In this document: piece after piece, positions 1 through 59,179 of the stretch
Layout: every line of letters begins with the position of its first letter
Numbering within the stretch: position 1 is the first letter of the stretch
Assembly (NCBI GenBank): GCA_020851415.1
Contig: JADZCU010000062.1
Span: forward strand, 1-59,179
Length of the DNA: 59,179 nt
Reading direction: 5' to 3'
DNA from: Candidatus Peregrinibacteria bacterium
GTDB taxonomy: Bacteria > Patescibacteriota > Gracilibacteria > UBA1369
Program-made: the position numbers and the translations under genes
Notes under the pieces: model-generated
The model's input: only the letters and a program-made list of their open reading frames with translations
The model's database searches: none
What the model was told of the DNA's origin: nothing

Positions 1-121
1 CCGCATTGCCGACCGCACTTTGGTTTTGGATTTCAAAAATGCCTTCAAAATTGCGGAAAAATACCATGCCGAGGCGCTTTGCGCCGAGGCAAAATCTTTC
101 AATTTCGCTGAATGTAAAACT

Positions 122-211
122 TGGCGGAGAGAGAGGGATTCGAACCCTCGATACCCGTAAGGGTATGCCGTTTTTCGAGAACGGTCGTTTCAACCACTCA
201 CGCATCTCTCC
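122..211 (-). tRNA. tRNA-Ser (anticodon CGA)
   Basis: The minus strand folds as a class II tRNA of 90 nt with an encoded CCA end (122-124). The 7-bp acceptor stem GGAGAGA/TCTCTCC, a long variable arm closed by ACCC/GGGT, and the T arm with GGTTCGAAT are visible. The anticodon stem CCGTT/AACGG encloses the loop CTCGAAA, giving anticodon CGA (reads UCG). It shares its acceptor and T arms with the second tRNA-Ser at 3968-4057. A conserved hairpin repeat lies immediately 5' of it. Confidence 0.95.
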
Positions 212-227
212 TCTTTGTAGAGCTTCG

Positions 228-316
228 GCATTCAGAGGTTTGGGGCCCACGAGACCCAAACCTCTGAATGCCTGCGCCCTCGCACTGTGTGCTCAGACTC
301 GGCTGTCGCCTCGTGA
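228..316 (-). repeat. Hairpin repeat element, copy A, upstream of tRNA-Ser(CGA)
   Basis: A perfect 17-bp inverted repeat (228-244 with 255-271) encloses the 10-nt loop GCCCACGAGA. It is followed by a tail (to about 316) ending TCGGCTGTCGCCTC. The loop, the inner 8 bp of the stem (GGTTTGGG/CCCAAACC) and most of the tail recur at 4073-4160. The outer stem there is different in sequence but still perfectly paired. Both copies lie just 5' of a minus-strand tRNA-Ser. No known family is recognised. Confidence 0.85.
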
Positions 317-332
317 CTGGCACGGGCGCATT

Positions 333-1697
333 CTAGGGGAGACTGTTCGCGTACGCAATGTATGCTTTTACATTGAATTTTGATTTGCAGCCGTTGTAGC
401 TCATGAAGCGGATTTTGCCGAATATGGGGCGGTCGAACCAAGCACGGTCGTGGAGGCCGCCGATGGACCAGGCTATGCCGACGTATCCGTTAGGGTCGCG
501 GCCGTCGAGTTCGTATTTGTCGTTTAGGTAAATGGCTATTTTTTGGGCTTCTTCTGGTGAGCGGGTCCATTCGAGGATTTTTTTTGCCCAGTACATGCGC
601 ATGTAGCCGTGCATTTTTCCGGTTGCGACCATTTCTTTTTGGGCGGCGTTCCAGAGATCGTCGTGGGTTTGGCCGGCCTCAAATTTTTTGAGTGAATAAA
701 TGTATTCTCTTGGATCCTCGCGGTGTTCGTTGAGAGATTTTTGTGCCCATGCGGGGAAGCCGTTGAAGTTATCGTAGTTTTGATTGTAATAACAGTAATT
801 GTCCGATAGTTCCCGACGTACGATCGCTTCTTCCAGATACGACTCCTGTGAGACGATATTGTTATCAAACTTTTGTATTTCGGTGGCCGCCCGCTGCACT
901 GAAAGCATGCCATAATGGAAGTATGGAGAGAGATTGGACAGAGCATGAAGTGTTGGGTCGTTGCGTTTTTTGGCGTAATCGGCGAGGCCGTGTTCTATGA
1001 AATTTTTGAGCATTTTTATTGCGGCTTTTTCACCGGGTTTGATCCAGGTTAGCGGTTTGACGGAGCGATCTGTTTTTGATGTTTTAAGGATTTTTTTCCA
1101 GTTGTGTACCGGAGTTTTTTTGTTCCAACTGTGAGGGTGTTTTTTTATTGGCGGGAAATCTTCGAGAAACTGATCGAGGAGTTTGTTGATTTTTGGACGG
1201 ATGGTGTATGCGCCAAACTCTTGTTTCGGTGAGGCGATCCAGCAAGGGACGATGTTGTGCGCGTCGACTTGGTAGAAGGGGATTTGTATGTTGTTTTTGA
1301 TATGTTCTAGCCATTGATTGCTGATGCGAAGTGGAAAGAAATCTGTGACCAGGCCGCCGATTTTTTCTTTGTGGATGAACTGAACAATTTCTTCGTCAGT
1401 TTTTTTACCTTCAACTAAAACGAATGAGATGTTTTTTGTTTTGAGTGTTTTTTCGAGCTCTTCCAGTGCCTGAAGTTTGAAAGCGAGTTGTCTGAGGCCG
1501 CCGTGAAGGAAATCCGGCACTAGATTATACAAGACGATCAGCGGTACTTTTTCTTTTATGGCCCACTGCTGAGCAAAAATGAGCGCCCAGTTGTCGTTCA
1601 TGCGCAGGTCGCGGTTCATCCAGTGAAGGATAGGGCCACCTTTGTAATCTGCTTTTATGAGCGGCCTTGAACGGAGTGAGTTGAAAGTTGTTGGCAT
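333..1697 (-). CDS. phrB: Deoxyribodipyrimidine photolyase, class II
   Basis: This is a light-driven, FAD-dependent repair enzyme that splits cyclobutane pyrimidine dimers in DNA. The class II signature is visible: the N-terminal HWMNRDLRMNDNWAL block with its dense Asn/Trp pattern, and the C-terminal WSIGGLHDRAWFDRP followed by FGKIRFMSYNGCKSKF, both typical of class II enzymes rather than the class I PhrB/cryptochrome type. At 454 residues it matches the usual length. I chose the ATG at 1697 because family members start about 20-30 residues before the WMxRD block; an ATG at 1745 and a TTG at 1778 are in frame upstream. No Shine-Dalgarno is seen. The stop lies just beyond the hairpin repeat. 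The family is firm; the start is less so. Confidence 0.9.
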   Translation of the reverse strand: MPTTFNSLRSRPLIKADYKGGPILHWMNRDLRMNDNWALIFAQQWAIKEKVPLIVLYNLVPDFLHGGLRQLAFKLQALEELEKTLKTKNISFVLVEGKKTDEEIVQFIHKEKIGGLVTDFFPLRISNQWLEHIKNNIQIPFYQVDAHNIVPCWIASPKQEFGAYTIRPKINKLLDQFLEDFPPIKKHPHSWNKKTPVHNWKKILKTSKTDRSVKPLTWIKPGEKAAIKMLKNFIEHGLADYAKKRNDPTLHALSNLSPYFHYGMLSVQRAATEIQKFDNNIVSQESYLEEAIVRRELSDNYCYYNQNYDNFNGFPAWAQKSLNEHREDPREYIYSLKKFEAGQTHDDLWNAAQKEMVATGKMHGYMRMYWAKKILEWTRSPEEAQKIAIYLNDKYELDGRDPNGYVGIAWSIGGLHDRAWFDRPIFGKIRFMSYNGCKSKFNVKAYIAYANSLP

Positions 1698-1756
1698 GCG
1701 GCTATGAACTTTTATGAAACGTTGGTATTTGTTTACCAGGAACATGGAGAGGAGAA

Positions 1757-2104
1757 TTACTTCAGTCCACCAGCCCAAAAAATGATATGAGAAAACTGAT
1801 CCAGGAGTTTGCCTAAAAAAGCGATGGTGTTGATTGGTCGATTTTGTGGCGTTGGGACTGTTGATGTTGGTTGAGTTTGTTCGGTATTTTTTTCCGGATT
1901 GGTCATTGGTGGTGGACGAACCAATAGGGCGTCGCTGAGTTCTATTTGTAATTGTTCCGGGTTGGTGAAATCAAAATCGTGGGCAAGGACGCTTGGTGAG
2001 AGTGCGAAAAAGAGTGCGATGGATAGTAGAATGGATTTTGCTATTTTGCCGTGACTGGTGCCGGAGTTTTTTTCTTTGCGATGAGAAAAAGGAAGAGAAG
2101 CCAT
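1757..2104 (-). CDS. Small secreted protein of unknown function
   Basis: A 115-residue reading frame that begins inside the 3' end of the MFS gene (64-bp overlap) and ends just before the photolyase gene. A clear hydrophobic signal segment (SILLSIALFFALSPSVLA) is followed by a likely cleavage after VLA and a mature part rich in Pro, Thr and Asn, with a weakly hydrophobic C-terminal end (IIFWAGG). The signal segment starts only at about residue 23, so translation may really begin further in from a non-ATG codon; no ATG, GTG or TTG suits better. Nothing identifies a function. The signal peptide and its position in a minus-strand run with the MFS gene are the main support. Confidence 0.5.
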   Translation of the reverse strand: MASLPFSHRKEKNSGTSHGKIAKSILLSIALFFALSPSVLAHDFDFTNPEQLQIELSDALLVRPPPMTNPEKNTEQTQPTSTVPTPQNRPINTIAFLGKLLDQFSHIIFWAGGLK

Positions 2105-3282
2105 GCGATGTATGTTGAAATGCTTGCCACCATTATAGGTAAGTTTTTATCCATAGACACTATAATTCCCGCTATTATGGGCGGAATGGTCATGGCCAGC
2201 GACTGAACGGATTGATTGATACCCAATATTTCGCCTTGTTCGCTTGGCTTGGCGAGGCTGGAAATGATGGCGATGGAGTTGGGTGTGGTTAAGCCGTTTG
2301 AGAGTGCCACCAGGGGCATTACGAGAAGCAGAGCCCATACGTCACGTGGCAGGAGTATGAGCATGAGGCTGATGCTGAGGGCGACCAGTGAAACTTTCAT
2401 AATTTGGCGCGGTGTGAATTTCCGCGATAATGGCCGCATGATGCCACCCTGGGTTATGGCTATCCAGATACCGATATATGCGAAAATGTCACCGATTTGT
2501 GATTGGTTGAAGTTGAATGTTTGGACCAGATATACCTGGAAGAATTGTGTGAAAAAATTGAAACCGAAGATGATCAGAAACATGATGATGAACATAGCTC
2601 TGAGCTCTTTCATTTTCCAGGCTTTGCCAATGTTTTGGAAGCCCGTGAATATGTTTAATTTTTTGTTCGAAGTGGTATGCAGGGTTTCCTGAAAACGGAT
2701 CGCCAATAAAATTATATTTACGAGTGTTATGAACGCAGTGAAAAAGAATGGTGTTGAAAAATTAAACCACGGTAAAAGTGTTGGATCTGAAAGTTTGCCG
2801 CCGATGAATGGGCCCAGGATAAAACCCAGTCCAAAAGCCATTCCTATGAGCCCAAAGTTGCGGGCTTTTTCTTCGTTGGTACTGATGTCTGCTATTGCCG
2901 ATTGCGCTACGGAGATGTTTCCTCCCGTGAATCCATCGATGATTCGACTTATGAATAGGAGATAAATGTTCCCGATCAGAATGCCGATGGCAAAAATGAG
3001 GTATCCGATAAACGTTCCGGCCAGTGAGATGATGAGGATTTTTTTGCGGCCGATGCGGTCGGAAAGTATTCCGAGTATTGGTGCACCGAAAAATTGAAAG
3101 AGCGGATACATGGCCATGAGGACGCCAAGAATAATGTTTCTGGTGGCTTCAGAGGTTGCGGCGGGTAGAATGTTCGATGCTGGATTTAGAAAAAGGGGAG
3201 CAAGAATTGGAATGATGACTCCAACTCCGAGCATATCTAAAAAGATGACGAAGAATATCGAGAAAATGGAAGTTTTTTTCAT
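2041..3282 (-). CDS. MFS transporter, drug-efflux (TetA-like) type
   Basis: A 413-residue, 12-helix major facilitator protein of the inner membrane. The N-terminal DMLGVGVIIPILAP segment in helix 1 and the loop 2-3 motif GILSDRIGRKKIL (the MFS motif A, GxxxDRxGRR) resemble the tetracycline/multidrug:H+ antiporter family. FGLIGMAFGLGFILGPFIGG matches the antiporter motif C region of helix 5. The substrate cannot be read from sequence. Its start overlaps the stop of the upstream 102-aa gene by 4 bp, so the two are probably translated together. A small secreted-protein frame overlaps its 3' end. Confidence 0.9.
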   Translation of the reverse strand: MKKTSIFSIFFVIFLDMLGVGVIIPILAPLFLNPASNILPAATSEATRNIILGVLMAMYPLFQFFGAPILGILSDRIGRKKILIISLAGTFIGYLIFAIGILIGNIYLLFISRIIDGFTGGNISVAQSAIADISTNEEKARNFGLIGMAFGLGFILGPFIGGKLSDPTLLPWFNFSTPFFFTAFITLVNIILLAIRFQETLHTTSNKKLNIFTGFQNIGKAWKMKELRAMFIIMFLIIFGFNFFTQFFQVYLVQTFNFNQSQIGDIFAYIGIWIAITQGGIMRPLSRKFTPRQIMKVSLVALSISLMLILLPRDVWALLLVMPLVALSNGLTTPNSIAIISSLAKPSEQGEILGINQSVQSLAMTIPPIIAGIIVSMDKNLPIMVASISTYIAWLLFLFLIAKKKTPAPVTAK

Positions 3283-3587
3283 ATGTCGAAATTTTTGAGA
3301 AACTCTTCGAGGGCGTCCCAGGCTTTGAAGATGTCTTTTTGTTTTTCTATGATGGAGTTTATTTTTTCACCGTATTTTGGGGTGTAAAAATATTTGTCGT
3401 TTTTGCTTTCTAAAAGGCCTGAATCGAGTCCACGTTTGAGGGCGCCGTTGAGTTCTTCATCAGTGGGGATGGCTTGATTGATGTGGTCGGCGGAACTGAG
3501 TATTTCTTCTTTTGTCGCGCCCGGTTCATTTTTTGGTATGCAGAGGAAAATCCAGGCGTCGGTGTGTTGAAAATTGAATGTATTCAT
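3279..3587 (-). CDS. Hypothetical protein, possible small winged-helix-like protein
   Basis: A 102-residue protein of no recognised family. It begins with an aromatic-rich N-terminus (FNFQHTDAWIFLCI), then a helical part with the pattern GATKEEILSSADHINQAIPTDEELNGALKRGLDSGLL and a Lys/Tyr-rich turn (KNDKYFYTPKYGE) that resembles helix-turn-helix-wing layouts. This is only a pattern impression. No signal peptide or membrane segment is seen. It is translationally coupled (4-bp overlap) to the MFS exporter gene downstream, so it could be a regulator or accessory of that transporter. Confidence 0.6.
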   Translation of the reverse strand: MNTFNFQHTDAWIFLCIPKNEPGATKEEILSSADHINQAIPTDEELNGALKRGLDSGLLESKNDKYFYTPKYGEKINSIIEKQKDIFKAWDALEEFLKNFDI

Positions 3588-3603
3588 AGTTTTTACATTG
3601 GTT

Positions 3604-3948
3604 TTAGTCTACCCGCACGAAACCTTTTCCAATTTTGCCCGTGCTATCAAAATAGGATCCTCCGTAAAAATACCAATCCAGTGATTCTATGTATTTTATG
3701 GCTTTTTCCGGTGTCATTGTTTCTATTTCTTTTTCAGTGATTAGGCCTTTGAACCATCTGCCTGATTTGGAAAAGGCTTCGTACTCAACGATATAGTGAA
3801 GCCATAGGCTATTACATTTTTTGCAGGTATGGACACTTACCTCGCCATATCGCCCGTTTGTAGAATCTGTGCCTATGCTTCTTATTTCAAAATCTTTGTA
3901 TGCGAAAGGCGGGTTCATGCAGACGCAATCTTTTGGTGGAGTAATCAT
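3604..3948 (-). CDS. Hypothetical protein with two Cys pairs
   Basis: A 114-residue cytoplasmic-looking protein. It has an N-terminal CVC pair (residues 8 and 10), a CKKC pair near residue 38, then an aromatic-rich stretch (LWLHYIVEYEAF, DWYFYGGSYF). The Cys arrangement could bind zinc. It lies 16 bp upstream of the 102-aa gene on the same strand and probably shares its transcript. I do not recognise the family. Confidence 0.6.
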   Translation of the reverse strand: MITPPKDCVCMNPPFAYKDFEIRSIGTDSTNGRYGEVSVHTCKKCNSLWLHYIVEYEAFSKSGRWFKGLITEKEIETMTPEKAIKYIESLDWYFYGGSYFDSTGKIGKGFVRVD

Positions 3949-3967
3949 TGGGTTTTAGAATTTATTT

Positions 3968-4057
3968 TGGCGGAGAGAGAGGGATTTGAACCCTCGAACG
4001 CCTTGCGACGTTACACGCTTTCCAAGCGTGCGCACTAGACCACTATGCGATCTCTCC
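3968..4057 (-). tRNA. tRNA-Ser (anticodon GGA)
   Basis: A class II tRNA of 90 nt on the minus strand with encoded CCA (3968-3970), acceptor stem GGAGAGA/TCTCTCC, long variable arm (CGTCGCAAGGCG) and T loop GGTTCAAAT. The anticodon stem CACGC/GCGTG encloses TTGGAAA, giving anticodon GGA (reads UCC and UCU). Copy B of the hairpin repeat lies directly upstream. Confidence 0.95.
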
Positions 4058-4072
4058 CGATTGTAACGCTCC

Positions 4073-4160
4073 GGATGAAATTGGTTTGGGGCCCACGAGA
4101 CCCAAACCAATTTCATCCTTCGCCTTCGTGCTGTGCACTCAGTTTCGGCTGTCGCCTCAC
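4073..4160 (-). repeat. Hairpin repeat element, copy B, upstream of tRNA-Ser(GGA)
   Basis: A perfect 18-bp inverted repeat (4073-4090 with 4101-4118) around the same 10-nt loop GCCCACGAGA as copy A, followed by a tail that shares the blocks CTCAG and TCGGCTGTCGCCTC with copy A. The outer stem (GGATGAAATT) differs completely from copy A (GCATTCAGA) yet pairs perfectly, so the structure rather than the sequence is kept. Confidence 0.85.
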
Positions 4161-4189
4161 GTGAGATGCAGTGCGTATTGAGATTTATA

Positions 4190-4212
4190 AAATCCCGCTC
4201 ATAGCGGGATTT
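4190..4212 (-). terminator. Rho-independent terminator of rpmB
   Basis: The stem AAATCCCGCT/AGCGGGATTT (10 bp) with a 3-nt loop is followed on the minus strand by TTTTAT. It sits 27 bp past the rpmB stop and separates it from the hairpin repeat and tRNA-Ser(GGA). Confidence 0.8.
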
Positions 4213-4238
4213 CATTGTAGATTGTGTGAGGCAAAAAA

Positions 4239-4475
4239 TTAAGCCATTTTTTTCGTGAGTTTTTTGAGAACTGCACGGAATTTTGCTGGGTTCTTCATGA
4301 ATGTGCGTTGTGCGCGTGTGCTGATTTTAACGCGAACTTTCATTCCCGTTGCTGGATCTATGATTGTTTTCATAGATACGTTTGGGAGGAAACGACGACG
4401 TGTTTTTCGTTCAGAGTGGCTTACCTGGTTGCCTACGCCCGGACCTTTACCTGATAATTGGCAAACTTTCGACAT
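4239..4475 (-). CDS. rpmB: Ribosomal protein bL28
   Basis: A 78-residue basic protein of the large ribosomal subunit. The N-terminal [21 protein letters not shown] and the following [10 protein letters not shown] are characteristic of bL28, and the C-terminal part [17 protein letters not shown] also fits. It stands alone, without rpmG next to it (an L33 gene lies at 30369). No Shine-Dalgarno precedes the ATG. A strong terminator follows. Confidence 0.96.
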
Positions 4476-4603
4476 AAAGATTGAGTGTGATGATTTGCAG
4501 TGTTAGAATGTCTTTTGCTTAAGCCTTTTATTGGCTTTCCCACTTCAAAAGGCCCTAAATGCTTGAGAAGTGTAGCATGTTTTGTTCCTTTTTCAAGCAA
4601 ATT

Positions 4604-5227
4604 ATGGGTTTTGATCCGCTGTTACTTGTCGCTTTGCTCATTGTGATCACGATTCATGAGTTTTCTCATGCTTTTGTATCTAACTTTTTTGGTGACCCTA
4701 CCGCACGTTTGGCAGGGCGAATTAGCCTTAATCCGCTGCGACATTTGGATCCGATCGGTGTGATTATGATGTTGGTGATTCATATAGGTTGGGGGAGACC
4801 CGTCCCGGTGAATCCGCGTTATTTTAAAAATCCGAAACGTGAGAATGCTTTAACAGCTTTGGCCGGACCGGCTTCCAATCTGCTTTTGGCTATTATTTTG
4901 GCGGTACCTTTAAAATATTTTGGTGCGCAGATGCCACTGGAGATAGCAACTTTTTTAGCAACAATATTGGATGTGAGTATTTTGCTTTTTGCTTTTAACA
5001 TGCTGCCGTTTCCTCCACTGGATGGGTCAAAAATAGTGGGCATGTTTATACCAAAGCGTTTTGAAGGTCGTTATGAAGAGTACCTTGAGAAAGGAGTTGC
5101 GTACTTTGTTATTTTCTTGTTGCTTGACCAATTTATACTCGGGAGGTTGTTCGGATACTCAATTTTGAGCCAGTTCATCGGTTTTATTTATACTTTTGTG
5201 AAGTCGATGGTATTCCTGGGTACCTAG
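4604..5227 (+). CDS. Site-2-type zinc metalloprotease, M50 family (YwhC/Rv-type, short form)
   Basis: A small integral-membrane metalloprotease of about 207 residues. The zinc-binding HEFSH (HExxH) lies in the first helix, and NMLPFPPLDGSKI supplies the third metal ligand (the family's NxxPxxxLDG motif). Four or more hydrophobic segments are visible. The lack of a PDZ domain places it with the short M50B group rather than RseP. The substrate is unknown. I start at the ATG at 4604, because family members begin only a few residues before the first helix; the in-frame ATG at 4559 would add a Cys/Phe-rich stretch. Confidence 0.88.
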   Translation: MGFDPLLLVALLIVITIHEFSHAFVSNFFGDPTARLAGRISLNPLRHLDPIGVIMMLVIHIGWGRPVPVNPRYFKNPKRENALTALAGPASNLLLAIILAVPLKYFGAQMPLEIATFLATILDVSILLFAFNMLPFPPLDGSKIVGMFIPKRFEGRYEEYLEKGVAYFVIFLLLDQFILGRLFGYSILSQFIGFIYTFVKSMVFLGT

Positions 5228-5291
5228 TATTAGTGGTGTAAGTTTTTTAAATGTGCAACATGTAGTTACCTTATGTGTAAGCCCCGAATCC

Positions 5292-5320
5292 TTGATTTCT
5301 CAATTGTGAGGTGCTAGTAT
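5292..5320 (+). promoter_or_regulatory. Sigma-70-type promoter of the 6S-like RNA
   Basis: TTGATT (5292-5297), a 17-bp spacer and TAGTAT (5315-5320). The predicted start near 5327 coincides with the first base of the closing stem of the RNA that follows. Confidence 0.6.
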
Positions 5321-5326
5321 TGTCTC

Positions 5327-5480
5327 ACTCTATGGTGCTCGACAGAAACCCTTGTTACTCTCTCTTCACAGCAATTAAGGGAGCCTCGTTTTACTTCAGT
5401 TGCGACTGAGGTAATAAGGCACCCACATTGGATACTGGGGGCCAGTAATCCTGGGGGTTTCAACGGCACAATGGAGTTTT
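5327..5480 (+). ncRNA. ssrS: Structured RNA, probably 6S RNA
   Basis: No reading frame fits this interval, but it folds as one long irregular hairpin. The closing stem is 5328-5338 with 5466-5476 (11 positions, one mismatch). A second helix follows, GAAACCC (5345-5351) with GGGTTTC (5455-5461). A large internal bubble comes next, with a small hairpin on its 3' side (GGAT.ACTGG/CCAGT.ATCC, 5430-5451). The apical hairpin is GCCT..ACTTCAG/CTGAGGT..AGGC (5383-5420). A closing stem, a large central bubble with a 3'-side hairpin, and a terminal stem are the layout of 6S RNA, which binds the sigma-70 RNA polymerase holoenzyme. The size (about 155 nt before the terminator), its own promoter and a strong terminator fit. 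I see no sequence signature that proves it. Confidence 0.6.
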
Positions 5481-5518
5481 TTAAAAGCCATTCTTCTGAA
5501 AAGAGGAATGGCTTTTAA
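5481..5518 (+). terminator. Rho-independent terminator of the 6S-like RNA
   Basis: The 13-bp stem TTAAAAGCCATTC/GAATGGCTTTTAA with a 12-nt loop lies directly after the closing stem of the structured RNA. Confidence 0.8.
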
Positions 5519-5594
5519 AATTGCGTTAGACTGAAAATACTGATTGAACTTTGATATTTATCAGTGAGGTGTGTTTGGAAAATTGAGCTGAAAA

Positions 5595-6095
5595 TTATTT
5601 CGGCTGCTTTTTCTTTGTTTCAGCTTTGCGTGTCAGATAGCGAGCTTCACCTTCTTTGTAGCGGCGGATTTCCTCTGTAGTCTCAGGTTTTAAAGAGGGA
5701 ACTGGAACTGGTCTTCCTTTTTCGTCGACTGCGACCATGGTGACATAACTGCTGTTGGTGTGACGTATGCGATTATGTTCAAAATCTTCCGCTGTTACTT
5801 TGACACCTATTTCCATTGAGGTTTTTCCAACGTAATTTACCGAAGCATGAAGAGTTATCAGTTCTCCCATGTGAATAACATCTTTGAAATCGACACGATC
5901 GAAAGATGCAGTTACGCAATAACTTCCTGAATGTTTGCGAGCACATACGAAGGCGGCTTGGTCGATAAGCTTGAGCATTACTCCACCAAAAAGGAATCCA
6001 CGAAAGTTGAGATCAGGAGGTGTCACCAAGTGATGTATGGTGATTTGTGATTCCTGTACTGTTTTCGGGCTTCTTCTTTTAACTGACTTTTTCAT
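5595..6095 (-). CDS. Acyl-CoA thioesterase, hotdog fold (YciA/BACH type)
   Basis: A 166-residue hotdog-fold enzyme expected to hydrolyse acyl-CoA thioesters in the cytoplasm. The signature is HHLVTPPDLNFRGFLFGGVMLKLIDQAAFVCARKH, in which the N..G...GG...D pattern is the catalytic region of the YciA/brain acyl-CoA hydrolase group; VTASFDRVDFKDVIHMGEL follows as expected. A lysine-rich tail (residues 150-166) is extra. It is transcribed away from the 6S-like RNA, and the giant secreted-protein genes lie just upstream (8 bp) on the same strand, so it may be read through from them. Confidence 0.88.
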   Translation of the reverse strand: MKKSVKRRSPKTVQESQITIHHLVTPPDLNFRGFLFGGVMLKLIDQAAFVCARKHSGSYCVTASFDRVDFKDVIHMGELITLHASVNYVGKTSMEIGVKVTAEDFEHNRIRHTNSSYVTMVAVDEKGRPVPVPSLKPETTEEIRRYKEGEARYLTRKAETKKKQPK

Positions 6096-6103
6096 AGCTG
6101 GTT

Positions 6104-9100
6104 TTACGGTGTTGATGAGATGTCTACCGTAAACAGTATACTATAATTCCCAGATGGCTGGTTTGCCGGGATATTTAAGTAGAAACTGAGAGCCTGGCTG
6201 GCACTTAACATGTGTGCCGTACCATTTGGGCCATTCATTAACGTGATGATGTCCGGGATTTCATTGCTGTCTGCATCAAAACTTACACCATCGCCAGTGT
6301 AGCTGGAAGCCAGATTTAAATCGCCCAATGTGGCTGTGTTGGAAACAACGTTTGTTCCGCTTGAACCTGCCGCGTACACTATTTGATTTCCACTGTTAAG
6401 CGTTCCATTGAGATCCGGATTTAAGGCGTTGAGAGTTGTTGTGTTCGGCGCGGTTGTTGCTACGTATAAGTTTTGTAGCGGCAATGTGTCTGTTCCATTG
6501 CTGAATGCACTTGCGGTAATGGTTACGTTGAACCCAAAGGCGGTACCTGTTAAATCACTTGCCGTTAAAACATCTTCTGGTCCGATTTCCACATCTACCG
6601 TACTTCTGGTTGCAGGGTTGTCGTTGCTGAAACTGTCCTGCTGTAAGACGGAAGAGAATTTTCTTGGGAAGATGAATGAATCTGGAACGTATGGAAGTGA
6701 TAATCCACCGCTTAAAATATCTACGCCGAGACATTGATCACTTATTGTTGTGAGTGGATCGTCGTCTGCTTCAAAATTTGAACGGTTTAATACGCAAGGT
6801 GCCGGAATGGCCGTGACTATATTTGATGCCGGGCCTGTGCCGTTTTCGTTTACTGCGTATACTCTAAAGTCATACGATTGAAAGTTTATTAACCCAGTCA
6901 CAATTACGGTTGTGCTTGTTCCAACTCCATCTGGGAATGTTTGATATCCGGATCCGTCGTCATATTGAACTATGTAATCTGTTATTGGATAGCCGTTATC
7001 TGACGGAGCGGACCAGTTTAATGTTACTTGTCCGTCGCCTGCCGCTGCTTCCAAAGTTGCAATGGCGAGTGGTGCATCTGCGGCTGTTGCAAAGATGAAA
7101 TACTGGCCAAATATGTCTCCGAGGGTGCCGCCATTTAAGCCAAACCAGGTTACTGCCGCGCCGTTTGTTCCGTTACTTGCCAGGGAAGGACTACTGTCAC
7201 CTCCGCTGCTTTCACTGCCCAAATAGTATCCGCTTCCACCGAATTCAATAGTACCGTTGGCGTTAATTTGCTGGACTCTCACTGTGTTGTCGTCACCTGA
7301 ATTGATGATGACTATTGCACCACCTCCGCTGTCTGAAGCTGAAGATATGTATTGGCTGCCTATAGTGGTTGAATAACCATCACCGTTTGGTGTTACAGAT
7401 ATGTCACTTAATCCCCAAGCAGGATCGACAGTTCCGTTACTGAGCACGTGTTGAGCATATACGTCTGCGCCATCAGCGCCTTCATAATAGTTCCAGATTG
7501 CGATAATGCCTCCGCTTCCATCCGGTACCACGTTTATGTTGTCTCCATCCATGGAACTTGCGATAAGACCTGTTGCTCCCCATTCTTTTAGCCAGTTATC
7601 GTCTACTCTTTGTGCGTAAACGTCGCCGTTTGTTAGGAAGACCGCAAAGGCTCCATAGCCGCCGTATGGGTAGGCTCTAAATTGTCCAATGTAATCGCTA
7701 GAGTTTGAAAGCAGTACGCTTGGTCCCTGGCTTGCACCCTCTTGTTGAACAACGATCATTTCTGCTGTGATTGCGCCGGTTGCTGAACGGCTGTAAGTGA
7801 CGGCAATGTTTCCATCTGCTTGTAACCAGATGTCGTGGCCAGGGGACTCTTGGTCTCCTGTGCCATCTTCGACATGTGTACTGCGGAATTCATCTAGTGC
7901 GGCTGTGTTCCAGTTGGTTGCAACTGCACCTGTACTGTCGAGATGTGTCATGTAGATATCACTGACGGTAAATCCAGATGAGCTCACACGCCAAACTACA
8001 TACACACCACCGCTGCCATCACTTTGTAGTACCGGTTGGCCTTCTCCCAGTGCGGTTAAATTATCAAGTGTTACGTTTACATCGCTTCCCCATACCAGGT
8101 TGCCGTTGGTGTCTATTTTCTGTACGTAAACATCACCTTCAAAATCAGGGAAAATGGCAACAGTATCTGTCCATGCTATGAATGCACCACCTGCGTTATC
8201 GGCTTTCCAGTCGCCGCTAGTGATACTTTGGTTTCCGGTTTGTGTAATTCTTGTTGGTGATGCCCAGATGGTGCTTCCATTCGTTACATTTATTTTTTGG
8301 GCATAAATGCTTGTTGTTGAATCAAGGTCGGAGTATCGATCGTAGATAACCATGTAGTTACCATCACTAGTTCTTATAACCTGTGGATATGATTCATCGT
8401 CATTGGTATTGCTGATTGGCGTGTCGTATGGTGATGCAGGTGTTGGCCATTTTGCTGGCGTACCGCTGATTACTCCCGGCCATGTCAGGACTGTGTTTGA
8501 AGACAGGCTTATACCGTTTCCGTTGTATGAATAAACGCGGAATGAGTAGGTTGTTCCGTTGGTGAGACCTGTTATTGTTGCATTGGTAGTGAGATCTGTA
8601 CAGTCTGGTGTTACGCAGGTTTGATCATCCGTTGCGAAACCATCATTACTGTAATGAACTTCGTAACTTGTTAACGGATCGCCATTATCGTTTGGAGCCG
8701 TCCAGGAGAGGACGACTTCGCTGTTTCGTCCATCCGCCTTTAAATCTGATATTGGATCCGGTGCAGATGGTCCAGCCGCTTGTTCATGAAGTTGGATTTG
8801 ATAGCTGTTGCCCCCTAAAGCATCGCAACACTTGCTGATGTTATCAAACTGTACAACAAAGGTTCTGTTTGGGGTGTTCCCTATAGTTTCATAACTAATT
8901 TCTCCACTGCCTGGTGGATATAAATCAGCCCAGTTTCCGGCAATGACATGATCGTTCGTGTCGGTTATTGAAGACATCAACTGGCCTGAACAGCACCTAG
9001 AATCTGCGCTTGCAACGGTTCCTTGATTGAGATAAACGAAACCGTTTGAAGATATTCTTAAAGTATCGTTGTTGCGACCATACATGCTTATTGCAAATGG

Positions 9101-11986
9101 GAGTGTTATGTCTGAACTTACTTCATCATCAGATAAGACGACCAATGTTCTTGCACCTGTGAGAGTAAGGGGATTGTAACTTGTGCTACTTTCGGTTGGA
9201 GCTCCCAGTCCGTCAAAACTAAAACCAACAGCGGTAGGCAGTAATGCGCTGAATGCCACCGGGCTTAATGGGGTACCAAAAGAGTTGATGTCTTGAGTGC
9301 CGGTATTACCATCGGCTATACCAGTTGAAACGTTACTGGAAGTTGCACTGGATGTTAGGTGAATTTCTATTGGGTATGCCACATCTGCAACTGGTGTTGC
9401 TGTAGCTGTGTTCGATACGCCACCTGCGCCGAAGGCATTGTAGGCGTATATGCGGAAGCTGTATTCAATTCCATTGGTAAGCCCAGATACGTTGGCTCCA
9501 GCTGTGGAATCAGTACATTCTGGAGTAATACAGGTTTGATCGTCACTTACGAAGCCGTCATTGCTGTAGTGTACTTCGTAGCTTGTTAATGGATTGCCGT
9601 TAGTTAGTGGTGCACTCCAGGTAAGAGTTGCACTGCTGTCTCCCGGGGTAGCAGCAAGGTTACTTACTGCCCCTGGGGGAATATCAGCAAAACTAAGCGA
9701 TTGAGTAAATCTACTTATGACCAGGTCATAGCCTCCACCAAGTGAACTGTCGTATGCGCCAACAGTTGTTGGATAGTCTGTTGAATTTGTTTCACCACAA
9801 ATGTACACATCATTGGAAGATGATATTTCCAGTCCGCAAGGCAAGCTATCGTAGTCAGCTCCACCAATGTATGTGGATGCTATATTTTGAGTTAGGTCGT
9901 TGTTGAATTTTGTTATCATGAAATCTGAATCGACTCCATCCGGATCTGTTACTTGATAAGCACCTTCTGTTGTTGGATAGTCTGTAGACCATCCGCCTGA
10001 TACAACATACGCATTGCCGGCAGGGTCTAAATCCATAAAAGGCAGATTTTCCGTCGCGCCACCGCCTATGATTGCTACACGTGCGTTTGTTAAATCCGGA
10101 TTGAAGCGTGCGACATAAGTGTCGTCTTCAGATACATTTGTTACATTACCGAATGTGTTGATACTGGTTGTGTTTGGATTTGCAGTTACTGAGGTTTGTA
10201 ATAAACCACCGTTACTGGTGTCCGCTATTATGAAAACCTGTTCGTTTGCACCTGATCCAAAAGTACGAATGCTGTTGATGAAATCTATGTCATAACCAGT
10301 TCCTCCAAAAAATGATGACGCTTCAAGAGTAGTAAGATCCGCACTGAGTCGTGCGACGTAGGCTTCGTTTGATCCATTGGATGTTTCCTGGTATGAAGGT
10401 GTTGCTCCGTTTGCTCTTACAATTGGATCGGAGGTACTTGCTACGCCATGAATATAAACTTTACCGCTTTCGCCAACTTCTAGTGCAGGATAGATACCCT
10501 GGCCTAAAAATGTAGCGGTGTAATATTGATTTGTTACGTTGTCGTCCAGAAGTGCAATGAATTTGTTTGTTGAGGCTGCGCCGTTGTAGCTTGGGTCATA
10601 ACCTGAGGCCAGGTTTATTGCGGTTGTTGGTGTTCCGACTTTGCCATCAGCGGCAACATAAACGCAGTATGGTGGAGCCACCAGAGTTGATGTGTTGATT
10701 GGGCAACCGGTTGTGCCGAAGTCGATACTCGTATTCCATTCGGCGTTTGTCCCACCAAGATATGTGCTTGCCAATATTGTTGTGAGATCCGGATCTATTT
10801 TTGTGATTACCATGTCGTATGTTGTACCGCTGCGAGATGTTTGATATGAGTCAATGGTTGGGTTCCCGGGGAATGCATCAACTATTGGATAATCTGTTCC
10901 ATTCGATCTGGCGGCTGTAAATATGTTGCCATCCGGTGCCATGCCGATGGTTGCGCGACCTTCATTAGTGCTACCTCCGATATATGTTCCAGCAACAAGA
11001 GTTGTGAGACCGAGGTCAAGCTTTGCAATAAAGTTATCTGATATACCTCCTTGCGTTGTATCATAAGCGCCAACGGATGTTGGGAAATCGTTTGAGTAAG
11101 TTATAGCACCTACATATACATATTCGGTGGCTCCATCGAAGGCGACAAGTAACTGACTTGAACCTCCAACGTAGCCATTTCCTTCTTCGGAATCTTCCGA
11201 TCCACCAAGGTATGTTGAGGCAATGAGCGGATCGATGATGAGAGCTTTTGTCGTGTCGTATGATCCAACTTTGAAACCATAAGTAGATTCATCCAAAATA
11301 TTGTATGCTACTTCTACCGGAATTTTTGTATTGTTTTCTTCTTGGAATGCGATCGGTTTTGACATTGCTACGGCTACATCTCCGGCGATAATTTCGAGTT
11401 CACCGTTATTGTTAATTTGCAATTTTTCTGCGCCCTCGAGTTGCAGTTTGATTTGTGATGGATCTTGATTTGGATTCACGGTGAAGATTTTTTCAACGTT
11501 TGTGTTGTGAGCTTTTAATGCCACGGTGATACCTTCATACGTTTCTCCCAAAGATACCCCAAAATAGTTTGGAATGTTTGAATGCCATTTGCTTTTGTCA
11601 TTTCCGATGAAAGAACTGATTGTAGAGGTGCTTTTTTCTGCGCCTGTTGGATTTAATTTTTGTTTTCCGACGAGAGTTTCTTTGATGACATAAGCTTTTT
11701 CTTTATTGCTCATCTTGTAGGTCAGTGCACCTTCATTATCTACAAAAACCGTTCCCATTTTTAATTGCGCATAGTATTTAACTTTCTCGTTTATCTGTCC
11801 GACGTTCTCAATAAATGGCATTTCCATCGCGGAAATTTTGTTCTGCATCTCCGATTCACTGAGTTTGTTAACCGTAGTTTCTTTTTGAGCATTATTTGGC
11901 ATTACTGATGACAGACTTGCACAGAAAACTGTGAAGAGCAGGAGGGTCAGAGCAATTGCCAGATTTTGGTTTTTCGTTTTTTTCAT
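6104..11986 (-). CDS. Giant secreted SBBP-repeat / fibronectin type III protein with WxL-like C-terminus
   Basis: A 1960-residue secreted protein. An N-terminal signal segment (residues about 9-30, ALTLLLFTVFCASL) is followed by the domain that usually precedes SBBP beta-propeller repeats (FIENVGQINEKVKYYAQ, about 55-250). SBBP repeats follow (STYLGGS/T motifs near 257, 405 and 690-720). Three fibronectin type III domains start near 790, 1045 and 1650 (VSNLAATPGDSSATLTWSAP and similar). A second repeat region (about 1160-1640) has units containing VYVQKIDTNGNLVWG. The last 200 residues contain a domain shared with the next protein upstream. Its end, GNYSILFTVDIS, and the DLTG.AFGFNVTI segment resemble the two halves of a Gram-positive WxL wall-binding domain with the Trp replaced. 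It lies 4 bp after the 1223-aa gene and is surely co-transcribed. A role in adhesion or surface display is inferred. Confidence 0.88.
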   Translation of the reverse strand: MKKTKNQNLAIALTLLLFTVFCASLSSVMPNNAQKETTVNKLSESEMQNKISAMEMPFIENVGQINEKVKYYAQLKMGTVFVDNEGALTYKMSNKEKAYVIKETLVGKQKLNPTGAEKSTSTISSFIGNDKSKWHSNIPNYFGVSLGETYEGITVALKAHNTNVEKIFTVNPNQDPSQIKLQLEGAEKLQINNNGELEIIAGDVAVAMSKPIAFQEENNTKIPVEVAYNILDESTYGFKVGSYDTTKALIIDPLIASTYLGGSEDSEEGNGYVGGSSQLLVAFDGATEYVYVGAITYSNDFPTSVGAYDTTQGGISDNFIAKLDLGLTTLVAGTYIGGSTNEGRATIGMAPDGNIFTAARSNGTDYPIVDAFPGNPTIDSYQTSRSGTTYDMVITKIDPDLTTILASTYLGGTNAEWNTSIDFGTTGCPINTSTLVAPPYCVYVAADGKVGTPTTAINLASGYDPSYNGAASTNKFIALLDDNVTNQYYTATFLGQGIYPALEVGESGKVYIHGVASTSDPIVRANGATPSYQETSNGSNEAYVARLSADLTTLEASSFFGGTGYDIDFINSIRTFGSGANEQVFIIADTSNGGLLQTSVTANPNTTSINTFGNVTNVSEDDTYVARFNPDLTNARVAIIGGGATENLPFMDLDPAGNAYVVSGGWSTDYPTTEGAYQVTDPDGVDSDFMITKFNNDLTQNIASTYIGGADYDSLPCGLEISSSNDVYICGETNSTDYPTTVGAYDSSLGGGYDLVISRFTQSLSFADIPPGAVSNLAATPGDSSATLTWSAPLTNGNPLTSYEVHYSNDGFVSDDQTCITPECTDSTAGANVSGLTNGIEYSFRIYAYNAFGAGGVSNTATATPVADVAYPIEIHLTSSATSSNVSTGIADGNTGTQDINSFGTPLSPVAFSALLPTAVGFSFDGLGAPTESSTSYNPLTLTGARTLVVLSDDEVSSDITLPFAISMYGRNNDTLRISSNGFVYLNQGTVASADSRCCSGQLMSSITDTNDHVIAGNWADLYPPGSGEISYETIGNTPNRTFVVQFDNISKCCDALGGNSYQIQLHEQAAGPSAPDPISDLKADGRNSEVVLSWTAPNDNGDPLTSYEVHYSNDGFATDDQTCVTPDCTDLTTNATITGLTNGTTYSFRVYSYNGNGISLSSNTVLTWPGVISGTPAKWPTPASPYDTPISNTNDDESYPQVIRTSDGNYMVIYDRYSDLDSTTSIYAQKINVTNGSTIWASPTRITQTGNQSITSGDWKADNAGGAFIAWTDTVAIFPDFEGDVYVQKIDTNGNLVWGSDVNVTLDNLTALGEGQPVLQSDGSGGVYVVWRVSSSGFTVSDIYMTHLDSTGAVATNWNTAALDEFRSTHVEDGTGDQESPGHDIWLQADGNIAVTYSRSATGAITAEMIVVQQEGASQGPSVLLSNSSDYIGQFRAYPYGGYGAFAVFLTNGDVYAQRVDDNWLKEWGATGLIASSMDGDNINVVPDGSGGIIAIWNYYEGADGADVYAQHVLSNGTVDPAWGLSDISVTPNGDGYSTTIGSQYISSASDSGGGAIVIINSGDDNTVRVQQINANGTIEFGGSGYYLGSESSGGDSSPSLASNGTNGAAVTWFGLNGGTLGDIFGQYFIFATAADAPLAIATLEAAAGDGQVTLNWSAPSDNGYPITDYIVQYDDGSGYQTFPDGVGTSTTVIVTGLINFQSYDFRVYAVNENGTGPASNIVTAIPAPCVLNRSNFEADDDPLTTISDQCLGVDILSGGLSLPYVPDSFIFPRKFSSVLQQDSFSNDNPATRSTVDVEIGPEDVLTASDLTGTAFGFNVTITASAFSNGTDTLPLQNLYVATTAPNTTTLNALNPDLNGTLNSGNQIVYAAGSSGTNVVSNTATLGDLNLASSYTGDGVSFDADSNEIPDIITLMNGPNGTAHMLSASQALSFYLNIPANQPSGNYSILFTVDISSTP

Positions 11987-11990
11987 AAAA

Positions 11991-14900
11991 CTAAGTTGTG
12001 CTATCGAACAGGGTAAAGGTAAGAATTACCGTGTAATTTCCTGATATTTGATTTATAGGAGGGAGAGTCAGGTAATAGTTGATGAATTGATGCATGGATC
12101 CGTATCTACCTTCGGTGGCCGGAAGTGTTCCATCCATGAGGGTTATGTCTCCGCTTCCAAATCTTGATCCAGGATTTGGAAGACCCGGGAAAATATTTGT
12201 ATATGTCGATGTTGTTTCAAGGTCTGCCAATGTAAGTGTTGTTCCAATATTTCCTGCATCTACCGGAGCTGTAATGTTTCGCGTGCCGCTCGGAATCGTT
12301 GCTACGTCTTGGTACATGACGCCGTTTAACGCTACTGTTCCCGCTACACTGGTGTCGTCAGTTGCAGTGACGGTATAGAGATTACTCATTGGAATAACGT
12401 TTACTCCATCGGTGAAGGTCGTGCTGTTATTTACCTGAACGGTAAATCCACCGCCAAGGCCGCCATCAAGCGGGTCGCCTCTGGTATCTAAAACTGTGAG
12501 CAGGTCGTTATCTTCACCTGAGATAGTCGGTGGGTTTGAAACGCCATTATTGAAAACGTTCTGTGTTATTGGTGAAGCTGTGATTGGAGGGAAAATGAAT
12601 GAGTCGGGAATATTTGTGAAACTCAAAGATGCCGTGCTGATTTCTTGTTGGCCGCAAAATGATGAACCGCTACCTTCGGTACAAATACCGCCAACCGAAT
12701 CTGAAAAATATTGGGCAAAGAGATCCGCAGTAGTTCCATAGTCCGTTGTTCTCATCCATGTGAAGACACCACCACCATTCCCATCTGATATTGCCTGAAC
12801 ACTCACATCAAGACTTGGTGAAGTGCTATAGCTTTCGACGAGTTCTCCGTTTGCGGTCCATTGAGCCAGCCCACTGCCGCCCAAATGTTGTGCATACATA
12901 TCTATTACGTTTACGTTACCTGTTGCCGATGTAAATGGAATAATGACTCCATATCCGCCGTTTGTACTGATTATTGGCAGGGTTCCCTCAAATGAGTACG
13001 GATTCATTGCTTGTCTGAGAGAATCTCCCGTATCTGATACTGGTGTGCCGTTTGCGGCCCAAAGTTCGATTCCATTAATATCCACTCTTTGCGCGTAAAC
13101 ATCGCCAGTGGTATTTCTATAGTCATCCCACACTACGATTGCCCCTGATGGACTTCCGTTGTTGTCGCTGATGACTTGTGGTGATACTTGATTGTTCATT
13201 TGATCACCGACTATAACGCCGCCTGGTGATAAAAAGGCAGCAGTTCCATCGCTTAAAATATGCTGAAGACCTATATTACTTTCGATACCGGTGTCGTAGC
13301 TGAAAGCTGAATAAAACCCGCCAGCATTGTCGGGAGCTATGTTCATCTCTCTGTTATAGAGTGTAAGTGGGACTTCATACATGAGTGGATTTGATGTCCA
13401 TTCTGTTGATAATGCACCATTACTTTTTTGTAACTTTGCAGCCATCAAGGCGTCTCCTGTAATACCCAAGCTCGTGTAAGTGATAACCAAATTACTGGAA
13501 TCTGCTGAAATCATTTTTTGAACGTTTGCTCCATTTTCTACGCTGTCTGCAATGACTGCGGCGCCACCGTTCCACGTTGGGTCAGTAGTGCCATCGGAGG
13601 CTAATAAATGGGAGACAATGATATGATCTTGGCCAAAATCATCTGTAGATATCCAGGACACGTATGCTCCATTATTTCCGTCGGTTACTATATCGGGGCT
13701 ATAAGATGTGAAATAAGAAGAGTTGCTTATTTGTCTACCAAATGAGGTCCATAGTGGAGCTCCGTCTGCATCCACTCTTTGTGCATAAATTTCTGGCGGT
13801 TCGCCAGCGTCCGGTTGATCTTCCCAAACTACTATTGCTCCACCATCTGTCGTAGGTATGGCTTTGAAAAATGAGTTCATGCCGTAATCAGTTGCTATTT
13901 GTACTCCATAACCCGGTTGTGCGGGATTCCAAAGTCTTGTGCCGTCAGAAGTGAACTTTTCTGCAAAAACGTTTACGGGGCCATCACCAGGGACAGTATC
14001 ATCATCACGATCATCGTGCCAAAAGAAAATGTAACCACCATCAGATGTTCGAGTCCCACCAATACCGACCTGATTTTTTGATATTACATCGTTTGCAACT
14101 ATTGCCTGCGCATTGGTCCCAAGGTCGATTGTTCCGTCAGCGAGGTCAACTTTTTGAATATAGTTTGTTACGCTTGTTTGATCCCAAACAATAAAGGCTT
14201 CATTGCTTGGAGTAACAGCTATACTTCCGGCAGAACTTATTCCGTCTCCATAGAGACCCTCGAGGTGCAATTCGGGAGTAGTGTCTGCTCCGGTTTGTGA
14301 CCCGCTCAATACAATATCTGTTCCGTATTGTCGTAGTCCTGAAGCTGCGTTTAAACGTTGAAAATGAACTTGATCAAGTGTTTCGTTTTTCCACATAACG
14401 ACAAAATTTCCACTTAAGTCACGTACTACTGCGGGGTCGCGTGCATCAGGTGTATAATTGACTACTTGATCCCAAATAGTTGCCCCTGTGTTGTCAAAAC
14501 GTACGGCTCTGATGCTTGGAAATCCTAAAATATCTACTGTCATAACTGCAACTCCACCACCACTACCATCTTCTGTGGCAGAAATTTCCTCTTCATATAA
14601 AGTGAATGCAGTAAGGGCTGGCGCGCCAAATATTGCGTCTATGTTTCCATCTGTGTCTACATGTCTTGCATACCAAAAAGTGTTACTGTGGTAAAAAAGA
14701 TATGCGCCGCCACTTCCATCTGAGATGAGGCGATCTTGAGCTTGTGCGTTCCCAAGTGTGCCGGGGAGAGTTACCGGTCCTGACCATGCTGAAGATCCGT
14801 TACTTAATACTTTACCAACTTGAAATCCGGGTGCACTGGCGTAACAAGGACCATAGTAGACTATGTATTCCGGCAGAGCATCAGTTACTTCTCCTGCTGA

Positions 14901-15662
14901 GTCTGGCACTGATACCATGTGGAGATCACTGTAATGAACGCAGTTATCGGAATTTTCTACATTTGGCACTCTTCTTCCGTACGTTGGCCAGCCTGCATTG
15001 GGTGTGCCGTTAGCATCAATACGTATGATGAATACGTAATCGTCAAACAGTGTTACTATTGAATGATCTTGGGCGTAAGCAATTGCTATACCGCCATTTC
15101 CGTCAGCCACAGCATCACCGATCATGTCTGACCAGCCGCTGTCTGCGAGTAGAATGCCGTTTGGGCCACCTGTGTTCCATAAACGTGCGCCACTCTGATC
15201 AACTCTTTCGCCGAAGAGATCATAAGTATTTGTGTCACCTGTACTATTTCGATTATCACTCCAAACTATAATTGCACCACCGTTGTTGTCTGATACGATT
15301 CGAGGGATGCCCGCACTTATTGCGTTGGTGTTGCTTTTTACCTGTACCGGGAACCCGCTTTGTTCAACGCCACTTGCGTTATATCGGGTTACATAAATTC
15401 TTTCGACGAGCTGTTCGTACCATGAAACGTAATAATACGGTGTTCCCAAATAATCTGATCGGACGATTTGTGTCATTTTTTGCTCTTCTGGCGAAGGGTC
15501 ACTTCCTGAAGCATCTGCAACAACAACGCCAGTGGTTGGCGACCATTCAATTACTGCAGCCGCATAGGAAAGAGATGCAAAAGTTAGATTCAGCAACAAA
15601 ACACTTGCGAGAAGTGCCGCGTTTCCACGAAATAGGCGGGTGTTCTTTTGGTGGGTCTGCAT
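11991..15662 (-). CDS. Giant secreted beta-propeller-like repeat protein with WxL-like C-terminus
   Basis: A 1223-residue secreted protein. The signal peptide spans about residues 12-35 (ALLASVLLLNLTFASLSYAAA). Most of the chain is a run of repeats of about 60-70 residues with the core GGAIVVWxDxR, then YAQRVDxxGxxLW, suggesting beta-propeller or similar blades; the same type of unit occurs in the middle of the downstream 1960-aa protein. The C-terminal about 190 residues carry PDSFIFPPI, LLTVLDTRGDPLDGGLGGGF and the end GNYTVILTFTLFD. This is the pattern of WxL domains (L.V.D.RG..GW and GTYT.TLTWTL), with Phe in place of Trp. The two genes form an operon, and their C-termini are homologous. 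No catalytic motif is seen. Confidence 0.88.
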   Translation of the reverse strand: MQTHQKNTRLFRGNAALLASVLLLNLTFASLSYAAAVIEWSPTTGVVVADASGSDPSPEEQKMTQIVRSDYLGTPYYYVSWYEQLVERIYVTRYNASGVEQSGFPVQVKSNTNAISAGIPRIVSDNNGGAIIVWSDNRNSTGDTNTYDLFGERVDQSGARLWNTGGPNGILLADSGWSDMIGDAVADGNGGIAIAYAQDHSIVTLFDDYVFIIRIDANGTPNAGWPTYGRRVPNVENSDNCVHYSDLHMVSVPDSAGEVTDALPEYIVYYGPCYASAPGFQVGKVLSNGSSAWSGPVTLPGTLGNAQAQDRLISDGSGGAYLFYHSNTFWYARHVDTDGNIDAIFGAPALTAFTLYEEEISATEDGSGGGVAVMTVDILGFPSIRAVRFDNTGATIWDQVVNYTPDARDPAVVRDLSGNFVVMWKNETLDQVHFQRLNAASGLRQYGTDIVLSGSQTGADTTPELHLEGLYGDGISSAGSIAVTPSNEAFIVWDQTSVTNYIQKVDLADGTIDLGTNAQAIVANDVISKNQVGIGGTRTSDGGYIFFWHDDRDDDTVPGDGPVNVFAEKFTSDGTRLWNPAQPGYGVQIATDYGMNSFFKAIPTTDGGAIVVWEDQPDAGEPPEIYAQRVDADGAPLWTSFGRQISNSSYFTSYSPDIVTDGNNGAYVSWISTDDFGQDHIIVSHLLASDGTTDPTWNGGAAVIADSVENGANVQKMISADSSNLVITYTSLGITGDALMAAKLQKSNGALSTEWTSNPLMYEVPLTLYNREMNIAPDNAGGFYSAFSYDTGIESNIGLQHILSDGTAAFLSPGGVIVGDQMNNQVSPQVISDNNGSPSGAIVVWDDYRNTTGDVYAQRVDINGIELWAANGTPVSDTGDSLRQAMNPYSFEGTLPIISTNGGYGVIIPFTSATGNVNVIDMYAQHLGGSGLAQWTANGELVESYSTSPSLDVSVQAISDGNGGGVFTWMRTTDYGTTADLFAQYFSDSVGGICTEGSGSSFCGQQEISTASLSFTNIPDSFIFPPITASPITQNVFNNGVSNPPTISGEDNDLLTVLDTRGDPLDGGLGGGFTVQVNNSTTFTDGVNVIPMSNLYTVTATDDTSVAGTVALNGVMYQDVATIPSGTRNITAPVDAGNIGTTLTLADLETTSTYTNIFPGLPNPGSRFGSGDITLMDGTLPATEGRYGSMHQFINYYLTLPPINQISGNYTVILTFTLFDSTT

Positions 15663-15848
15663 GCAGGTATCAGTATTTATTTTTGTATTATTGTTATATT
15701 GTACATTTTTTTTGATTTTCTGTAAAGCGCTTCATGCTTTCTTTCCCTTATGGATCTTTTTGCATTTATATCACCTCTACTTTTTCGTTTCTGAAAATCA
15801 GTTTTATTTTACAAAAATCTTTTCAATTTGGGAAGCGGGTTTTCTTCA

Positions 15849-15876
15849 TTGGGTAGAGTTGGAAGTGTGTTATGAT
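15849..15876 (+). promoter_or_regulatory. Promoter of the SLH-CAP gene
   Basis: TTGGGT (15849-15854), a 16-bp spacer and TATGAT (15871-15876). It overlaps the first in-frame ATG at 15872, so translation must start further down, at 15911. The rest of the 250-bp divergent gap to the giant-protein operon is T-rich and shows nothing else I can name. Confidence 0.5.
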
Positions 15877-15910
15877 GGGTTTGTTTTTTGAACCTTTATA
15901 TATGTATTAT

Positions 15911-17077
15911 ATGAGGAAATTCTTTGCCGGCTTTGCAGTTTTTTTAGGGACAATTTTTACGTTTCACGGATTTGCCATGGCGTATGCTGATGTTACCGAC
16001 AGCCATCCTTACGTTACGGCGATTTCATATTTTTCAACAAAAGGTTTTATTAAGGGCTATGATAGTGATCTTTTTCGTCCCAATAAACGAATTAACAGAG
16101 CGGAATTTTTGAAAGTGCTTTTAGTCTCACTAGAAAAACAGGTTCCGATGACTGTTACGGAAAAGTGTTTTACCGATGTAGCTACTGATGCCTGGTATGC
16201 TCCGTATGTTTGTTATGCCAAGGATCAGGGCTATGTAAAAGGTTATGATGGAGGGGTTTTTAAACCAGGAAACTCTTTGATGGTTGGAGAAGCTGTTGTG
16301 TTAACGGCGAAAGTTTTGGAAAAGGAGTTAACGCAAAGTGAAGGAGATCAATGGTACAGCCCGGCACTTCGTGCTATTGGAGACATGAACGCGTTGCCGC
16401 AATCTTTTCTTTATGTGAATCAACCCGCAACACGCGGTGAAGTGGTGGAGATGTTGTGGCGTTTGTTAACTGAGCAAAAGACATTATCATTGTCGGCGCA
16501 GGCTGCTGATATTGATGGTGCCATGTGTGTTTCTATGGGAGAGGAGTTACCGGATTCAATGAGCGGGGCGGCCGTACGGGAAGCGTGGTTGAAATGGATC
16601 AATGAGGCGCGCGCGGCGGCCGGACTTTCACCGTATGTTTTGGATATGCAACTTTCCAGGACTGCAACCAACTGGTCTAACTATTCGCGCGCGCGGGGTT
16701 ATATTGATCATAAGCGTTCCGGACAAACCGCTTACTACGATTACGGAAGGATTATGGCCTGGTTTGAAAGTTTAGGTCTTACCTTTGTGCAGGTTGGTCG
16801 ATCGGGAGCTACGGAAAATATTACCTGGAATATTTATTCATGCAGCGAGAGTGACTGTACCGATGAACTTATCAAAGCTTCACGTGACGGATTCAATTAT
16901 TTTATGAGTGAAAAAGGAAAAGCTTATAGTCCACACTATGACAGTATTATGAGTTCGAGTTTTGAAATTGTGGGTGTGGGAGTGGCTGTAGATGAAGCAA
17001 AAAGAAAGTTTTATCTGACAGTTCATTACGGTACGGAGATTACTTCCGATCCGCCGCCGGTTTGTCCGAACAGTTAA
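15911..17077 (+). CDS. Secreted SLH-domain protein with CAP/SCP (YkwD-like) domain
   Basis: A 388-residue exported protein. The signal peptide MRKFFAGFAVFLGTIFTF..AYA is cleaved before DVTDSHPYV. Two clear SLH modules follow (DVTDSHPYVTAISYFSTKGF..GYDSDLFRP and CFTDVATDAWYAPYV..YVKGYDGGVFKPG), plus a weaker third; SLH modules bind secondary wall polymers. A C-terminal CAP domain of the YkwD type covers about 230-380 (WLKWINEARAAAGLSPYVLD, DHKRSG, ENI). It has extra Cys residues (CSESDC) that may form a disulfide. The ATG at 15911 is chosen because it directly precedes the signal peptide and lies downstream of the predicted promoter. It diverges from the giant-protein operon, so all three probably belong to one surface programme. 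Confidence 0.88.
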   Translation: MRKFFAGFAVFLGTIFTFHGFAMAYADVTDSHPYVTAISYFSTKGFIKGYDSDLFRPNKRINRAEFLKVLLVSLEKQVPMTVTEKCFTDVATDAWYAPYVCYAKDQGYVKGYDGGVFKPGNSLMVGEAVVLTAKVLEKELTQSEGDQWYSPALRAIGDMNALPQSFLYVNQPATRGEVVEMLWRLLTEQKTLSLSAQAADIDGAMCVSMGEELPDSMSGAAVREAWLKWINEARAAAGLSPYVLDMQLSRTATNWSNYSRARGYIDHKRSGQTAYYDYGRIMAWFESLGLTFVQVGRSGATENITWNIYSCSESDCTDELIKASRDGFNYFMSEKGKAYSPHYDSIMSSSFEIVGVGVAVDEAKRKFYLTVHYGTEITSDPPPVCPNS

Positions 17078-17091
17078 GAGGAATACTTTTT

Positions 17092-17122
17092 AAAAAGATC
17101 CTGAGCAATCAGGATCTTTTTT
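17092..17122 (+). terminator. Rho-independent terminator of the SLH-CAP gene
   Basis: The stem AAAAAGATCCTGA/TCAGGATCTTTTT (13 bp) with loop GCAA ends in a T run 14 bp after the stop codon. Confidence 0.85.
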
Positions 17123-17179
17123 ATGTCTGTCTGTTGAAAATGTTTTGTCTTTTCTGAATAGCAGCTAAATATTTAGCGA

Positions 17180-17869
17180 CTATAATTTATTTAAATTATC
17201 AATAATTTTTTCTAGGACACCGTTTTTGCTGAGTTCATAAACCGCCCAACTAATGATGATCACTAAAGCGGCAAGAAATATTGCTCCGCCACCTTTGCCT
17301 TTTGCCGACGTGACAAGAGAGCCCATGCCTCCGCCAAGCGGATTGAGTGGCGAGCTCTGAAAATATTTATCGGTTTGTTTTTGTCCCATGCGTGATGCTT
17401 CCGGCAACACTTTTTTTGTGCTCATGCCGAGATTGTCCATTCCGTTGTTATTCATAATACTGTTGATTGAAGAAGTTTTATCGTCTTGGACAGGGTTTGT
17501 TGGTGCTGAAGATGTTGTAACCGTAACCATTGGATGATCTGTGCTGATACCTCCCGGGTTGTTCATGAAGGCTGACAGTATGGACTGTAGGTTTGCACTT
17601 CCACCTGTTAGTTTACTGAGTTTTGCGAGTTTTTCTTCCAATTTTCTTTTTGCTTCCGGTGGAAGATCTGCAATGTTGTTGAAGGATTTGCCGGCTACAT
17701 TTAAAAGTATTTGGTTTAACATACCGCCATTGCCCGCCATTTTGAGTGCACTGTCGGCAACATCCGGGATGCCGTTTTTGTCTTTATCGTTCAGTAAATC
17801 TTTCAGGAAATCGGGTACCTGGTCCAGATTTTGAATGGTTTTGTTGTTTACTTTAATCTGTGGTTTCAT
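17180..17869 (-). CDS. Membrane-anchored protein with EF-hand-like loop
   Basis: A 229-residue protein of no recognised family. Near residues 26-40 it has NDKDKNGIPDVAD, which fits a calcium-binding EF-hand or thrombospondin type-3-like loop (DxDxNGxxD). A helical charged part follows (PPEAKRKLEEKLAKLSKL), then a Ser/Thr/Asn-rich linker. A Gly-rich stretch leads into one transmembrane helix near the C-terminus (AIFLAALVIIISWAVYEL). There is no N-terminal signal peptide, so the bulk is probably cytoplasmic with a C-terminal anchor. Confidence 0.65.
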   Translation of the reverse strand: MKPQIKVNNKTIQNLDQVPDFLKDLLNDKDKNGIPDVADSALKMAGNGGMLNQILLNVAGKSFNNIADLPPEAKRKLEEKLAKLSKLTGGSANLQSILSAFMNNPGGISTDHPMVTVTTSSAPTNPVQDDKTSSINSIMNNNGMDNLGMSTKKVLPEASRMGQKQTDKYFQSSPLNPLGGGMGSLVTSAKGKGGGAIFLAALVIIISWAVYELSKNGVLEKIIDNLNKL

Positions 17870-18014
17870 GTGACGGAATGTAATGATTTTGGCGTATTTG
17901 GATGGGGCGGCCGCCCTTATCTATGAGCTTTATAGCACACAATCGTTCTTTTTTAATACCTATTTTTGGTTAAAACTTGTGGCGATATTTGCTATTGGGT
18001 GCCAGTTGCGCCGT

Positions 18015-19298
18015 TTAGATTTTTATTTTGAGGAGCTGATTCCAATCGGCGGTGTAGTTGGGTGAGCGAAATTCCTGCTTCATGCGCCATGGTTTTTTAA
18101 ATCCCGTGGATGCAAAATTCAGACAATGGCGCCCATTTTCCAGATTTAATCCATCTATTAGTTTGAGGAGTTGTTGTTTTTTTTGCCTGTCCGGATCCGT
18201 CTCGAACAGATTGAGTTGATGAACTGTCTCCGGTACAAATTTACTTAAAGCGATGCCAGCTTTTTTGTAGCGATAACCTGGTTGGTAAATTTTTCCCAGG
18301 CCGGCGTGCGCCGCCTTGATGAGTGTTGGCGTGTGATTTGTCGGTTCGGGCAGGATGGTGGTGTGACTTTTTCCGTAATAGGTTTCCGTGTGATGACTGG
18401 TGCGTGCGTAGACGGTGATGACGTTTGCCATTGAGCCCTGGCTGCGGAGTTTTTCCGCAGCGCGTGCAGTGTATGAGGCAACTGCTTCTTTGAGTTCGGA
18501 AAGTTTTTCTACGGGGCGGCCAAATGAGCGGCTGCTGATGATATGTTTTTTGTCAGTGTCGGCTTCATCGATTTCCAGGCAAGGGGTTCCGCGAAGTTCG
18601 TAAACCATGCGCAGTCCTGAAATGGTGAGTTTTTGTTTGATCCAGGCGTCGGATTTTTGGATAAGGTCGTATGCGGTTTCAACTCCGTATGCTTTCAGTT
18701 TTGCGCCACTGCGTCTGCCGACTCCCCAGATATCGTCGACGGGAAGTTTTTTGAGGCAAGCTTCTGTATTGCTGTTGTTGAGTTCAAGTACGCCTTTGTA
18801 TTCGGGGTGTTTTTTGGCGAGTTCGTTGGCAACTTTTGTCAGTGTTCTGGTTTTTGCTATGCCTATGGAAACCGGCATACCTATCCATTTTTTTACATGA
18901 TCACGGATTTGGCGGCAATAGGTTTCGGTGTCTTCAATAAGGTCTTTGTTGAGTGTAAAAAAAGCTTCATCGATGGAGTACACTTCTACATTTTGTGACC
19001 ATCCGTGGAGGATGGCCATTGTCCGTGAGGAGAGGTCCCCATATAAAGGAAAGTTTGGGGAGAACACCTGTACTTTGTGTTCTCTGAGTAAGTGTTGCCA
19101 CTCAAAAAAAGGTTGTCCCATTTTGATGCCAAGGGCTTTGGCTTCGTTGGAACGAGCTATGGCACAGCCGTCGTTATTGGAAAGAACGACGACCGGTTTG
19201 TCCCAAAGTTTGGGATTAAAAACACGCTCGCAGGATGCAAAAAAATTGTTGCAGTCCAGGAGGGCGAAAAGATTTGTGTGGGTTTGTCCATTGTTCAT
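18015..19298 (-). CDS. umuC: Y-family DNA polymerase V catalytic subunit (UmuC)
   Basis: A 427-residue error-prone polymerase for bypass of DNA lesions. The UmuC start FALLDCNNFFASCERVFNP carries the first catalytic Asp, and SIDEAFFTL (about residue 104) carries the second acidic pair. The helix-hairpin-helix region DDIWGVGRRSGAKLKAYGV and the UmuC-type little-finger and C-terminal part (LSKFVPETVHQLNLFE, QEFRSPNYTADWNQLL) follow. It lies 19 bp downstream of umuD and is probably one transcript with it, under the palindrome at 19834. Length and order match E. coli umuDC. Confidence 0.94.
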   Translation of the reverse strand: MNNGQTHTNLFALLDCNNFFASCERVFNPKLWDKPVVVLSNNDGCAIARSNEAKALGIKMGQPFFEWQHLLREHKVQVFSPNFPLYGDLSSRTMAILHGWSQNVEVYSIDEAFFTLNKDLIEDTETYCRQIRDHVKKWIGMPVSIGIAKTRTLTKVANELAKKHPEYKGVLELNNSNTEACLKKLPVDDIWGVGRRSGAKLKAYGVETAYDLIQKSDAWIKQKLTISGLRMVYELRGTPCLEIDEADTDKKHIISSRSFGRPVEKLSELKEAVASYTARAAEKLRSQGSMANVITVYARTSHHTETYYGKSHTTILPEPTNHTPTLIKAAHAGLGKIYQPGYRYKKAGIALSKFVPETVHQLNLFETDPDRQKKQQLLKLIDGLNLENGRHCLNFASTGFKKPWRMKQEFRSPNYTADWNQLLKIKI

Positions 19299-19317
19299 GA
19301 TAGTTTGAAATTTTTGC

Positions 19318-19797
19318 TTATTGAAAATTGTGAATCACGCTTGTCACCACACCCCATATTTCGAAGTTTGCTTCTGCGGTAATTTGCATAGGGGCGTATT
19401 TGGGATTTTCCGGAAGAAGCCAAATTTGATCGCCGCGTTTGTGAAGTTTTTTGACCAAAAACTCTCCATTTAAAACGGCAATGACTACGTGTCCACTAGC
19501 GGGATTTAGTGATCTGTCGACAATTAAGATGTCACCGCTTTTGATGCCGGCATTGATCATGGATTGTCCTTCAACGCGCACAAAAAATGTGGCGGCAGGG
19601 TGTTTTACCAGCAGCTCGTTTAAATCTAAATGACGTTCAATATAATCGTCTGCCGGGGAGGGAAATCCGGCGGAAACTGTGGAAGCAAAAAGGGGAGGAA
19701 AATTTTTAAGGGGCGATGCTAAAGTTTGTCCGGTCTTCACAATGAGAAGGGATAATGTCGGTGATTGTATCGTGGATTGTTTTGTTGGGGTTTGCAT
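19318..19797 (-). CDS. umuD: UmuD-like self-cleaving S24 peptidase
   Basis: A 159-residue protein that, when activated by RecA filaments, would cleave itself and pair with UmuC. The Ala43-Gly44 cleavage site (STVSAGFPSPADDY), catalytic Ser79 (RVEGQSM) and Lys116 (GEFLVKKL) are all present. The Ser-Lys spacing of 37 equals that of E. coli UmuD (Ser60/Lys97). There is no N-terminal winged helix, so it is UmuD rather than LexA. Upstream at 19834 is a strong palindrome that probably binds the SOS-type repressor. Confidence 0.92.
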   Translation of the reverse strand: MQTPTKQSTIQSPTLSLLIVKTGQTLASPLKNFPPLFASTVSAGFPSPADDYIERHLDLNELLVKHPAATFFVRVEGQSMINAGIKSGDILIVDRSLNPASGHVVIAVLNGEFLVKKLHKRGDQIWLLPENPKYAPMQITAEANFEIWGVVTSVIHNFQ

Positions 19798-19833
19798 AAA
19801 AGTTGAATTCTTTTAAGTGGAAATAAGTCCTCA

Positions 19834-19853
19834 TGGTGAGTGTATACTCACCA
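19834..19853 (-). promoter_or_regulatory. Palindromic operator upstream of umuDC (candidate SOS box)
   Basis: The arms TGGTGAGT/ACTCACCA are separated by 4 bp (GTAT), 37 bp upstream of the umuD start. A further half-site TGGTG follows at 19855. On the minus strand TTGCTT and TACACT with a 17-bp spacer could form a promoter covered by the palindrome. A LexA-like repressor is the likely ligand; its gene is not in this window. Confidence 0.6.
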
Positions 19854-19889
19854 TTGGTGTAAAGCAATAAAAATGCAGCTATAAGCCTC

Positions 19890-19918
19890 TTGACGTGATA
19901 ATTCTGGCACTCTATAAT
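19890..19918 (+). promoter_or_regulatory. Sigma-70 promoter of hsp20
   Basis: TTGACG (19890-19895), a 17-bp spacer and a perfect TATAAT (19913-19918). The -10 box lies inside the CIRCE spacer, so repressor binding would block it. Confidence 0.85.
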
Positions 19919-19930
19919 GATGAGTGCTAA
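19904..19930 (+). promoter_or_regulatory. CIRCE element (HrcA operator)
   Basis: CTGGCACTC, 9 bp, GAGTGCTAA. This matches the CIRCE consensus TTAGCACTC-N9-GAGTGCTAA at 16 of 18 arm positions and overlaps the -10 box of the hsp20 promoter. HrcA, the known ligand, is not encoded in this window. Confidence 0.88.
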
Positions 19931-19986
19931 TCAATTTGGTGCACAATTGAGAGGCGAAAAAACTTTATTTTTTAACCCCAATCACT

Positions 19987-20472
19987 ATGAAAATCATCAA
20001 GTTTGGAGACCAGGATGGTCACAAGGATCTTCATCCGATGAACTTGCGTCAGGCGATGCAGCGTATGTTTGATGAATCTTTCTGGGATCCGTTTGGCATG
20101 CTTGGGGATACTTTCCCGCGCAGCATGGATCTTACCAGCCAGTTTATGCCGACTGTCGATATTTCTGAGACCGATAAGGAGCTTTTGATTGAAGCAAATG
20201 CTCCCGGGTACGATCCGAAAGATGTTGAAATTGATGTGCGTGATAATGTTTTAACAATTCATGGTTCGACCCATCAGGATACGGAAGAGAAAGATAAAAA
20301 ATATTATCGTCGCGAGCGTGGCTCTGGTGAATTCCGCCGTGAAATTCTGCTTCCGGACACTGTTGATGTGGCAAAAGCTTCTTGCAAGGCGAAGAACGGG
20401 ACTATTGTTATCAGTATTCCGAAGAAGCATACGGATCAGCATCATGTCCGCAAGATTCCGATTGAGTCTTAG
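19987..20472 (+). CDS. Small heat shock protein, Hsp20/alpha-crystallin family
   Basis: A 161-residue ATP-independent holdase chaperone of the cytoplasm. The alpha-crystallin domain spans about residues 48-150: PTVDISETDKELLIEANAPGYDPKDVEIDV, then GSGEFRREILLPDTVD, A.CKNGTIVISIPK. The I-x-I-like C-terminal motif is weakly visible as RKIPIES. Regulation by HrcA is indicated by the CIRCE operator overlapping its promoter. The leader is about 60 nt with no Shine-Dalgarno. A strong terminator follows, so it is monocistronic. Confidence 0.95.
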   Translation: MKIIKFGDQDGHKDLHPMNLRQAMQRMFDESFWDPFGMLGDTFPRSMDLTSQFMPTVDISETDKELLIEANAPGYDPKDVEIDVRDNVLTIHGSTHQDTEEKDKKYYRRERGSGEFRREILLPDTVDVAKASCKAKNGTIVISIPKKHTDQHHVRKIPIES

Positions 20473-20493
20473 CGCAGGAGTTACCTCTAAAAA

Positions 20494-20522
20494 TCCCCCG
20501 CAGTTTCGCGGGGGACTTTTTT
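20494..20522 (+). terminator. Rho-independent terminator of hsp20
   Basis: The GC-rich stem TCCCCCGC/GCGGGGGA with a 6-nt loop is followed by CTTTTTTA. Confidence 0.92.
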
Positions 20523-20583
20523 ATTGTTGTGGATAATGCAAATTTTTGTGGGTGTTTTTTGGGGAATGTTATTTAAGTCTGAA

Positions 20584-21765
20584 CTATTTATCTTCCACAA
20601 CGTAATAAACTTTTTCCTGGTAGCGTTGTTCTTTTGGTACGACTTTTTCAAAACGTCTGCGGAGTGAGTCGATGTCTTTGCCTACAACTACTGCGACGCC
20701 GCCGTTGGCGAGAGAGGAGCGGAGCATTGGTCCGTCGGTGGATGGGGAGTCGCCGAGGGCGATTTTTAGGTCGCGGCGGCGGGCTTTGGCAAACTTTAAC
20801 GCTTCTTCCGCTTTGCGATCCCAGAGTACCGGTTTGCCCTCAACTTTTGGATGGAGTGTGCCGTTTTCGCCTGAGCGAAGCCATGTTCCTACCACGGCTG
20901 ATCCTTCGCCTTCACGCACGTATTTTTGTTTTAAAAGGAAGCTGTAGTCAGATTCTGTGATGGCGGTTTTGGCGATCGCTTTTAAATTTCCGGTAGCTAC
21001 TACGGCAGGAATACGAAGTCTTTGTACCGCTTCATGAATGATGCCTTGGACGACGCTGATTGGTTTTACATAACGATCAATTTCCTGGTATGGCGATGGT
21101 GCTCCATGTACCTGAGTGATGCGATCTTCAGTTACTATTTGTTCAGCATATCTGCTGTTTTCATCATGGATATTGAGTGCAATGCGGCGACCGATATTTG
21201 TGGGATGGCGATGCATGACTTTTTGAGCGAGTGTGGTTATGGCTGAAGGATTTTTGCCGGCAAAAAATCTTGTACGCATGAGGATTTGTCCGTTGAGATT
21301 TTTTGAAAGTGTTCCGTCGATGAGGACAAAAATACGATCAAGTTCGATCATTTTACGGGCGAACTCTTCGCTAAGTTTTCCTTCACCATTGGGGCGTTTT
21401 GCCGCTACCGATGCGCGGATTTTTTCGTAAAGGTTTACGATATCGTAAGCTAAATCAAGTGCCAGTTTGCAGATTGGCGGATGCAATCCGTCTACTTTTT
21501 TTTCGGCGCCTTTTTCCAGGAGTCCGCGGTATTTTTTTGGTAGCAGTAAAGAACGAAATTCATCTATGTCTAAATGCCAGAATTTTGGGTCGTCCATTTT
21601 TTCTAAAAAGACCAGCGTTCCCAGATCGTTGTCAAACATGGTGTTGTCCATGTCGCTGGCGAGTACGACACTTCTATATTCATTATTTGGGAAATGAATG
21701 GTTTTTATATCATCGGCAAACGTTTCGGCGTTGATTTCTTCACCTTGGTGATTCAGGAGTTCCAT
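20584..21765 (-). CDS. HAD-superfamily hydrolase of unknown substrate
   Basis: A 393-residue protein with the HAD motifs: motif I ASDMDNTMF (DxDxT/V, about residues 36-44), motif II as the Thr in VVATGNLKA, and motif IV LGDSPSTDGPML (GDxxxD). A large insertion of about 200 residues lies between motifs I and II, rich in basic and helical segments, and could be a cap or nucleic-acid- or sugar-binding domain. It is probably a cytoplasmic phosphatase; the substrate is not evident. It stands alone between hsp20 and the FAD reductase. Confidence 0.75.
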   Translation of the reverse strand: MELLNHQGEEINAETFADDIKTIHFPNNEYRSVVLASDMDNTMFDNDLGTLVFLEKMDDPKFWHLDIDEFRSLLLPKKYRGLLEKGAEKKVDGLHPPICKLALDLAYDIVNLYEKIRASVAAKRPNGEGKLSEEFARKMIELDRIFVLIDGTLSKNLNGQILMRTRFFAGKNPSAITTLAQKVMHRHPTNIGRRIALNIHDENSRYAEQIVTEDRITQVHGAPSPYQEIDRYVKPISVVQGIIHEAVQRLRIPAVVATGNLKAIAKTAITESDYSFLLKQKYVREGEGSAVVGTWLRSGENGTLHPKVEGKPVLWDRKAEEALKFAKARRRDLKIALGDSPSTDGPMLRSSLANGGVAVVVGKDIDSLRRRFEKVVPKEQRYQEKVYYVVEDK

Positions 21766-21827
21766 AACTGCTTCATAAAATTATGAGTGGCAGATAAACT
21801 ACTATATTATGGCAAAAAGTCAATGCT

Positions 21828-23099
21828 TTAGCCCTTTCGTGCGAAACGGTCACAGAATAGGTACCAGGTATATTTGACGAGTTTAGGGACGTGTTTGAAT
21901 TTGATTACAGTCCATGCCAAACTTTTGCGCTTTTCTTTGCTGTCGCAGAATTGCTCTAGAAAACTTTCTTTTTCAGATTCGATGACTTTGTACATCTGGG
22001 TGAAAGTGCGATCGCGCTTCATAAGGTCCCAAATGAAGCGATAATGAACCTGCTTTTTGTAGTAGTGCATGAGTGAGTGGTGTTTGTTCATTTGAGGTTT
22101 GAGTTTTTGAAGGGCGTATGGTTCGCCGCTTAGAAACCTGGTGATGACGTTGGCACTTTCTTTGCCGGAAACAACCGATCCTTTGATGCCGTCGGCGGCA
22201 AAAGCTCCACAGAATCCTCCGGCATCGCCGATAAGAAGCGTGTTGTTGTGATGAATGTTTTTTAAGACTCCGCCAATGGGAATGTGGCTGCCAAAAACGT
22301 AATCGGGTTTGTTTGGGTCGTTGGTTATGGTGATGATTCCGCGACGTTGGAGGAGAGAAAGAAATCTTTTGAGGAGCTCATGAACTTCACCGCGATCTTT
22401 TGGAAGTTTCGCTATACCAATTCGAAAAGCGGGCTTGCCGTTGAGCCTGGTTGGGGAGAGCCATCCGCCGTAACCGAGTGAAAATTCGCCGAACCAGAAA
22501 TGGTAAATGGTTTCTTCGGGGATTGGGCCCAAGTGGACTTCACCGTAGTGAACTTGTTCAAATCCAAAGAGGAAGTTTTTATTTTTACTGAGGCCGTTTA
22601 TGACTTGGGCTACCTTGGAGTTCCCGCCATCTGCGCCGACTAAGAATTTTGTTTCTACTTGATATTGCTTCCCTTGATGAAGGAGCGTGATGAATTTTGG
22701 TTGGTCTTGATCATCTACTTTTGTGAATGCAGTGGAGGTTTTGAGCGTGACATTTTTTGGGAGCGTGGCTGCGAGTGTTTTGACGAGCGATTTGGTGTCG
22801 GTTTGATAAATCCAGGGAGACGCGGTTTGGGAAACAAACCAGTCGTCGTAATTTGGGGCAATGACGGCGATGGTTGTGATGGGGTTGGTGATGTGATCGT
22901 CGATGGGGAAAAATGTTTTGAACTCTTCGCGGGTATGTTCGGTGATGAGGCCGGTGGATTCTACGGTTGCTCCAGCTGTTGGTTTTGCGTCTACGATGAG
23001 GACTTTGAGAGTTTTTGGTAAATGGTGAGCGAGTGTGAGACCTGAGAAGGATGCGCCAACAATAACTACGTCAAAAGATTCTGGCTGTGTGTTTGTCAT
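21828..23099 (-). CDS. FAD-dependent reductase, geranylgeranyl reductase family
   Basis: A 423-residue flavoprotein. The N-terminal Rossmann motif VVIVGASFSGLTLAHHLP binds the ADP part of FAD, FLVGADGGNSKVAQ is the second FAD/NAD motif (DG), and LLIGDAGGFCGAFAADGI is the GD motif that contacts the FAD ribityl chain. This layout is typical of the geranylgeranyl reductase / digeranylgeranylglycerophospholipid reductase family, which saturates isoprenoid chains; related monooxygenases cannot be ruled out. A basic, aromatic C-terminus (KYTWYLFCDRFARKG) may touch the membrane. No isoprenoid genes adjoin it. Confidence 0.8.
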   Translation of the reverse strand: MTNTQPESFDVVIVGASFSGLTLAHHLPKTLKVLIVDAKPTAGATVESTGLITEHTREEFKTFFPIDDHITNPITTIAVIAPNYDDWFVSQTASPWIYQTDTKSLVKTLAATLPKNVTLKTSTAFTKVDDQDQPKFITLLHQGKQYQVETKFLVGADGGNSKVAQVINGLSKNKNFLFGFEQVHYGEVHLGPIPEETIYHFWFGEFSLGYGGWLSPTRLNGKPAFRIGIAKLPKDRGEVHELLKRFLSLLQRRGIITITNDPNKPDYVFGSHIPIGGVLKNIHHNNTLLIGDAGGFCGAFAADGIKGSVVSGKESANVITRFLSGEPYALQKLKPQMNKHHSLMHYYKKQVHYRFIWDLMKRDRTFTQMYKVIESEKESFLEQFCDSKEKRKSLAWTVIKFKHVPKLVKYTWYLFCDRFARKG

Positions 23100-23207
23100 A
23101 TCATGCAGGATTTATTGAGTACTTGAAGAGTTAACGGTACTATTTTTATGAGTATTACTTTTTGAGGTTGCCAGGTATGAAGCAGAGGATTGTTTTAGTG
23201 CATGGAA

Positions 23208-23236
23208 TTGAAAGGTTTGTTTAGTAGGTCTATACT
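23208..23236 (+). promoter_or_regulatory. Promoter of the SulP transporter gene
   Basis: TTGAAA (23208-23213), a 17-bp spacer and TATACT (23231-23236). It lies downstream of the first in-frame ATG (23202), so the protein starts at 23259 or 23265. Confidence 0.7.
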
Positions 23237-23264
23237 GCCGCCGATTTTTTATTTTTACATGTAT

Positions 23265-24914
23265 ATGAATTTCGCCGCAGTTCAAAAGTATTTGAAAACG
23301 GATTTAAAGGCTGATTTGATTTCTGGAGTTGTGGTTGGGTTGATTGCTTTGCCACTTGCGATTGCTTTTGCTGTTGCCAGCGGGGCGAGGCCGGAGCAGG
23401 GAATTTATACTTCGATCATTGCGGGTTTGGTTATTGGTTTACTTTCGGGATCGAATTATCAGATTTCCGGTCCAACGGGTGCTTTCATTGTGATTTTGCT
23501 TGGTGTGGTGAATCAGTTTGGGATTGAGGGGTTAATGGTAGCCGGGTTTATGGCGGGTGTGATTTTGCTCTTTTTGGGTTTGTTTAAACTGGGGTCGGTT
23601 ATCAAGTATATGCCGTATCCTGTGGTTGTGGGTTTTACTTCCGGTATTGGTGTGATTATTTTTTCCGGTCAGATTAAAGATTTTTTTGGTTTGAAGTTTG
23701 CCGAACGACCGGAGGGTTTTGTGAAAACGATTGTGGCTGTGGTTGAGGCCATACAGCACGGCTTTAATGTGAGCTCAGTTATTATTGGTGCTGTGACTTT
23801 GGTTGTGTGGATTATCTGGAAGAAATACAGCAAAGTTATCCCTCCAGCTCCTGTGGCTCTTGCGGCCGGGCTTATTACCAGTGTTGTTCTTCAGGGGTTC
23901 TTTTCAAAATTCTTGCCGGCTCCTGCACTGGTTGGTGCTATTCCATCCGGTTTGCCACAGTTTCAAATGATCAACTTATCTTTTGAGAATTTACAAATTT
24001 TGTTACCGTCAGCGTTTACCATCGCCATGCTTGGCGCTATTGAGTCTTTGCTTTCCGCTGTTGTTGCTGATGGTATGACCGGTACCAAACATAACTCAAA
24101 TAAAGAGTTGGTGGCTCAGGGTATTGGAAATATGGTTTTACCTTTTTTGGGTGGAATTCCGGCTACCGGTGCGATTGCCCGAACTGCAGCGAATATTAAA
24201 ACTGGTGGTCGTACCCGCATGGTGGCGATAATTCATGGTCTGGTTTTGTTGGCGATTTTGCTGGTTTTTGGCTCTTATGCTCAATACATTCCGTTGGCTG
24301 CTTTGGCTGCCATTCTTATCATGGTGTCTTATAATATGGCGGAGATTCCACAGTTTTTGCATTTGCTGAAGGCGCCAAAAGAGGATGCGGCGGTTTTGGT
24401 GAGTACATTCTTGCTTACCGTGTTTGTTGATTTAACTGCGGCTGTTGGTATTGGAATAGTGTTGGCATGTCTGCTCTTTATTAAACGTGTAAGCAAACTT
24501 TCTGTGGAAAATATTTTGGATAGTGAAGAGATTGGTTCTGAAGGATCTAAGCGTATGCATGAGTCTTTAAAGAAATTTCCAAATATTCGTTTGTATGAAT
24601 TGTCCGGTCCGTTGTTTTTTGGAGTTGCTTCGGAACTTGAGAGTTCCATTCAGCATGGTCCGGGTGAAATTTTGATTTTGCGTATGAAGCATGTGAACCA
24701 TATGGATGCCAGCGCTTTGAATATTTTAGATTTGATTGTTGAGCGTGCTTTCAAGAATGGCGGGAAAGTGTATCTTTCTACTTTGCATCCAAAAATTAAA
24801 ACCAAGTTGGAAAAACTGGGTATTATTCAAAAAATTGGCGGGGTTCACTATTGTCCGGATTCAACAACGAAGGCGATTGAGTTGGCGAAAGCGGAACTAC
24901 AGAAGGGTGGGTAA
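23265..24914 (+). CDS. SulP-family anion transporter with STAS domain
   Basis: A 549-residue membrane transporter for sulfate, bicarbonate or a related anion. The first helices carry the SulP pattern LKADLISGVVVGLIALPLAIAFAVASG and the glycine-rich ISGPTGAFIV. About 12 helices end near residue 410, and a cytosolic STAS domain follows (about 440-540, with ILRMKHVNHMDASALNILDLIV). The start at 23265 is chosen because the promoter lies at 23208-23236. The substrate is unknown; no sulfur genes adjoin, and bicarbonate is equally possible. Confidence 0.92.
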   Translation: MNFAAVQKYLKTDLKADLISGVVVGLIALPLAIAFAVASGARPEQGIYTSIIAGLVIGLLSGSNYQISGPTGAFIVILLGVVNQFGIEGLMVAGFMAGVILLFLGLFKLGSVIKYMPYPVVVGFTSGIGVIIFSGQIKDFFGLKFAERPEGFVKTIVAVVEAIQHGFNVSSVIIGAVTLVVWIIWKKYSKVIPPAPVALAAGLITSVVLQGFFSKFLPAPALVGAIPSGLPQFQMINLSFENLQILLPSAFTIAMLGAIESLLSAVVADGMTGTKHNSNKELVAQGIGNMVLPFLGGIPATGAIARTAANIKTGGRTRMVAIIHGLVLLAILLVFGSYAQYIPLAALAAILIMVSYNMAEIPQFLHLLKAPKEDAAVLVSTFLLTVFVDLTAAVGIGIVLACLLFIKRVSKLSVENILDSEEIGSEGSKRMHESLKKFPNIRLYELSGPLFFGVASELESSIQHGPGEILILRMKHVNHMDASALNILDLIVERAFKNGGKVYLSTLHPKIKTKLEKLGIIQKIGGVHYCPDSTTKAIELAKAELQKGG

Positions 24915-24916
24915 CT

Positions 24917-25156
24917 TTATCGTTGCGGAATTCTCTTTGTGTTTGGTTCAAATTGTATGAAATTAGGAAGGGGGTGCGATGCTTGGAAGCGGTCGGCGCG
25001 CGGCAGCTCCTTGATCTTGCCGATGGCGTACCACAGGTGCGTCTCGGCGCTCTCGCCCCATCCGATGGGGAGCAGGGCGGCCTTGTGGTTGGTGGAGTTG
25101 TCATTGCGCCAGTTGGGCGTCGCGGGGGGCGGGATCGTCTGGGACGAAGCATTCAT
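24917..25156 (-). CDS. Truncated foreign gene fragment with strong ribosome binding site
   Basis: A 79-residue frame whose first about 58 codons lie in DNA far richer in G and C than any neighbour (about 24965-25250). The ATG at 25156 is preceded by GGAGG at 8 nt, almost the only strong Shine-Dalgarno in the window. The protein begins MNASSQTIPPPATPNWR and contains LPIGWGESAETHLWYAIGKIKELP; after that the frame runs into ordinary AT-rich DNA behind the SulP gene and stops. I do not recognise the family. The picture is of a gene start imported from another organism and cut off at its 3' end, likely non-functional. Confidence 0.45.
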   Translation of the reverse strand: MNASSQTIPPPATPNWRNDNSTNHKAALLPIGWGESAETHLWYAIGKIKELPRADRFQASHPLPNFIQFEPNTKRIPQR

Positions 25157-25211
25157 GGTCGGAACCTCCAGGTTGGACGAAACGTGAGTGCGTGAGGTGA
25201 ATGATGCGGAA

Positions 25212-25254
25212 GATATTGTCAACGAACTCCTGTTAGGGGTCCGCTGACAATATC
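25212..25254. repeat. Inverted repeat GATATTGTCA/TGACAATATC upstream of the foreign fragment
   Basis: Perfect 10-bp arms (25212-25221 and 25245-25254) are separated by 23 bp. The half-site GCTGACAATAT recurs at 25333 inside a promoter. It lies about 55-100 bp upstream of the foreign ATG and looks like a binding site of a repressor carried by the donor. Confidence 0.6.
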
Positions 25255-25317
25255 AGTTTGAGCTTGCAGTCGAGATCACAACCAACAGGTTGATGAACCT
25301 ATGGTAATTTTATTTAT

Positions 25318-25346
25318 TTGTCAATATATTATGCTGACAATATAAG
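25318..25346 (+). promoter_or_regulatory. Promoter with internal TTGTCA/TGACAA dyad
   Basis: TTGTCA (25318-25323), a 17-bp spacer and TATAAG (25341-25346). TGACAA at 25335-25340 forms a dyad with the -35 box and repeats the half-site of 25212-25254. Downstream only a 12-codon frame at 25384 is present before the tRNA fragment, so its gene seems to have been lost. A 15-bp palindrome AAGGACGTCGTCCTT lies between (25357-25371). Confidence 0.5.
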
Positions 25347-25423
25347 AAACATTATTAAGGACGTCGTCCTTCGTAATGAAGCTATGACAGGTGGCGAAAG
25401 AAAAAGGGTACCTGGTTGATGAT

Positions 25424-25474
25424 CACAATGGAGCCACGATCGGGAATCGAACCCGAGACCTCATCCTTACCATG
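25424..25474 (-). repeat. Direct repeat of the tRNA-Thr 3' half (distal attachment site)
   Basis: 51 bp identical to 27767-27817. It contains the tRNA-Thr 3' end with CCA, the T arm and the anticodon arm up to the anticodon loop; past that point the sequence diverges. This is the displaced 3' fragment expected on the far side of an element integrated into the tRNA gene. Confidence 0.92.
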
Positions 25475-25696
25475 CAAAGCGCTGATTTTTCGCAGGATGA
25501 TTTTGGCTTACTGAAGCTGCTTTCTTAATGCTTGTCCATATTGGGGCTACCTCTGGTGGAGGAGCGCATCCAAGGGAAACTGAGATGGAATATAATCTTT
25601 GAGGAAGTCTTTGGCAAATTAACTTATAGATTACTTAATTTTGATCGTTCTTAAGTAACTTTAAGTAATGTTTTACCGATACCTAAAATAGGGTAA

Positions 25697-25750
25697 GTTT
25701 GTATACATCCCTTGACTCAATGTATACAAACTTATAGACTTTGTATACAT
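25697..25750 (+). promoter_or_regulatory. Promoter and GTATAC operator array of the fic gene
   Basis: GTTTGTATACA (25697-25707) and TGTATACAAAC (25721-25731) form a perfect 11-bp dyad with a 13-bp spacer. A third half-site, TTTGTATACAT, follows at 25740-25750, and a partial one (ATACAAACT) touches the start codon. Within it TTGACT (25712) and TAGACT (25735) with a 17-bp spacer make a plausible promoter, so a repressor bound here would silence the cassette. The C-terminal winged-helix-like part of the Fic protein could be that repressor. Confidence 0.7.
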
Positions 25751-25773
25751 CTCCTAAAAGATAGATACAAACT

Positions 25774-26925
25774 ATGAAGTTTATAGAAATAGGTACCCTT
25801 AGAGAACAAAAGGAGGGTTTTAAAGCTTTTATTCCAAATTCTTTCCCTCCAAAGAGTGGTTTTGATTTCGATTCTCCTATATTGAAAAAAAATGATCAAG
25901 CCACAAGATTACTTGGAAAACTTGATGGTATCACCAAACTTTTACCAGATGCTGATTTTTTTCTTTTAATGTATTTACGAAAAGATGCTGCTTCATCAAG
26001 TCAAATTGAGGGTACCCAGGCAACAATGATTGATGCTATTGAGGCAGAGGCAAAAGTAAATACTAATGTAGCTTCGGATGTGGATGATATTTTACATTAT
26101 ATACAGGCTCTTAATTATGGAATGAAACGTGTTACAACAGATGATTTCCCAGTATCGCTTCGATTTATAAAAGAACTTCATAAAAAACTTATGGATCAAG
26201 CGCGTGCTACGCACTTTTCTGATCCAGGAGAATTCCGTAGGAGCCAAAACTGGATTGGAGGTACTAGGCCTGATAATGCTCGTTTTGTTCCCCCGCCTGT
26301 TCATGAAATGCATGCCGCACTTAATGATCTTGATAATTTCATGAATTCTAATGATACAACTCTTACTCTTATAAAGGCTGCATTACTCCATGCTCAATTT
26401 GAAACGATTCATCCATTTCTTGACGGAAATGGGCGTACTGGAAGAATGCTAATAACTTTCTATTTATGGAAAGAGGGTTTTCTTGAAAAGCCAGTTTTGT
26501 TTTTGTCATCTTTCTTTAAAAAACATCAAGAACTATATTACGAAAAACTCTTTGGGTATCATAATGGGAAGCTTTCAGAGTGGGTAGATTTTTTCCTTGA
26601 TGGTGTTATTGAAATTGCAAATGAGGCTATAGAGATTGTAGGGAAAATTACTGTGCTTCGTGAAGAAGATATGCAAAAGATTCAAAAACTTGGCACAAGA
26701 GCCGCAGAAAGTGCTGTTCTGATTCTACCAAAACTTTATGGGCAACCAATTGTGAATGGCGTTCTTATCCAAAAATGGACAGGTTTTACTAGAGCAGGAG
26801 CTCAGCGTGTTATAGAACGTTTTATTGAAATGAAGATTCTTCTTCCTAAAGATCAGGATAAAAAATATGGCCAATCATATGCATATAAAAAATATCTTGA
26901 TATTTTTCAGGATAGTAAAAAATAA
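25774..26925 (+). CDS. Fic-family AMP/NMP-transferase with N-terminal inhibitory helix
   Basis: A 383-residue Fic protein of class II. The inhibitory motif (S/T)xxxE(G/N) is present as Ser75..Glu79-Gly80 (SSQIEG). The catalytic loop HPFLDGNGRTGR (His213 to Arg224) is complete, so it should transfer a nucleotide monophosphate from NTP to a target hydroxyl. The C-terminal about 80 residues (VNGVLIQKWTGFTRAGAQRVIERF) look like the winged-helix domain common in this family, which can bind DNA and autoregulate. It sits first in the tRNA-Thr cassette behind the GTATAC operators. Targets are unknown; toxin, defence or regulation are all possible. Confidence 0.93.
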   Translation: MKFIEIGTLREQKEGFKAFIPNSFPPKSGFDFDSPILKKNDQATRLLGKLDGITKLLPDADFFLLMYLRKDAASSSQIEGTQATMIDAIEAEAKVNTNVASDVDDILHYIQALNYGMKRVTTDDFPVSLRFIKELHKKLMDQARATHFSDPGEFRRSQNWIGGTRPDNARFVPPPVHEMHAALNDLDNFMNSNDTTLTLIKAALLHAQFETIHPFLDGNGRTGRMLITFYLWKEGFLEKPVLFLSSFFKKHQELYYEKLFGYHNGKLSEWVDFFLDGVIEIANEAIEIVGKITVLREEDMQKIQKLGTRAAESAVLILPKLYGQPIVNGVLIQKWTGFTRAGAQRVIERFIEMKILLPKDQDKKYGQSYAYKKYLDIFQDSKK

Positions 26926-26973
26926 ATTGATATTAGTTAGTTTTACTAATGTTTATCGTAGGATCCTTTTTAT

Positions 26974-27546
26974 ATGAATAAAAATTTAAAGCCAAACCAT
27001 GGAGAATTGGAGTTCCTCAATTTGGCATATCATAAATTTTATAAGATATATGATGAGGTAATGGATGATTCTTTTTGGCAAAAGGAAGCTTACTATCGTT
27101 TTTCAAGGATTAAGGATGGATTTGCAGTTTATGTTGAATTATTGAATTATGAACCCATTCAATGGGTTATAGAGCATATACGAATAAATCGACCTCAAAT
27201 GGAAGCAGAGATTGGCAGTGAACTGTTTAAATTCATCCGAAATGTAATAATGCATTTTCCTTTTTTTGATTCATGGGAAGAAATTTGGATAAAAAAATCT
27301 ATTATAAATTGGGATAAAGATGGACAAACAATTGATAAGTTCTTGAAAAAATATTCAGGTAAAGAAACTATAAAATATAGATTCTGGGAACCTACTAAAA
27401 AGAAAATGACTTATTTGGATATACGACTTCCTTTGCAGTATGGAGACGAAAAGATTTTTTTAAAAGAGTTTCTTACTGAAAAAGAAGGTGTGAAATTTTC
27501 TTTTATTTTAATGAAAAAAATTTTAGATACTCAAACTCAAAGATAA
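26974..27546 (+). CDS. Hypothetical protein with HEPN-type RNxxxH motif
   Basis: A 190-residue helical protein without signal or membrane segments. Residues 89-94 read RNVIMH, the Rx4-6H motif with a polar residue after Arg that marks HEPN ribonucleases and related toxins, and it lies in a predicted helix (ELFKFIRNVIMHFPFF) as in that fold. The rest is rich in aromatic residues and Lys. It follows the fic gene by 48 bp on the same strand and ends the cassette. A role as an RNase effector is inference from one motif and context; the family name is not known to me. Confidence 0.7.
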   Translation: MNKNLKPNHGELEFLNLAYHKFYKIYDEVMDDSFWQKEAYYRFSRIKDGFAVYVELLNYEPIQWVIEHIRINRPQMEAEIGSELFKFIRNVIMHFPFFDSWEEIWIKKSIINWDKDGQTIDKFLKKYSGKETIKYRFWEPTKKKMTYLDIRLPLQYGDEKIFLKEFLTEKEGVKFSFILMKKILDTQTQR

Positions 27547-27766
27547 TTTCTTCAAGTATTTGTTTATTTATTCAAATAGTTTTTCAATTTTAAAATCTGA
27601 ATACTGATTTAAGAAAAGTGAGTGAAGTAATAACTGCTTCACTTGGATGTATGGAAGTCATTTTGAAAGATGCTTTTTGATCGGAATTTTTTGAGCCGGT
27701 GACCACTTATGAAGCGGGTCGGTTCGCCGGTTCGATGTATAAAACCCGATATTCGCTCTGTTAAGC

Positions 27767-27817
27767 CACAATGGAGCCACGATCGGGAATCGAACCCGAG
27801 ACCTCATCCTTACCATG
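27767..27817 (-). repeat. Direct repeat within tRNA-Thr (proximal attachment site)
   Basis: 51 bp identical to 25424-25474. It covers 5 bp outside the tRNA and its 3' portion through the anticodon loop, so that integration leaves the tRNA intact. Confidence 0.92.
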
Positions 27818-27847
27818 GATGCGCTCTACCAACTGAGCTACCGCGGC
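27772..27847 (-). tRNA. tRNA-Thr (anticodon GGT)
   Basis: 76 nt with encoded CCA (27772-27774), acceptor stem GCCGCGG/TCGTGGC (two G-T pairs), D arm TAGCTCAGTTGGTAGAGC and T loop GGTTCGATT. The anticodon stem CATCC/GGATG encloses ATGGTAA, giving anticodon GGT (reads ACC/ACU). Its 3' half is duplicated at 25424-25474. The flanking gap 27547-27771 shows no gene. Confidence 0.95.
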
Positions 27848-28015
27848 TTATAATTTTTTGCTGATGCATAGTAACATATGAAGATGGATTTGCAACGTTT
27901 TTGGGGTTTCTGTGAGCCTTTGAAAAGAAGTGTGAATGTGGTTAGAAAAATTTTAATTTGGTTGGGTAAGGTGGGGGCACTTCTGCGCGGGAGTGATTCT
28001 TAACCTTTCTTTATT

Positions 28016-29530
28016 ATGTATCAGAAAAAAGTGTCACGTGTGGTGATGGGTTTGCTTGTGTTTAGTTTTTTTGTGAAAGGTTTGCCGTATGTGCATGCGG
28101 CTCAGCAGGGTTCGGTTGTTATCAATGAGGTGGCGTGGAGCGGTTCGGCCGACTCGGCGAATGATGAGTGGATTGAACTGTATAATCCTTCAACCGCTGC
28201 GGTTGATCTTACCGGATGGACGATTCAGGATGACCATGGTGCTTCGGTTTATGCGTTGAGTGGTTCGATTTCCTCTCATGGATATTATGTTATTGAGGAA
28301 AGTGAAGCGGCGATTCAGCCACTTATTGCGTCTTTAATTGTGAATGTTTCTTTGGCTAACTCAGGCGATAGTTTGACTTTGATAGACGCGCAGGGAACGG
28401 TGATTGATGACGTGAATAGTAGTGGCGGAGTTTGGTTTGCGGGGGATGCGGTAACACATGCGACTATGGAACGCGTGAGTGCATCCGGCTCCGGTGATGT
28501 TGCCTCTAACTGGGCGACAAGTACCGGAACAGGGCTTGGAAACACCGCTTCCGCTGGAGCTGGCATACAGGGGACGCCGGGTGGGGTGAATAGTGTTTCC
28601 GGTGGAGTTTTGGATCCTCCGGTTGGTGGGGCGAGCGTTACTATGAGTGCGGCGTCCTCACAGGTTTCTGTTGGGAATGGATTAGATGTTACGGTTGGTG
28701 TTGCCAATATGCAGGATCTTTTTGCTTATGGTTTTGATATTTTGTATAACCCGCAAGTCCTGACTTTTCGCTCGGCGGATATGGGAAGTGTGTTAAGTGC
28801 GGGTGGTTCGGTTAACACTTCTTTTCAGGCCGGACTGGAAAACGGTCAGGCAGGGAAATTGGTTGTGGCTGAGGCCAGGACTCTTGCTGATAAGCAGGGT
28901 GTGGATGGTGGAGGCGTTTTATTTACGCTGCATTTTGACGTTGTCGGCGGAAGCGGCAACAATAATATAACTTTTGGAGACGAAAGCTTTTTGGCCGATA
29001 CGGTTGGTGATATTGCCGTAGAGTTTCCGATTTTTGAATTTTCCATTCAGGATATCGGAATTTCGCCGGTGAGCGGACTGCAGGCCGTGGGCGGTGCTGA
29101 TCGCTTCAGTATTCAGTTGAGCTGGCAGGCTGCAGGCGGTGCAGATAGTTATAAAGTTTACCGGAAAGCGTCTACCGATGAATGGAAGTTACTGGGTAGT
29201 TCACCGCAGTTGCAGTTTTTGGATTCAGACGCAGTGATGCAGGGTGGTCAAATAATCCCAAACCATACTTATCAGTATCAGGTTGTTGCTGTGAAAGGTG
29301 CTTTGGAAAGTGATCCAGTCCAGGTGAGCGGAATTGATAATCGCGGTTTGAAAGGGGATAACAACCGGAGTGACCGTTTGGATGGCCGTGATTTGGAGCG
29401 ATTGGCTTTGCATTATGCCGAAGTGAGTACGTCTTCCGGTTTTGATCCGCTGATTGATACCACTTATGATGGGCAAATTGATGGGAGTGATCTTATCGAC
29501 ATTGGTTTGAGCTTTGGCAAAACTTATTAG
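28016..29530 (+). CDS. Secreted LTD-cohesin-FN3-dockerin protein
   Basis: A 504-residue exported protein. The signal peptide is about residues 1-28 (VVMGLLVFSFFVKGLPYVHA). A lamin-tail domain follows (VVINEVAWSGSADSANDEWIELYNP..DLTGWTIQD, about 35-150). A cohesin-like domain comes next (about 208-350, with FAYGFDILYNPQVLTF), then a fibronectin type III-like domain (about 352-435). A C-terminal dockerin of two calcium loops closes the chain, GDNNRSDRLDGRDLERL and DTTYDGQIDGSDLIDIGLSF. Cohesin and dockerin modules bind each other in cellulosomes, so this protein could both give and accept partners. A cohesin-like membrane protein is encoded directly downstream. No catalytic domain is present. 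The ATG has no Shine-Dalgarno. Confidence 0.87.
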   Translation: MYQKKVSRVVMGLLVFSFFVKGLPYVHAAQQGSVVINEVAWSGSADSANDEWIELYNPSTAAVDLTGWTIQDDHGASVYALSGSISSHGYYVIEESEAAIQPLIASLIVNVSLANSGDSLTLIDAQGTVIDDVNSSGGVWFAGDAVTHATMERVSASGSGDVASNWATSTGTGLGNTASAGAGIQGTPGGVNSVSGGVLDPPVGGASVTMSAASSQVSVGNGLDVTVGVANMQDLFAYGFDILYNPQVLTFRSADMGSVLSAGGSVNTSFQAGLENGQAGKLVVAEARTLADKQGVDGGGVLFTLHFDVVGGSGNNNITFGDESFLADTVGDIAVEFPIFEFSIQDIGISPVSGLQAVGGADRFSIQLSWQAAGGADSYKVYRKASTDEWKLLGSSPQLQFLDSDAVMQGGQIIPNHTYQYQVVAVKGALESDPVQVSGIDNRGLKGDNNRSDRLDGRDLERLALHYAEVSTSSGFDPLIDTTYDGQIDGSDLIDIGLSFGKTY

Positions 29531-29536
29531 TAATAC

Positions 29537-29578
29537 AACCCCGCTGAATGAATTTCCATAGGCGGGGTTACTTTTTCT
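29537..29578 (+). terminator. Terminator-like hairpin just before the next start codon
   Basis: The stem AACCCCGC/GCGGGGTT (8 bp) with a 17-nt loop is followed by ACTTTTTCTT. The ATG of the next gene is at 29580, directly after the T run, so the hairpin can either end the upstream transcript or control expression of the cohesin-like gene. Confidence 0.75.
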
Positions 29579-29579
29579 T

Positions 29580-30317
29580 ATGAATACATCATTCAATACA
29601 GTTCAGGTTTCAGGTAACTCGCATTTTTTTCTTACAGCGGAGCCAATAGAAAATGGTTTGGTTGCCGTGCATCTGCATGCCGAGAATTTACCGAAAGATT
29701 TTCTTGGGGTTGCTTTCCATTTGCCGATTACCGGCGGGCAGTGGAGTTTTGAAGGGACAGAATTAGTGGGTGATTGGGCTTTATTAAGGCAAAATCTTTT
29801 TACCTTAACATCGTTTAGGGACGCCGATCCGGATGAATTGATTTTTGGTTTGAGTGTGAAAGGTGGTGCGGAGTTTTTGCCTGAATCTTTTCAGAATGGG
29901 CCTGTGGCTACATTTTTTTTGAAAGTTGGAACCGGCGATTATTTTGCTGAATTTACTGATGCTGTTCTGAGTGTTCAGGAGCAGGGGAGCAGAGTTGATT
30001 TGACGGATGTTCAATTTGACGGGGTTTTGATTGGTTCGGGGATGGAAAAAGGTGAATCTTCGACATCTTTAGTGGGTGGAAGGGGTGTTTATGGTGATTT
30101 TTTGCCGGTAACTCAGGAGCTTTTTGGTACTCAGGAAACTGATTTTCCTGAAGGGCAACCTGGTTTTGTGAAGGTTTTGGGGGCAAATGTGTTGGCTCAA
30201 AATTCATACGAAACGGTGTTCCAGGTGTACTGGGTAACCTTCTTTTTTGCCCTTATTCTGTTTTTGGGAGTGGGTTTGGCCTATATTTGCCATAGATTAC
30301 TCCAAAGAAAACGTTGA
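29580..30317 (+). CDS. Cohesin-like protein with C-terminal membrane anchor
   Basis: A 245-residue protein. Residues about 10-150 have the beta-rich pattern of cohesin domains (LVAVHLHAENLPKDFLGVAFHLPI, PDELIFGLSVKGG). This resembles the cohesin-like part of the upstream protein (YGFDILYNP, GVLFTLHFDV). A linker leads to one transmembrane helix (VTFFFALILFLGVGLAYI) and a basic tail (HRLLQRKR). The basic tail suggests the C-terminus stays inside and the cohesin part lies outside, yet no signal peptide precedes it, which is odd. It may be the cell-surface receptor for the dockerin of the preceding protein. Domain identity is by pattern only. Confidence 0.65.
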   Translation: MNTSFNTVQVSGNSHFFLTAEPIENGLVAVHLHAENLPKDFLGVAFHLPITGGQWSFEGTELVGDWALLRQNLFTLTSFRDADPDELIFGLSVKGGAEFLPESFQNGPVATFFLKVGTGDYFAEFTDAVLSVQEQGSRVDLTDVQFDGVLIGSGMEKGESSTSLVGGRGVYGDFLPVTQELFGTQETDFPEGQPGFVKVLGANVLAQNSYETVFQVYWVTFFFALILFLGVGLAYICHRLLQRKR

Positions 30318-30341
30318 CTTGCCCTAAAAAAACGATATGAT
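30314..30341 (+). promoter_or_regulatory. Promoter of rpmG
   Basis: TTGACT (30314-30319), a 16-bp spacer and TATGAT (30336-30341). It begins within the stop codon of the cohesin-like gene. Confidence 0.75.
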
Positions 30342-30368
30342 CTTTCTGCTTTAATCTGAATTTTCTCT

Positions 30369-30554
30369 ATGGCGCGAGGTAAGAGTCAGTTCTGCACATG
30401 GTTTTGTACCGAGTGCAATGCTGCAAACTATATTACGGCCTATAATAAGAAGAGTAACGAACGCATTCTCAAGGAACGCAGTAAGTTCTGTGGTGAATGC
30501 CGCAAACATGTTCCTCACCGTCGTAAAGACACAAAGAAGGGTTCCGGCAATTAA
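30369..30554 (+). CDS. rpmG: Ribosomal protein bL33
   Basis: A 61-residue basic protein. Two Cys pairs, CTEC and CGEC, form the zinc ribbon of the Cys-containing (C+) L33 form. NYITAYNKKSNERILKERSKFC, read in two parts, and the end CRKHVPHRRK follow the family. It has its own promoter and is 15 bp from the next gene. No Shine-Dalgarno is seen. Confidence 0.93.
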   Translation: MARGKSQFCTWFCTECNAANYITAYNKKSNERILKERSKFCGECRKHVPHRRKDTKKGSGN

Positions 30555-30569
30555 TAACCTTTTTAAATT

Positions 30570-32294
30570 ATGACGTTTGCTTTGTCTTCTAAGCGTATTT
30601 CGAGCTTTGTCTTGAGTGCGCTTTTTTCGTCGATTCTGCTTGCCGGATGCACCAGTGCGCCGCCAAGTAATGAGTCTGTGATGGTTTCTGCCAAGGGGGT
30701 GAAACTGGAGTCTTTTATGCCGGCTGATTCTTTTGCCATGGCAACTTTGGGTACCGATGATGCCGGACAAAAGGAGATGTTGGGCAAATTATGGGCGAAT
30801 TTTCCTCAGGATCAGGCGAAAGAGTTTATAGATAAAACGATTGTTGAATTGAATAAGACTTTGCAGGAGCAAGGGTATAGTTTTGATAAGGATATTTTGC
30901 CGATTGTGGCTGGTGATCAACGGGTGATGGTTTCTATCTCCGGACAGATGAGCGAGGAGAAAGCGCCAAAACTGGTTTTGGCGGTTCCGCTTACTTTAGC
31001 GGAAAAAGCTCAGGAGCTTTTGGAAAGTGAGGCGGGAAAGGGGACTTATGAAAAGCAGAGTTATAAGGAGGGGACTATATATGTGCAGAAAGCCGGTGGT
31101 ACTTTTATTACTATCCAGGGCGATGTGTTGATTTTGACCAATCAAATGGACTCTTTACAGCAGGCTATTGATAATCAGAATGGCGCGAACCTTCTTGCGA
31201 ATGTTGATTATCAGAAGAGTATTCAGGGTATGCCAAAGGGTGTGATGTTTTTGTATCTGGATGTTCAGCGTTATTTGAAGACAGCCATAGCTATGGCTCA
31301 AACGGCCGGTGTGACACAAATGCAGGTCGATGAATCCGCGGCGGGAAGTTTTTCTTCTGAAAGTATTGTGGTTATTGCTGAAGCTGATGGTTTTCGTCTG
31401 AAGGGGAATATTTTGGGTTCGGGTGAGGATAGTTTATTCAAGGCTTTGTATGGCAGTTCAGATGCTGCTTCCAAGGTTCCGGGAAAGAATGTGGTTTTGT
31501 ATGTTCAGGGAACAAATTTAGCTCGTTTGATAGAGATGCAGGGTGCCATGTATAAGAACATGGAAGGGTTTAGCGAAATTGGTCAAAAAATTGATGCGTT
31601 CTTTACCATGCAGGGGATTGATTTGAGTACGGAAATTTTGGCTTTCATGGATAAGGGATACGCGCTTGTGATGGGTACATCTGATGGACTTATGCCTTGG
31701 GCGGGATTGTATATGGATGTTTCATCACAACCCGAAGGTGCCAAAAAATTCATGGGCTTTATGTACCGTGGTATTGACGGACTTTTGACTCAGGCTAAAG
31801 AAGAGCCTGGATTGTCCCAGTTGATTGAACATAAGAAACTCGATGATAAAGAGAGTCAGTGGTATCAGGTTTCTGTGAAATTGAATGAAGCTCCTGAGTT
31901 CCAGACTGAAGAGGGGAAGCAGATTGCCAGTGAACCGATATCTTTGAAGTATGGTGTGGGGGCGGATAATATGTCTTCGATTCTTTTTGCTCCGGATAGT
32001 GTTATTTCAGGGACATCACACCTGGCGGATGATAGCTTGTTCAAGCAGATGAAGGGTAAGTTGAATGGTATGGAGGGTAGTTTGACCTATGTGAACGTTG
32101 GTCTGGTTGCTGACTATTTCCAGAAGATTGTGAATTTTGGTGTGGAAAATGGTGGTAATACCTCGCCTGAAGACATAGCTGCGTTTAATCTGGTTATGAC
32201 TTATATCAAACCTATCAAGGGCATGGCGTTTGGTGCCAAAGCTCTTTCTGACAGTCAGGTGCAGTCTGAAGGGTTTATCCTCATTCAAAAATAG
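30570..32294 (+). CDS. DUF3352-like lipoprotein
   Basis: A 574-residue exported lipoprotein. The signal peptide ends in the lipobox LLAGC (Cys26), so it should be lipid-anchored at the outer face of the membrane. The mature part begins with a pattern (FMPADSFAMATLGTDDAGQ..LGKLWANFP) and carries alternating beta segments (LVLAVPLTL, DVLILTNQMDSLQQAI) seen in DUF3352 proteins, whose function is unknown. It follows rpmG by 15 bp and shares its promoter, ending at a terminator. Confidence 0.8.
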   Translation: MTFALSSKRISSFVLSALFSSILLAGCTSAPPSNESVMVSAKGVKLESFMPADSFAMATLGTDDAGQKEMLGKLWANFPQDQAKEFIDKTIVELNKTLQEQGYSFDKDILPIVAGDQRVMVSISGQMSEEKAPKLVLAVPLTLAEKAQELLESEAGKGTYEKQSYKEGTIYVQKAGGTFITIQGDVLILTNQMDSLQQAIDNQNGANLLANVDYQKSIQGMPKGVMFLYLDVQRYLKTAIAMAQTAGVTQMQVDESAAGSFSSESIVVIAEADGFRLKGNILGSGEDSLFKALYGSSDAASKVPGKNVVLYVQGTNLARLIEMQGAMYKNMEGFSEIGQKIDAFFTMQGIDLSTEILAFMDKGYALVMGTSDGLMPWAGLYMDVSSQPEGAKKFMGFMYRGIDGLLTQAKEEPGLSQLIEHKKLDDKESQWYQVSVKLNEAPEFQTEEGKQIASEPISLKYGVGADNMSSILFAPDSVISGTSHLADDSLFKQMKGKLNGMEGSLTYVNVGLVADYFQKIVNFGVENGGNTSPEDIAAFNLVMTYIKPIKGMAFGAKALSDSQVQSEGFILIQK

Positions 32295-32303
32295 TTTGAA
32301 AAT

Positions 32304-32338
32304 GAAAAGAGCCCTCTGTTTTAGAGGACTTTTTTTTG
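32304..32338 (+). terminator. Rho-independent terminator
   Basis: GAAAAGAGCCCTCT, a short loop and AGAGGACTTTTTTTT. CCTCT/AGAGG is the core stem, extended by A-T pairs, and the T run ends the rpmG-lipoprotein transcript. Confidence 0.8.
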
Positions 32339-32356
32339 ATGGCGGAATTGTTTTCT

Positions 32357-33163
32357 TTATTCGTATTTTAAGGCACGTTCCAGGAGGTTTTGACGGCTGA
32401 TATTGAACCAGATTCCATCCAGGAGGTAGGCGTGAAACTCTTTTGATTTGATCATTTTTGGAAAGACTTCATCTTCGAGGTTTTTAGTTTTTTCGTTTAT
32501 GTAACTGAAAATTTGTGGTTCAAAAGCATAGATGCCTGCGTTGATAAGGTTTGTGAGGCGTTGCTCGTTGGAGCTGCCTGGCTTTGGTTTTTCAAAAAAA
32601 TCGGTGACCAGGTCACGTTTAACGCGGACGATTCCCCAGGGGAGAGGGTCGGCAATACTTGTGATAACCATGGTGGCAACACCGTGATGGTTTTTGTGGA
32701 AATCCAGGAAATCTACAAAGTCGATATCGGCTATTACGTCACCATAAATCAGCAGGAAAGTGCCCGGGTCTAAATGCTTTTTACATTCATATAAAGAGGC
32801 GGCTGTACCTTTGTGTTCATTTTTTGTGTAGATAAAATTGAATTCTGAAAACTGTTTTTTACTGAGAAATTTTTTGAGCTGAATGCTTTCTTCTTTGCAA
32901 CAGATGATGACTTTTTTGATGGATGCTTTTTTGAGTTTGGCCAACATTTTTTCGATGGCTGTTTCGCCGTGGAGTTTGGTAAGAGTTTTTTGTTCGTCAC
33001 CTACTAAAATGACAGCCTGTCCAACCGGTTGAATCAGCACTTCTCGCAGGAACTGTTCCACTGCGTGTGAGCGGTTGCGGATTTTGATTCCATCCACTTT
33101 TGTGTCCAGTAGATTCACGATTTCCGGGCGGACGGTTATTGATATGCGGATGCGGTCTTTCAT
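32357..33163 (-). CDS. Ribbon-helix-helix domain fused to a sugar nucleotidyltransferase
   Basis: A 268-residue protein. Residues 1-48 (RIRISITVRPEIVNLLDTKV, NRSHAVEQFLREVL) fit a ribbon-helix-helix DNA-binding domain. From about 50 a GT-A nucleotidyltransferase follows (QAVILVGDEQKTLTKLHGETAIEKML, LLIYGDVIADIDF with a metal-binding Asp, NAGIYAFEPQIF), as in NDP-sugar pyrophosphorylases. The usual start motif LAGGxGTRLxP is degraded to ILVGDEQKTLTKL, so catalysis may be lost or altered. It could be a sugar-nucleotide-sensing regulator. It diverges from the glycosyltransferase at 33285. Confidence 0.8.
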   Translation of the reverse strand: MKDRIRISITVRPEIVNLLDTKVDGIKIRNRSHAVEQFLREVLIQPVGQAVILVGDEQKTLTKLHGETAIEKMLAKLKKASIKKVIICCKEESIQLKKFLSKKQFSEFNFIYTKNEHKGTAASLYECKKHLDPGTFLLIYGDVIADIDFVDFLDFHKNHHGVATMVITSIADPLPWGIVRVKRDLVTDFFEKPKPGSSNEQRLTNLINAGIYAFEPQIFSYINEKTKNLEDEVFPKMIKSKEFHAYLLDGIWFNISRQNLLERALKYE

Positions 33164-33210
33164 GATTTTATTTGGTAATGATCTCTAAGGGTTTGTTCCA
33201 GGTATTTATC

Positions 33211-33238
33211 TTGACTTTTTTGTTTCTCCGAGTACAAT
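33211..33238 (+). promoter_or_regulatory. Promoter of the GT-A glycosyltransferase gene
   Basis: TTGACT (33211-33216), a 16-bp spacer and TACAAT (33233-33238), with a leader of about 45 nt. It lies in the 121-bp divergent gap next to the RHH fusion, which could act on it. Confidence 0.75.
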
Positions 33239-33284
33239 GTTTACAAATCGTATTATAAAGTAATACTTTTTATCCTAAATTGCA

Positions 33285-34517
33285 ATGGAAACTTCAACAG
33301 CAAAAGGAGGTCAACCGCTCGATCGAGGTAGTATTGATTACGCTTTCCAATCAGCTTCCGCTGATGAAAGAGAGTTGACACGTTTACGTGCAGCTTCAAG
33401 AAATTCATTGTTGAATCAGGAGGGTCAGACTGTCCATGCACTTGGTGATAACTTCCGTAATGAGTTACGGGGGGTTTTTGATGATATGCATGTTTTGCTT
33501 CCTGCTTATAATCAGGAAGGAACTATAGGGCGTACACTTGGATATTTAACTGAAGGAATTGGTCTTTCTCCTGAACAGATTACAGTTGCCAGCAACTCTG
33601 TTGATCGTACTGATGTTATTGCCCGTGATTTTGGTGTTGATGTTTTGCAATTACAGGATTTATTTGATGAATATATTGCAGATCCGGATCGCTTTATGGA
33701 ACTTATGCAGGCTGACAACATGAAACAGCTTCGTGGTAAGGGTATGAATATGTTTTTGGGACATTTGTATGGTTTTATGACCGGCAAAAGAAAGCCGCAT
33801 GAGCTTATTGTTCAAGTGGATACCGATATATCCAATATAGGTGCTGATCATGATAAGTGGGATCCCGTAACTTATTTTGCGTGGGCCGCCAGTCAGAGGA
33901 AAAACTTACAGGCAGTGAAAGCGGCGAAGAATGGTCGAAATAACCAGCCGATTCATATTATGATGAATACGTGGCCTCTTATGGGCGAAGAAGGTGAATT
34001 TTATCAGCAGAAAGTTGGCGTAGAACGCTGGCCTTTGACCGGTGAATATGGTTTTAGAGGGGACGTTGCTTCCAGACTTCGTTGGGCTTCCGGTTATGCA
34101 GTTGAGATGGTTTTGAATATGAGTCAGGCCGATGCCGGATTGAATAAATATCAGATTGAGATTCCTGAACAACGTATTGATGGCCAGAATCCACTGACGA
34201 AGGAGACAGTAATGTATTCTGATATTGGTCGTGCAACTCAGGGTATCATTATGACGGGCAAGAAATTGCAAGATCTGACATTACCTGAAATTCAAGCTTT
34301 GAATAGACGTTTACAAGGTCGTAAGACGTATGTGATGGATGAAAAAGATTCAAACCCTGGTCCTGCCGCTCATCCGAATGATGTGCGTGTAGTTGAAGCC
34401 AGCCGTATTATTCCGGACTTCAATACATTGGCGAAAAGCGAGCTTTTGAAAAATGGCCGAACAGAGCGTACATTCTCTTTTGTTGGAGACGCCAGATTAC
34501 ATACTTCAGCGGAGTAA
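33285..34517 (+). CDS. GT-A fold glycosyltransferase (GT2/GT81-like)
   Basis: A 410-residue cytoplasmic glycosyltransferase. About 70 residues precede the nucleotide-binding start HVLLPAYNQEGTIGRTLGYL. The ASNSVDRTDVIARDFGVDVL segment and the metal-binding DTD of IVQVDTDI follow. The arrangement resembles glucosyl-3-phosphoglycerate synthases as well as general GT2 enzymes; the acceptor cannot be read. There are no membrane helices. Its 3' end overlaps the convergent GH63-like gene by 12 bp. Confidence 0.78.
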   Translation: METSTAKGGQPLDRGSIDYAFQSASADERELTRLRAASRNSLLNQEGQTVHALGDNFRNELRGVFDDMHVLLPAYNQEGTIGRTLGYLTEGIGLSPEQITVASNSVDRTDVIARDFGVDVLQLQDLFDEYIADPDRFMELMQADNMKQLRGKGMNMFLGHLYGFMTGKRKPHELIVQVDTDISNIGADHDKWDPVTYFAWAASQRKNLQAVKAAKNGRNNQPIHIMMNTWPLMGEEGEFYQQKVGVERWPLTGEYGFRGDVASRLRWASGYAVEMVLNMSQADAGLNKYQIEIPEQRIDGQNPLTKETVMYSDIGRATQGIIMTGKKLQDLTLPEIQALNRRLQGRKTYVMDEKDSNPGPAAHPNDVRVVEASRIIPDFNTLAKSELLKNGRTERTFSFVGDARLHTSAE

Positions 34518-35678
34518 TTGGAATGGGTTTTCTTTGCGATCGATCTGATTGAGGACATCTACCAGCAGTAAATTCCAGCTTACGAAGTTTGGAGCTGCAA
34601 GTGGTTCACCTGTTTCCGCGTCGTAGTTTTCGTGCATGCCGCCGGATTTTTGAATGTCCTGGATGCACAGTTTGATAACTTTTTCGGCTATTTCACGAGC
34701 CTCTTTTTCGTAACCGTAGTTCATGAGTGATTGCACATAGATGTATGTGGCAATCGGCCAGATTGGACCCTGCCAGTTGGAGTAGGGTTTGATCATGTTG
34801 ACGTTATTGTAGCCTGCGTGATCTTTTGACTGGGTGCGGATTCCGTAAGGTGAAAGCATTTTATTTGGATTCAGCAGATAGTTTTTGAAGAAAGTATCCG
34901 CCTGTTCCTGAGTTGCTATGCCTGCCCAAAATGGATGAACCGATGAGTAGGAAACTACCGTGATGAAAGATTTGTCTTTAAGGTTGATGTTGTAGAATGT
35001 GCCGTGTGTTTTGTCCCACATTTTTTCGAGGATAGCCTTTTTGAGGTTTTCGGCTTTTTCCTCAAACTGTTGTGCGTCCTGGATGCGACCCGTTTTGCGG
35101 GAGATCAGCGATAATGATTTGTACTCCAAATACAAAAAACTATTAAAGTCTACAGAGGCTACGGAATTGTCGGGATAATCGAGGGATGCCAGATTGTTGT
35201 CTGCGCCTGATTCCATGCTGTTGGTCCAGCCACCAAGGTTTAGTTCTTTATCGAAACATCCATGATTTTCACGGTACATGACTACTTTTATGAGTTTTTG
35301 GTAGAGAGTTTCGTCTTTTAACCATTCGAAATCGTTGAGTGAACGCGAAGCAAAGTAGCAACCCTGAGCCATAAATGGTTTCATTTGTTTTAAACGAGGG
35401 TCAAAACCTGCCGGGACAAGACAACCTGGTACGTAGCCTGTGTCATCCGCACTTTCGAGGTAATTTAATGCCCAGTTCTTGAGAAATACCGCTTCAGTTG
35501 GGATTTCGGCTGAGAGCGCCATACCGACAAAAAATGCATCCCAGTCCCATTGTTCTTCGTAGGGACCCCCAGGAACCAAATAATCGTGTTTTAAGATACC
35601 TTTTGCTCGTCTTTTGACGAATCCTTTCCATGGGTTGATATACTTTTTAATGTCATCCTGAAGGGTGTTTTCTGGCAT
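34506..35678 (-). CDS. GH63/trehalase-like glycoside hydrolase
   Basis: A 390-residue (alpha/alpha)6-barrel enzyme without signal peptide. Diagnostic segments are PYEEQWDWDAFFVGMAL near the N-terminus, GGWTNSMESGADNN (the region of the general acid Asp), NWQGPIWPIATYIY and the C-terminal MHENYDAETGEP, where a Glu acts as base. These are shared by GH37 trehalases, GH63 glucosidases and the bacterial mannosylglycerate/glucosylglycerate hydrolases. Neighbouring glycosyltransferase and hexokinase genes suggest it releases glucose inside the cell. Confidence 0.85.
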   Translation of the reverse strand: MPENTLQDDIKKYINPWKGFVKRRAKGILKHDYLVPGGPYEEQWDWDAFFVGMALSAEIPTEAVFLKNWALNYLESADDTGYVPGCLVPAGFDPRLKQMKPFMAQGCYFASRSLNDFEWLKDETLYQKLIKVVMYRENHGCFDKELNLGGWTNSMESGADNNLASLDYPDNSVASVDFNSFLYLEYKSLSLISRKTGRIQDAQQFEEKAENLKKAILEKMWDKTHGTFYNINLKDKSFITVVSYSSVHPFWAGIATQEQADTFFKNYLLNPNKMLSPYGIRTQSKDHAGYNNVNMIKPYSNWQGPIWPIATYIYVQSLMNYGYEKEAREIAEKVIKLCIQDIQKSGGMHENYDAETGEPLAAPNFVSWNLLLVDVLNQIDRKENPFQLLR

Positions 35679-35735
35679 GGGCGTAAAAAGTTAATTTTTG
35701 GCTAGAGATTGACAGATTCCATAAAAATTTGCAAG

Positions 35736-37088
35736 ATGGCGCCAGTACTAATTTTGGGTATGGTTCCTCCATCAGTCACAGATCGTTTGCGTTCGTATTT
35801 TCGCAGGAGCAGTTTTTATACTTACTTGCTCAATGTTACTTCTTTGAGCAGTAATTTGGCCCAGGAGTATCAGGCTTCGTTGGATTTTTCGAATAAACAT
35901 AATTTGCATGCTGTTATTCCATGGGAGAAAATGGACTCTTTTGGTGAGGCACGAAAAATTGTGGTGCTGGATTTGGGCGGAACGAATTTGAATCTTTTTG
36001 AAGTTGAAATTCATGGTCAAAAAGAGGCTGAAGTTATTCGTACGGGGTCGTTGGATTTTTATCAGGATAAAGTTTATACGCCAGAAATTTTGTTTGCTGA
36101 TCTGAAAAATCAGCTGGATCATTTTATTCTGGATTCACAGGAACGCATGGATTTGAAGCACATTGTGTTTATTTTCAGTTATCAGATGGATCAGTTTGTG
36201 CGTGAAGACGGATATGTGGACGCGGTGTGTACTTACTTCGGTAAGATGCGAAAAAGTGATGGTCTTGTAGGTGCGCAGATCGGTTTGCCGTTTGAGAAAT
36301 TTTTGCAGCAGAGCGGTTATCCGAATGTGAAAGTTGCCGTTACTAACGATACTATTATTTACGGTCTGGCATCGAAATCTTATGAGATTAACCATGGTGA
36401 TGATTTGTATGATGCGGGGATGAATATTATCGTGGGAACGGGTGCGAATATTGGTGTGTTGTTTGATCAGAAAGATGAGCAGGGGAGTCTTGGCCTTCGT
36501 GTTATTAACACTGAGTTTTGTGATTATAAATCTGTGGAACTTTCAAAATTTGATAAGATTTTTGATTCACAGTCTGATTCACCTGGACGTTATTTGATGG
36601 AGAAAATGATTTCCGGAACCTGGATGCATCAGATTTTTAAGGTGATTTTGAAAGATCTGATTGAACAAAAACTGATCAATCCGGAGGTTTTGAATATGAT
36701 GAATTTGAATACAATTGATTCTGAACAGATTGATCATTTAATGCGTTCAACAGACTTTAATTCCGAGGATAAGGAAGCGCTTTATTTTATCTGGAGAGAG
36801 ATCAATAAACGTGGTGGAAATTTGTCCGGGATGGTGATGGCTGTCATGATGGTTGATGTTTATAAGAAATTGGGAAAAGACCTTGCAAGGATTATTATTA
36901 CTGAAACGGGAAGTGTGTTTAAAAAGAATATTCGCTTTCGTGAAAGCCTTTTTGACAGCCTTGACCGTGAACTGGGGCGACTTGGCTTTGGCGACAAAAT
37001 TCAGTATAAATTCGTGAATCTGAGTGACCGTGCTGCGCTTGGTGCTGTGGTGTTTGATACGTACTTTAATCGGCCAAAAACGAAGTAA
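35736..37088 (+). CDS. Hexokinase-family sugar kinase
   Basis: A 450-residue kinase of the actin-like ATPase fold, close to eukaryotic-type hexokinases rather than to ROK glucokinases. The phosphate-1 loop VVLDLGGTNLNLFEVE is at about residues 77-92, the sugar-binding region is QIGLPFEKFL with VTNDTIIYGLA (catalytic Asp), and the phosphate-2 loop is IVGTGANIGVLF. It would phosphorylate glucose or a related hexose at C6. The ATG at 35736 is the first ATG; the frame extends to a TTG at 35709. It is divergent from the GH63-like gene, 57 bp away. Confidence 0.87.
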   Translation: MAPVLILGMVPPSVTDRLRSYFRRSSFYTYLLNVTSLSSNLAQEYQASLDFSNKHNLHAVIPWEKMDSFGEARKIVVLDLGGTNLNLFEVEIHGQKEAEVIRTGSLDFYQDKVYTPEILFADLKNQLDHFILDSQERMDLKHIVFIFSYQMDQFVREDGYVDAVCTYFGKMRKSDGLVGAQIGLPFEKFLQQSGYPNVKVAVTNDTIIYGLASKSYEINHGDDLYDAGMNIIVGTGANIGVLFDQKDEQGSLGLRVINTEFCDYKSVELSKFDKIFDSQSDSPGRYLMEKMISGTWMHQIFKVILKDLIEQKLINPEVLNMMNLNTIDSEQIDHLMRSTDFNSEDKEALYFIWREINKRGGNLSGMVMAVMMVDVYKKLGKDLARIIITETGSVFKKNIRFRESLFDSLDRELGRLGFGDKIQYKFVNLSDRAALGAVVFDTYFNRPKTK

Positions 37089-37135
37089 GTTGCAGCGAAT
37101 ATCAACTTACCCCGGAGCGGTTTTGTTGAATGTGT

Positions 37136-37861
37136 TTATTTGTTGAAACTGACAAACACACCGTTGGTGCCGTTTTTTTGCTGATAGCGGAACATCATGA
37201 TGGCCGCTATTGTTACGGCAATTCCAAGGATTGTGAAAATTATTCCGATAATAAAATCACCTTCGGAAAGTTTTGATGTTGTGGAAGATGGGTCTGCTTT
37301 GCCACTATTTATTAACGCAATAATTGGAAAGGCGAATGTTGATGGTATGCCAAAGGCAAGCGCTCCGATCAATCCGCCGACATTGTTGATGGTGTTGTTA
37401 TCAAGATTCCGCATTTTGAGTGCTGTGACCACTAACCCTATGAGACCAAAAACCCCTCCCAGGATTTGCATTACCATGATCATTATGGCAAGGTTTTTGT
37501 CGTCTTTTACCCAGGCGTCGTCGGGATTTTCGCTATTGTAGTAAATTTCGACTCTATCGCCGATGGCGTATGATGGTTCTGTGGACCAGATATCGGATGT
37601 TATTTCGCGTTCGATGCCATCGGATGATTGAAAGCTGTATATTTCTGCGTATATTGGATCTTCTTCCTCTAACTCAGAGTCCACGGCGTAATCTATAACA
37701 AAACCATCAGTCACTTTTGTGGTTTCGTCGGGTGTGCGAATGATGAGAATCGGCAGGATAATTGCCAGAAATATGCCTATTCCCAAAAAAACTAATCCGA
37801 TTGTCCATATCTGTTTATCGCTTTTTGGAGAGGATAAGTTTTGAAATGTTTCGTTGTACAT
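37136..37861 (-). CDS. DUF3592 membrane protein
   Basis: A 241-residue integral-membrane protein. Helix 1 (about 19-42) is followed by an extracytoplasmic beta-rich domain typical of DUF3592 (YSFQSSDGIEREITSDIWS, YAIGDRVEIYYNSENPDDAWV) and then four more helices. The domain is of unknown function. The stop and start of neighbouring ldh are 2 bp apart on the same strand, with this gene downstream of nothing else, so it is transcribed before or with another unit from the 38.8-kb side. Confidence 0.78.
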   Translation of the reverse strand: MYNETFQNLSSPKSDKQIWTIGLVFLGIGIFLAIILPILIIRTPDETTKVTDGFVIDYAVDSELEEEDPIYAEIYSFQSSDGIEREITSDIWSTEPSYAIGDRVEIYYNSENPDDAWVKDDKNLAIMIMVMQILGGVFGLIGLVVTALKMRNLDNNTINNVGGLIGALAFGIPSTFAFPIIALINSGKADPSSTTSKLSEGDFIIGIIFTILGIAVTIAAIMMFRYQQKNGTNGVFVSFNK

Positions 37862-37863
37862 AT

Positions 37864-38814
37864 TTAGGTGAGATATTGTTTAAGTGTTGATACTGATTTT
37901 TCCAGCATAGATTGTTCTTCCTGGTTGAGAGGGACATTGATGATTTCTGCCACTCCATCACTGCCCAGTACACAAGGAACGCTTAAACAAACATCATTGT
38001 GTCCGTAGTAATTATTGAGTTTTACGGAAAGTGGAACCACAACTTTTGCGTGTTCAAAGATGCTTTTGGCAATTTCTTTAATAACCACTCCGATTGAATA
38101 ACAGGTGAATCCCATGTCGTGAATAATGCGGTATGCCGCCTGGCGGGTGTCTTCGTAGCATTGGAGTGCTTGTTCTTTGTCGAATCCTTCGAAATCAAAC
38201 AATGATTTTCCCGCTATGTTGGCGCTGCTTAATACCGGAAATGATGTATCGCCGTGTTCCCCCAGAACGTATGCCTGAATGCTTTTGGGATTGAGACATA
38301 ATCTTTCTCCAAGGTGGAACTTGAAGCGTGCCGTATCTAACATTGTTCCTGAACCAAAAACGCGATTTTCGGCAAAACCGGAGAGCTTTAGAGCTTCATA
38401 GGTGAGTATATCGACCGGGTTACTGACTATGAGCAGAATGCTTTCGGGTGCCACTTTGGCTATTGCAGGGATTATTTCTTTAAAGATGCCCCGATTTTTT
38501 TCAATAAGCTGGAGGCGGGTCTCGCCCTCCTGTTGTCTTGCTCCGGCAGTTATTATAATGAGATTTGAGCCCTTGCAGTTCGCATAATCATCGCTGGCAG
38601 TGATTTGAACGTATGGTAAAAATGAGAGACTGTGTTCGTAATCCAGTCGCAGTCCTTCGGCTTTTTCTTTATTATGGTCAATGAGCACCAGCTCTGTGGG
38701 GATGCCGTCGAGGAGCATGGCGTATGCGGCGGAAGCTCCCACATTGCCGCACCCTATAACGGATATTTTAAATTTGCTTTGAAAGGACGATATTATTTTG
38801 CAGGTTCTGCCCAT
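37864..38814 (-). CDS. ldh: L-lactate dehydrogenase
   Basis: A 316-residue NAD-dependent enzyme that reduces pyruvate to L-lactate, regenerating NAD in fermentation. The NAD motif is ISVIGCGNVGASAAYAML, with the acidic residue in LVLIDHN. The substrate loop AGARQQEGETRLQL has Gln at the position that separates lactate from malate dehydrogenases (where malate enzymes have Arg), followed by catalytic Arg. The catalytic His lies in LGEHGDTSFPVLSS. It ends 2 bp before the DUF3592 start, so the two are probably co-transcribed. Confidence 0.95.
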   Translation of the reverse strand: MGRTCKIISSFQSKFKISVIGCGNVGASAAYAMLLDGIPTELVLIDHNKEKAEGLRLDYEHSLSFLPYVQITASDDYANCKGSNLIIITAGARQQEGETRLQLIEKNRGIFKEIIPAIAKVAPESILLIVSNPVDILTYEALKLSGFAENRVFGSGTMLDTARFKFHLGERLCLNPKSIQAYVLGEHGDTSFPVLSSANIAGKSLFDFEGFDKEQALQCYEDTRQAAYRIIHDMGFTCYSIGVVIKEIAKSIFEHAKVVVPLSVKLNNYYGHNDVCLSVPCVLGSDGVAEIINVPLNQEEQSMLEKSVSTLKQYLT

Positions 38815-38836
38815 ATTTGGTCAAAATTAAGTAATT

Positions 38837-38866
38837 TTGTCTTATCTAGGGTAATAGTAGTATAGT
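38837..38866 (+). promoter_or_regulatory. Promoter of the membrane/glycosyltransferase run
   Basis: TTGTCT (38837-38842), an 18-bp spacer and TATAGT (38861-38866), in the divergent gap with ldh. Confidence 0.6.
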
Positions 38867-38904
38867 ATGCTCTTATTGGGAACATATCTATACTTTTGAG
38901 CCCT

Positions 38905-39138
38905 ATGACTTTTGAGGTAGTAGCATTGATATTCATTTTTAATTTCCTGTCCTGGATCTGGTTTTTTGCTGTTCGCAAAGCGGTTGTTCATGTAACCAAG
39001 AGTTATGTGAAAATACTTGGAGCGGACAATCATCACATGGTTTTTAGTACGCGATTGGCGGCAATCAGGCTCGCTTATCTGCTTTCAACCTTTGGATTAA
39101 CGATATTTTCTTCTTACGTCCTGTATTCTTATTTATGA
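38905..39138 (+). CDS. Small two-helix membrane protein
   Basis: A 77-residue protein with two hydrophobic segments (VVALIFIFNFLSWIWFFAV and IRLAYLLSTFGLTIFSSYVLY) around a short basic loop. No family is recognised. The ATG at 38905 is used; the frame also has a TTG at 38896. Its stop overlaps the next start (ATGA), so the two are coupled and probably work together at the membrane. Confidence 0.65.
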   Translation: MTFEVVALIFIFNFLSWIWFFAVRKAVVHVTKSYVKILGADNHHMVFSTRLAAIRLAYLLSTFGLTIFSSYVLYSYL

Positions 39139-39722
39139 GTTTTATTTTTCACAAAAAGAATGAGGAGGAAATAATTTTATCCATTCAGGATCATTGGATT
39201 ATTTTAGTGAAGCCGGTTTTTTTGATTATCTCCGGTGTTGTTTTGTTTTTATTTATGACATATTTGGCTGTTTTATTAAAGCCAACATCTGCGTTTTTGG
39301 GACTTGCGGCGCTTTTTTTTGGGACTGTATTTTTGGGTCTGTGTGTTCACTTTTTCTTCATTTTTTTACTTCATTGGGAAATTTCCGCACTTGTTTTTAC
39401 CACCAAAAGAATTATTGATTTACGATTTTTCCCCTATGTTGAAGATGACGTTGTTCATACGGAAATAGTTACTATCAATGAAATTGAAAAACGAAAGCGC
39501 GGTATTTTGCAGAATTTATTGAACTACGGTGAAGTTATTGTCATTGTCCCGGGTAAATCAGGTTCGGTGGAGTTTCATAATGTTCCGCATCCGGGAAGAA
39601 TAGCTAATTTTATTGAAAATATCAAACTTGGTAGAACTGTTGAGAAAAAGGATTTTGAAAGGCTCAAGCCATCCTTTTCAAAGAAATTCGAGTTTTTAAA
39701 TCCTGATAAGAAAGATGAGTAA
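39135..39722 (+). CDS. Membrane protein with bacterial PH-like domain
   Basis: A 195-residue protein. Two transmembrane helices (about 25-45 and 50-80) are followed by a PH-like beta domain of the DUF304 type (LVFTTKRIIDLRFFPYVEDDVVHTEIVTINEIEKRKRGILQNLLNYGEVIVIVPG), which resembles bPH2 proteins. Coupled by 4-bp overlap to the small membrane protein upstream and by 8 bp to the GtrA gene downstream. Confidence 0.78.
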   Translation: MSFIFHKKNEEEIILSIQDHWIILVKPVFLIISGVVLFLFMTYLAVLLKPTSAFLGLAALFFGTVFLGLCVHFFFIFLLHWEISALVFTTKRIIDLRFFPYVEDDVVHTEIVTINEIEKRKRGILQNLLNYGEVIVIVPGKSGSVEFHNVPHPGRIANFIENIKLGRTVEKKDFERLKPSFSKKFEFLNPDKKDE

Positions 39723-40116
39723 TCTGTTGAAAGGGACGTGGGGACAATTTTTGCGTTATGGCGTTTCCGGAGGGGCGGCCTTTCTGGTCTATTTTGTTCT
39801 GCTTTTTGTTTTCACCGAATATCTGTCGTTTCATCATTTATTTTCACTTTTTGTCGCATATGTTTTTTCGATTCTGGTGAACTTTGTGATAAGCAGACTC
39901 TTTGTTTTTAAATCTAAAAATGGGAAAGTTTTTCATGAGGCGGTAAGTTTTTTTGCGGTTGCGATGGTTGGTTTGGTGCTTCAGGGCTTGATTGTTTGGG
40001 TGGGGGTGGAGTTACTGCATACGAACTATTTATTGATGAATGTACTGGCTTCAGGTGCTGTGTATGGTGTAAGTTTTACGCTGAATAAGTTTTTGACTTT
40101 TCGTAATGCTCCCTGA
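39715..40116 (+). CDS. GtrA-family membrane protein
   Basis: A 133-residue four-helix membrane protein. The start FLRYGVSGGAAFLVYFVLLFVF, the central LVNFVISRLFVFKSK and the end VYGVSFTLNKFLTFR are typical of GtrA, often proposed to help translocate lipid-linked sugars. It overlaps the PH-like gene by 8 bp and the glycosyltransferase gene by 11 bp, the usual GtrA-GT2 pairing. Confidence 0.92.
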   Translation: MSNLLKGTWGQFLRYGVSGGAAFLVYFVLLFVFTEYLSFHHLFSLFVAYVFSILVNFVISRLFVFKSKNGKVFHEAVSFFAVAMVGLVLQGLIVWVGVELLHTNYLLMNVLASGAVYGVSFTLNKFLTFRNAP

Positions 40117-40834
40117 AGTTTCGATTATTATTCCGTGCTTGAACGAGGCCGCCACATTGCCGATTGTTATTGAAAAGGCATTGCGCAGTTTTAAGCGACT
40201 TCATCTGAAAGGGGAGGTGGTTGTTGCTGACAACGGTTCGACGGATGGATCTGTGAAAGTTGCTTCCAAGTTTGGTGCCAGGGTTGTTCATTGTTCGCAA
40301 AAAGGTTATGGCAATGCGCTTCGTTGTGGATTTAAGAATGCCAAAGGAAAGTACCTTATTATGGGAGATGCGGACGATTCATACGATTTTTCGCGTATAG
40401 ATAAATTTATTGATGAGTTGAAAAATGGCACTGATCTGGTGATGGGAACCCGATTGAAAGGAACAATTCATAAAGGAGCAATGCCTGCTCTTCACCGCTA
40501 TCTTGGGACTCCGGTATTAACTTTTTTAATAAATATTTTTTTTGGCATTAAAATCAGCGATTGTAATTGCGGCATGAGAGGCTTAACCAGGACGGCTTTC
40601 GATAAACTGCAGATGGTATCTGGCGGGATGGAGTTTGCCTCTGAAATGGTGATAAAAGCGGGTATAAAAAAATTGAAAATCAAGGAAATTCCGATTCATT
40701 TTTATCCGGATAAGAGAGGGAGAAAGCCACATTTGAAGACCTGGAGTGATGGGTGGAGACATTTAAAATTTATTTTCGGATCTCTTTTCTCAAAATCTGT
40801 TTTAGTTCGTGAAGCTAAAAAAAATGGGCGTTAA
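40106..40834 (+). CDS. Glycosyltransferase family 2 (polyprenyl-phosphate sugar synthase-like)
   Basis: A 242-residue GT-A enzyme. The start VSIIIPCLNEAATLPIVIEKAL, the nucleotide-binding VVVADNGSTDGS, the metal-binding DADDSYDFS and FISDCNCGMRGLTRTAF-like acceptor region are those of dolichol/undecaprenyl-phosphate sugar synthases. It has no C-terminal helices of its own; the overlapping gtrA gene probably supplies the membrane partner. It would transfer a hexose to polyprenyl phosphate for surface-polymer synthesis. Confidence 0.88.
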   Translation: MLPEVSIIIPCLNEAATLPIVIEKALRSFKRLHLKGEVVVADNGSTDGSVKVASKFGARVVHCSQKGYGNALRCGFKNAKGKYLIMGDADDSYDFSRIDKFIDELKNGTDLVMGTRLKGTIHKGAMPALHRYLGTPVLTFLINIFFGIKISDCNCGMRGLTRTAFDKLQMVSGGMEFASEMVIKAGIKKLKIKEIPIHFYPDKRGRKPHLKTWSDGWRHLKFIFGSLFSKSVLVREAKKNGR

Positions 40835-42212
40835 AATTGCGTCAGCTATGAAAAAGTTTTTACAAAAAATTCCCAATTGGCTTCAGTGGAGTTTTGTTTT
40901 TATTGCCGGCACACTCATGATGATGTGGCCGGCAATCTATAATGGATTTCCTCTGGTATTTTCCGATACCGGAACTTTTGTTTATACGGCTTTTACTTTT
41001 TTCCCGCCAATGGAGCGGTCGATCGGTTATGGGGTCTTTGTTCGTCTCGCAACGCTGGGAATTTCGCTGTGGGGCGTGGTGCTCGTACAGTCGCTATTAT
41101 TGGTTTATCTGATTATACGGTCGCTGCAATTGTTTTCTCCAAAAATTCCTACCCATGTTGTTTTTTTGGTGCTGCTTACCATCGCGCTTTTGACTCCAGC
41201 TCCCTGGTTTGCGAGTCAGATTATGGCGGACATTTTTGCGCCAATGCTGGTAATGACAACGGGACTTTTTATTTTCGGTGTGATGGGTGTTAAGGAAAAA
41301 GTGGGACTTTTGCTTTTGTTGATTTTTAGTTTGGGTATGCATACCGCCCATGCAATGATACTTCTTTTTACGCTTGCTGCTACGGCAATATTGGCTTATA
41401 GAGTTTTTGTTTCGGCACAACAGGTTCTTGGTTGGTATATGAGAATGGCAATTGTTGCCGGCGCTTTGATTGTGACGGTTATTGGTCTGATGAACATGAA
41501 TTTGAATACTTATGGTCAATTCACTTTAAATCCATCCGGTCATGCTTTTTTGATGGCGAGACTTGCGGAAACCCCTTTGTTAAAAGATTATTTGGTGGAG
41601 AATTGTGTAGTGAACGAATGGAAACTTTGTCAGGCAATTCCTGAACTTCCATACACAAATGTAGAACAGTTTTTGTGGTGGCCCGCTTCGGTTGTGCATA
41701 ATTTTGGATGGCTGGAATCAAAGCCGGAATATGACCGCATTATTCAGGGAATTCTCAGTAATCCGATGCATCTTGGTTATTTTGCTGTGGATAGTTTGGA
41801 CAAGGGGATGCACTTGTTAACTTTTTTTAAGATGGATAGTTTTTATCCGCAAAAAGTTAATTCGCCGCCGTATCGACCTATCAAAAAATATTTCCCTCAG
41901 GAAATAGGATCTTTTACGTCAGCGCGACAGTTTCATGATCAACTCTATTTGCTTCCTGCTGCTGAAATGATTCATTTTATCTCATTTCTTTGGAGCTGCT
42001 TGCTTTTGATTTATGTTGCCTTGAAAGGGTTCGGTTCAAAAACCAGACCTTTTATTGTTCTGATTATCTCAGGGGTGATTGTGAATGCGTTTATAATGGG
42101 GGGACTGTCCGGCGTGTTCGGACGTTATCAGGCGCGCATTTGTTGGTTGATCGTATTTGTTGCTATTGCGGCTTATCTTACCTCGGACAAAAAAGGTGAA
42201 GGTGAATGGTGA
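40824..42212 (+). CDS. Polytopic membrane protein, possibly glycosyltransferase-related
   Basis: A 462-residue protein with about ten hydrophobic helices and an early extracytoplasmic loop PAIYNGFPLVFSDTGTFVY. A helix-rich N-terminal two thirds is followed by a soluble loop (about 250-370) and three further helices. Loops with Asp/Asn near helix 1 recall GT-C glycosyltransferases, but no full signature is seen. It overlaps the GT2 gene by 11 bp, so it is likely the last member of the same surface-sugar unit. I use the ATG at 40824; GTG 40809 and ATG 40848 are alternatives. Confidence 0.7.
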   Translation: MGVKIASAMKKFLQKIPNWLQWSFVFIAGTLMMMWPAIYNGFPLVFSDTGTFVYTAFTFFPPMERSIGYGVFVRLATLGISLWGVVLVQSLLLVYLIIRSLQLFSPKIPTHVVFLVLLTIALLTPAPWFASQIMADIFAPMLVMTTGLFIFGVMGVKEKVGLLLLLIFSLGMHTAHAMILLFTLAATAILAYRVFVSAQQVLGWYMRMAIVAGALIVTVIGLMNMNLNTYGQFTLNPSGHAFLMARLAETPLLKDYLVENCVVNEWKLCQAIPELPYTNVEQFLWWPASVVHNFGWLESKPEYDRIIQGILSNPMHLGYFAVDSLDKGMHLLTFFKMDSFYPQKVNSPPYRPIKKYFPQEIGSFTSARQFHDQLYLLPAAEMIHFISFLWSCLLLIYVALKGFGSKTRPFIVLIISGVIVNAFIMGGLSGVFGRYQARICWLIVFVAIAAYLTSDKKGEGEW

Positions 42213-42215
42213 TAT

Positions 42216-42311
42216 TCATGTGATACCAAATGTGAAGGCACCGTCGCTAAATGCCTCAATGCGATTGGTTCCTTCCAGATTTTTAATGATTTTTTTTGCC
42301 AAGTTCATCAT
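42216..42311 (-). pseudogene. N-terminal remnant of a TMEM175/DUF1211-type channel gene
   Basis: A 31-codon frame reading MMNLAKKIIKNLEGTNRIE then AFSDGAFTFGIT before a TGA. The RIEAFSDG.F motif is the hallmark of helix 1 of the TMEM175 (DUF1211) potassium channels, whose chains normally run on for about 170 residues. Here the frame stops and meets the convergent membrane-protein gene. Only the start of the gene remains. Confidence 0.5.
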
Positions 42312-42340
42312 GAGTTTTTGCCGGCCGCAGGCTGACGGAA

Positions 42341-42700
42341 CTATCGATTTTTTCCGTCATAGAATACCGGTTTCAGGTTTTCTAAATCAATATCATCAAG
42401 GCAGCGCACATTGATGGCTACCATCGGGGTGTCGTTTGGGCCTTTGCCACGACCGAAGGATCTGATACCGCAGGTTTTGCAGAAGAGATGGTGGATTATT
42501 TTTTTGTTGAATTGATAATCAGAAAGATTATCTTCACCGGATTCAAGTTTAAATTGATTTTCTGGAACGAAGGCCAGCCATGTGCCGGTTTTTGCACACA
42601 TGGAGCAGTTGCAATAGATGACCTGTGAAAGATCTGTTGTGACTTCATAACGGACTGCGCCGCAGTGGCAGCCACCTTTGTAAGTTGTTGCTTCAGACAT
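42341..42700 (-). CDS. GFA/CENP-V-type zinc protein
   Basis: A 119-residue cytoplasmic protein of the GFA (glutathione-dependent formaldehyde-activating-like) family. Zinc ligands are CHC (residues about 11-13), CNCSMC (about 30-35) and CKTCGI (about 74-79), the classic spacing of the Mss4-like fold. Its biochemical role in most bacteria is unknown, and glutathione use here is doubtful. The TMEM175 remnant lies just downstream. Confidence 0.9.
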   Translation of the reverse strand: MSEATTYKGGCHCGAVRYEVTTDLSQVIYCNCSMCAKTGTWLAFVPENQFKLESGEDNLSDYQFNKKIIHHLFCKTCGIRSFGRGKGPNDTPMVAINVRCLDDIDLENLKPVFYDGKNR

Positions 42701-42894
42701 TGTGAAATTTAGTTATATAAATACCGGGCAGATGATACACCAGCAGGGAGAAGTAATCGATAGCGTTGGTCGGGAATGTCCGGGTTGCCATCTCATTGTA
42801 TTTCGGGTTGGTCGAACTCTTTTGGGTTTGCAAAAAAACACACAAGATTTTTGTATGATGTGAGTTATAATTATCTGGATATTTATTGTTTTAG

Positions 42895-44202
42895 ATGTTT
42901 AAAAAGAATTTTTGGAGAGCGGTTGTTGTTTTGTTCATTGGAGTGAATGTGGTTTTTGCGCAGGCTGCAACCACTGAACCGGTATGTGATGTTGAGAGGT
43001 TGAAACAATTATCATTGGAAATTATTCAGAGTAATTTGACGGATTGTAAAATTCAGAAAGGGGAAAAATGCTTTGTCGCAGGGACTTTTTGGAATCAGTT
43101 TTGGGTTCGTGATACATCTTATTCATCTTTGATGGGACTTTATAAATTGTATCCGGACGAGTTGAAAAATACTTTTAAGGAACTGGTTTTGATGAATGGT
43201 GATAAGGGTTATCCTGACCAGGATCCCGCTTCGGATTTTGGCAGATTTCCGTATCAGACGGATTCTGTGGTGTGGGTGATTGGGGCTTTTGAATTGGCGA
43301 AACAGACGCACGATGAGGAGTTTCGAAAGTATGTATATGAGGTCGGAAAGAACATGATGGTGAAATGGAAAGTCGCTGAGGATAAACGCGACGGGCTGAT
43401 TTTTGGCGCACCGTCTTTTTTGGATTCCTGGGCATCTTTCCCAAAGGAGTGGAAAGGGAATCCGAAAGTTTTTTTGAAAAACAAATTTTTATCCACAAAT
43501 GTTTTGTGGCTTAGATTCCAGGAGATTTTGTTGTGGGAAGGGAAGTATTTTGGCGATGTTTCCGATACTGATTTTGAAAAAAAGAGTGGAGATTTGCGCA
43601 AGAAAATTCACAACCTGAATGAAAAATTTATCAATAAAGCGGGTGGGTATTATAATTATTATATTGGCAGTACAAGGTATGAAGGTCTTGGTAATGCGCT
43701 GATTCAAAAATTTAAACTGAACAGTTATGCGATTACTCATGTGAAAACGGATGAGTATTTTTATCCGGCACATTATCCGATGTTTGATTTTACAATTCCC
43801 GAAAATTGGTACAGCGATACGGCTCAACATGTCTGGGTGGACCGGTTTGTGGCGATTGTAGACAAAGAGCCTATCGAGGATTTTTGTTTAAAGTACGGGG
43901 AAATTTTGAGTTCTCAAAACGATATTGCGGAGCTTATACAGGATGGCCGTATGTTTGGCGGCAGCAGGCAGTTATGGTCCGCAACAGGTGTGTATTTTTA
44001 TTTGGATGAGTTTGAAAAGCAGGAAACGGAGATTGAGATACTCAATGAAGATGCAGCGAATAATGGTCATGGCGCCGCCGAGGAACAACAAGATTCTGTA
44101 AAAGAGTTTGAGTGGTATTTGTTGGATCAACCTTTGTTGTGGACGCATGATTCTTTGCCAAAAACTCCCAGCTTAATGTTTGGGATGGAAGATTTTCAAT
44201 AA
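42895..44202 (+). CDS. Secreted six-hairpin glycosidase-like protein
   Basis: A 435-residue exported protein. The signal peptide spans residues 1-25 (AVVVLFIGVNVVFAQA). The mature part is a probable (alpha/alpha)6 barrel: CFVAGTFWNQFWVRDTSYSSLM, then GRFPYQTDSVVWVIGAF and NWYSDTAQHVWVDRF, as in six-hairpin glycosidases (GH15/GH78/GH133-like). The acidic residues of VRDTS and QTDS are candidates for substrate binding or catalysis. The specific substrate is not evident. It stands alone; a likely -10 box TATAAT lies about 25 bp upstream. Confidence 0.75.
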   Translation: MFKKNFWRAVVVLFIGVNVVFAQAATTEPVCDVERLKQLSLEIIQSNLTDCKIQKGEKCFVAGTFWNQFWVRDTSYSSLMGLYKLYPDELKNTFKELVLMNGDKGYPDQDPASDFGRFPYQTDSVVWVIGAFELAKQTHDEEFRKYVYEVGKNMMVKWKVAEDKRDGLIFGAPSFLDSWASFPKEWKGNPKVFLKNKFLSTNVLWLRFQEILLWEGKYFGDVSDTDFEKKSGDLRKKIHNLNEKFINKAGGYYNYYIGSTRYEGLGNALIQKFKLNSYAITHVKTDEYFYPAHYPMFDFTIPENWYSDTAQHVWVDRFVAIVDKEPIEDFCLKYGEILSSQNDIAELIQDGRMFGGSRQLWSATGVYFYLDEFEKQETEIEILNEDAANNGHGAAEEQQDSVKEFEWYLLDQPLLWTHDSLPKTPSLMFGMEDFQ

Positions 44203-44294
44203 AAAATACGGTGGTATGTGTTAGTTTTTGTCGACGAATTTGTCAAATACGTGTGTTATACTGAGTGGACGCTTTAGATATTGATTTTTTCAGA

Positions 44295-44969
44295 ATGTCA
44301 GACCAAAATCCAAATATTTCGCAGTTACAGGAGGTTTTTGATAAGTACAATGTTGTTGCGGCTGAAGGCAAGATAGAGGAAGCGCTTAAATTTCGTTCGG
44401 CTAAGATAAATGAAGGGGCTGTTGAGTTTATGAAAGATGAAGAAGGTAAGAATATGACTTTATCTATGATGAAATCGATGGCGCCTGTTTCTTATGTTGT
44501 TGATCATGTGGATAACAAAAAAAGTGGTGAAGTGAGTGTGAATTGTACCGGTACATTTATTTCCGGTGATCCTGATGATCATGGGAAAAAGGTTCGCGTA
44601 GAGTTTGAACTTATTTTCTTACAAGAAAATGATGCCTGGAAATTGGGAGATTTCATTTTGCACAATGATCCGGATAAGATTGAACGCTCAGCGAATCAGA
44701 GTTTTGAATCTGAAGATAACTATGATGCGGGAGCAAATACCTCAATGGGCGGACGCGTGATTTCTGTTACTTTTGATATTGATCACACAATGGTTGTTGT
44801 ACGGGTTACAAATCAGGAGGTTTTAGTTACACTTCCAAATAAGGAAGCTTTGGAGAAGGCTGGTTTTACAACAGATCAACTGGCTCCATGGTCTTATATA
44901 GAGGTGACGGGATATCCTCATAAAACCGATTCTTTGAAGGTTTGGGGGACATGTTCAATATATGATTGA
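44295..44969 (+). CDS. Hypothetical acidic protein
   Basis: A 224-residue cytoplasmic protein of no known family. The N-terminal half resembles an NTF2/lumazine-like small barrel (LQEVFDKYNVVAAEGKIEEALKF then VEFELIFLQENDAWKLGDFIL). The C-terminal half is a separate beta-rich domain (MVVVRVTNQEVLVTLPNKEAL, WSYIEVTGYPHKTDSLKVWG). The ATG at 44295 is used because a TATACT box lies at 44257-44262, making the earlier GTG at 44265 too close to the start of the RNA. Confidence 0.65.
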   Translation: MSDQNPNISQLQEVFDKYNVVAAEGKIEEALKFRSAKINEGAVEFMKDEEGKNMTLSMMKSMAPVSYVVDHVDNKKSGEVSVNCTGTFISGDPDDHGKKVRVEFELIFLQENDAWKLGDFILHNDPDKIERSANQSFESEDNYDAGANTSMGGRVISVTFDIDHTMVVVRVTNQEVLVTLPNKEALEKAGFTTDQLAPWSYIEVTGYPHKTDSLKVWGTCSIYD

Positions 44970-45075
44970 AGCTTAAGGGTGGATTTTTGAGCTTAAACAC
45001 TTTTTAAAAAGTAATTGGTTACCTGGGAGGCCGGTATGCGCTATACTTGCCTTCCAGTTTTACTAATTTGTCGTT

Positions 45076-47295
45076 GTGAGGGATGTTTTGAAGAAATATT
45101 TTGGGTATGAAGAGTTTCGTCCGCTGCAGGAGGAGATTATTGAAAATGTTTTGGCCAAAAAGGATACTTTGGTGATTATGCCAACAGGTGGTGGAAAGTC
45201 TTTGTGTTACCAGTTGCCGGCGATTCAACTTGAAGGATTAACTTTGGTTATTTCTCCATTGATTGCATTGATGAAAGATCAGGTGGATACGTTGAAAGCG
45301 AACGGTGTTTCAGCAGAATTTATTAATAGTTCATTGCAGCCGGAAGAGATTTATGAGATTCAGGATCGGGCACGAAACGGAGAGTTGAAAATTTTATATG
45401 TTGCTCCCGAGCGTTTGTCCGTTGATTCTTTTGGGCAGTTTTTGAAAAAGGTGAATGTGCAGTTGATAGCGATTGATGAGGCGCATTGTATTTCTGAATG
45501 GGGTCATGATTTCCGTCCGGAATATAGGAATTTGAAAAAATTAAGGAATGATTTTCCCGATGTTCCGGTGATTGCTTTAACCGCTACGGCAACGATAAAA
45601 GTCCGCAGGGATATTGTTGAACAGTTGCATCTGCAAGATGCGAAAATATTTTTGAGGAGTTTTAACCGGGAGAATTTGACGTATTTTGTTCAGCCGAAAA
45701 AAGGTGTGTTTGATCAGTTGATGGTCCTACTCGAAAAACATAGAGACCAGTCGGTTATTATTTATTGTTCTTCAAGAAATACCACCGAAGAGTTGGCTTA
45801 TGATCTGCGAAAGGAGAAGTTTAACGCGTCGGCGTACCATGCCGGTTTGGATCAACAAAAAAGATCTTCCACGCAGGAGAAGTTTATACGTGATGAGATC
45901 AATATTATTGTGGCGACGATAGCTTTTGGTATGGGTATTGATAAGCCGGATGTTCGTCTTGTGGTGCATTATGATTTGCCGAAGAGTTTGGAAGGTTATT
46001 ATCAGGAAACCGGACGTGCCGGACGTGATGGACTTGCCAGTGAATGTGTTCTGTTTTATTCGTACGGGGATAAGATGAAACAGGATTATTTCATTCGTCA
46101 GATCACCCAGGAAAATGAGCGATTAATGGCTGAACAAAAGCTGGATCAGGTGATTGAGTTTTGTGAATTGCAGCACTGTCGAAGAGGTTATCTGTTGAAA
46201 TATTTTGGTGAAGTTTGGGACACCGTTAACTGTGCAAATTGTGATTCCTGCATGACGCCAAAAGAGGAAATTGATGCTACAGAAATTAGTTATAAGATTT
46301 TATCGGCTGTTATTCGAACCGGTGAGCGTTTTGGTGCGAACCATGTTGTGGATGTGCTTTTGGGGAAAGGGACTAAAAAGGTAAAAGAGCTTGGGCATGA
46401 CGATCTGCCGGTTTTTGGCGTGGAGAAACATTATGAAAAAGAGGAGATTCGTCATTTTATTACGGCTTTGCTTTCGCTTGGTTTTTTAGCGAAAAATGAT
46501 GGACAATATCCAACGCTTCGAGTGAGTGATTTGGGTAAAGAGTCGTTAAAATATCGTCAGAAAATATTTTTATCCAAACCAAAAAATGTAAAAATTGCCG
46601 GAACCAAGAAACAAACCGGTGATTTGGATTTTGACCAGGAGCTGTTTAATAAACTCAAAATTTTCAGAAAGGAGCTCGCGGATCAAAAGAATGTTCCACC
46701 GTTTGTTATTTTCAGTGATGTTCCTTTGCGAGAGATGTCACATTATTTCCCTCAATCTTTGGAGAGTTTTGCCAGAATTACCGGTGTTGGAGCCATGAAA
46801 CTTACTCAGTATGGGGAGCAGTTTTTGAATATAATTCAGGATTACGCGCGTATTGCAGGTAAGGAGGAGATTGTTATTCCGCAGCGCCAAAAAGATATGA
46901 AAGCGGGAAGTTCGTTTGAAAGAAAAGCCCAGAGTGGTAAGTTGAATGATTCCGCTTCAACTGAAAGAAAGTCACAAAGTTCGGGAACAACATTTCAAAA
47001 AACCAAAGAACTGTTTTTACAAAAACTTACTTTGGTTGAGATTGCCGAACAAAGGGGATTGAATCCGGGAACGGTTTTGACCCACTTGGAAACTTTGATT
47101 GAAGACGGTGAACAGATTGATATTGAGCACTTAGCTTTGGAGCCCGGACGATTGAGGCAAATTCGCTCTGCGTTTAAAGAGGCCGGAGGTTTTACGCTTA
47201 CGCCTGTGCGAAAAATTTTGGGTGAAAGTTTTACTTACGAGGAGCTCCGACTGGCGAGAGTTTTTATTCAGATGGAAAAAAGAGTTTCAATGTAA
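45076..47295 (+). CDS. recQ: ATP-dependent DNA helicase RecQ
   Basis: A 739-residue 3'-5' DNA helicase for recombination and repair. Start FGYEEFRPLQEEII, Walker A PTGGGKSLC, Walker B DEAHCISEWGHDFRPEY and motif VI YQETGRAGRDG are complete. The zinc-binding domain has Cys in CELQHCRRG and CANCDSC. A winged-helix region and an HRDC domain (FRKELADQKNVPPFVIFSD) follow, then a C-terminal helix-turn-helix extension (TLVEIAEQRGLNPGTVLTHL), as in Gram-positive RecQ. It starts with GTG at 45076, without a Shine-Dalgarno. Confidence 0.96.
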   Translation: MRDVLKKYFGYEEFRPLQEEIIENVLAKKDTLVIMPTGGGKSLCYQLPAIQLEGLTLVISPLIALMKDQVDTLKANGVSAEFINSSLQPEEIYEIQDRARNGELKILYVAPERLSVDSFGQFLKKVNVQLIAIDEAHCISEWGHDFRPEYRNLKKLRNDFPDVPVIALTATATIKVRRDIVEQLHLQDAKIFLRSFNRENLTYFVQPKKGVFDQLMVLLEKHRDQSVIIYCSSRNTTEELAYDLRKEKFNASAYHAGLDQQKRSSTQEKFIRDEINIIVATIAFGMGIDKPDVRLVVHYDLPKSLEGYYQETGRAGRDGLASECVLFYSYGDKMKQDYFIRQITQENERLMAEQKLDQVIEFCELQHCRRGYLLKYFGEVWDTVNCANCDSCMTPKEEIDATEISYKILSAVIRTGERFGANHVVDVLLGKGTKKVKELGHDDLPVFGVEKHYEKEEIRHFITALLSLGFLAKNDGQYPTLRVSDLGKESLKYRQKIFLSKPKNVKIAGTKKQTGDLDFDQELFNKLKIFRKELADQKNVPPFVIFSDVPLREMSHYFPQSLESFARITGVGAMKLTQYGEQFLNIIQDYARIAGKEEIVIPQRQKDMKAGSSFERKAQSGKLNDSASTERKSQSSGTTFQKTKELFLQKLTLVEIAEQRGLNPGTVLTHLETLIEDGEQIDIEHLALEPGRLRQIRSAFKEAGGFTLTPVRKILGESFTYEELRLARVFIQMEKRVSM

Positions 47296-47372
47296 ATGTT
47301 GTTTTTGCTGTTTGATTCGAAATTGAATCTATCCTATTTTGAGGTGGGAGATGTATTTATTGAATTTTTTTT

Positions 47373-48047
47373 ATGGAGCAATACTTGGGTGATCTTGAGA
47401 AAACCAAAAATCTTTCTGAACTTTTTGCGGTACCAAAAGAAGCAAGAGATGATAAGTGGAAAGAGAAGTTTTTAGCAAATGTGGATGCTGCAAGTTTCCG
47501 TTGTACGGATCAGCAAATTATTCTTGGCCCGGATGGGTTTATGTACGCTGCGTTGTATTTACCTGAACCAAATAAGGAGTTTCAGTGTTTTGTTGTGAAG
47601 CATATGAAGGACGATTTTTTGTTGGATAAGGGGATTGGGGTGGTTATTTGCCCGGGCGAGAACTCAGCGGAATGGGTTTTTTCTTATGGTGATATTTTGA
47701 ATTATCATTTGTGTGGGAAGTTTTACACTCCGGAAGACCATGAAAATGCGCCCGCCTCTGATGATGAGGCTGACAAGGTTTTGATTGGTCAACCAGCGGA
47801 AGATTATTTCCCAAAAGTTGCCAGAGATGTGCTCCGAAGATATTTGGCGGCTCAGGGTGTTGCGGATCCGAAGATACTTTTGATGGTGAGAGGCGGGGTG
47901 AAGGAACTGGTTTTCAATATGACCGCGGAGATGTTTGAATCACCACAGAAGTATGAAGATGTTATGAATAGGATAAGCTGGTTCCTGCCTCGACAGTATG
48001 TTTATTCGTCCGGAGCGGGGATGGAGGGGGCGCTTATGCCTTTGTAG
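47373..48047 (+). CDS. Hypothetical protein
   Basis: A 224-residue soluble protein of no recognised family. It has mixed alpha/beta composition with segments QIILGPDGFMYAALYLPEP, IGVVICPGENSAEWVFSYGD and VLRRYLAAQGVADPKILLMV. A run of acidic residues (ASDDEADK) lies near the middle. The C-terminus ends 17 bp before the tRNA-Trp gene, which is on the other strand. No membrane or signal segments are seen. Confidence 0.65.
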   Translation: MEQYLGDLEKTKNLSELFAVPKEARDDKWKEKFLANVDAASFRCTDQQIILGPDGFMYAALYLPEPNKEFQCFVVKHMKDDFLLDKGIGVVICPGENSAEWVFSYGDILNYHLCGKFYTPEDHENAPASDDEADKVLIGQPAEDYFPKVARDVLRRYLAAQGVADPKILLMVRGGVKELVFNMTAEMFESPQKYEDVMNRISWFLPRQYVYSSGAGMEGALMPL

Positions 48048-48064
48048 ACGGCAATTTGAGTGTT

Positions 48065-48138
48065 TGGCAGGGCCAGTAGGAATCGAACCAACGTTTTCCG
48101 TTTTGGAGACGGACGTTCTACCTCTGAACTATGGCCCT
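48065..48138 (-). tRNA. tRNA-Trp (anticodon CCA)
   Basis: 74 nt on the minus strand with encoded CCA end, acceptor stem AGGGCCA/TGGCCCT, T loop GGTTCGATT and anticodon stem TCCGT/ACGGA around CTCCAAA, giving anticodon CCA. The protein gene upstream on the same strand runs 21 bp into the tRNA. Confidence 0.94.
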
Positions 48139-48792
48139 AAGTTTACCGATCGCATGGTATATTGCGTCCAGTTTTCTTGCAACCTCTGCTGAGTTATAAT
48201 TGATTGCTATGCATCCTTGGTAGTTTTCTCGTATTCTGCTTTTGTTGGTTTTCTTAAAATACGTTTTATTAAATTGTGCAGTGGGGATACCTGTTGTTTT
48301 TGACCAAAAAAGTCGTTGTTGATCTTCATCATGATAGTTGTGGAGATGCATTAGTGCTCGAAATCGCTTTTCCTCAATTTGAAAGCCATTTCTTAGGCAA
48401 TAGAGGAAAGTTTTTATAAGCTTTGGATCCGAATTTGTTAGTGTCGTTTTAGATAGCGACCTTTTACCGCCTTCACACCAAAAAATTATTGCTGCGACAG
48501 TTTGTAGTAAATTCTTATCTTTGAAATTTAATGAAGATAGTATTTTTTGAGCATCTATTGATCTTAATTTAGCGGTTTTTAACTTTTTAATTAGTAGACT
48601 TTGTTGAGCTCTTTTTAACCCTTTTTTTGAATTTATTGTTAAATTTTTTAGTTGGCTGGCAGAAATTTTTATGTTTTTTGTCCATAAATATGCTGTGCTC
48701 TTAGCAATATTTAACTTCTTAGAGATTGCAAGATATGAGTTTCCTGACTTTCTTAAATCTTGGGCTGTTTTTTCAGTATCTTTATTGTGCAT
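48118..48792 (-). CDS. HTH protein with LAGLIDADG-like domain, ending inside tRNA-Trp
   Basis: A 224-residue protein. An N-terminal helix-turn-helix (GNSYLAISKKLNIAKSTAYLWT, residues about 17-38) is followed by a basic stretch. A domain follows whose helix LLQTVAAIIFWCEGGKRS, then LTNSDPKLIKTFLYCL and FRALMHLHNYHDED, recalls one half of a LAGLIDADG homing-endonuclease fold. The gene is more AT-rich than its neighbours. Its last seven codons and the stop (RAIVQR*) are encoded by the tRNA-Trp 5' end itself, an unusual overlap that suggests insertion next to the tRNA. The function is uncertain. Confidence 0.75.
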   Translation of the reverse strand: MHNKDTEKTAQDLRKSGNSYLAISKKLNIAKSTAYLWTKNIKISASQLKNLTINSKKGLKRAQQSLLIKKLKTAKLRSIDAQKILSSLNFKDKNLLQTVAAIIFWCEGGKRSLSKTTLTNSDPKLIKTFLYCLRNGFQIEEKRFRALMHLHNYHDEDQQRLFWSKTTGIPTAQFNKTYFKKTNKSRIRENYQGCIAINYNSAEVARKLDAIYHAIGKLRAIVQR

Positions 48793-48855
48793 ATGAAAAT
48801 AAAACTACTATGTTAGTTTACATAAATATTACAGCAGATTCAATTAAATACTGCG

Positions 48856-51132
48856 CTATTTCTTATCGGGTGGGATGCCCATGTATTCGTAGAGGTATGC
48901 GGCGATGTCACGATAGAGGTAGACGGCTGTGGCATCAGCCCACTCGCTGGTACGCGGACGGTCGAATTTGACGTAGAGGACGAATTTTGGATTGTCGATC
49001 GGCCCGAAGCCGGCGATGGAGGCAAGGGTTGTGCCGGCGCCTGTCATGGCTTTGCCGCGGAGGTAGGTTTGTGAGGTACCGGTTTTGCCTGCGAGATAGT
49101 AGTTAGGGAGCGCCGCGTTGCGGGCTACGCCGTTCTCTACAGCGTTTACCAGCATGGCTGTGATGGTGTGGGCGGTTTGTTCACTGATGACTTGTTGTAC
49201 CACCATTGGCTCTGTTTGAATTACCTTTCCGTTATCCTGGATAATTTTGTCTACGATGTGTGGTTGCATGAGTTTGCCTCCGTTGGCGATGGCTGCGTAG
49301 GCAGTGACCATCTGAAGCGGGGTGACGGTAAGACCCTGCCCGAAAGATTTGGTTAAAAAGTCACTTTCTGAGTGCCAATTATTGTAATGTGCGACGTTGC
49401 CAGGATGTTCGTTGTCGAATTCGATACCGGTACGTTCGTTGAATCCGAAGCGGATGATATAACTATAGAACAGCGTTTTTCCCATTCTTTTGGCAATCCA
49501 ACTGAGACCTGTGTTGCAGGAGTTTGAGAGCACGTGTGTCATGTTTACGTAGCCGGTACATTTTGCCGATACGTTTTCAATCGGTTCACTGTCGTGCTTT
49601 CCGGTGATGACGTTAAAGTCGATATTGAGGAAGCCGGGGTCGTTGAATGCGGTGTCAGCTGTAACATCTTTGTCGTCTATGGCGCTGGCCATGGTGATGG
49701 CTTTGAATACGGAACCCGGTTCGTATGGAGCTGATACTATTTTGTTTTGATATGCTTCCAGCCCGATCCAGTTTTTGTAACGTTTGTAGATTTTTTGTCC
49801 GTTCTCGATAATTTCGCTCATTACTTTGTAGCGATCGTGAGCCGGTACATTTCTGTAGAACCAGAAATTTCCATCTTCACCTTCGATTGGTGTTAGATTT
49901 TTTATTTCATCGGCGGTGAAATTTACTTCGTCGGTGTTGGTTACCGCGCTGAAATTGTTTGGATCAAAACTTGGGTAGTGAGCCATGGCCAGAATGTATC
50001 CGGTGTTTGGATCCATCACTACTACCTGTCCGCTATCCGCACGGTAATCTTCAACGGCTTTTGCGAGTTTTTTTTCTATGACCATCTGCATTGAACGATC
50101 GATGGTGAGGACAATGTTGTCGCCATCCACTGCGGGTTTGATGACGCTGTCGCCAACGGTGATTTGTCTGCCGTAGAGTCCGTCTTTTTCTCCCTGAAAG
50201 ATACCTTTTTTGCCCTGTAGCTGAGTGTTGTATTTGCTTTCTATACCGTAGTTGCCAATTCCATCCGGGGTAACAAAACCCAGTACGTTTGCTGCCAAAG
50301 ATGCTTCGGGATAATAACGGTAGTATTCTTCTTTTAATCCGATACCGAAGAAATTTTTGTCTTTATCTTCCTCGATGAGTTTTTGAATTTGTGCGGAGAT
50401 TTCCGGTTTAATTTTTTTCTTCAAAATTACGTAGCGATTTTTTCCTTCGAGAATTTGTTCAAGACGGCTTGGGGACATTTCCAGATATGTCGCAAGTTGG
50501 GCGGCAACAAAACCTTTGCTGTTGGTGAGTTTGTCGGGGTAGGCAAGGATATTTTTTTCTGTCACTTCGATGCCAACCAGGCCCAGATTTTTCACTTTTT
50601 CCATGACCTCCGGGGAAGCGTCGTTACTGAGGATGATAGTGGAGCGTACTTTTTGACTGATGTCGTTGAGTAAATCTTCGGAGAATTTTTTGTAGAGCTC
50701 TTCGTCGGTCAGTGATTTTATCTTCTTTACGTCTTCTTCGGTTTTAGCGCGTTTGTGTTCTGTTTCTACTCGTTGCTGATCTTCTTTGCGCGCCTCTTCT
50801 ACGTCGTAAATTATTGGTGCGAGGCGGTCGGCTACCAGTTTTGGATTTGTAATGATGGTTGGGTCAACGAAAAGCGTATCCAGTGTTACGTTGGTAGCCA
50901 CACGAACAGGTTCGTTGGATGAATAATCTTTTACGAAAATTTCACCGCGGCGCGCCGGAAGTTCGGTTTCACCGTAGTGCTCTTTTGCGGCAATTTGTTG
51001 GTAGTAGTCATGGCGGACAACCTGTAGATAGAAGAGGCGGAAAATAATCAGGACGCCTATAAAAGTAACAACGCCTTTTAATACCAGCAGCTTGTCTACC
51101 GGTTCGCCTGATTTTCGACGTTTGTATGCCAT
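48856..51132 (-). CDS. Penicillin-binding protein 2-type peptidoglycan transpeptidase
   Basis: A 758-residue class B PBP (FtsI/PBP2 family) that cross-links peptidoglycan outside the membrane. One N-terminal helix (VLKGVVTFIGVLIIFRLFYLQVV) is followed by the dimerisation start LPARRGEIFVKD. The transpeptidase motifs are SxxK in YEPGSVFKAITMAS (catalytic Ser), SxN in LSNSCNTGLS, and KTG in LAGKTGTSQTY. A long charged stretch (about residues 110-200) lies in the N-terminal part. No division genes adjoin, so FtsI and elongation PBP2 roles cannot be separated. Confidence 0.93.
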   Translation of the reverse strand: MAYKRRKSGEPVDKLLVLKGVVTFIGVLIIFRLFYLQVVRHDYYQQIAAKEHYGETELPARRGEIFVKDYSSNEPVRVATNVTLDTLFVDPTIITNPKLVADRLAPIIYDVEEARKEDQQRVETEHKRAKTEEDVKKIKSLTDEELYKKFSEDLLNDISQKVRSTIILSNDASPEVMEKVKNLGLVGIEVTEKNILAYPDKLTNSKGFVAAQLATYLEMSPSRLEQILEGKNRYVILKKKIKPEISAQIQKLIEEDKDKNFFGIGLKEEYYRYYPEASLAANVLGFVTPDGIGNYGIESKYNTQLQGKKGIFQGEKDGLYGRQITVGDSVIKPAVDGDNIVLTIDRSMQMVIEKKLAKAVEDYRADSGQVVVMDPNTGYILAMAHYPSFDPNNFSAVTNTDEVNFTADEIKNLTPIEGEDGNFWFYRNVPAHDRYKVMSEIIENGQKIYKRYKNWIGLEAYQNKIVSAPYEPGSVFKAITMASAIDDKDVTADTAFNDPGFLNIDFNVITGKHDSEPIENVSAKCTGYVNMTHVLSNSCNTGLSWIAKRMGKTLFYSYIIRFGFNERTGIEFDNEHPGNVAHYNNWHSESDFLTKSFGQGLTVTPLQMVTAYAAIANGGKLMQPHIVDKIIQDNGKVIQTEPMVVQQVISEQTAHTITAMLVNAVENGVARNAALPNYYLAGKTGTSQTYLRGKAMTGAGTTLASIAGFGPIDNPKFVLYVKFDRPRTSEWADATAVYLYRDIAAYLYEYMGIPPDKK

Positions 51133-51149
51133 GAGTATTTTTGTAGGAA

Positions 51150-51172
51150 CCCAATTATAGGGAATAATTGGG
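51150..51172. promoter_or_regulatory. Perfect dyad upstream of the PBP gene
   Basis: CCCAATTAT, AGGGA, ATAATTGGG. The 9-bp arms end 18 bp before the PBP start codon and would lie in its leader or promoter. It has no T tract in either direction, so it is more likely an operator or leader hairpin than a terminator. Confidence 0.5.
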
Positions 51173-51309
51173 CACTTATGAAGTGGTAATAAGAAGTGTG
51201 GGGAGGCGCTATTGATGCCTGTATGTTTGGCTTTTAGCTATGCGTGTGCCGGTCTTTTGCATTCGATGGTCGAAGTCGCTATGCTGTGGAGGAAACACTA
51301 ATTTTTTCT

Positions 51310-52575
51310 ATGTATCAAAAAACGACTTTACCGAATGGTTTGCGGGTTGTGACCAAAAAACTCGAGAATACCAAGGCTGTGACTGTGCTTATATTGGTTG
51401 GTGCCGGTTCACGTTATGAAGTTCCGCGTATTAATGGGCTTTCGCACTTTTTGGAGCATATGTTCTTTAAGGGTGCGCAGAAGTATAAGAATACCAAAGA
51501 GGTCTCGGAAGCTATTGATGGCGTTGGTGGTGATTTCAATGCTTTTACCGGAAAAGAGTATGCCGGTTATTATGTGAAGGTTGCTGATCAGCATTTGGAT
51601 ACGGCTTTGGATGTTTTGGCAGATATGCTGATTCATTCGAAATTTGATCCGGCTGAAATTGATAAAGAGCGCGGGGTCATTATGGAGGAATATAATATGT
51701 ATCAGGACACCCCTATGCATCAGATCGGGTGGGATTTTGAGAGACTTTTGTATGGTGATCAGCCAATGGGTTGGGATCAGGTTGGAACGAAAGAGGTGAT
51801 TATGTCTGTGAAACAGGAAGATTTTAAAGATTATCAGAAGAAGTTGTATTCACCTGATAATACGGTGATTTCCGTTTCCGGGAATGTGGATCACAAAGCG
51901 TTGATGGAAAAGATTGAAGCGCTCTTTCATTTTGAGGATACCAAGAAAGCTTTTGCTTTTGATGCGATTAAGAAAAATGAAAATCCTCAGAAGATTTATT
52001 TGCGTACCAAGAAAACTGAACAAGCGCATGTGTTAATAGGTTTCCCGAGTTATGACGAACAACATCCAATGCATTATGCTGCCAAGATTTTGGCGATTGT
52101 GCTTGGTGGAAATATGAGTTCAAGAATGTTTTTGAGTGTTCGTGAAGCGCAAGGTTTGGCTTATTACATTAGCACTTCCACGGATGACTATACCGACACG
52201 GGGTCGTTTACAACGAATGCCGGAGTATCCTTGGACGGTATCGATAAGGCGATAGTGGCTATTATTGATGAGTATAAGAAAGTCATTGGTGAGCCAGTTG
52301 ATGCGAAGGAGATCAAGAAAGCGAAAGATTATTTAAAAGGGAAACTGGTTTTACGATTGGAGGATAGTGAAGAGTATGCGCATTTGGTGGGTAAGTATGA
52401 GCTTTTGTATGGCAAAGAACAGTCTTTAGAAAAATTGATGGAGCAGGTGGATAAGGTGACTGTTGAACAACTGCAGCAGGTGGCGAAGGATTTGTTCAAG
52501 GAGGAAGAGCTGTACTTAGCGGTTATTGGGCCTTATGAGGATGAGGAACGCTTTAAGAAACTCTTGAAGTTCTAG
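51310..52575 (+). CDS. M16-family zinc peptidase (processing-peptidase type)
   Basis: A 421-residue metallopeptidase. The inverted zinc motif HFLEH (in GLSHFLEHMFFKG, about residue 47) with the downstream Glu (AEIDKERGVIMEEY) forms the active site. The C-terminal half (YYISTSTDDYTDTGSFTTNAG) has the paired-domain R/Y pattern of the family. This is like YmxG/PqqL-type bacterial peptidases, which degrade or process short peptides. The ATG at 51310 precedes the family start YQKTTLPNGLRV; no signal peptide. Confidence 0.93.
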   Translation: MYQKTTLPNGLRVVTKKLENTKAVTVLILVGAGSRYEVPRINGLSHFLEHMFFKGAQKYKNTKEVSEAIDGVGGDFNAFTGKEYAGYYVKVADQHLDTALDVLADMLIHSKFDPAEIDKERGVIMEEYNMYQDTPMHQIGWDFERLLYGDQPMGWDQVGTKEVIMSVKQEDFKDYQKKLYSPDNTVISVSGNVDHKALMEKIEALFHFEDTKKAFAFDAIKKNENPQKIYLRTKKTEQAHVLIGFPSYDEQHPMHYAAKILAIVLGGNMSSRMFLSVREAQGLAYYISTSTDDYTDTGSFTTNAGVSLDGIDKAIVAIIDEYKKVIGEPVDAKEIKKAKDYLKGKLVLRLEDSEEYAHLVGKYELLYGKEQSLEKLMEQVDKVTVEQLQQVAKDLFKEEELYLAVIGPYEDEERFKKLLKF

Positions 52576-52643
52576 GCGGCTTGCCGAGAAAGGCTTTTAT
52601 CAGTATGATTTCCGCGGAATTTTTATTTTTAATATCTTTACTT

Positions 52644-53132
52644 ATGTCGATGGAATTTACAGGTTTGAAGGAGAAAACATTGGTTCTTTTGAAACCGGAT
52701 GCTATTCAGCGTGGTCTTATTGGTGAGGTTATTGGTCGTTTTGAGAAAAAGGGTTTGAAGCTTGTTGGTATGAAAATGATGCAGCTTGAAGAGGCTGTTC
52801 TTCGTGAACACTATGCTCACATTGCAGATAAGCCATTTTTCCCTGGTGTTAGCCAGTTTATGCAGAGTTCCCCAGTGATTGCCATGTGTTGGGAGGGTTT
52901 GGAAGTTGTTCAGGCTGTTCGTATTTTGTGTGGTATTACCAAGGCTCGTTCTGCTGAGGCTGGTTCTATCCGCGGGGATCTTGCTATGAGCGTTGCTTGT
53001 AATGTTGTTCATGCTTCTGATTCTGTTGAGACGGCTTCGAAGGAGGTTCCACGTTTCTTTAAGGTGGATGAGCTGTACACATACAACAAGTCTGAGTTCG
53101 AACATGTATATACAGAAGACGAGCGTGTTTAA
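52644..53132 (+). CDS. ndk: Nucleoside diphosphate kinase
   Basis: A 162-residue enzyme that balances NTP pools by passing phosphate from ATP to NDPs through a phospho-His. KTLVLLKPDAIQRGLIGEV is the start, and the catalytic His is in NVVHASDS (the NxxHGSDS motif, with Ala for Gly). PVIAMCWEGLEVV and GSIRGDLAM are also typical. The length exceeds the usual 135-150 because of a C-terminal tail. I use the ATG at 52644. It is followed 9 bp later by pabB. Confidence 0.95.
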   Translation: MSMEFTGLKEKTLVLLKPDAIQRGLIGEVIGRFEKKGLKLVGMKMMQLEEAVLREHYAHIADKPFFPGVSQFMQSSPVIAMCWEGLEVVQAVRILCGITKARSAEAGSIRGDLAMSVACNVVHASDSVETASKEVPRFFKVDELYTYNKSEFEHVYTEDERV

Positions 53133-53141
53133 TATCCCTTT

Positions 53142-54551
53142 ATGGGTTTTTTAAAACTTGCTTCTCGCGCCGAACCGGTTGGACTGGAGGTTACTCCAGA
53201 GCTGATTTTTGCGCGCCTACGTGGGGAATATAGTTTTTTGCTGAGGACAGGGCAGACCGGTGAGGGTGCGATGGGACAGGGGGATAGATACTCCTTTTTG
53301 GGCTATAATCCGGCGTTTGTTGTGTGGTCGCAGGAACAGGTTTTGCATTTGGAGCGCTTGAGGCAGACGAGTTGTTTGGCAAAGGGGCCGCGGAATGAGA
53401 TGCTGCAGGGTGACTCTTTTGAAGCGCTGAGGAAATTGGTTTTGGATTACGGGTTTACCAGCAAGGCCCCGGTTCCTTTTTTTGGTGGGTTTGCCGGACT
53501 TTTTACTTATGATTATGGATGTAATTTTGTGGGTGTGAAGCAGACGGTTTTTGATGATTATAAGCTTCCGGAGTTTGTATTCGCTTTTTACGACAAGGTG
53601 ATTTGTTTTGATCATCAAGAGCAGAAGGTTTGGTATTTGGCTTTGGGGGATACAGCTATGGAGGCGGAGCGGGTGCTGGATCAGATTCTTTTGGATGTGC
53701 AAAAGCCGGCGGCGCTTCGAGGTGTTGGGTCGGTGGGTGAGTTGTCCTCCAATTTGAGTAAGGAACAGTATGCGATGAAAATTGATCAGTTGAAAAAATA
53801 TTTGCAACAAGGGGATACGTACCAGGCAAATTTTTCTCAACGGTTCTCAGCTGACTCCGATGCTGATTCCTGGAAGATTTTTTTGAAATTGTCGAAAATT
53901 ACACCGGCTCCATTTGCAAGTTATTTTGAGTTTCCGGATTTTTCCGTGGTGAGTTGCTCTCCGGAACTTTTGGTGCGAAAGCGTGGAAAGGTTGTTGAGA
54001 CTTGGCCGATTAAGGGGACAATGCCTCGTGGAAAAAATAGCGGCGAGGATGAGAGGTTGGCCGCTCGGCTTTTGAATTCGGACAAGAATGAAGCGGAACT
54101 GAATATGATTGTGGATCTGGAGCGGAACGATTTGGGGAAAGTGTGTGAGATGGGTTCTGTGAAAGTTGCGGCGCATCGTGAGATACAGAAATACTCACAT
54201 GTGATTCACACTGTGTCCAAGGTGACTGGGATGCTCCGTTCTGACAGTGATATTTTCGATTTGATTCAAGCTTTATTCCCTGGGGGATCGATTACTGGCG
54301 CACCTAAAAAAAGAACAATGGAAATTATTGATCAGTTGGAGGATTTTAAGAGGGGTGTGTATACCGGATCGGCGGGCTATATGAGTTTGAATGGTGATAT
54401 GGATTTTAATATTTTGATTCGGACATTGTTGTTTAAGGATAGGAAGGTGTATTTCAATAGTGGAGGGGGAATTGTGATTGGGTCGAATGCGGAAGAAGAG
54501 TATTTGGAGTCATTGCAGAAAGCTGAGTCTTTGAGGTTGGCTTTGCAATAG
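53142..54551 (+). CDS. pabB: Aminodeoxychorismate synthase component I
   Basis: A 469-residue chorismate-utilising enzyme. It aminates chorismate to 4-amino-4-deoxychorismate in pABA and folate synthesis. The motif PIKGTMPRG, with Lys in place of the Ala of anthranilate synthase, marks PabB. FPGGSITGAPKKRTMEIIDQ and GVYTGSAGYMS complete the active site. No glutaminase (pabA) gene is in the window; ammonia or a PabA from elsewhere may serve. pabC-type and folP genes lie downstream, supporting the folate role. Confidence 0.93.
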   Translation: MGFLKLASRAEPVGLEVTPELIFARLRGEYSFLLRTGQTGEGAMGQGDRYSFLGYNPAFVVWSQEQVLHLERLRQTSCLAKGPRNEMLQGDSFEALRKLVLDYGFTSKAPVPFFGGFAGLFTYDYGCNFVGVKQTVFDDYKLPEFVFAFYDKVICFDHQEQKVWYLALGDTAMEAERVLDQILLDVQKPAALRGVGSVGELSSNLSKEQYAMKIDQLKKYLQQGDTYQANFSQRFSADSDADSWKIFLKLSKITPAPFASYFEFPDFSVVSCSPELLVRKRGKVVETWPIKGTMPRGKNSGEDERLAARLLNSDKNEAELNMIVDLERNDLGKVCEMGSVKVAAHREIQKYSHVIHTVSKVTGMLRSDSDIFDLIQALFPGGSITGAPKKRTMEIIDQLEDFKRGVYTGSAGYMSLNGDMDFNILIRTLLFKDRKVYFNSGGGIVIGSNAEEEYLESLQKAESLRLALQ

Positions 54552-54623
54552 ACGAGAGTTCTGAAAAAGTGCGTTCTTGCTGCGTTTGTCACGATTTGTC
54601 CACATTATTGACAGGTGTGTTTA

Positions 54624-54651
54624 TTGATTTTGAATATTTGTGCCGTATAAT
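54624..54651 (+). promoter_or_regulatory. Promoter of the acidic 203-aa gene
   Basis: TTGATT (54624-54629), a 16-bp spacer and TATAAT (54646-54651). The start of transcription would fall near 54658, after the first in-frame ATG (54654), so translation starts at 54684. Confidence 0.7.
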
Positions 54652-54683
54652 CCTTGGCGATATCATTCTTTTTTCATCAATAC

Positions 54684-55292
54684 ATGTCTATTCGAGCACC
54701 GGAAGGTTTTTCCGGATCACAAGCTGTTGTCAGATCAGAGTTACCGTTTGTTGGTGGTGACCCGGCATTGGCAGAGGTGCTTCCGAGGATTGGTCGGGCG
54801 AGTGATCAGGTGCATTCTGGTATTCACGCAATTTTTCCCGGGCCGCCAATTGGCAACGAAGGGATGGAAACGGTTGGCGAGATGCAGTTGGATTTTGATG
54901 ATGAACGGACAAACCCTTGTATGGATGTTAATACTTTGATGGCGCAGATTGAAAATCCTGATACTGATCCGCCACAACCTGACGATTTTGATGATCAGAC
55001 TTTTGTTGGTCCAAAGCCATCGTTTTTGGAGGAGACTCAGGATGAACTTCCTGTATTTGATGAGGACGATGAGGTTGATCCGGTGACGGAGCGAAATCCT
55101 GTGAAGCCAGCGGTTCCAGACGACGAACACACAAAACCAACCTGGCCAAAAATCCCGGTGATACAGGGACCTTTGGGGAATGTTGATCAGGGGACGGATG
55201 AGTATGGTAGAGCCCTTGTAAAGGCTCTTACAACTGATCCTGATGAGGAGTTTGTGGAGGTTGGAGATGACGAGATTGAGGTGGTGAAATAG
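54684..55292 (+). CDS. Acidic, proline-rich protein of unknown function
   Basis: A 202-residue protein that is very rich in Asp, Glu and Pro (PPQPDDFDDQTFVGPKPSF, LPVFDEDDEVDPVTERNP), so it is probably disordered for most of its length. No signal or membrane segment. No family is recognised. It has its own promoter and lies between pabB and the pabC-type gene. It may be specific to this lineage. Confidence 0.6.
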   Translation: MSIRAPEGFSGSQAVVRSELPFVGGDPALAEVLPRIGRASDQVHSGIHAIFPGPPIGNEGMETVGEMQLDFDDERTNPCMDVNTLMAQIENPDTDPPQPDDFDDQTFVGPKPSFLEETQDELPVFDEDDEVDPVTERNPVKPAVPDDEHTKPTWPKIPVIQGPLGNVDQGTDEYGRALVKALTTDPDEEFVEVGDDEIEVVK

Positions 55293-55337
55293 TTGTTGTT
55301 TGGCGTCTGGTATGGGAACTCTGTATGATAGCGCCGT

Positions 55338-56171
55338 ATGTATGTTTGTTTGAACGGAAAATTAGTGAAGGAGAGGGAGGCACGCGTGTCAGTTTTTGAT
55401 CATGGGTTTTTGTATGGGGACGGGGTGTATGAAACTTTGCGAACGTATGGTGGAAAGGTTTGGCAGTTGCGGGAGCATTTGAAGAGATTGCGGGGGTCGG
55501 CGAGGTTGTTACAGATTGGAGTGCCTTGGAGTGATGGGCAGGTGAGCAACTGGTTGGAGGCGCTTTTGGAAAAAAATGGTTTTCGGGAGTCGCGGATCCG
55601 TATTTCGGTGAGTCGAGGTGAAAATGGGTTTGATTTTACGATGAGTAAGAAACCGACGTTGGTTATTGTGGCTTCGAAATTGGTTCCGGAACCGGTTGAG
55701 GTTTATACCAAGGGGGTGAGTTTGATTTCATTGCCTTGGCAGAGATTTTTACCGCATGCGAAAACAACAAGTTTGTTGCCAATGATTTTGGCACAGCCTT
55801 TGTTGAAGCAGAAAAAAGCTTATGAAGGGATTTTTTTGGATGAAAAGAAGAATGTTTTGGAAGGGACTATGACAAATATAACAGCGGTTTTTGGAAATAC
55901 TTTGATTGCACCAAAGGACGGTGTTTTGTCTGGGGAGACACAAAAAACTGTTTTACAGATCGCGAAAAAGTGTGGCTTGACGGTGAAGTGGGGAAAATTA
56001 TCTTTAAAGAAATTACTTCAGGCTGATGAGGTTTTTCTTACCAGTACTGTTCGGGAAATTATGCCGGTGAGGATGGTGGATGGGAAAAAAATTGGAAGGG
56101 TCTGCCCGGGCAGTCTTACCAAGTTGTTGATGAGTGCTTTTGAGGAGTATGTGATGAGGGATTGGATGTAG
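55338..56171 (+). CDS. pabC: Class IV aminotransferase-fold enzyme, probable aminodeoxychorismate lyase
   Basis: A 277-residue PLP enzyme. The start YVCLNGKLVKEREARVSVFDHGFLYGDGVYETLRTY is the class IV pattern. The Schiff-base Lys is in LPHAKTTSLLPMILA, and the PLP-phosphate region is LEGTMTNITAVF. TSTVREIMPVRMVDG closes the active site. The family includes PabC, branched-chain aminotransferase and D-amino-acid aminotransferase. The position between pabB and folP favours PabC, which makes pABA from aminodeoxychorismate. Confidence 0.85.
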   Translation: MYVCLNGKLVKEREARVSVFDHGFLYGDGVYETLRTYGGKVWQLREHLKRLRGSARLLQIGVPWSDGQVSNWLEALLEKNGFRESRIRISVSRGENGFDFTMSKKPTLVIVASKLVPEPVEVYTKGVSLISLPWQRFLPHAKTTSLLPMILAQPLLKQKKAYEGIFLDEKKNVLEGTMTNITAVFGNTLIAPKDGVLSGETQKTVLQIAKKCGLTVKWGKLSLKKLLQADEVFLTSTVREIMPVRMVDGKKIGRVCPGSLTKLLMSAFEEYVMRDWM

Positions 56172-56245
56172 TGGCTGATGGTGGTTTGAAAATTTGATGT
56201 GGAAGGATTTTTAGCTTACATTAAAGATGATTTTTTTATTGATTC

Positions 56246-57091
56246 ATGCATAAATTTTTGGTGAGTCGGGGGAAGAAATTGAGTTTGGGGCGCCCGCTTA
56301 TTATGGGGGTGCTGAATGTAACGCCCGACTCGTTTTCTGATGGTGGAAAGTTTTTGGATCTCAATCAGGCGGTGAAGCGGGCGCTTACGATGGTTCAAGA
56401 GGGTGCGGATATTATTGATATTGGAGGGGAGTCTTCGGGGCCGGATTCTCAGAATGTTTCTTTGAAAGAGGAGTTAGCGAGGGTGATTCCCGTGGTGCGT
56501 ATGTTACGCGCACAAACGACTGCGTGGGTGTCCGTGGACACTTACAAGGCCGAAGTTGCGCGTTCTGCCATAGAGGCTGGGGCTGATATGATCAATGATG
56601 TGACCGCGTTTCGCGGCGATAAGCAGATGGCTTCTGTGGTTGCGGCTGCTGGGGTGCCGGTGGTGATTATGTATTCCAAGGATTCTTCGGCACGAACTAC
56701 TCGGAAAGTTGTTAAGTATAAGAATGTTGTCAGTTTTGTGCAGAAGTTTTTGAAGGAACGCGTTGCGGTTGGTATGAAGGCCGGCATTTTGAAGGGACAG
56801 TTTATACTGGATCCAGGAATGGGGGCTTTTGTTAGCGGTGAGCCAAAATATAGTTTGCAGATTTTGAAGAAACTGGAAAAGTTTGGAGATATGGGCTTGC
56901 CGATTTTGATTGGAGCTTCGAGGAAAGGGTTTATCGGGCAGGTGCTTGGCGTTTCATTGGATGAACGGCTTGAAGGCGGGTTGGCGGCTCATGCGCTTGC
57001 GGTTTTGCATGGCGCTGCTATTATTCGGACCCATGATGTGAAGGAGACGAGGCGCGTTGTGGATATGGTGAGTGCCATTTTGAAATCATAA
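56246..57091 (+). CDS. folP: Dihydropteroate synthase
   Basis: A 281-residue TIM-barrel enzyme that joins pABA to 6-hydroxymethyl-dihydropterin pyrophosphate. MGVLNVTPDSFSDGGKF, DIIDIGGESSGPD, VSVDTYKAEVA, INDVTAF and GASRKGFIG are all visible. The loop is GGESSGPDS rather than the usual GGESTRPG, so the Arg often found there is missing. It follows the pabC gene by 74 bp. This enzyme is the sulfonamide target. Confidence 0.95.
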   Translation: MHKFLVSRGKKLSLGRPLIMGVLNVTPDSFSDGGKFLDLNQAVKRALTMVQEGADIIDIGGESSGPDSQNVSLKEELARVIPVVRMLRAQTTAWVSVDTYKAEVARSAIEAGADMINDVTAFRGDKQMASVVAAAGVPVVIMYSKDSSARTTRKVVKYKNVVSFVQKFLKERVAVGMKAGILKGQFILDPGMGAFVSGEPKYSLQILKKLEKFGDMGLPILIGASRKGFIGQVLGVSLDERLEGGLAAHALAVLHGAAIIRTHDVKETRRVVDMVSAILKS

Positions 57092-57162
57092 ATGGAATGT
57101 ATTTCAACTCTTGGGTGCTGAGTAAAAAGTGGGCTTTTGTATTGCCCGAATCTGTGTGTGAA

Positions 57163-57684
57163 TCACTGTTTCTCTAGTTTAAAGCCAATTTGTGTTTTTT
57201 GTTTTTCTTCTGGGGATAATAACTGTTTTATAAGTTTGAAAATCGTTTTAAATTGTCCGTCGTATTTTTGTTCCAGCTTTTCTATTTTTTCTCGTAATAC
57301 TTTGTTTGTTGTCAGCATCTCGCGTAATTTGGTAAAAGTTCTCATAATCTGAATATTCACCTGGATTGCCCGTTCGCTTTTTAACACACTGGATAGCATG
57401 GCGATGCCTTGTTCAGTAAAAACATAAGGCAGGTATCTTCGACCACCCCATACATTTGAGGTGCCAAAATGGAACCTCAAGTTTTCGAATTCTTCTTTCT
57501 TGAGAATAAACATGAAATCTTCTGGAAATCGTTCAATATTTCTTTTTACAGCTCTAATCAGGTTTTTGGTTTCTACTCCATAAAGTGCAGCCAAATCATT
57601 GTCCATTATTACTTTTTTGCCTCTTAAGAAAAATATTTTGGCTTCAATCCTTTCATCAGGAATAACAATGTTAGGTGATTGCAT
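57163..57684 (-). CDS. ORF6N-domain protein (phage-type)
   Basis: A 173-residue protein. The N-terminal ORF6N domain (RIEAKIFFLRGKKVIMDNDLAALYGVETKNLIRAVKRN..RFPEDFMF, about 9-95) is found in phage and mobile-element proteins. It is followed by YVFTEQGIAMLSSVLKSERAIQVNIQIMRTF and a coiled-coil tail. Presumed DNA-binding. It is inserted on the opposite strand between folP and the PTPS gene. Confidence 0.92.
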   Translation of the reverse strand: MQSPNIVIPDERIEAKIFFLRGKKVIMDNDLAALYGVETKNLIRAVKRNIERFPEDFMFILKKEEFENLRFHFGTSNVWGGRRYLPYVFTEQGIAMLSSVLKSERAIQVNIQIMRTFTKLREMLTTNKVLREKIEKLEQKYDGQFKTIFKLIKQLLSPEEKQKTQIGFKLEKQ

Positions 57685-57896
57685 GGTTACATAAGAATGT
57701 AATAAGTATTCTATTTTACCTTTTTGAAATTAAATTTTTGTTAACACATTCTGAAATATTCATAAAACTTGTCGATAAGATACAAAGTTGTTAGTGTTTA
57801 TGACGGTGAGGGGCTTCCATTTTGTGCGTGCATGATGTAGAAGAGACAAGGTTAGTGATGGAGATGGTTCACGTTATTATGACTTCATGATTTGTT

Positions 57897-58346
57897 ATGT
57901 TCGTTACCAAAATTTTCACTTTTGATTCAGCACATTTTTTGACGAACTATTATGGGAAGTGTGAGCGTATGCATGGGCATACGTATACTTTGGAAGTGAC
58001 CCTTGAAGGGGATGTTCAGAGTAATGGGTTGATTATTGATTTTGTGGTTTTGAAGCGGATTGTGAAGAAACATGTGTTGGATAAACTGGATCATCAGACT
58101 TTGAATGATGTGATTGAAAATCCTTCTGCGGAAAGGGTTGTTTTGTGGATATGGGATCAGTTGAAAGATTTGCCAAAATTATTGGAGGCGGAGCAGGATG
58201 ATCCGAATTTGGGTGAGGATATTCAGAAGTATTTTAAGGCGGAGGATGGGAAGGATTTTCAGAAGATGGATTTTGGTAAAACTCTTCGGCTTCATGAGTT
58301 GAAACTTTGGGAGACGGCGACGAGTTGTGTTGTGTATCGGGGGTAA
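57897..58346 (+). CDS. 6-pyruvoyl-tetrahydropterin synthase family, PTPS-III type (FolB replacement)
   Basis: A 149-residue enzyme of the PTPS/QueD fold. Zinc ligands are His13 (DSAHF) and His26 and His28 (HGH); LDHQTLND supplies the catalytic Asp-His region; the end is SCVVYRG. The active-site motif reads Cys22-Glu23-Arg-Met-His-Gly-His. In PTPS-III enzymes a glutamate replaces or accompanies the catalytic Cys and the product is 6-hydroxymethyl-dihydropterin, bypassing FolB; QueD has Cys without this Glu. With pabB, pabC, folP and folK around it and no folB visible, the PTPS-III role is likely. An insertion (QDDPNLGEDIQKYFK) near the C-terminus is unusual. Confidence 0.88.
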   Translation: MFVTKIFTFDSAHFLTNYYGKCERMHGHTYTLEVTLEGDVQSNGLIIDFVVLKRIVKKHVLDKLDHQTLNDVIENPSAERVVLWIWDQLKDLPKLLEAEQDDPNLGEDIQKYFKAEDGKDFQKMDFGKTLRLHELKLWETATSCVVYRG

Positions 58347-58426
58347 TAGGGTATTGGTTTGATATCAGTGGGACGGATCTGGTTTTTTTGATGTGTCGAT
58401 TTATGGTTAAAGTCTTCCTAAGAGGC

Positions 58427-58455
58427 TTTACAGAACTTTTAGAGATCGGTATAAT
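58427..58455 (+). promoter_or_regulatory. Promoter of the 171-aa gene and folK
   Basis: TTTACA (58427-58432), a 17-bp spacer and a perfect TATAAT (58450-58455), with the start codon at 58485. Confidence 0.75.
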
Positions 58456-58484
58456 GAAACGATTTATAATTTAATCAAGTTTCT

Positions 58485-59000
58485 ATGCCATTTGGTCATA
58501 AAGAGTCCGCACCGAGACGATCTAAAAGAGCTTCTACCATTGAAGATTTGGAGGCTCAGGTTCATGCAGAGCAACAGAAAGCGGCTGAAGAGGAAAAAAC
58601 TGAAGGTCAAACTGTTTTTAGAAAGATTTTTTCCTGGGTTTCGAAAATGGCGGGTAAGGCTATGGATACCAGCACTGAACTTGGTTTACCGGCCGGTGTT
58701 TCTTTGGATGATTATAAGACGATCAAGTGTATGTATGAGAAGATTTTGGATGCGAAACGTGGTGGAAAAATTGTGAAAGGGAAAGACTGGATGCGTATTG
58801 TAGAAGATAATCCTGAAGATAAATCTTTCGAAGAAATTTGGGAGGATAGTAGTCATGGTAAAAGTATGGATACGAGAACCGACATAGTGGAGTTTTTACT
58901 TGAACGGTATTTGCCACATGCTATGGCTGACGAGATGATGGGACGCCAAATTCGTACATTCTTTTTAATGGATTTGGGCATAATTCCATATTTGGCGTAA
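58485..59000 (+). CDS. Hypothetical protein
   Basis: A 171-residue soluble protein. The N-terminus is basic and likely disordered (PRRSKRAS), followed by a charged helix (IEDLEAQVHAEQQKAAEEEKT). The rest is a globular helical part (VSLDDYKTIKCMYEKILDAKRGG, DIVEFLLERYLPHAMADEMMG). No known family. It is 3 bp from folK and shares its promoter. Confidence 0.65.
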   Translation: MPFGHKESAPRRSKRASTIEDLEAQVHAEQQKAAEEEKTEGQTVFRKIFSWVSKMAGKAMDTSTELGLPAGVSLDDYKTIKCMYEKILDAKRGGKIVKGKDWMRIVEDNPEDKSFEEIWEDSSHGKSMDTRTDIVEFLLERYLPHAMADEMMGRQIRTFFLMDLGIIPYLA

Positions 59001-59003
59001 CAT

Positions 59004-59179
59004 ATGGCCATGCATAGAGTGTATTTGGCTTTTGGGTCTAATCTTGGTGAGAGAGGAAAAAATATTCAGACGGCTGTGACTGATTTGGAGCGTTGGGGCA
59101 TTAAGATTTTACGGATGTCCCGCTTGTATGAAACTGAACCGGTTGGGGTTAAGGATCAGCCGGCTTTTTATAATGCGGC
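59004..59179 (+). CDS. folK: 6-hydroxymethyl-dihydropterin pyrophosphokinase, start (partial)
   Basis: 58 residues before the window ends. RVYLAFGSNLGERGKNIQ and SRLYETEPVGVKDQPAFYNA match the first conserved blocks of HPPK (GSNLGDR..N and S..YETEPVG..DQPxFxN). It activates 6-hydroxymethyl-dihydropterin with ATP for FolP. Two in-frame ATGs lie at 59004 and 59010. Confidence 0.92.
   Translation, partial: MAMHRVYLAFGSNLGERGKNIQTAVTDLERWGIKILRMSRLYETEPVGVKDQPAFYNA

Follow-up and report, generated by a model that had tools for sequence, protein, structure and literature searches.

Results

The window analyzed here is the whole 59,179-nucleotide stretch of contig JADZCU010000062.1 (assembly GCA_020851415.1, forward strand) from a Candidatus Peregrinibacteria bacterium. 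Towards its end lies a group of folate genes around a PTPS gene, with pabB, a pabC-type gene, and folP upstream and folK downstream. The features are as follows.

53142..54551, forward strand: pabB, aminodeoxychorismate synthase component I (TIGR00553, 341 bits; cut-off, 328.4)
55338..56171, forward strand: pabC-type gene, class IV aminotransferase, lyase or transaminase (PF01063, 179 bits; below every NCBIfam cut-off)
56246..57091, forward strand: folP, dihydropteroate synthase (TIGR01496, 306 bits; cut-off, 162.6)
57163..57684, reverse strand: ORF6N-domain gene, outside the pathway, between the intact folP and the PTPS gene (PF10543, 118.7 bits)
57810..57890, forward strand: in-frame relic of the 3' end of a second folP, just 5' of the PTPS gene (by alignment with the point where the folP tail meets PTPS in G009, the nearest relative)
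57897..58346, forward strand: PTPS/COG0720 gene, predicted PTPS-I/III hybrid, 149 aa, ATG start (profile matches and AlphaFold model)
57960..57980, forward strand: active-site motif C22-E23-R-M-H26-G-H28 (CExxHGH) within the PTPS gene, read from the sequence and invariant in 45/45 relatives
59004..59179, forward strand: 5' part of folK, truncated at the contig end (HPPK match at 59022-59177; the rest is on contig C52)

A preliminary description of this locus had placed the PTPS gene among pabB, a pabC-type gene, folP, and folK, and the profile matches bear this out. The HPPK match at 59022-59177 covers the first 49 of 116 HPPK positions, and the window ends where the contig ends; its final stretch (59053-59179) is the reverse complement of C52 over exactly 127 nt, and C52 continues folK, its portion of the gene scoring 130.5 bits against TIGR01498. 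This overlap marks an assembly break inside folK and allows the two contigs to be treated as adjacent. Between the PTPS gene and folK there is a 171-aa open reading frame (58485-59000) with no Pfam or NCBIfam match. Because the folP relic matches the folP-PTPS junction of G009, an insertion or a duplication appears to have split a formerly compact operon (window 57163-57896).

The 149-aa product belongs to the COG0720/PTPS family by both profile and fold: it matched PF01242 with 107 bits (E value, 7e-31), and its AlphaFold model (pLDDT, 87) superposed on E. coli QueD with a TM-score of 0.90 on the target and an rmsd of 1.6 Å, the Plasmodium PTPS being a weaker structural match. The protein also scored 100.1 bits against the NCBIfam QueD model TIGR03367, above its cut-off of 89.25. 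An insertion of approximately 25 to 35 aa (residues ~95-128; window 58179-58280), present in some relatives and absent from others, precedes the C-terminal strands and was modeled with lower confidence.

The Cys-Glu-x-x-His-Gly-His active site given in the preliminary description is indeed encoded by the open reading frame at 57897-58346, where it reads KCERMHGH (C22, 57960-57962; E23, 57963-57965; H26-G-H28, 57972-57980). C22 aligned with the Cys of KCGRLHGH in E. coli QueD, and E23 aligned with the Glu of EDVHGH in P. horikoshii PH0634. The published signatures are CxxxHGH for QueD, ExxHGH for PTPS-III, and CxxxxxHGH for PTPS-II (PMC5041015). Both the QueD (PTPS-I) signature, in KCERMHGH, and the PTPS-III signature, in E23-R-M-HGH, are present; the PTPS-II signature is absent, the sole Cys near the motif having CxxxHGH spacing. 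PTPS-III in the strict sense, as in P. falciparum, lacks the QueD catalytic Cys, which is retained here as Cys22. All 45 PTPS proteins from 59 related genomes carry CExxHGH; its occurrence in this gene is therefore not due to chance. Residues H13, H26, H28, D65, H66, and E139 are likewise invariant among the 45.

As proposed in the preliminary description, the genome (1.42 Mb in 81 contigs, 95% complete) was searched for folB, folE, and queCEF. A family search of the 81-contig assembly found one PTPS, and the FolB profile had no match in this 95% complete genome. FolE (a single copy, on contig C60), folK, folP, and DHFR are all present. On a separate 15-kb contig of the same assembly, C80, queE, queC, and queF form an operon that lacks queD; the genome also encodes Tgt and QueA. 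The C80 QueC and QueF-II proteins scored above curated cut-offs; its QueE matched several QueE models below cut-off and has the radical-SAM motif CxxxCxxC. Two sets of low-scoring matches were discounted by score: those to QueC below ~40 bits, which were taken to be other ATP-binding proteins, and those to QueF, which coincide with folE loci. The assembly thus combines folE, folK, and folP without folB, and queC, queE, and queF without another queD, which is the gene content described for PTPS-I/III hybrids; a folB gene or a second queD may lie in the missing part of this 95% complete genome. The substrate of QueE is 6-carboxytetrahydropterin, which is made by QueD; therefore, with one PTPS only, that PTPS must supply it if the C80 operon works.

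The comparison set comprised 59 genomes of the same order, including the present one. PTPS was found in 45, folE in 44, folK in 46, and folB in 1. PTPS and folE occurred together in 43 genomes, with PTPS alone in 2 and folE alone in 1, and the sole folE-positive genome without PTPS (G016) is the sole folB genome. Fisher p-values for gene co-occurrence serve as description only, because they take no account of the common ancestry of these related, nonindependent genomes. In a sample of 145 genomes from the phylum, each at least 80% complete, PTPS was found in 9 and folB in 5, and the two were never found together. The suggestion that folate synthesis is uncommon in these bacteria thus holds for the phylum but not for the order, where it is normal (folK in 46/59).

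Folate genes lay inside the fetched PTPS flanks in 41 of the 45 relatives, many of which have the order folP-PTPS-folK-folE. In sister lineages (L161-L163 and L165), folK comes after folB, in most cases together with folE (folB-folK-folE), so that PTPS occupies the slot of the sister-lineage folB. This exchange within one operon slot is a nonorthologous replacement and is the strongest evidence for a folate role. In another relative, G001 (L181; G001:C1, 1112-2019), a divergent PTPS adjoins folE without folK and queC.

A true QueC was found in 14 of the 59 genomes, every one of which has exactly one PTPS and no folB; no queD belonging to the que loci themselves was found in the loci examined among these queC-positive relatives. 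Four genomes (G026, G051, G056, and G044) have a single cluster, folP-ptps-folK-queF-queE-queC, around their only PTPS. All 31 PTPS-bearing relatives that lack queC also have Cys22 (mean pairwise identity, 54%), so the CExxHGH motif is not enough to establish QueD function in this protein. Nor is the motif by itself proof of folate function, since CExxHGH also occurs beside que genes with no folate genes nearby, in archaea (L094, L113, and L115) and in Parabacteroides (L150). In the three archaeal loci, two of them labeled Altiarchaeota, the CExxHGH proteins directly adjoin queC and queE. Reference QueD proteins from que operons mostly lack the motif Glu, and elsewhere in the phylum a PTPS without it (CRNLHGH, in G183) is grouped with folE, queE, and queC.

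The QueC of this genome is 46 to 56% identical to family f15 proteins, 32 to 39% identical to others, and approximately 50% identical to that of Sinorhizobium, whereas PTPS identity is more even across the order (39 to 73%), which hints that the queCEF genes may have more than one origin. In a tree of 133 sequences over 119 columns, with 50 unresolved forks, the PTPS protein was placed among the CExxHGH proteins; 8 of 11 QueD references split from this set (SH-aLRT, 95), and 3 long-branched references did not. The preliminary description had named a folB gene together with queCEF, and placement within the QueD clade, as findings that would speak against it: queCEF was found, folB was absent, and the protein lay apart from those eight references.

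Discussion

In this study, we have described a PTPS gene that probably encodes a dual-function PTPS-I/III enzyme filling both the FolB and the QueD roles; we infer both activities, as well as the roles of the active-site residues. CExxHGH PTPS-I/III hybrids act in both pathways (PMC5041015). In the proposed scheme, FolE would provide 7,8-dihydroneopterin triphosphate, and the PTPS, with Glu23 as the putative catalytic base, would shorten the side chain to give 6-hydroxymethyl-7,8-dihydropterin, which FolK, FolP, and DHFR would carry towards tetrahydrofolate; this would make FolB dispensable. Cys22 would be the catalytic residue in a second reaction of this protein, giving 6-carboxy-5,6,7,8-tetrahydropterin, which QueE, QueC, QueF, Tgt, and QueA would take towards the tRNA base queuosine. 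A 6-hydroxymethyl-dihydropterin synthase and a 6-carboxytetrahydropterin synthase would thus be combined in one 149-aa protein. Since the genome has a single PTPS and a queE-queC-queF operon without queD, the PTPS should also supply QueD activity.

The proposal that this enzyme stands in for FolB has held up well: FolB is absent, the single PTPS lies in a folate cluster, and folB and PTPS exclude one another in both the 59-genome and the 145-genome sets. On this genomic evidence, replacement of FolB by PTPS is a well-supported prediction. The label PTPS-III given in the preliminary description is appropriate to the Glu of ExxHGH but is incomplete, since Cys22, queE-queC-queF, tgt, and queA are better accommodated by a PTPS-I/III hybrid. 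It may be argued that folate synthesis is the sole function of the enzyme and that the queCEF operon does not work, is a contaminant, or depends on an undetected QueD. The que genes and the PTPS gene lie on different contigs, and 31 of the 45 relatives carry the same enzyme without queC, mostly in a folate context, which makes folate the general role. However, the genome has intact copies of queE, queC, and queF together with tgt and queA, none of the 14 queC-positive genomes has a second PTPS, and the QueD Cys is retained; we regard this reading as unlikely, and filing the protein as a strict PTPS-III was rejected on the grounds of Cys22 and the presence of queCEF in the genome.

The converse, an enzyme that serves queuosine alone, with its adjacency to folP incidental and some other enzyme replacing FolB, would agree with the score above the NCBIfam QueD equivalog cut-off and with E. 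coli QueD as the nearest fold. It is very improbable given that PTPS is kept in 31 relatives without queC, mostly alongside folate genes, that PTPS and folB are mutually exclusive in the same operon slot, that the motif Glu is invariant, and that 8 of 11 canonical QueD references stand apart from the CExxHGH set in the 119-column tree, which, with its 50 unresolved forks, counts as weak support. QueD function alone was therefore rejected on the folate context, the mutual exclusion with folB, and the relatives without queC. A PTPS-II type biopterin enzyme (6-pyruvoyltetrahydropterin synthase) belongs to the same superfamily, and its name is used in older annotation, but the spacing of its signature (CxxxxxHGH; PMC5041015) differs from the CxxxHGH spacing here and the context is one of folate genes, so that we give this assignment almost no credence.

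The conservation of Cys22 in relatives without queC calls for explanation: either the Cys aids the folate reaction in this clade, or there have been many recent losses of queCEF, or the residue has another use. A tentative view, which we consider possible but rather doubtful, is that in the folate PTPS of this order the Cys is under selection without queuosine genes and acts in the folate reaction, and that a latent QueD activity let queD-less queCEF sets plug in, possibly repeatedly. The need for the Cys in the folate reaction is now directly testable. Formation of 6-hydroxymethyl-dihydropterin by the malarial enzyme requires Glu38; a Glu38Cys substitution abolished it and left only the other pterin product (PMC2229834).

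These data provide a clean genomic case of one enzyme serving for two, FolB and QueD, in an uncultured lineage with reduced genomes. They also indicate that the published CExxHGH signature is by itself no predictor of queuosine synthesis, since many relatives keep the Cys without queC, and they correct an automatic annotation that would name the gene QueD and score folate synthesis as incomplete. The enzyme class has already been described; what is new is a member from a candidate-phylum lineage. We found no description of PTPS-I/III or of queuosine synthesis in Peregrinibacteria in the part of the literature covered, which is weak evidence.

The present system resembles the PTPS-I/III hybrids of COG0720 in its CExxHGH motif, single PTPS, lack of folB, que genes, and folate operon context; it differs in its host, a Peregrinibacteria-type candidate-phylum bacterium, and in the insertion of approximately 25 to 35 aa in this protein and some relatives. 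With PTPS-III, that is, the P. falciparum PTPS and the bacterial folate PTPS proteins, it shares the Glu of ExxHGH, the lack of FolB, and the folate context; however, in the malarial enzyme Glu replaces Cys, whereas the present protein has both, with queCEF in the genome. Its fold, zinc-binding histidines, CxxxHGH Cys spacing, and conserved Asp-His and Glu are those of E. coli QueD (PTPS-I), in which Gly rather than Glu follows the Cys and whose host has folB. FolB (dihydroneopterin aldolase) has the same operon slot, adjoining folK, in sister lineages and the same product as that predicted here, but it belongs to a separate protein family whose profile has no match in this genome.
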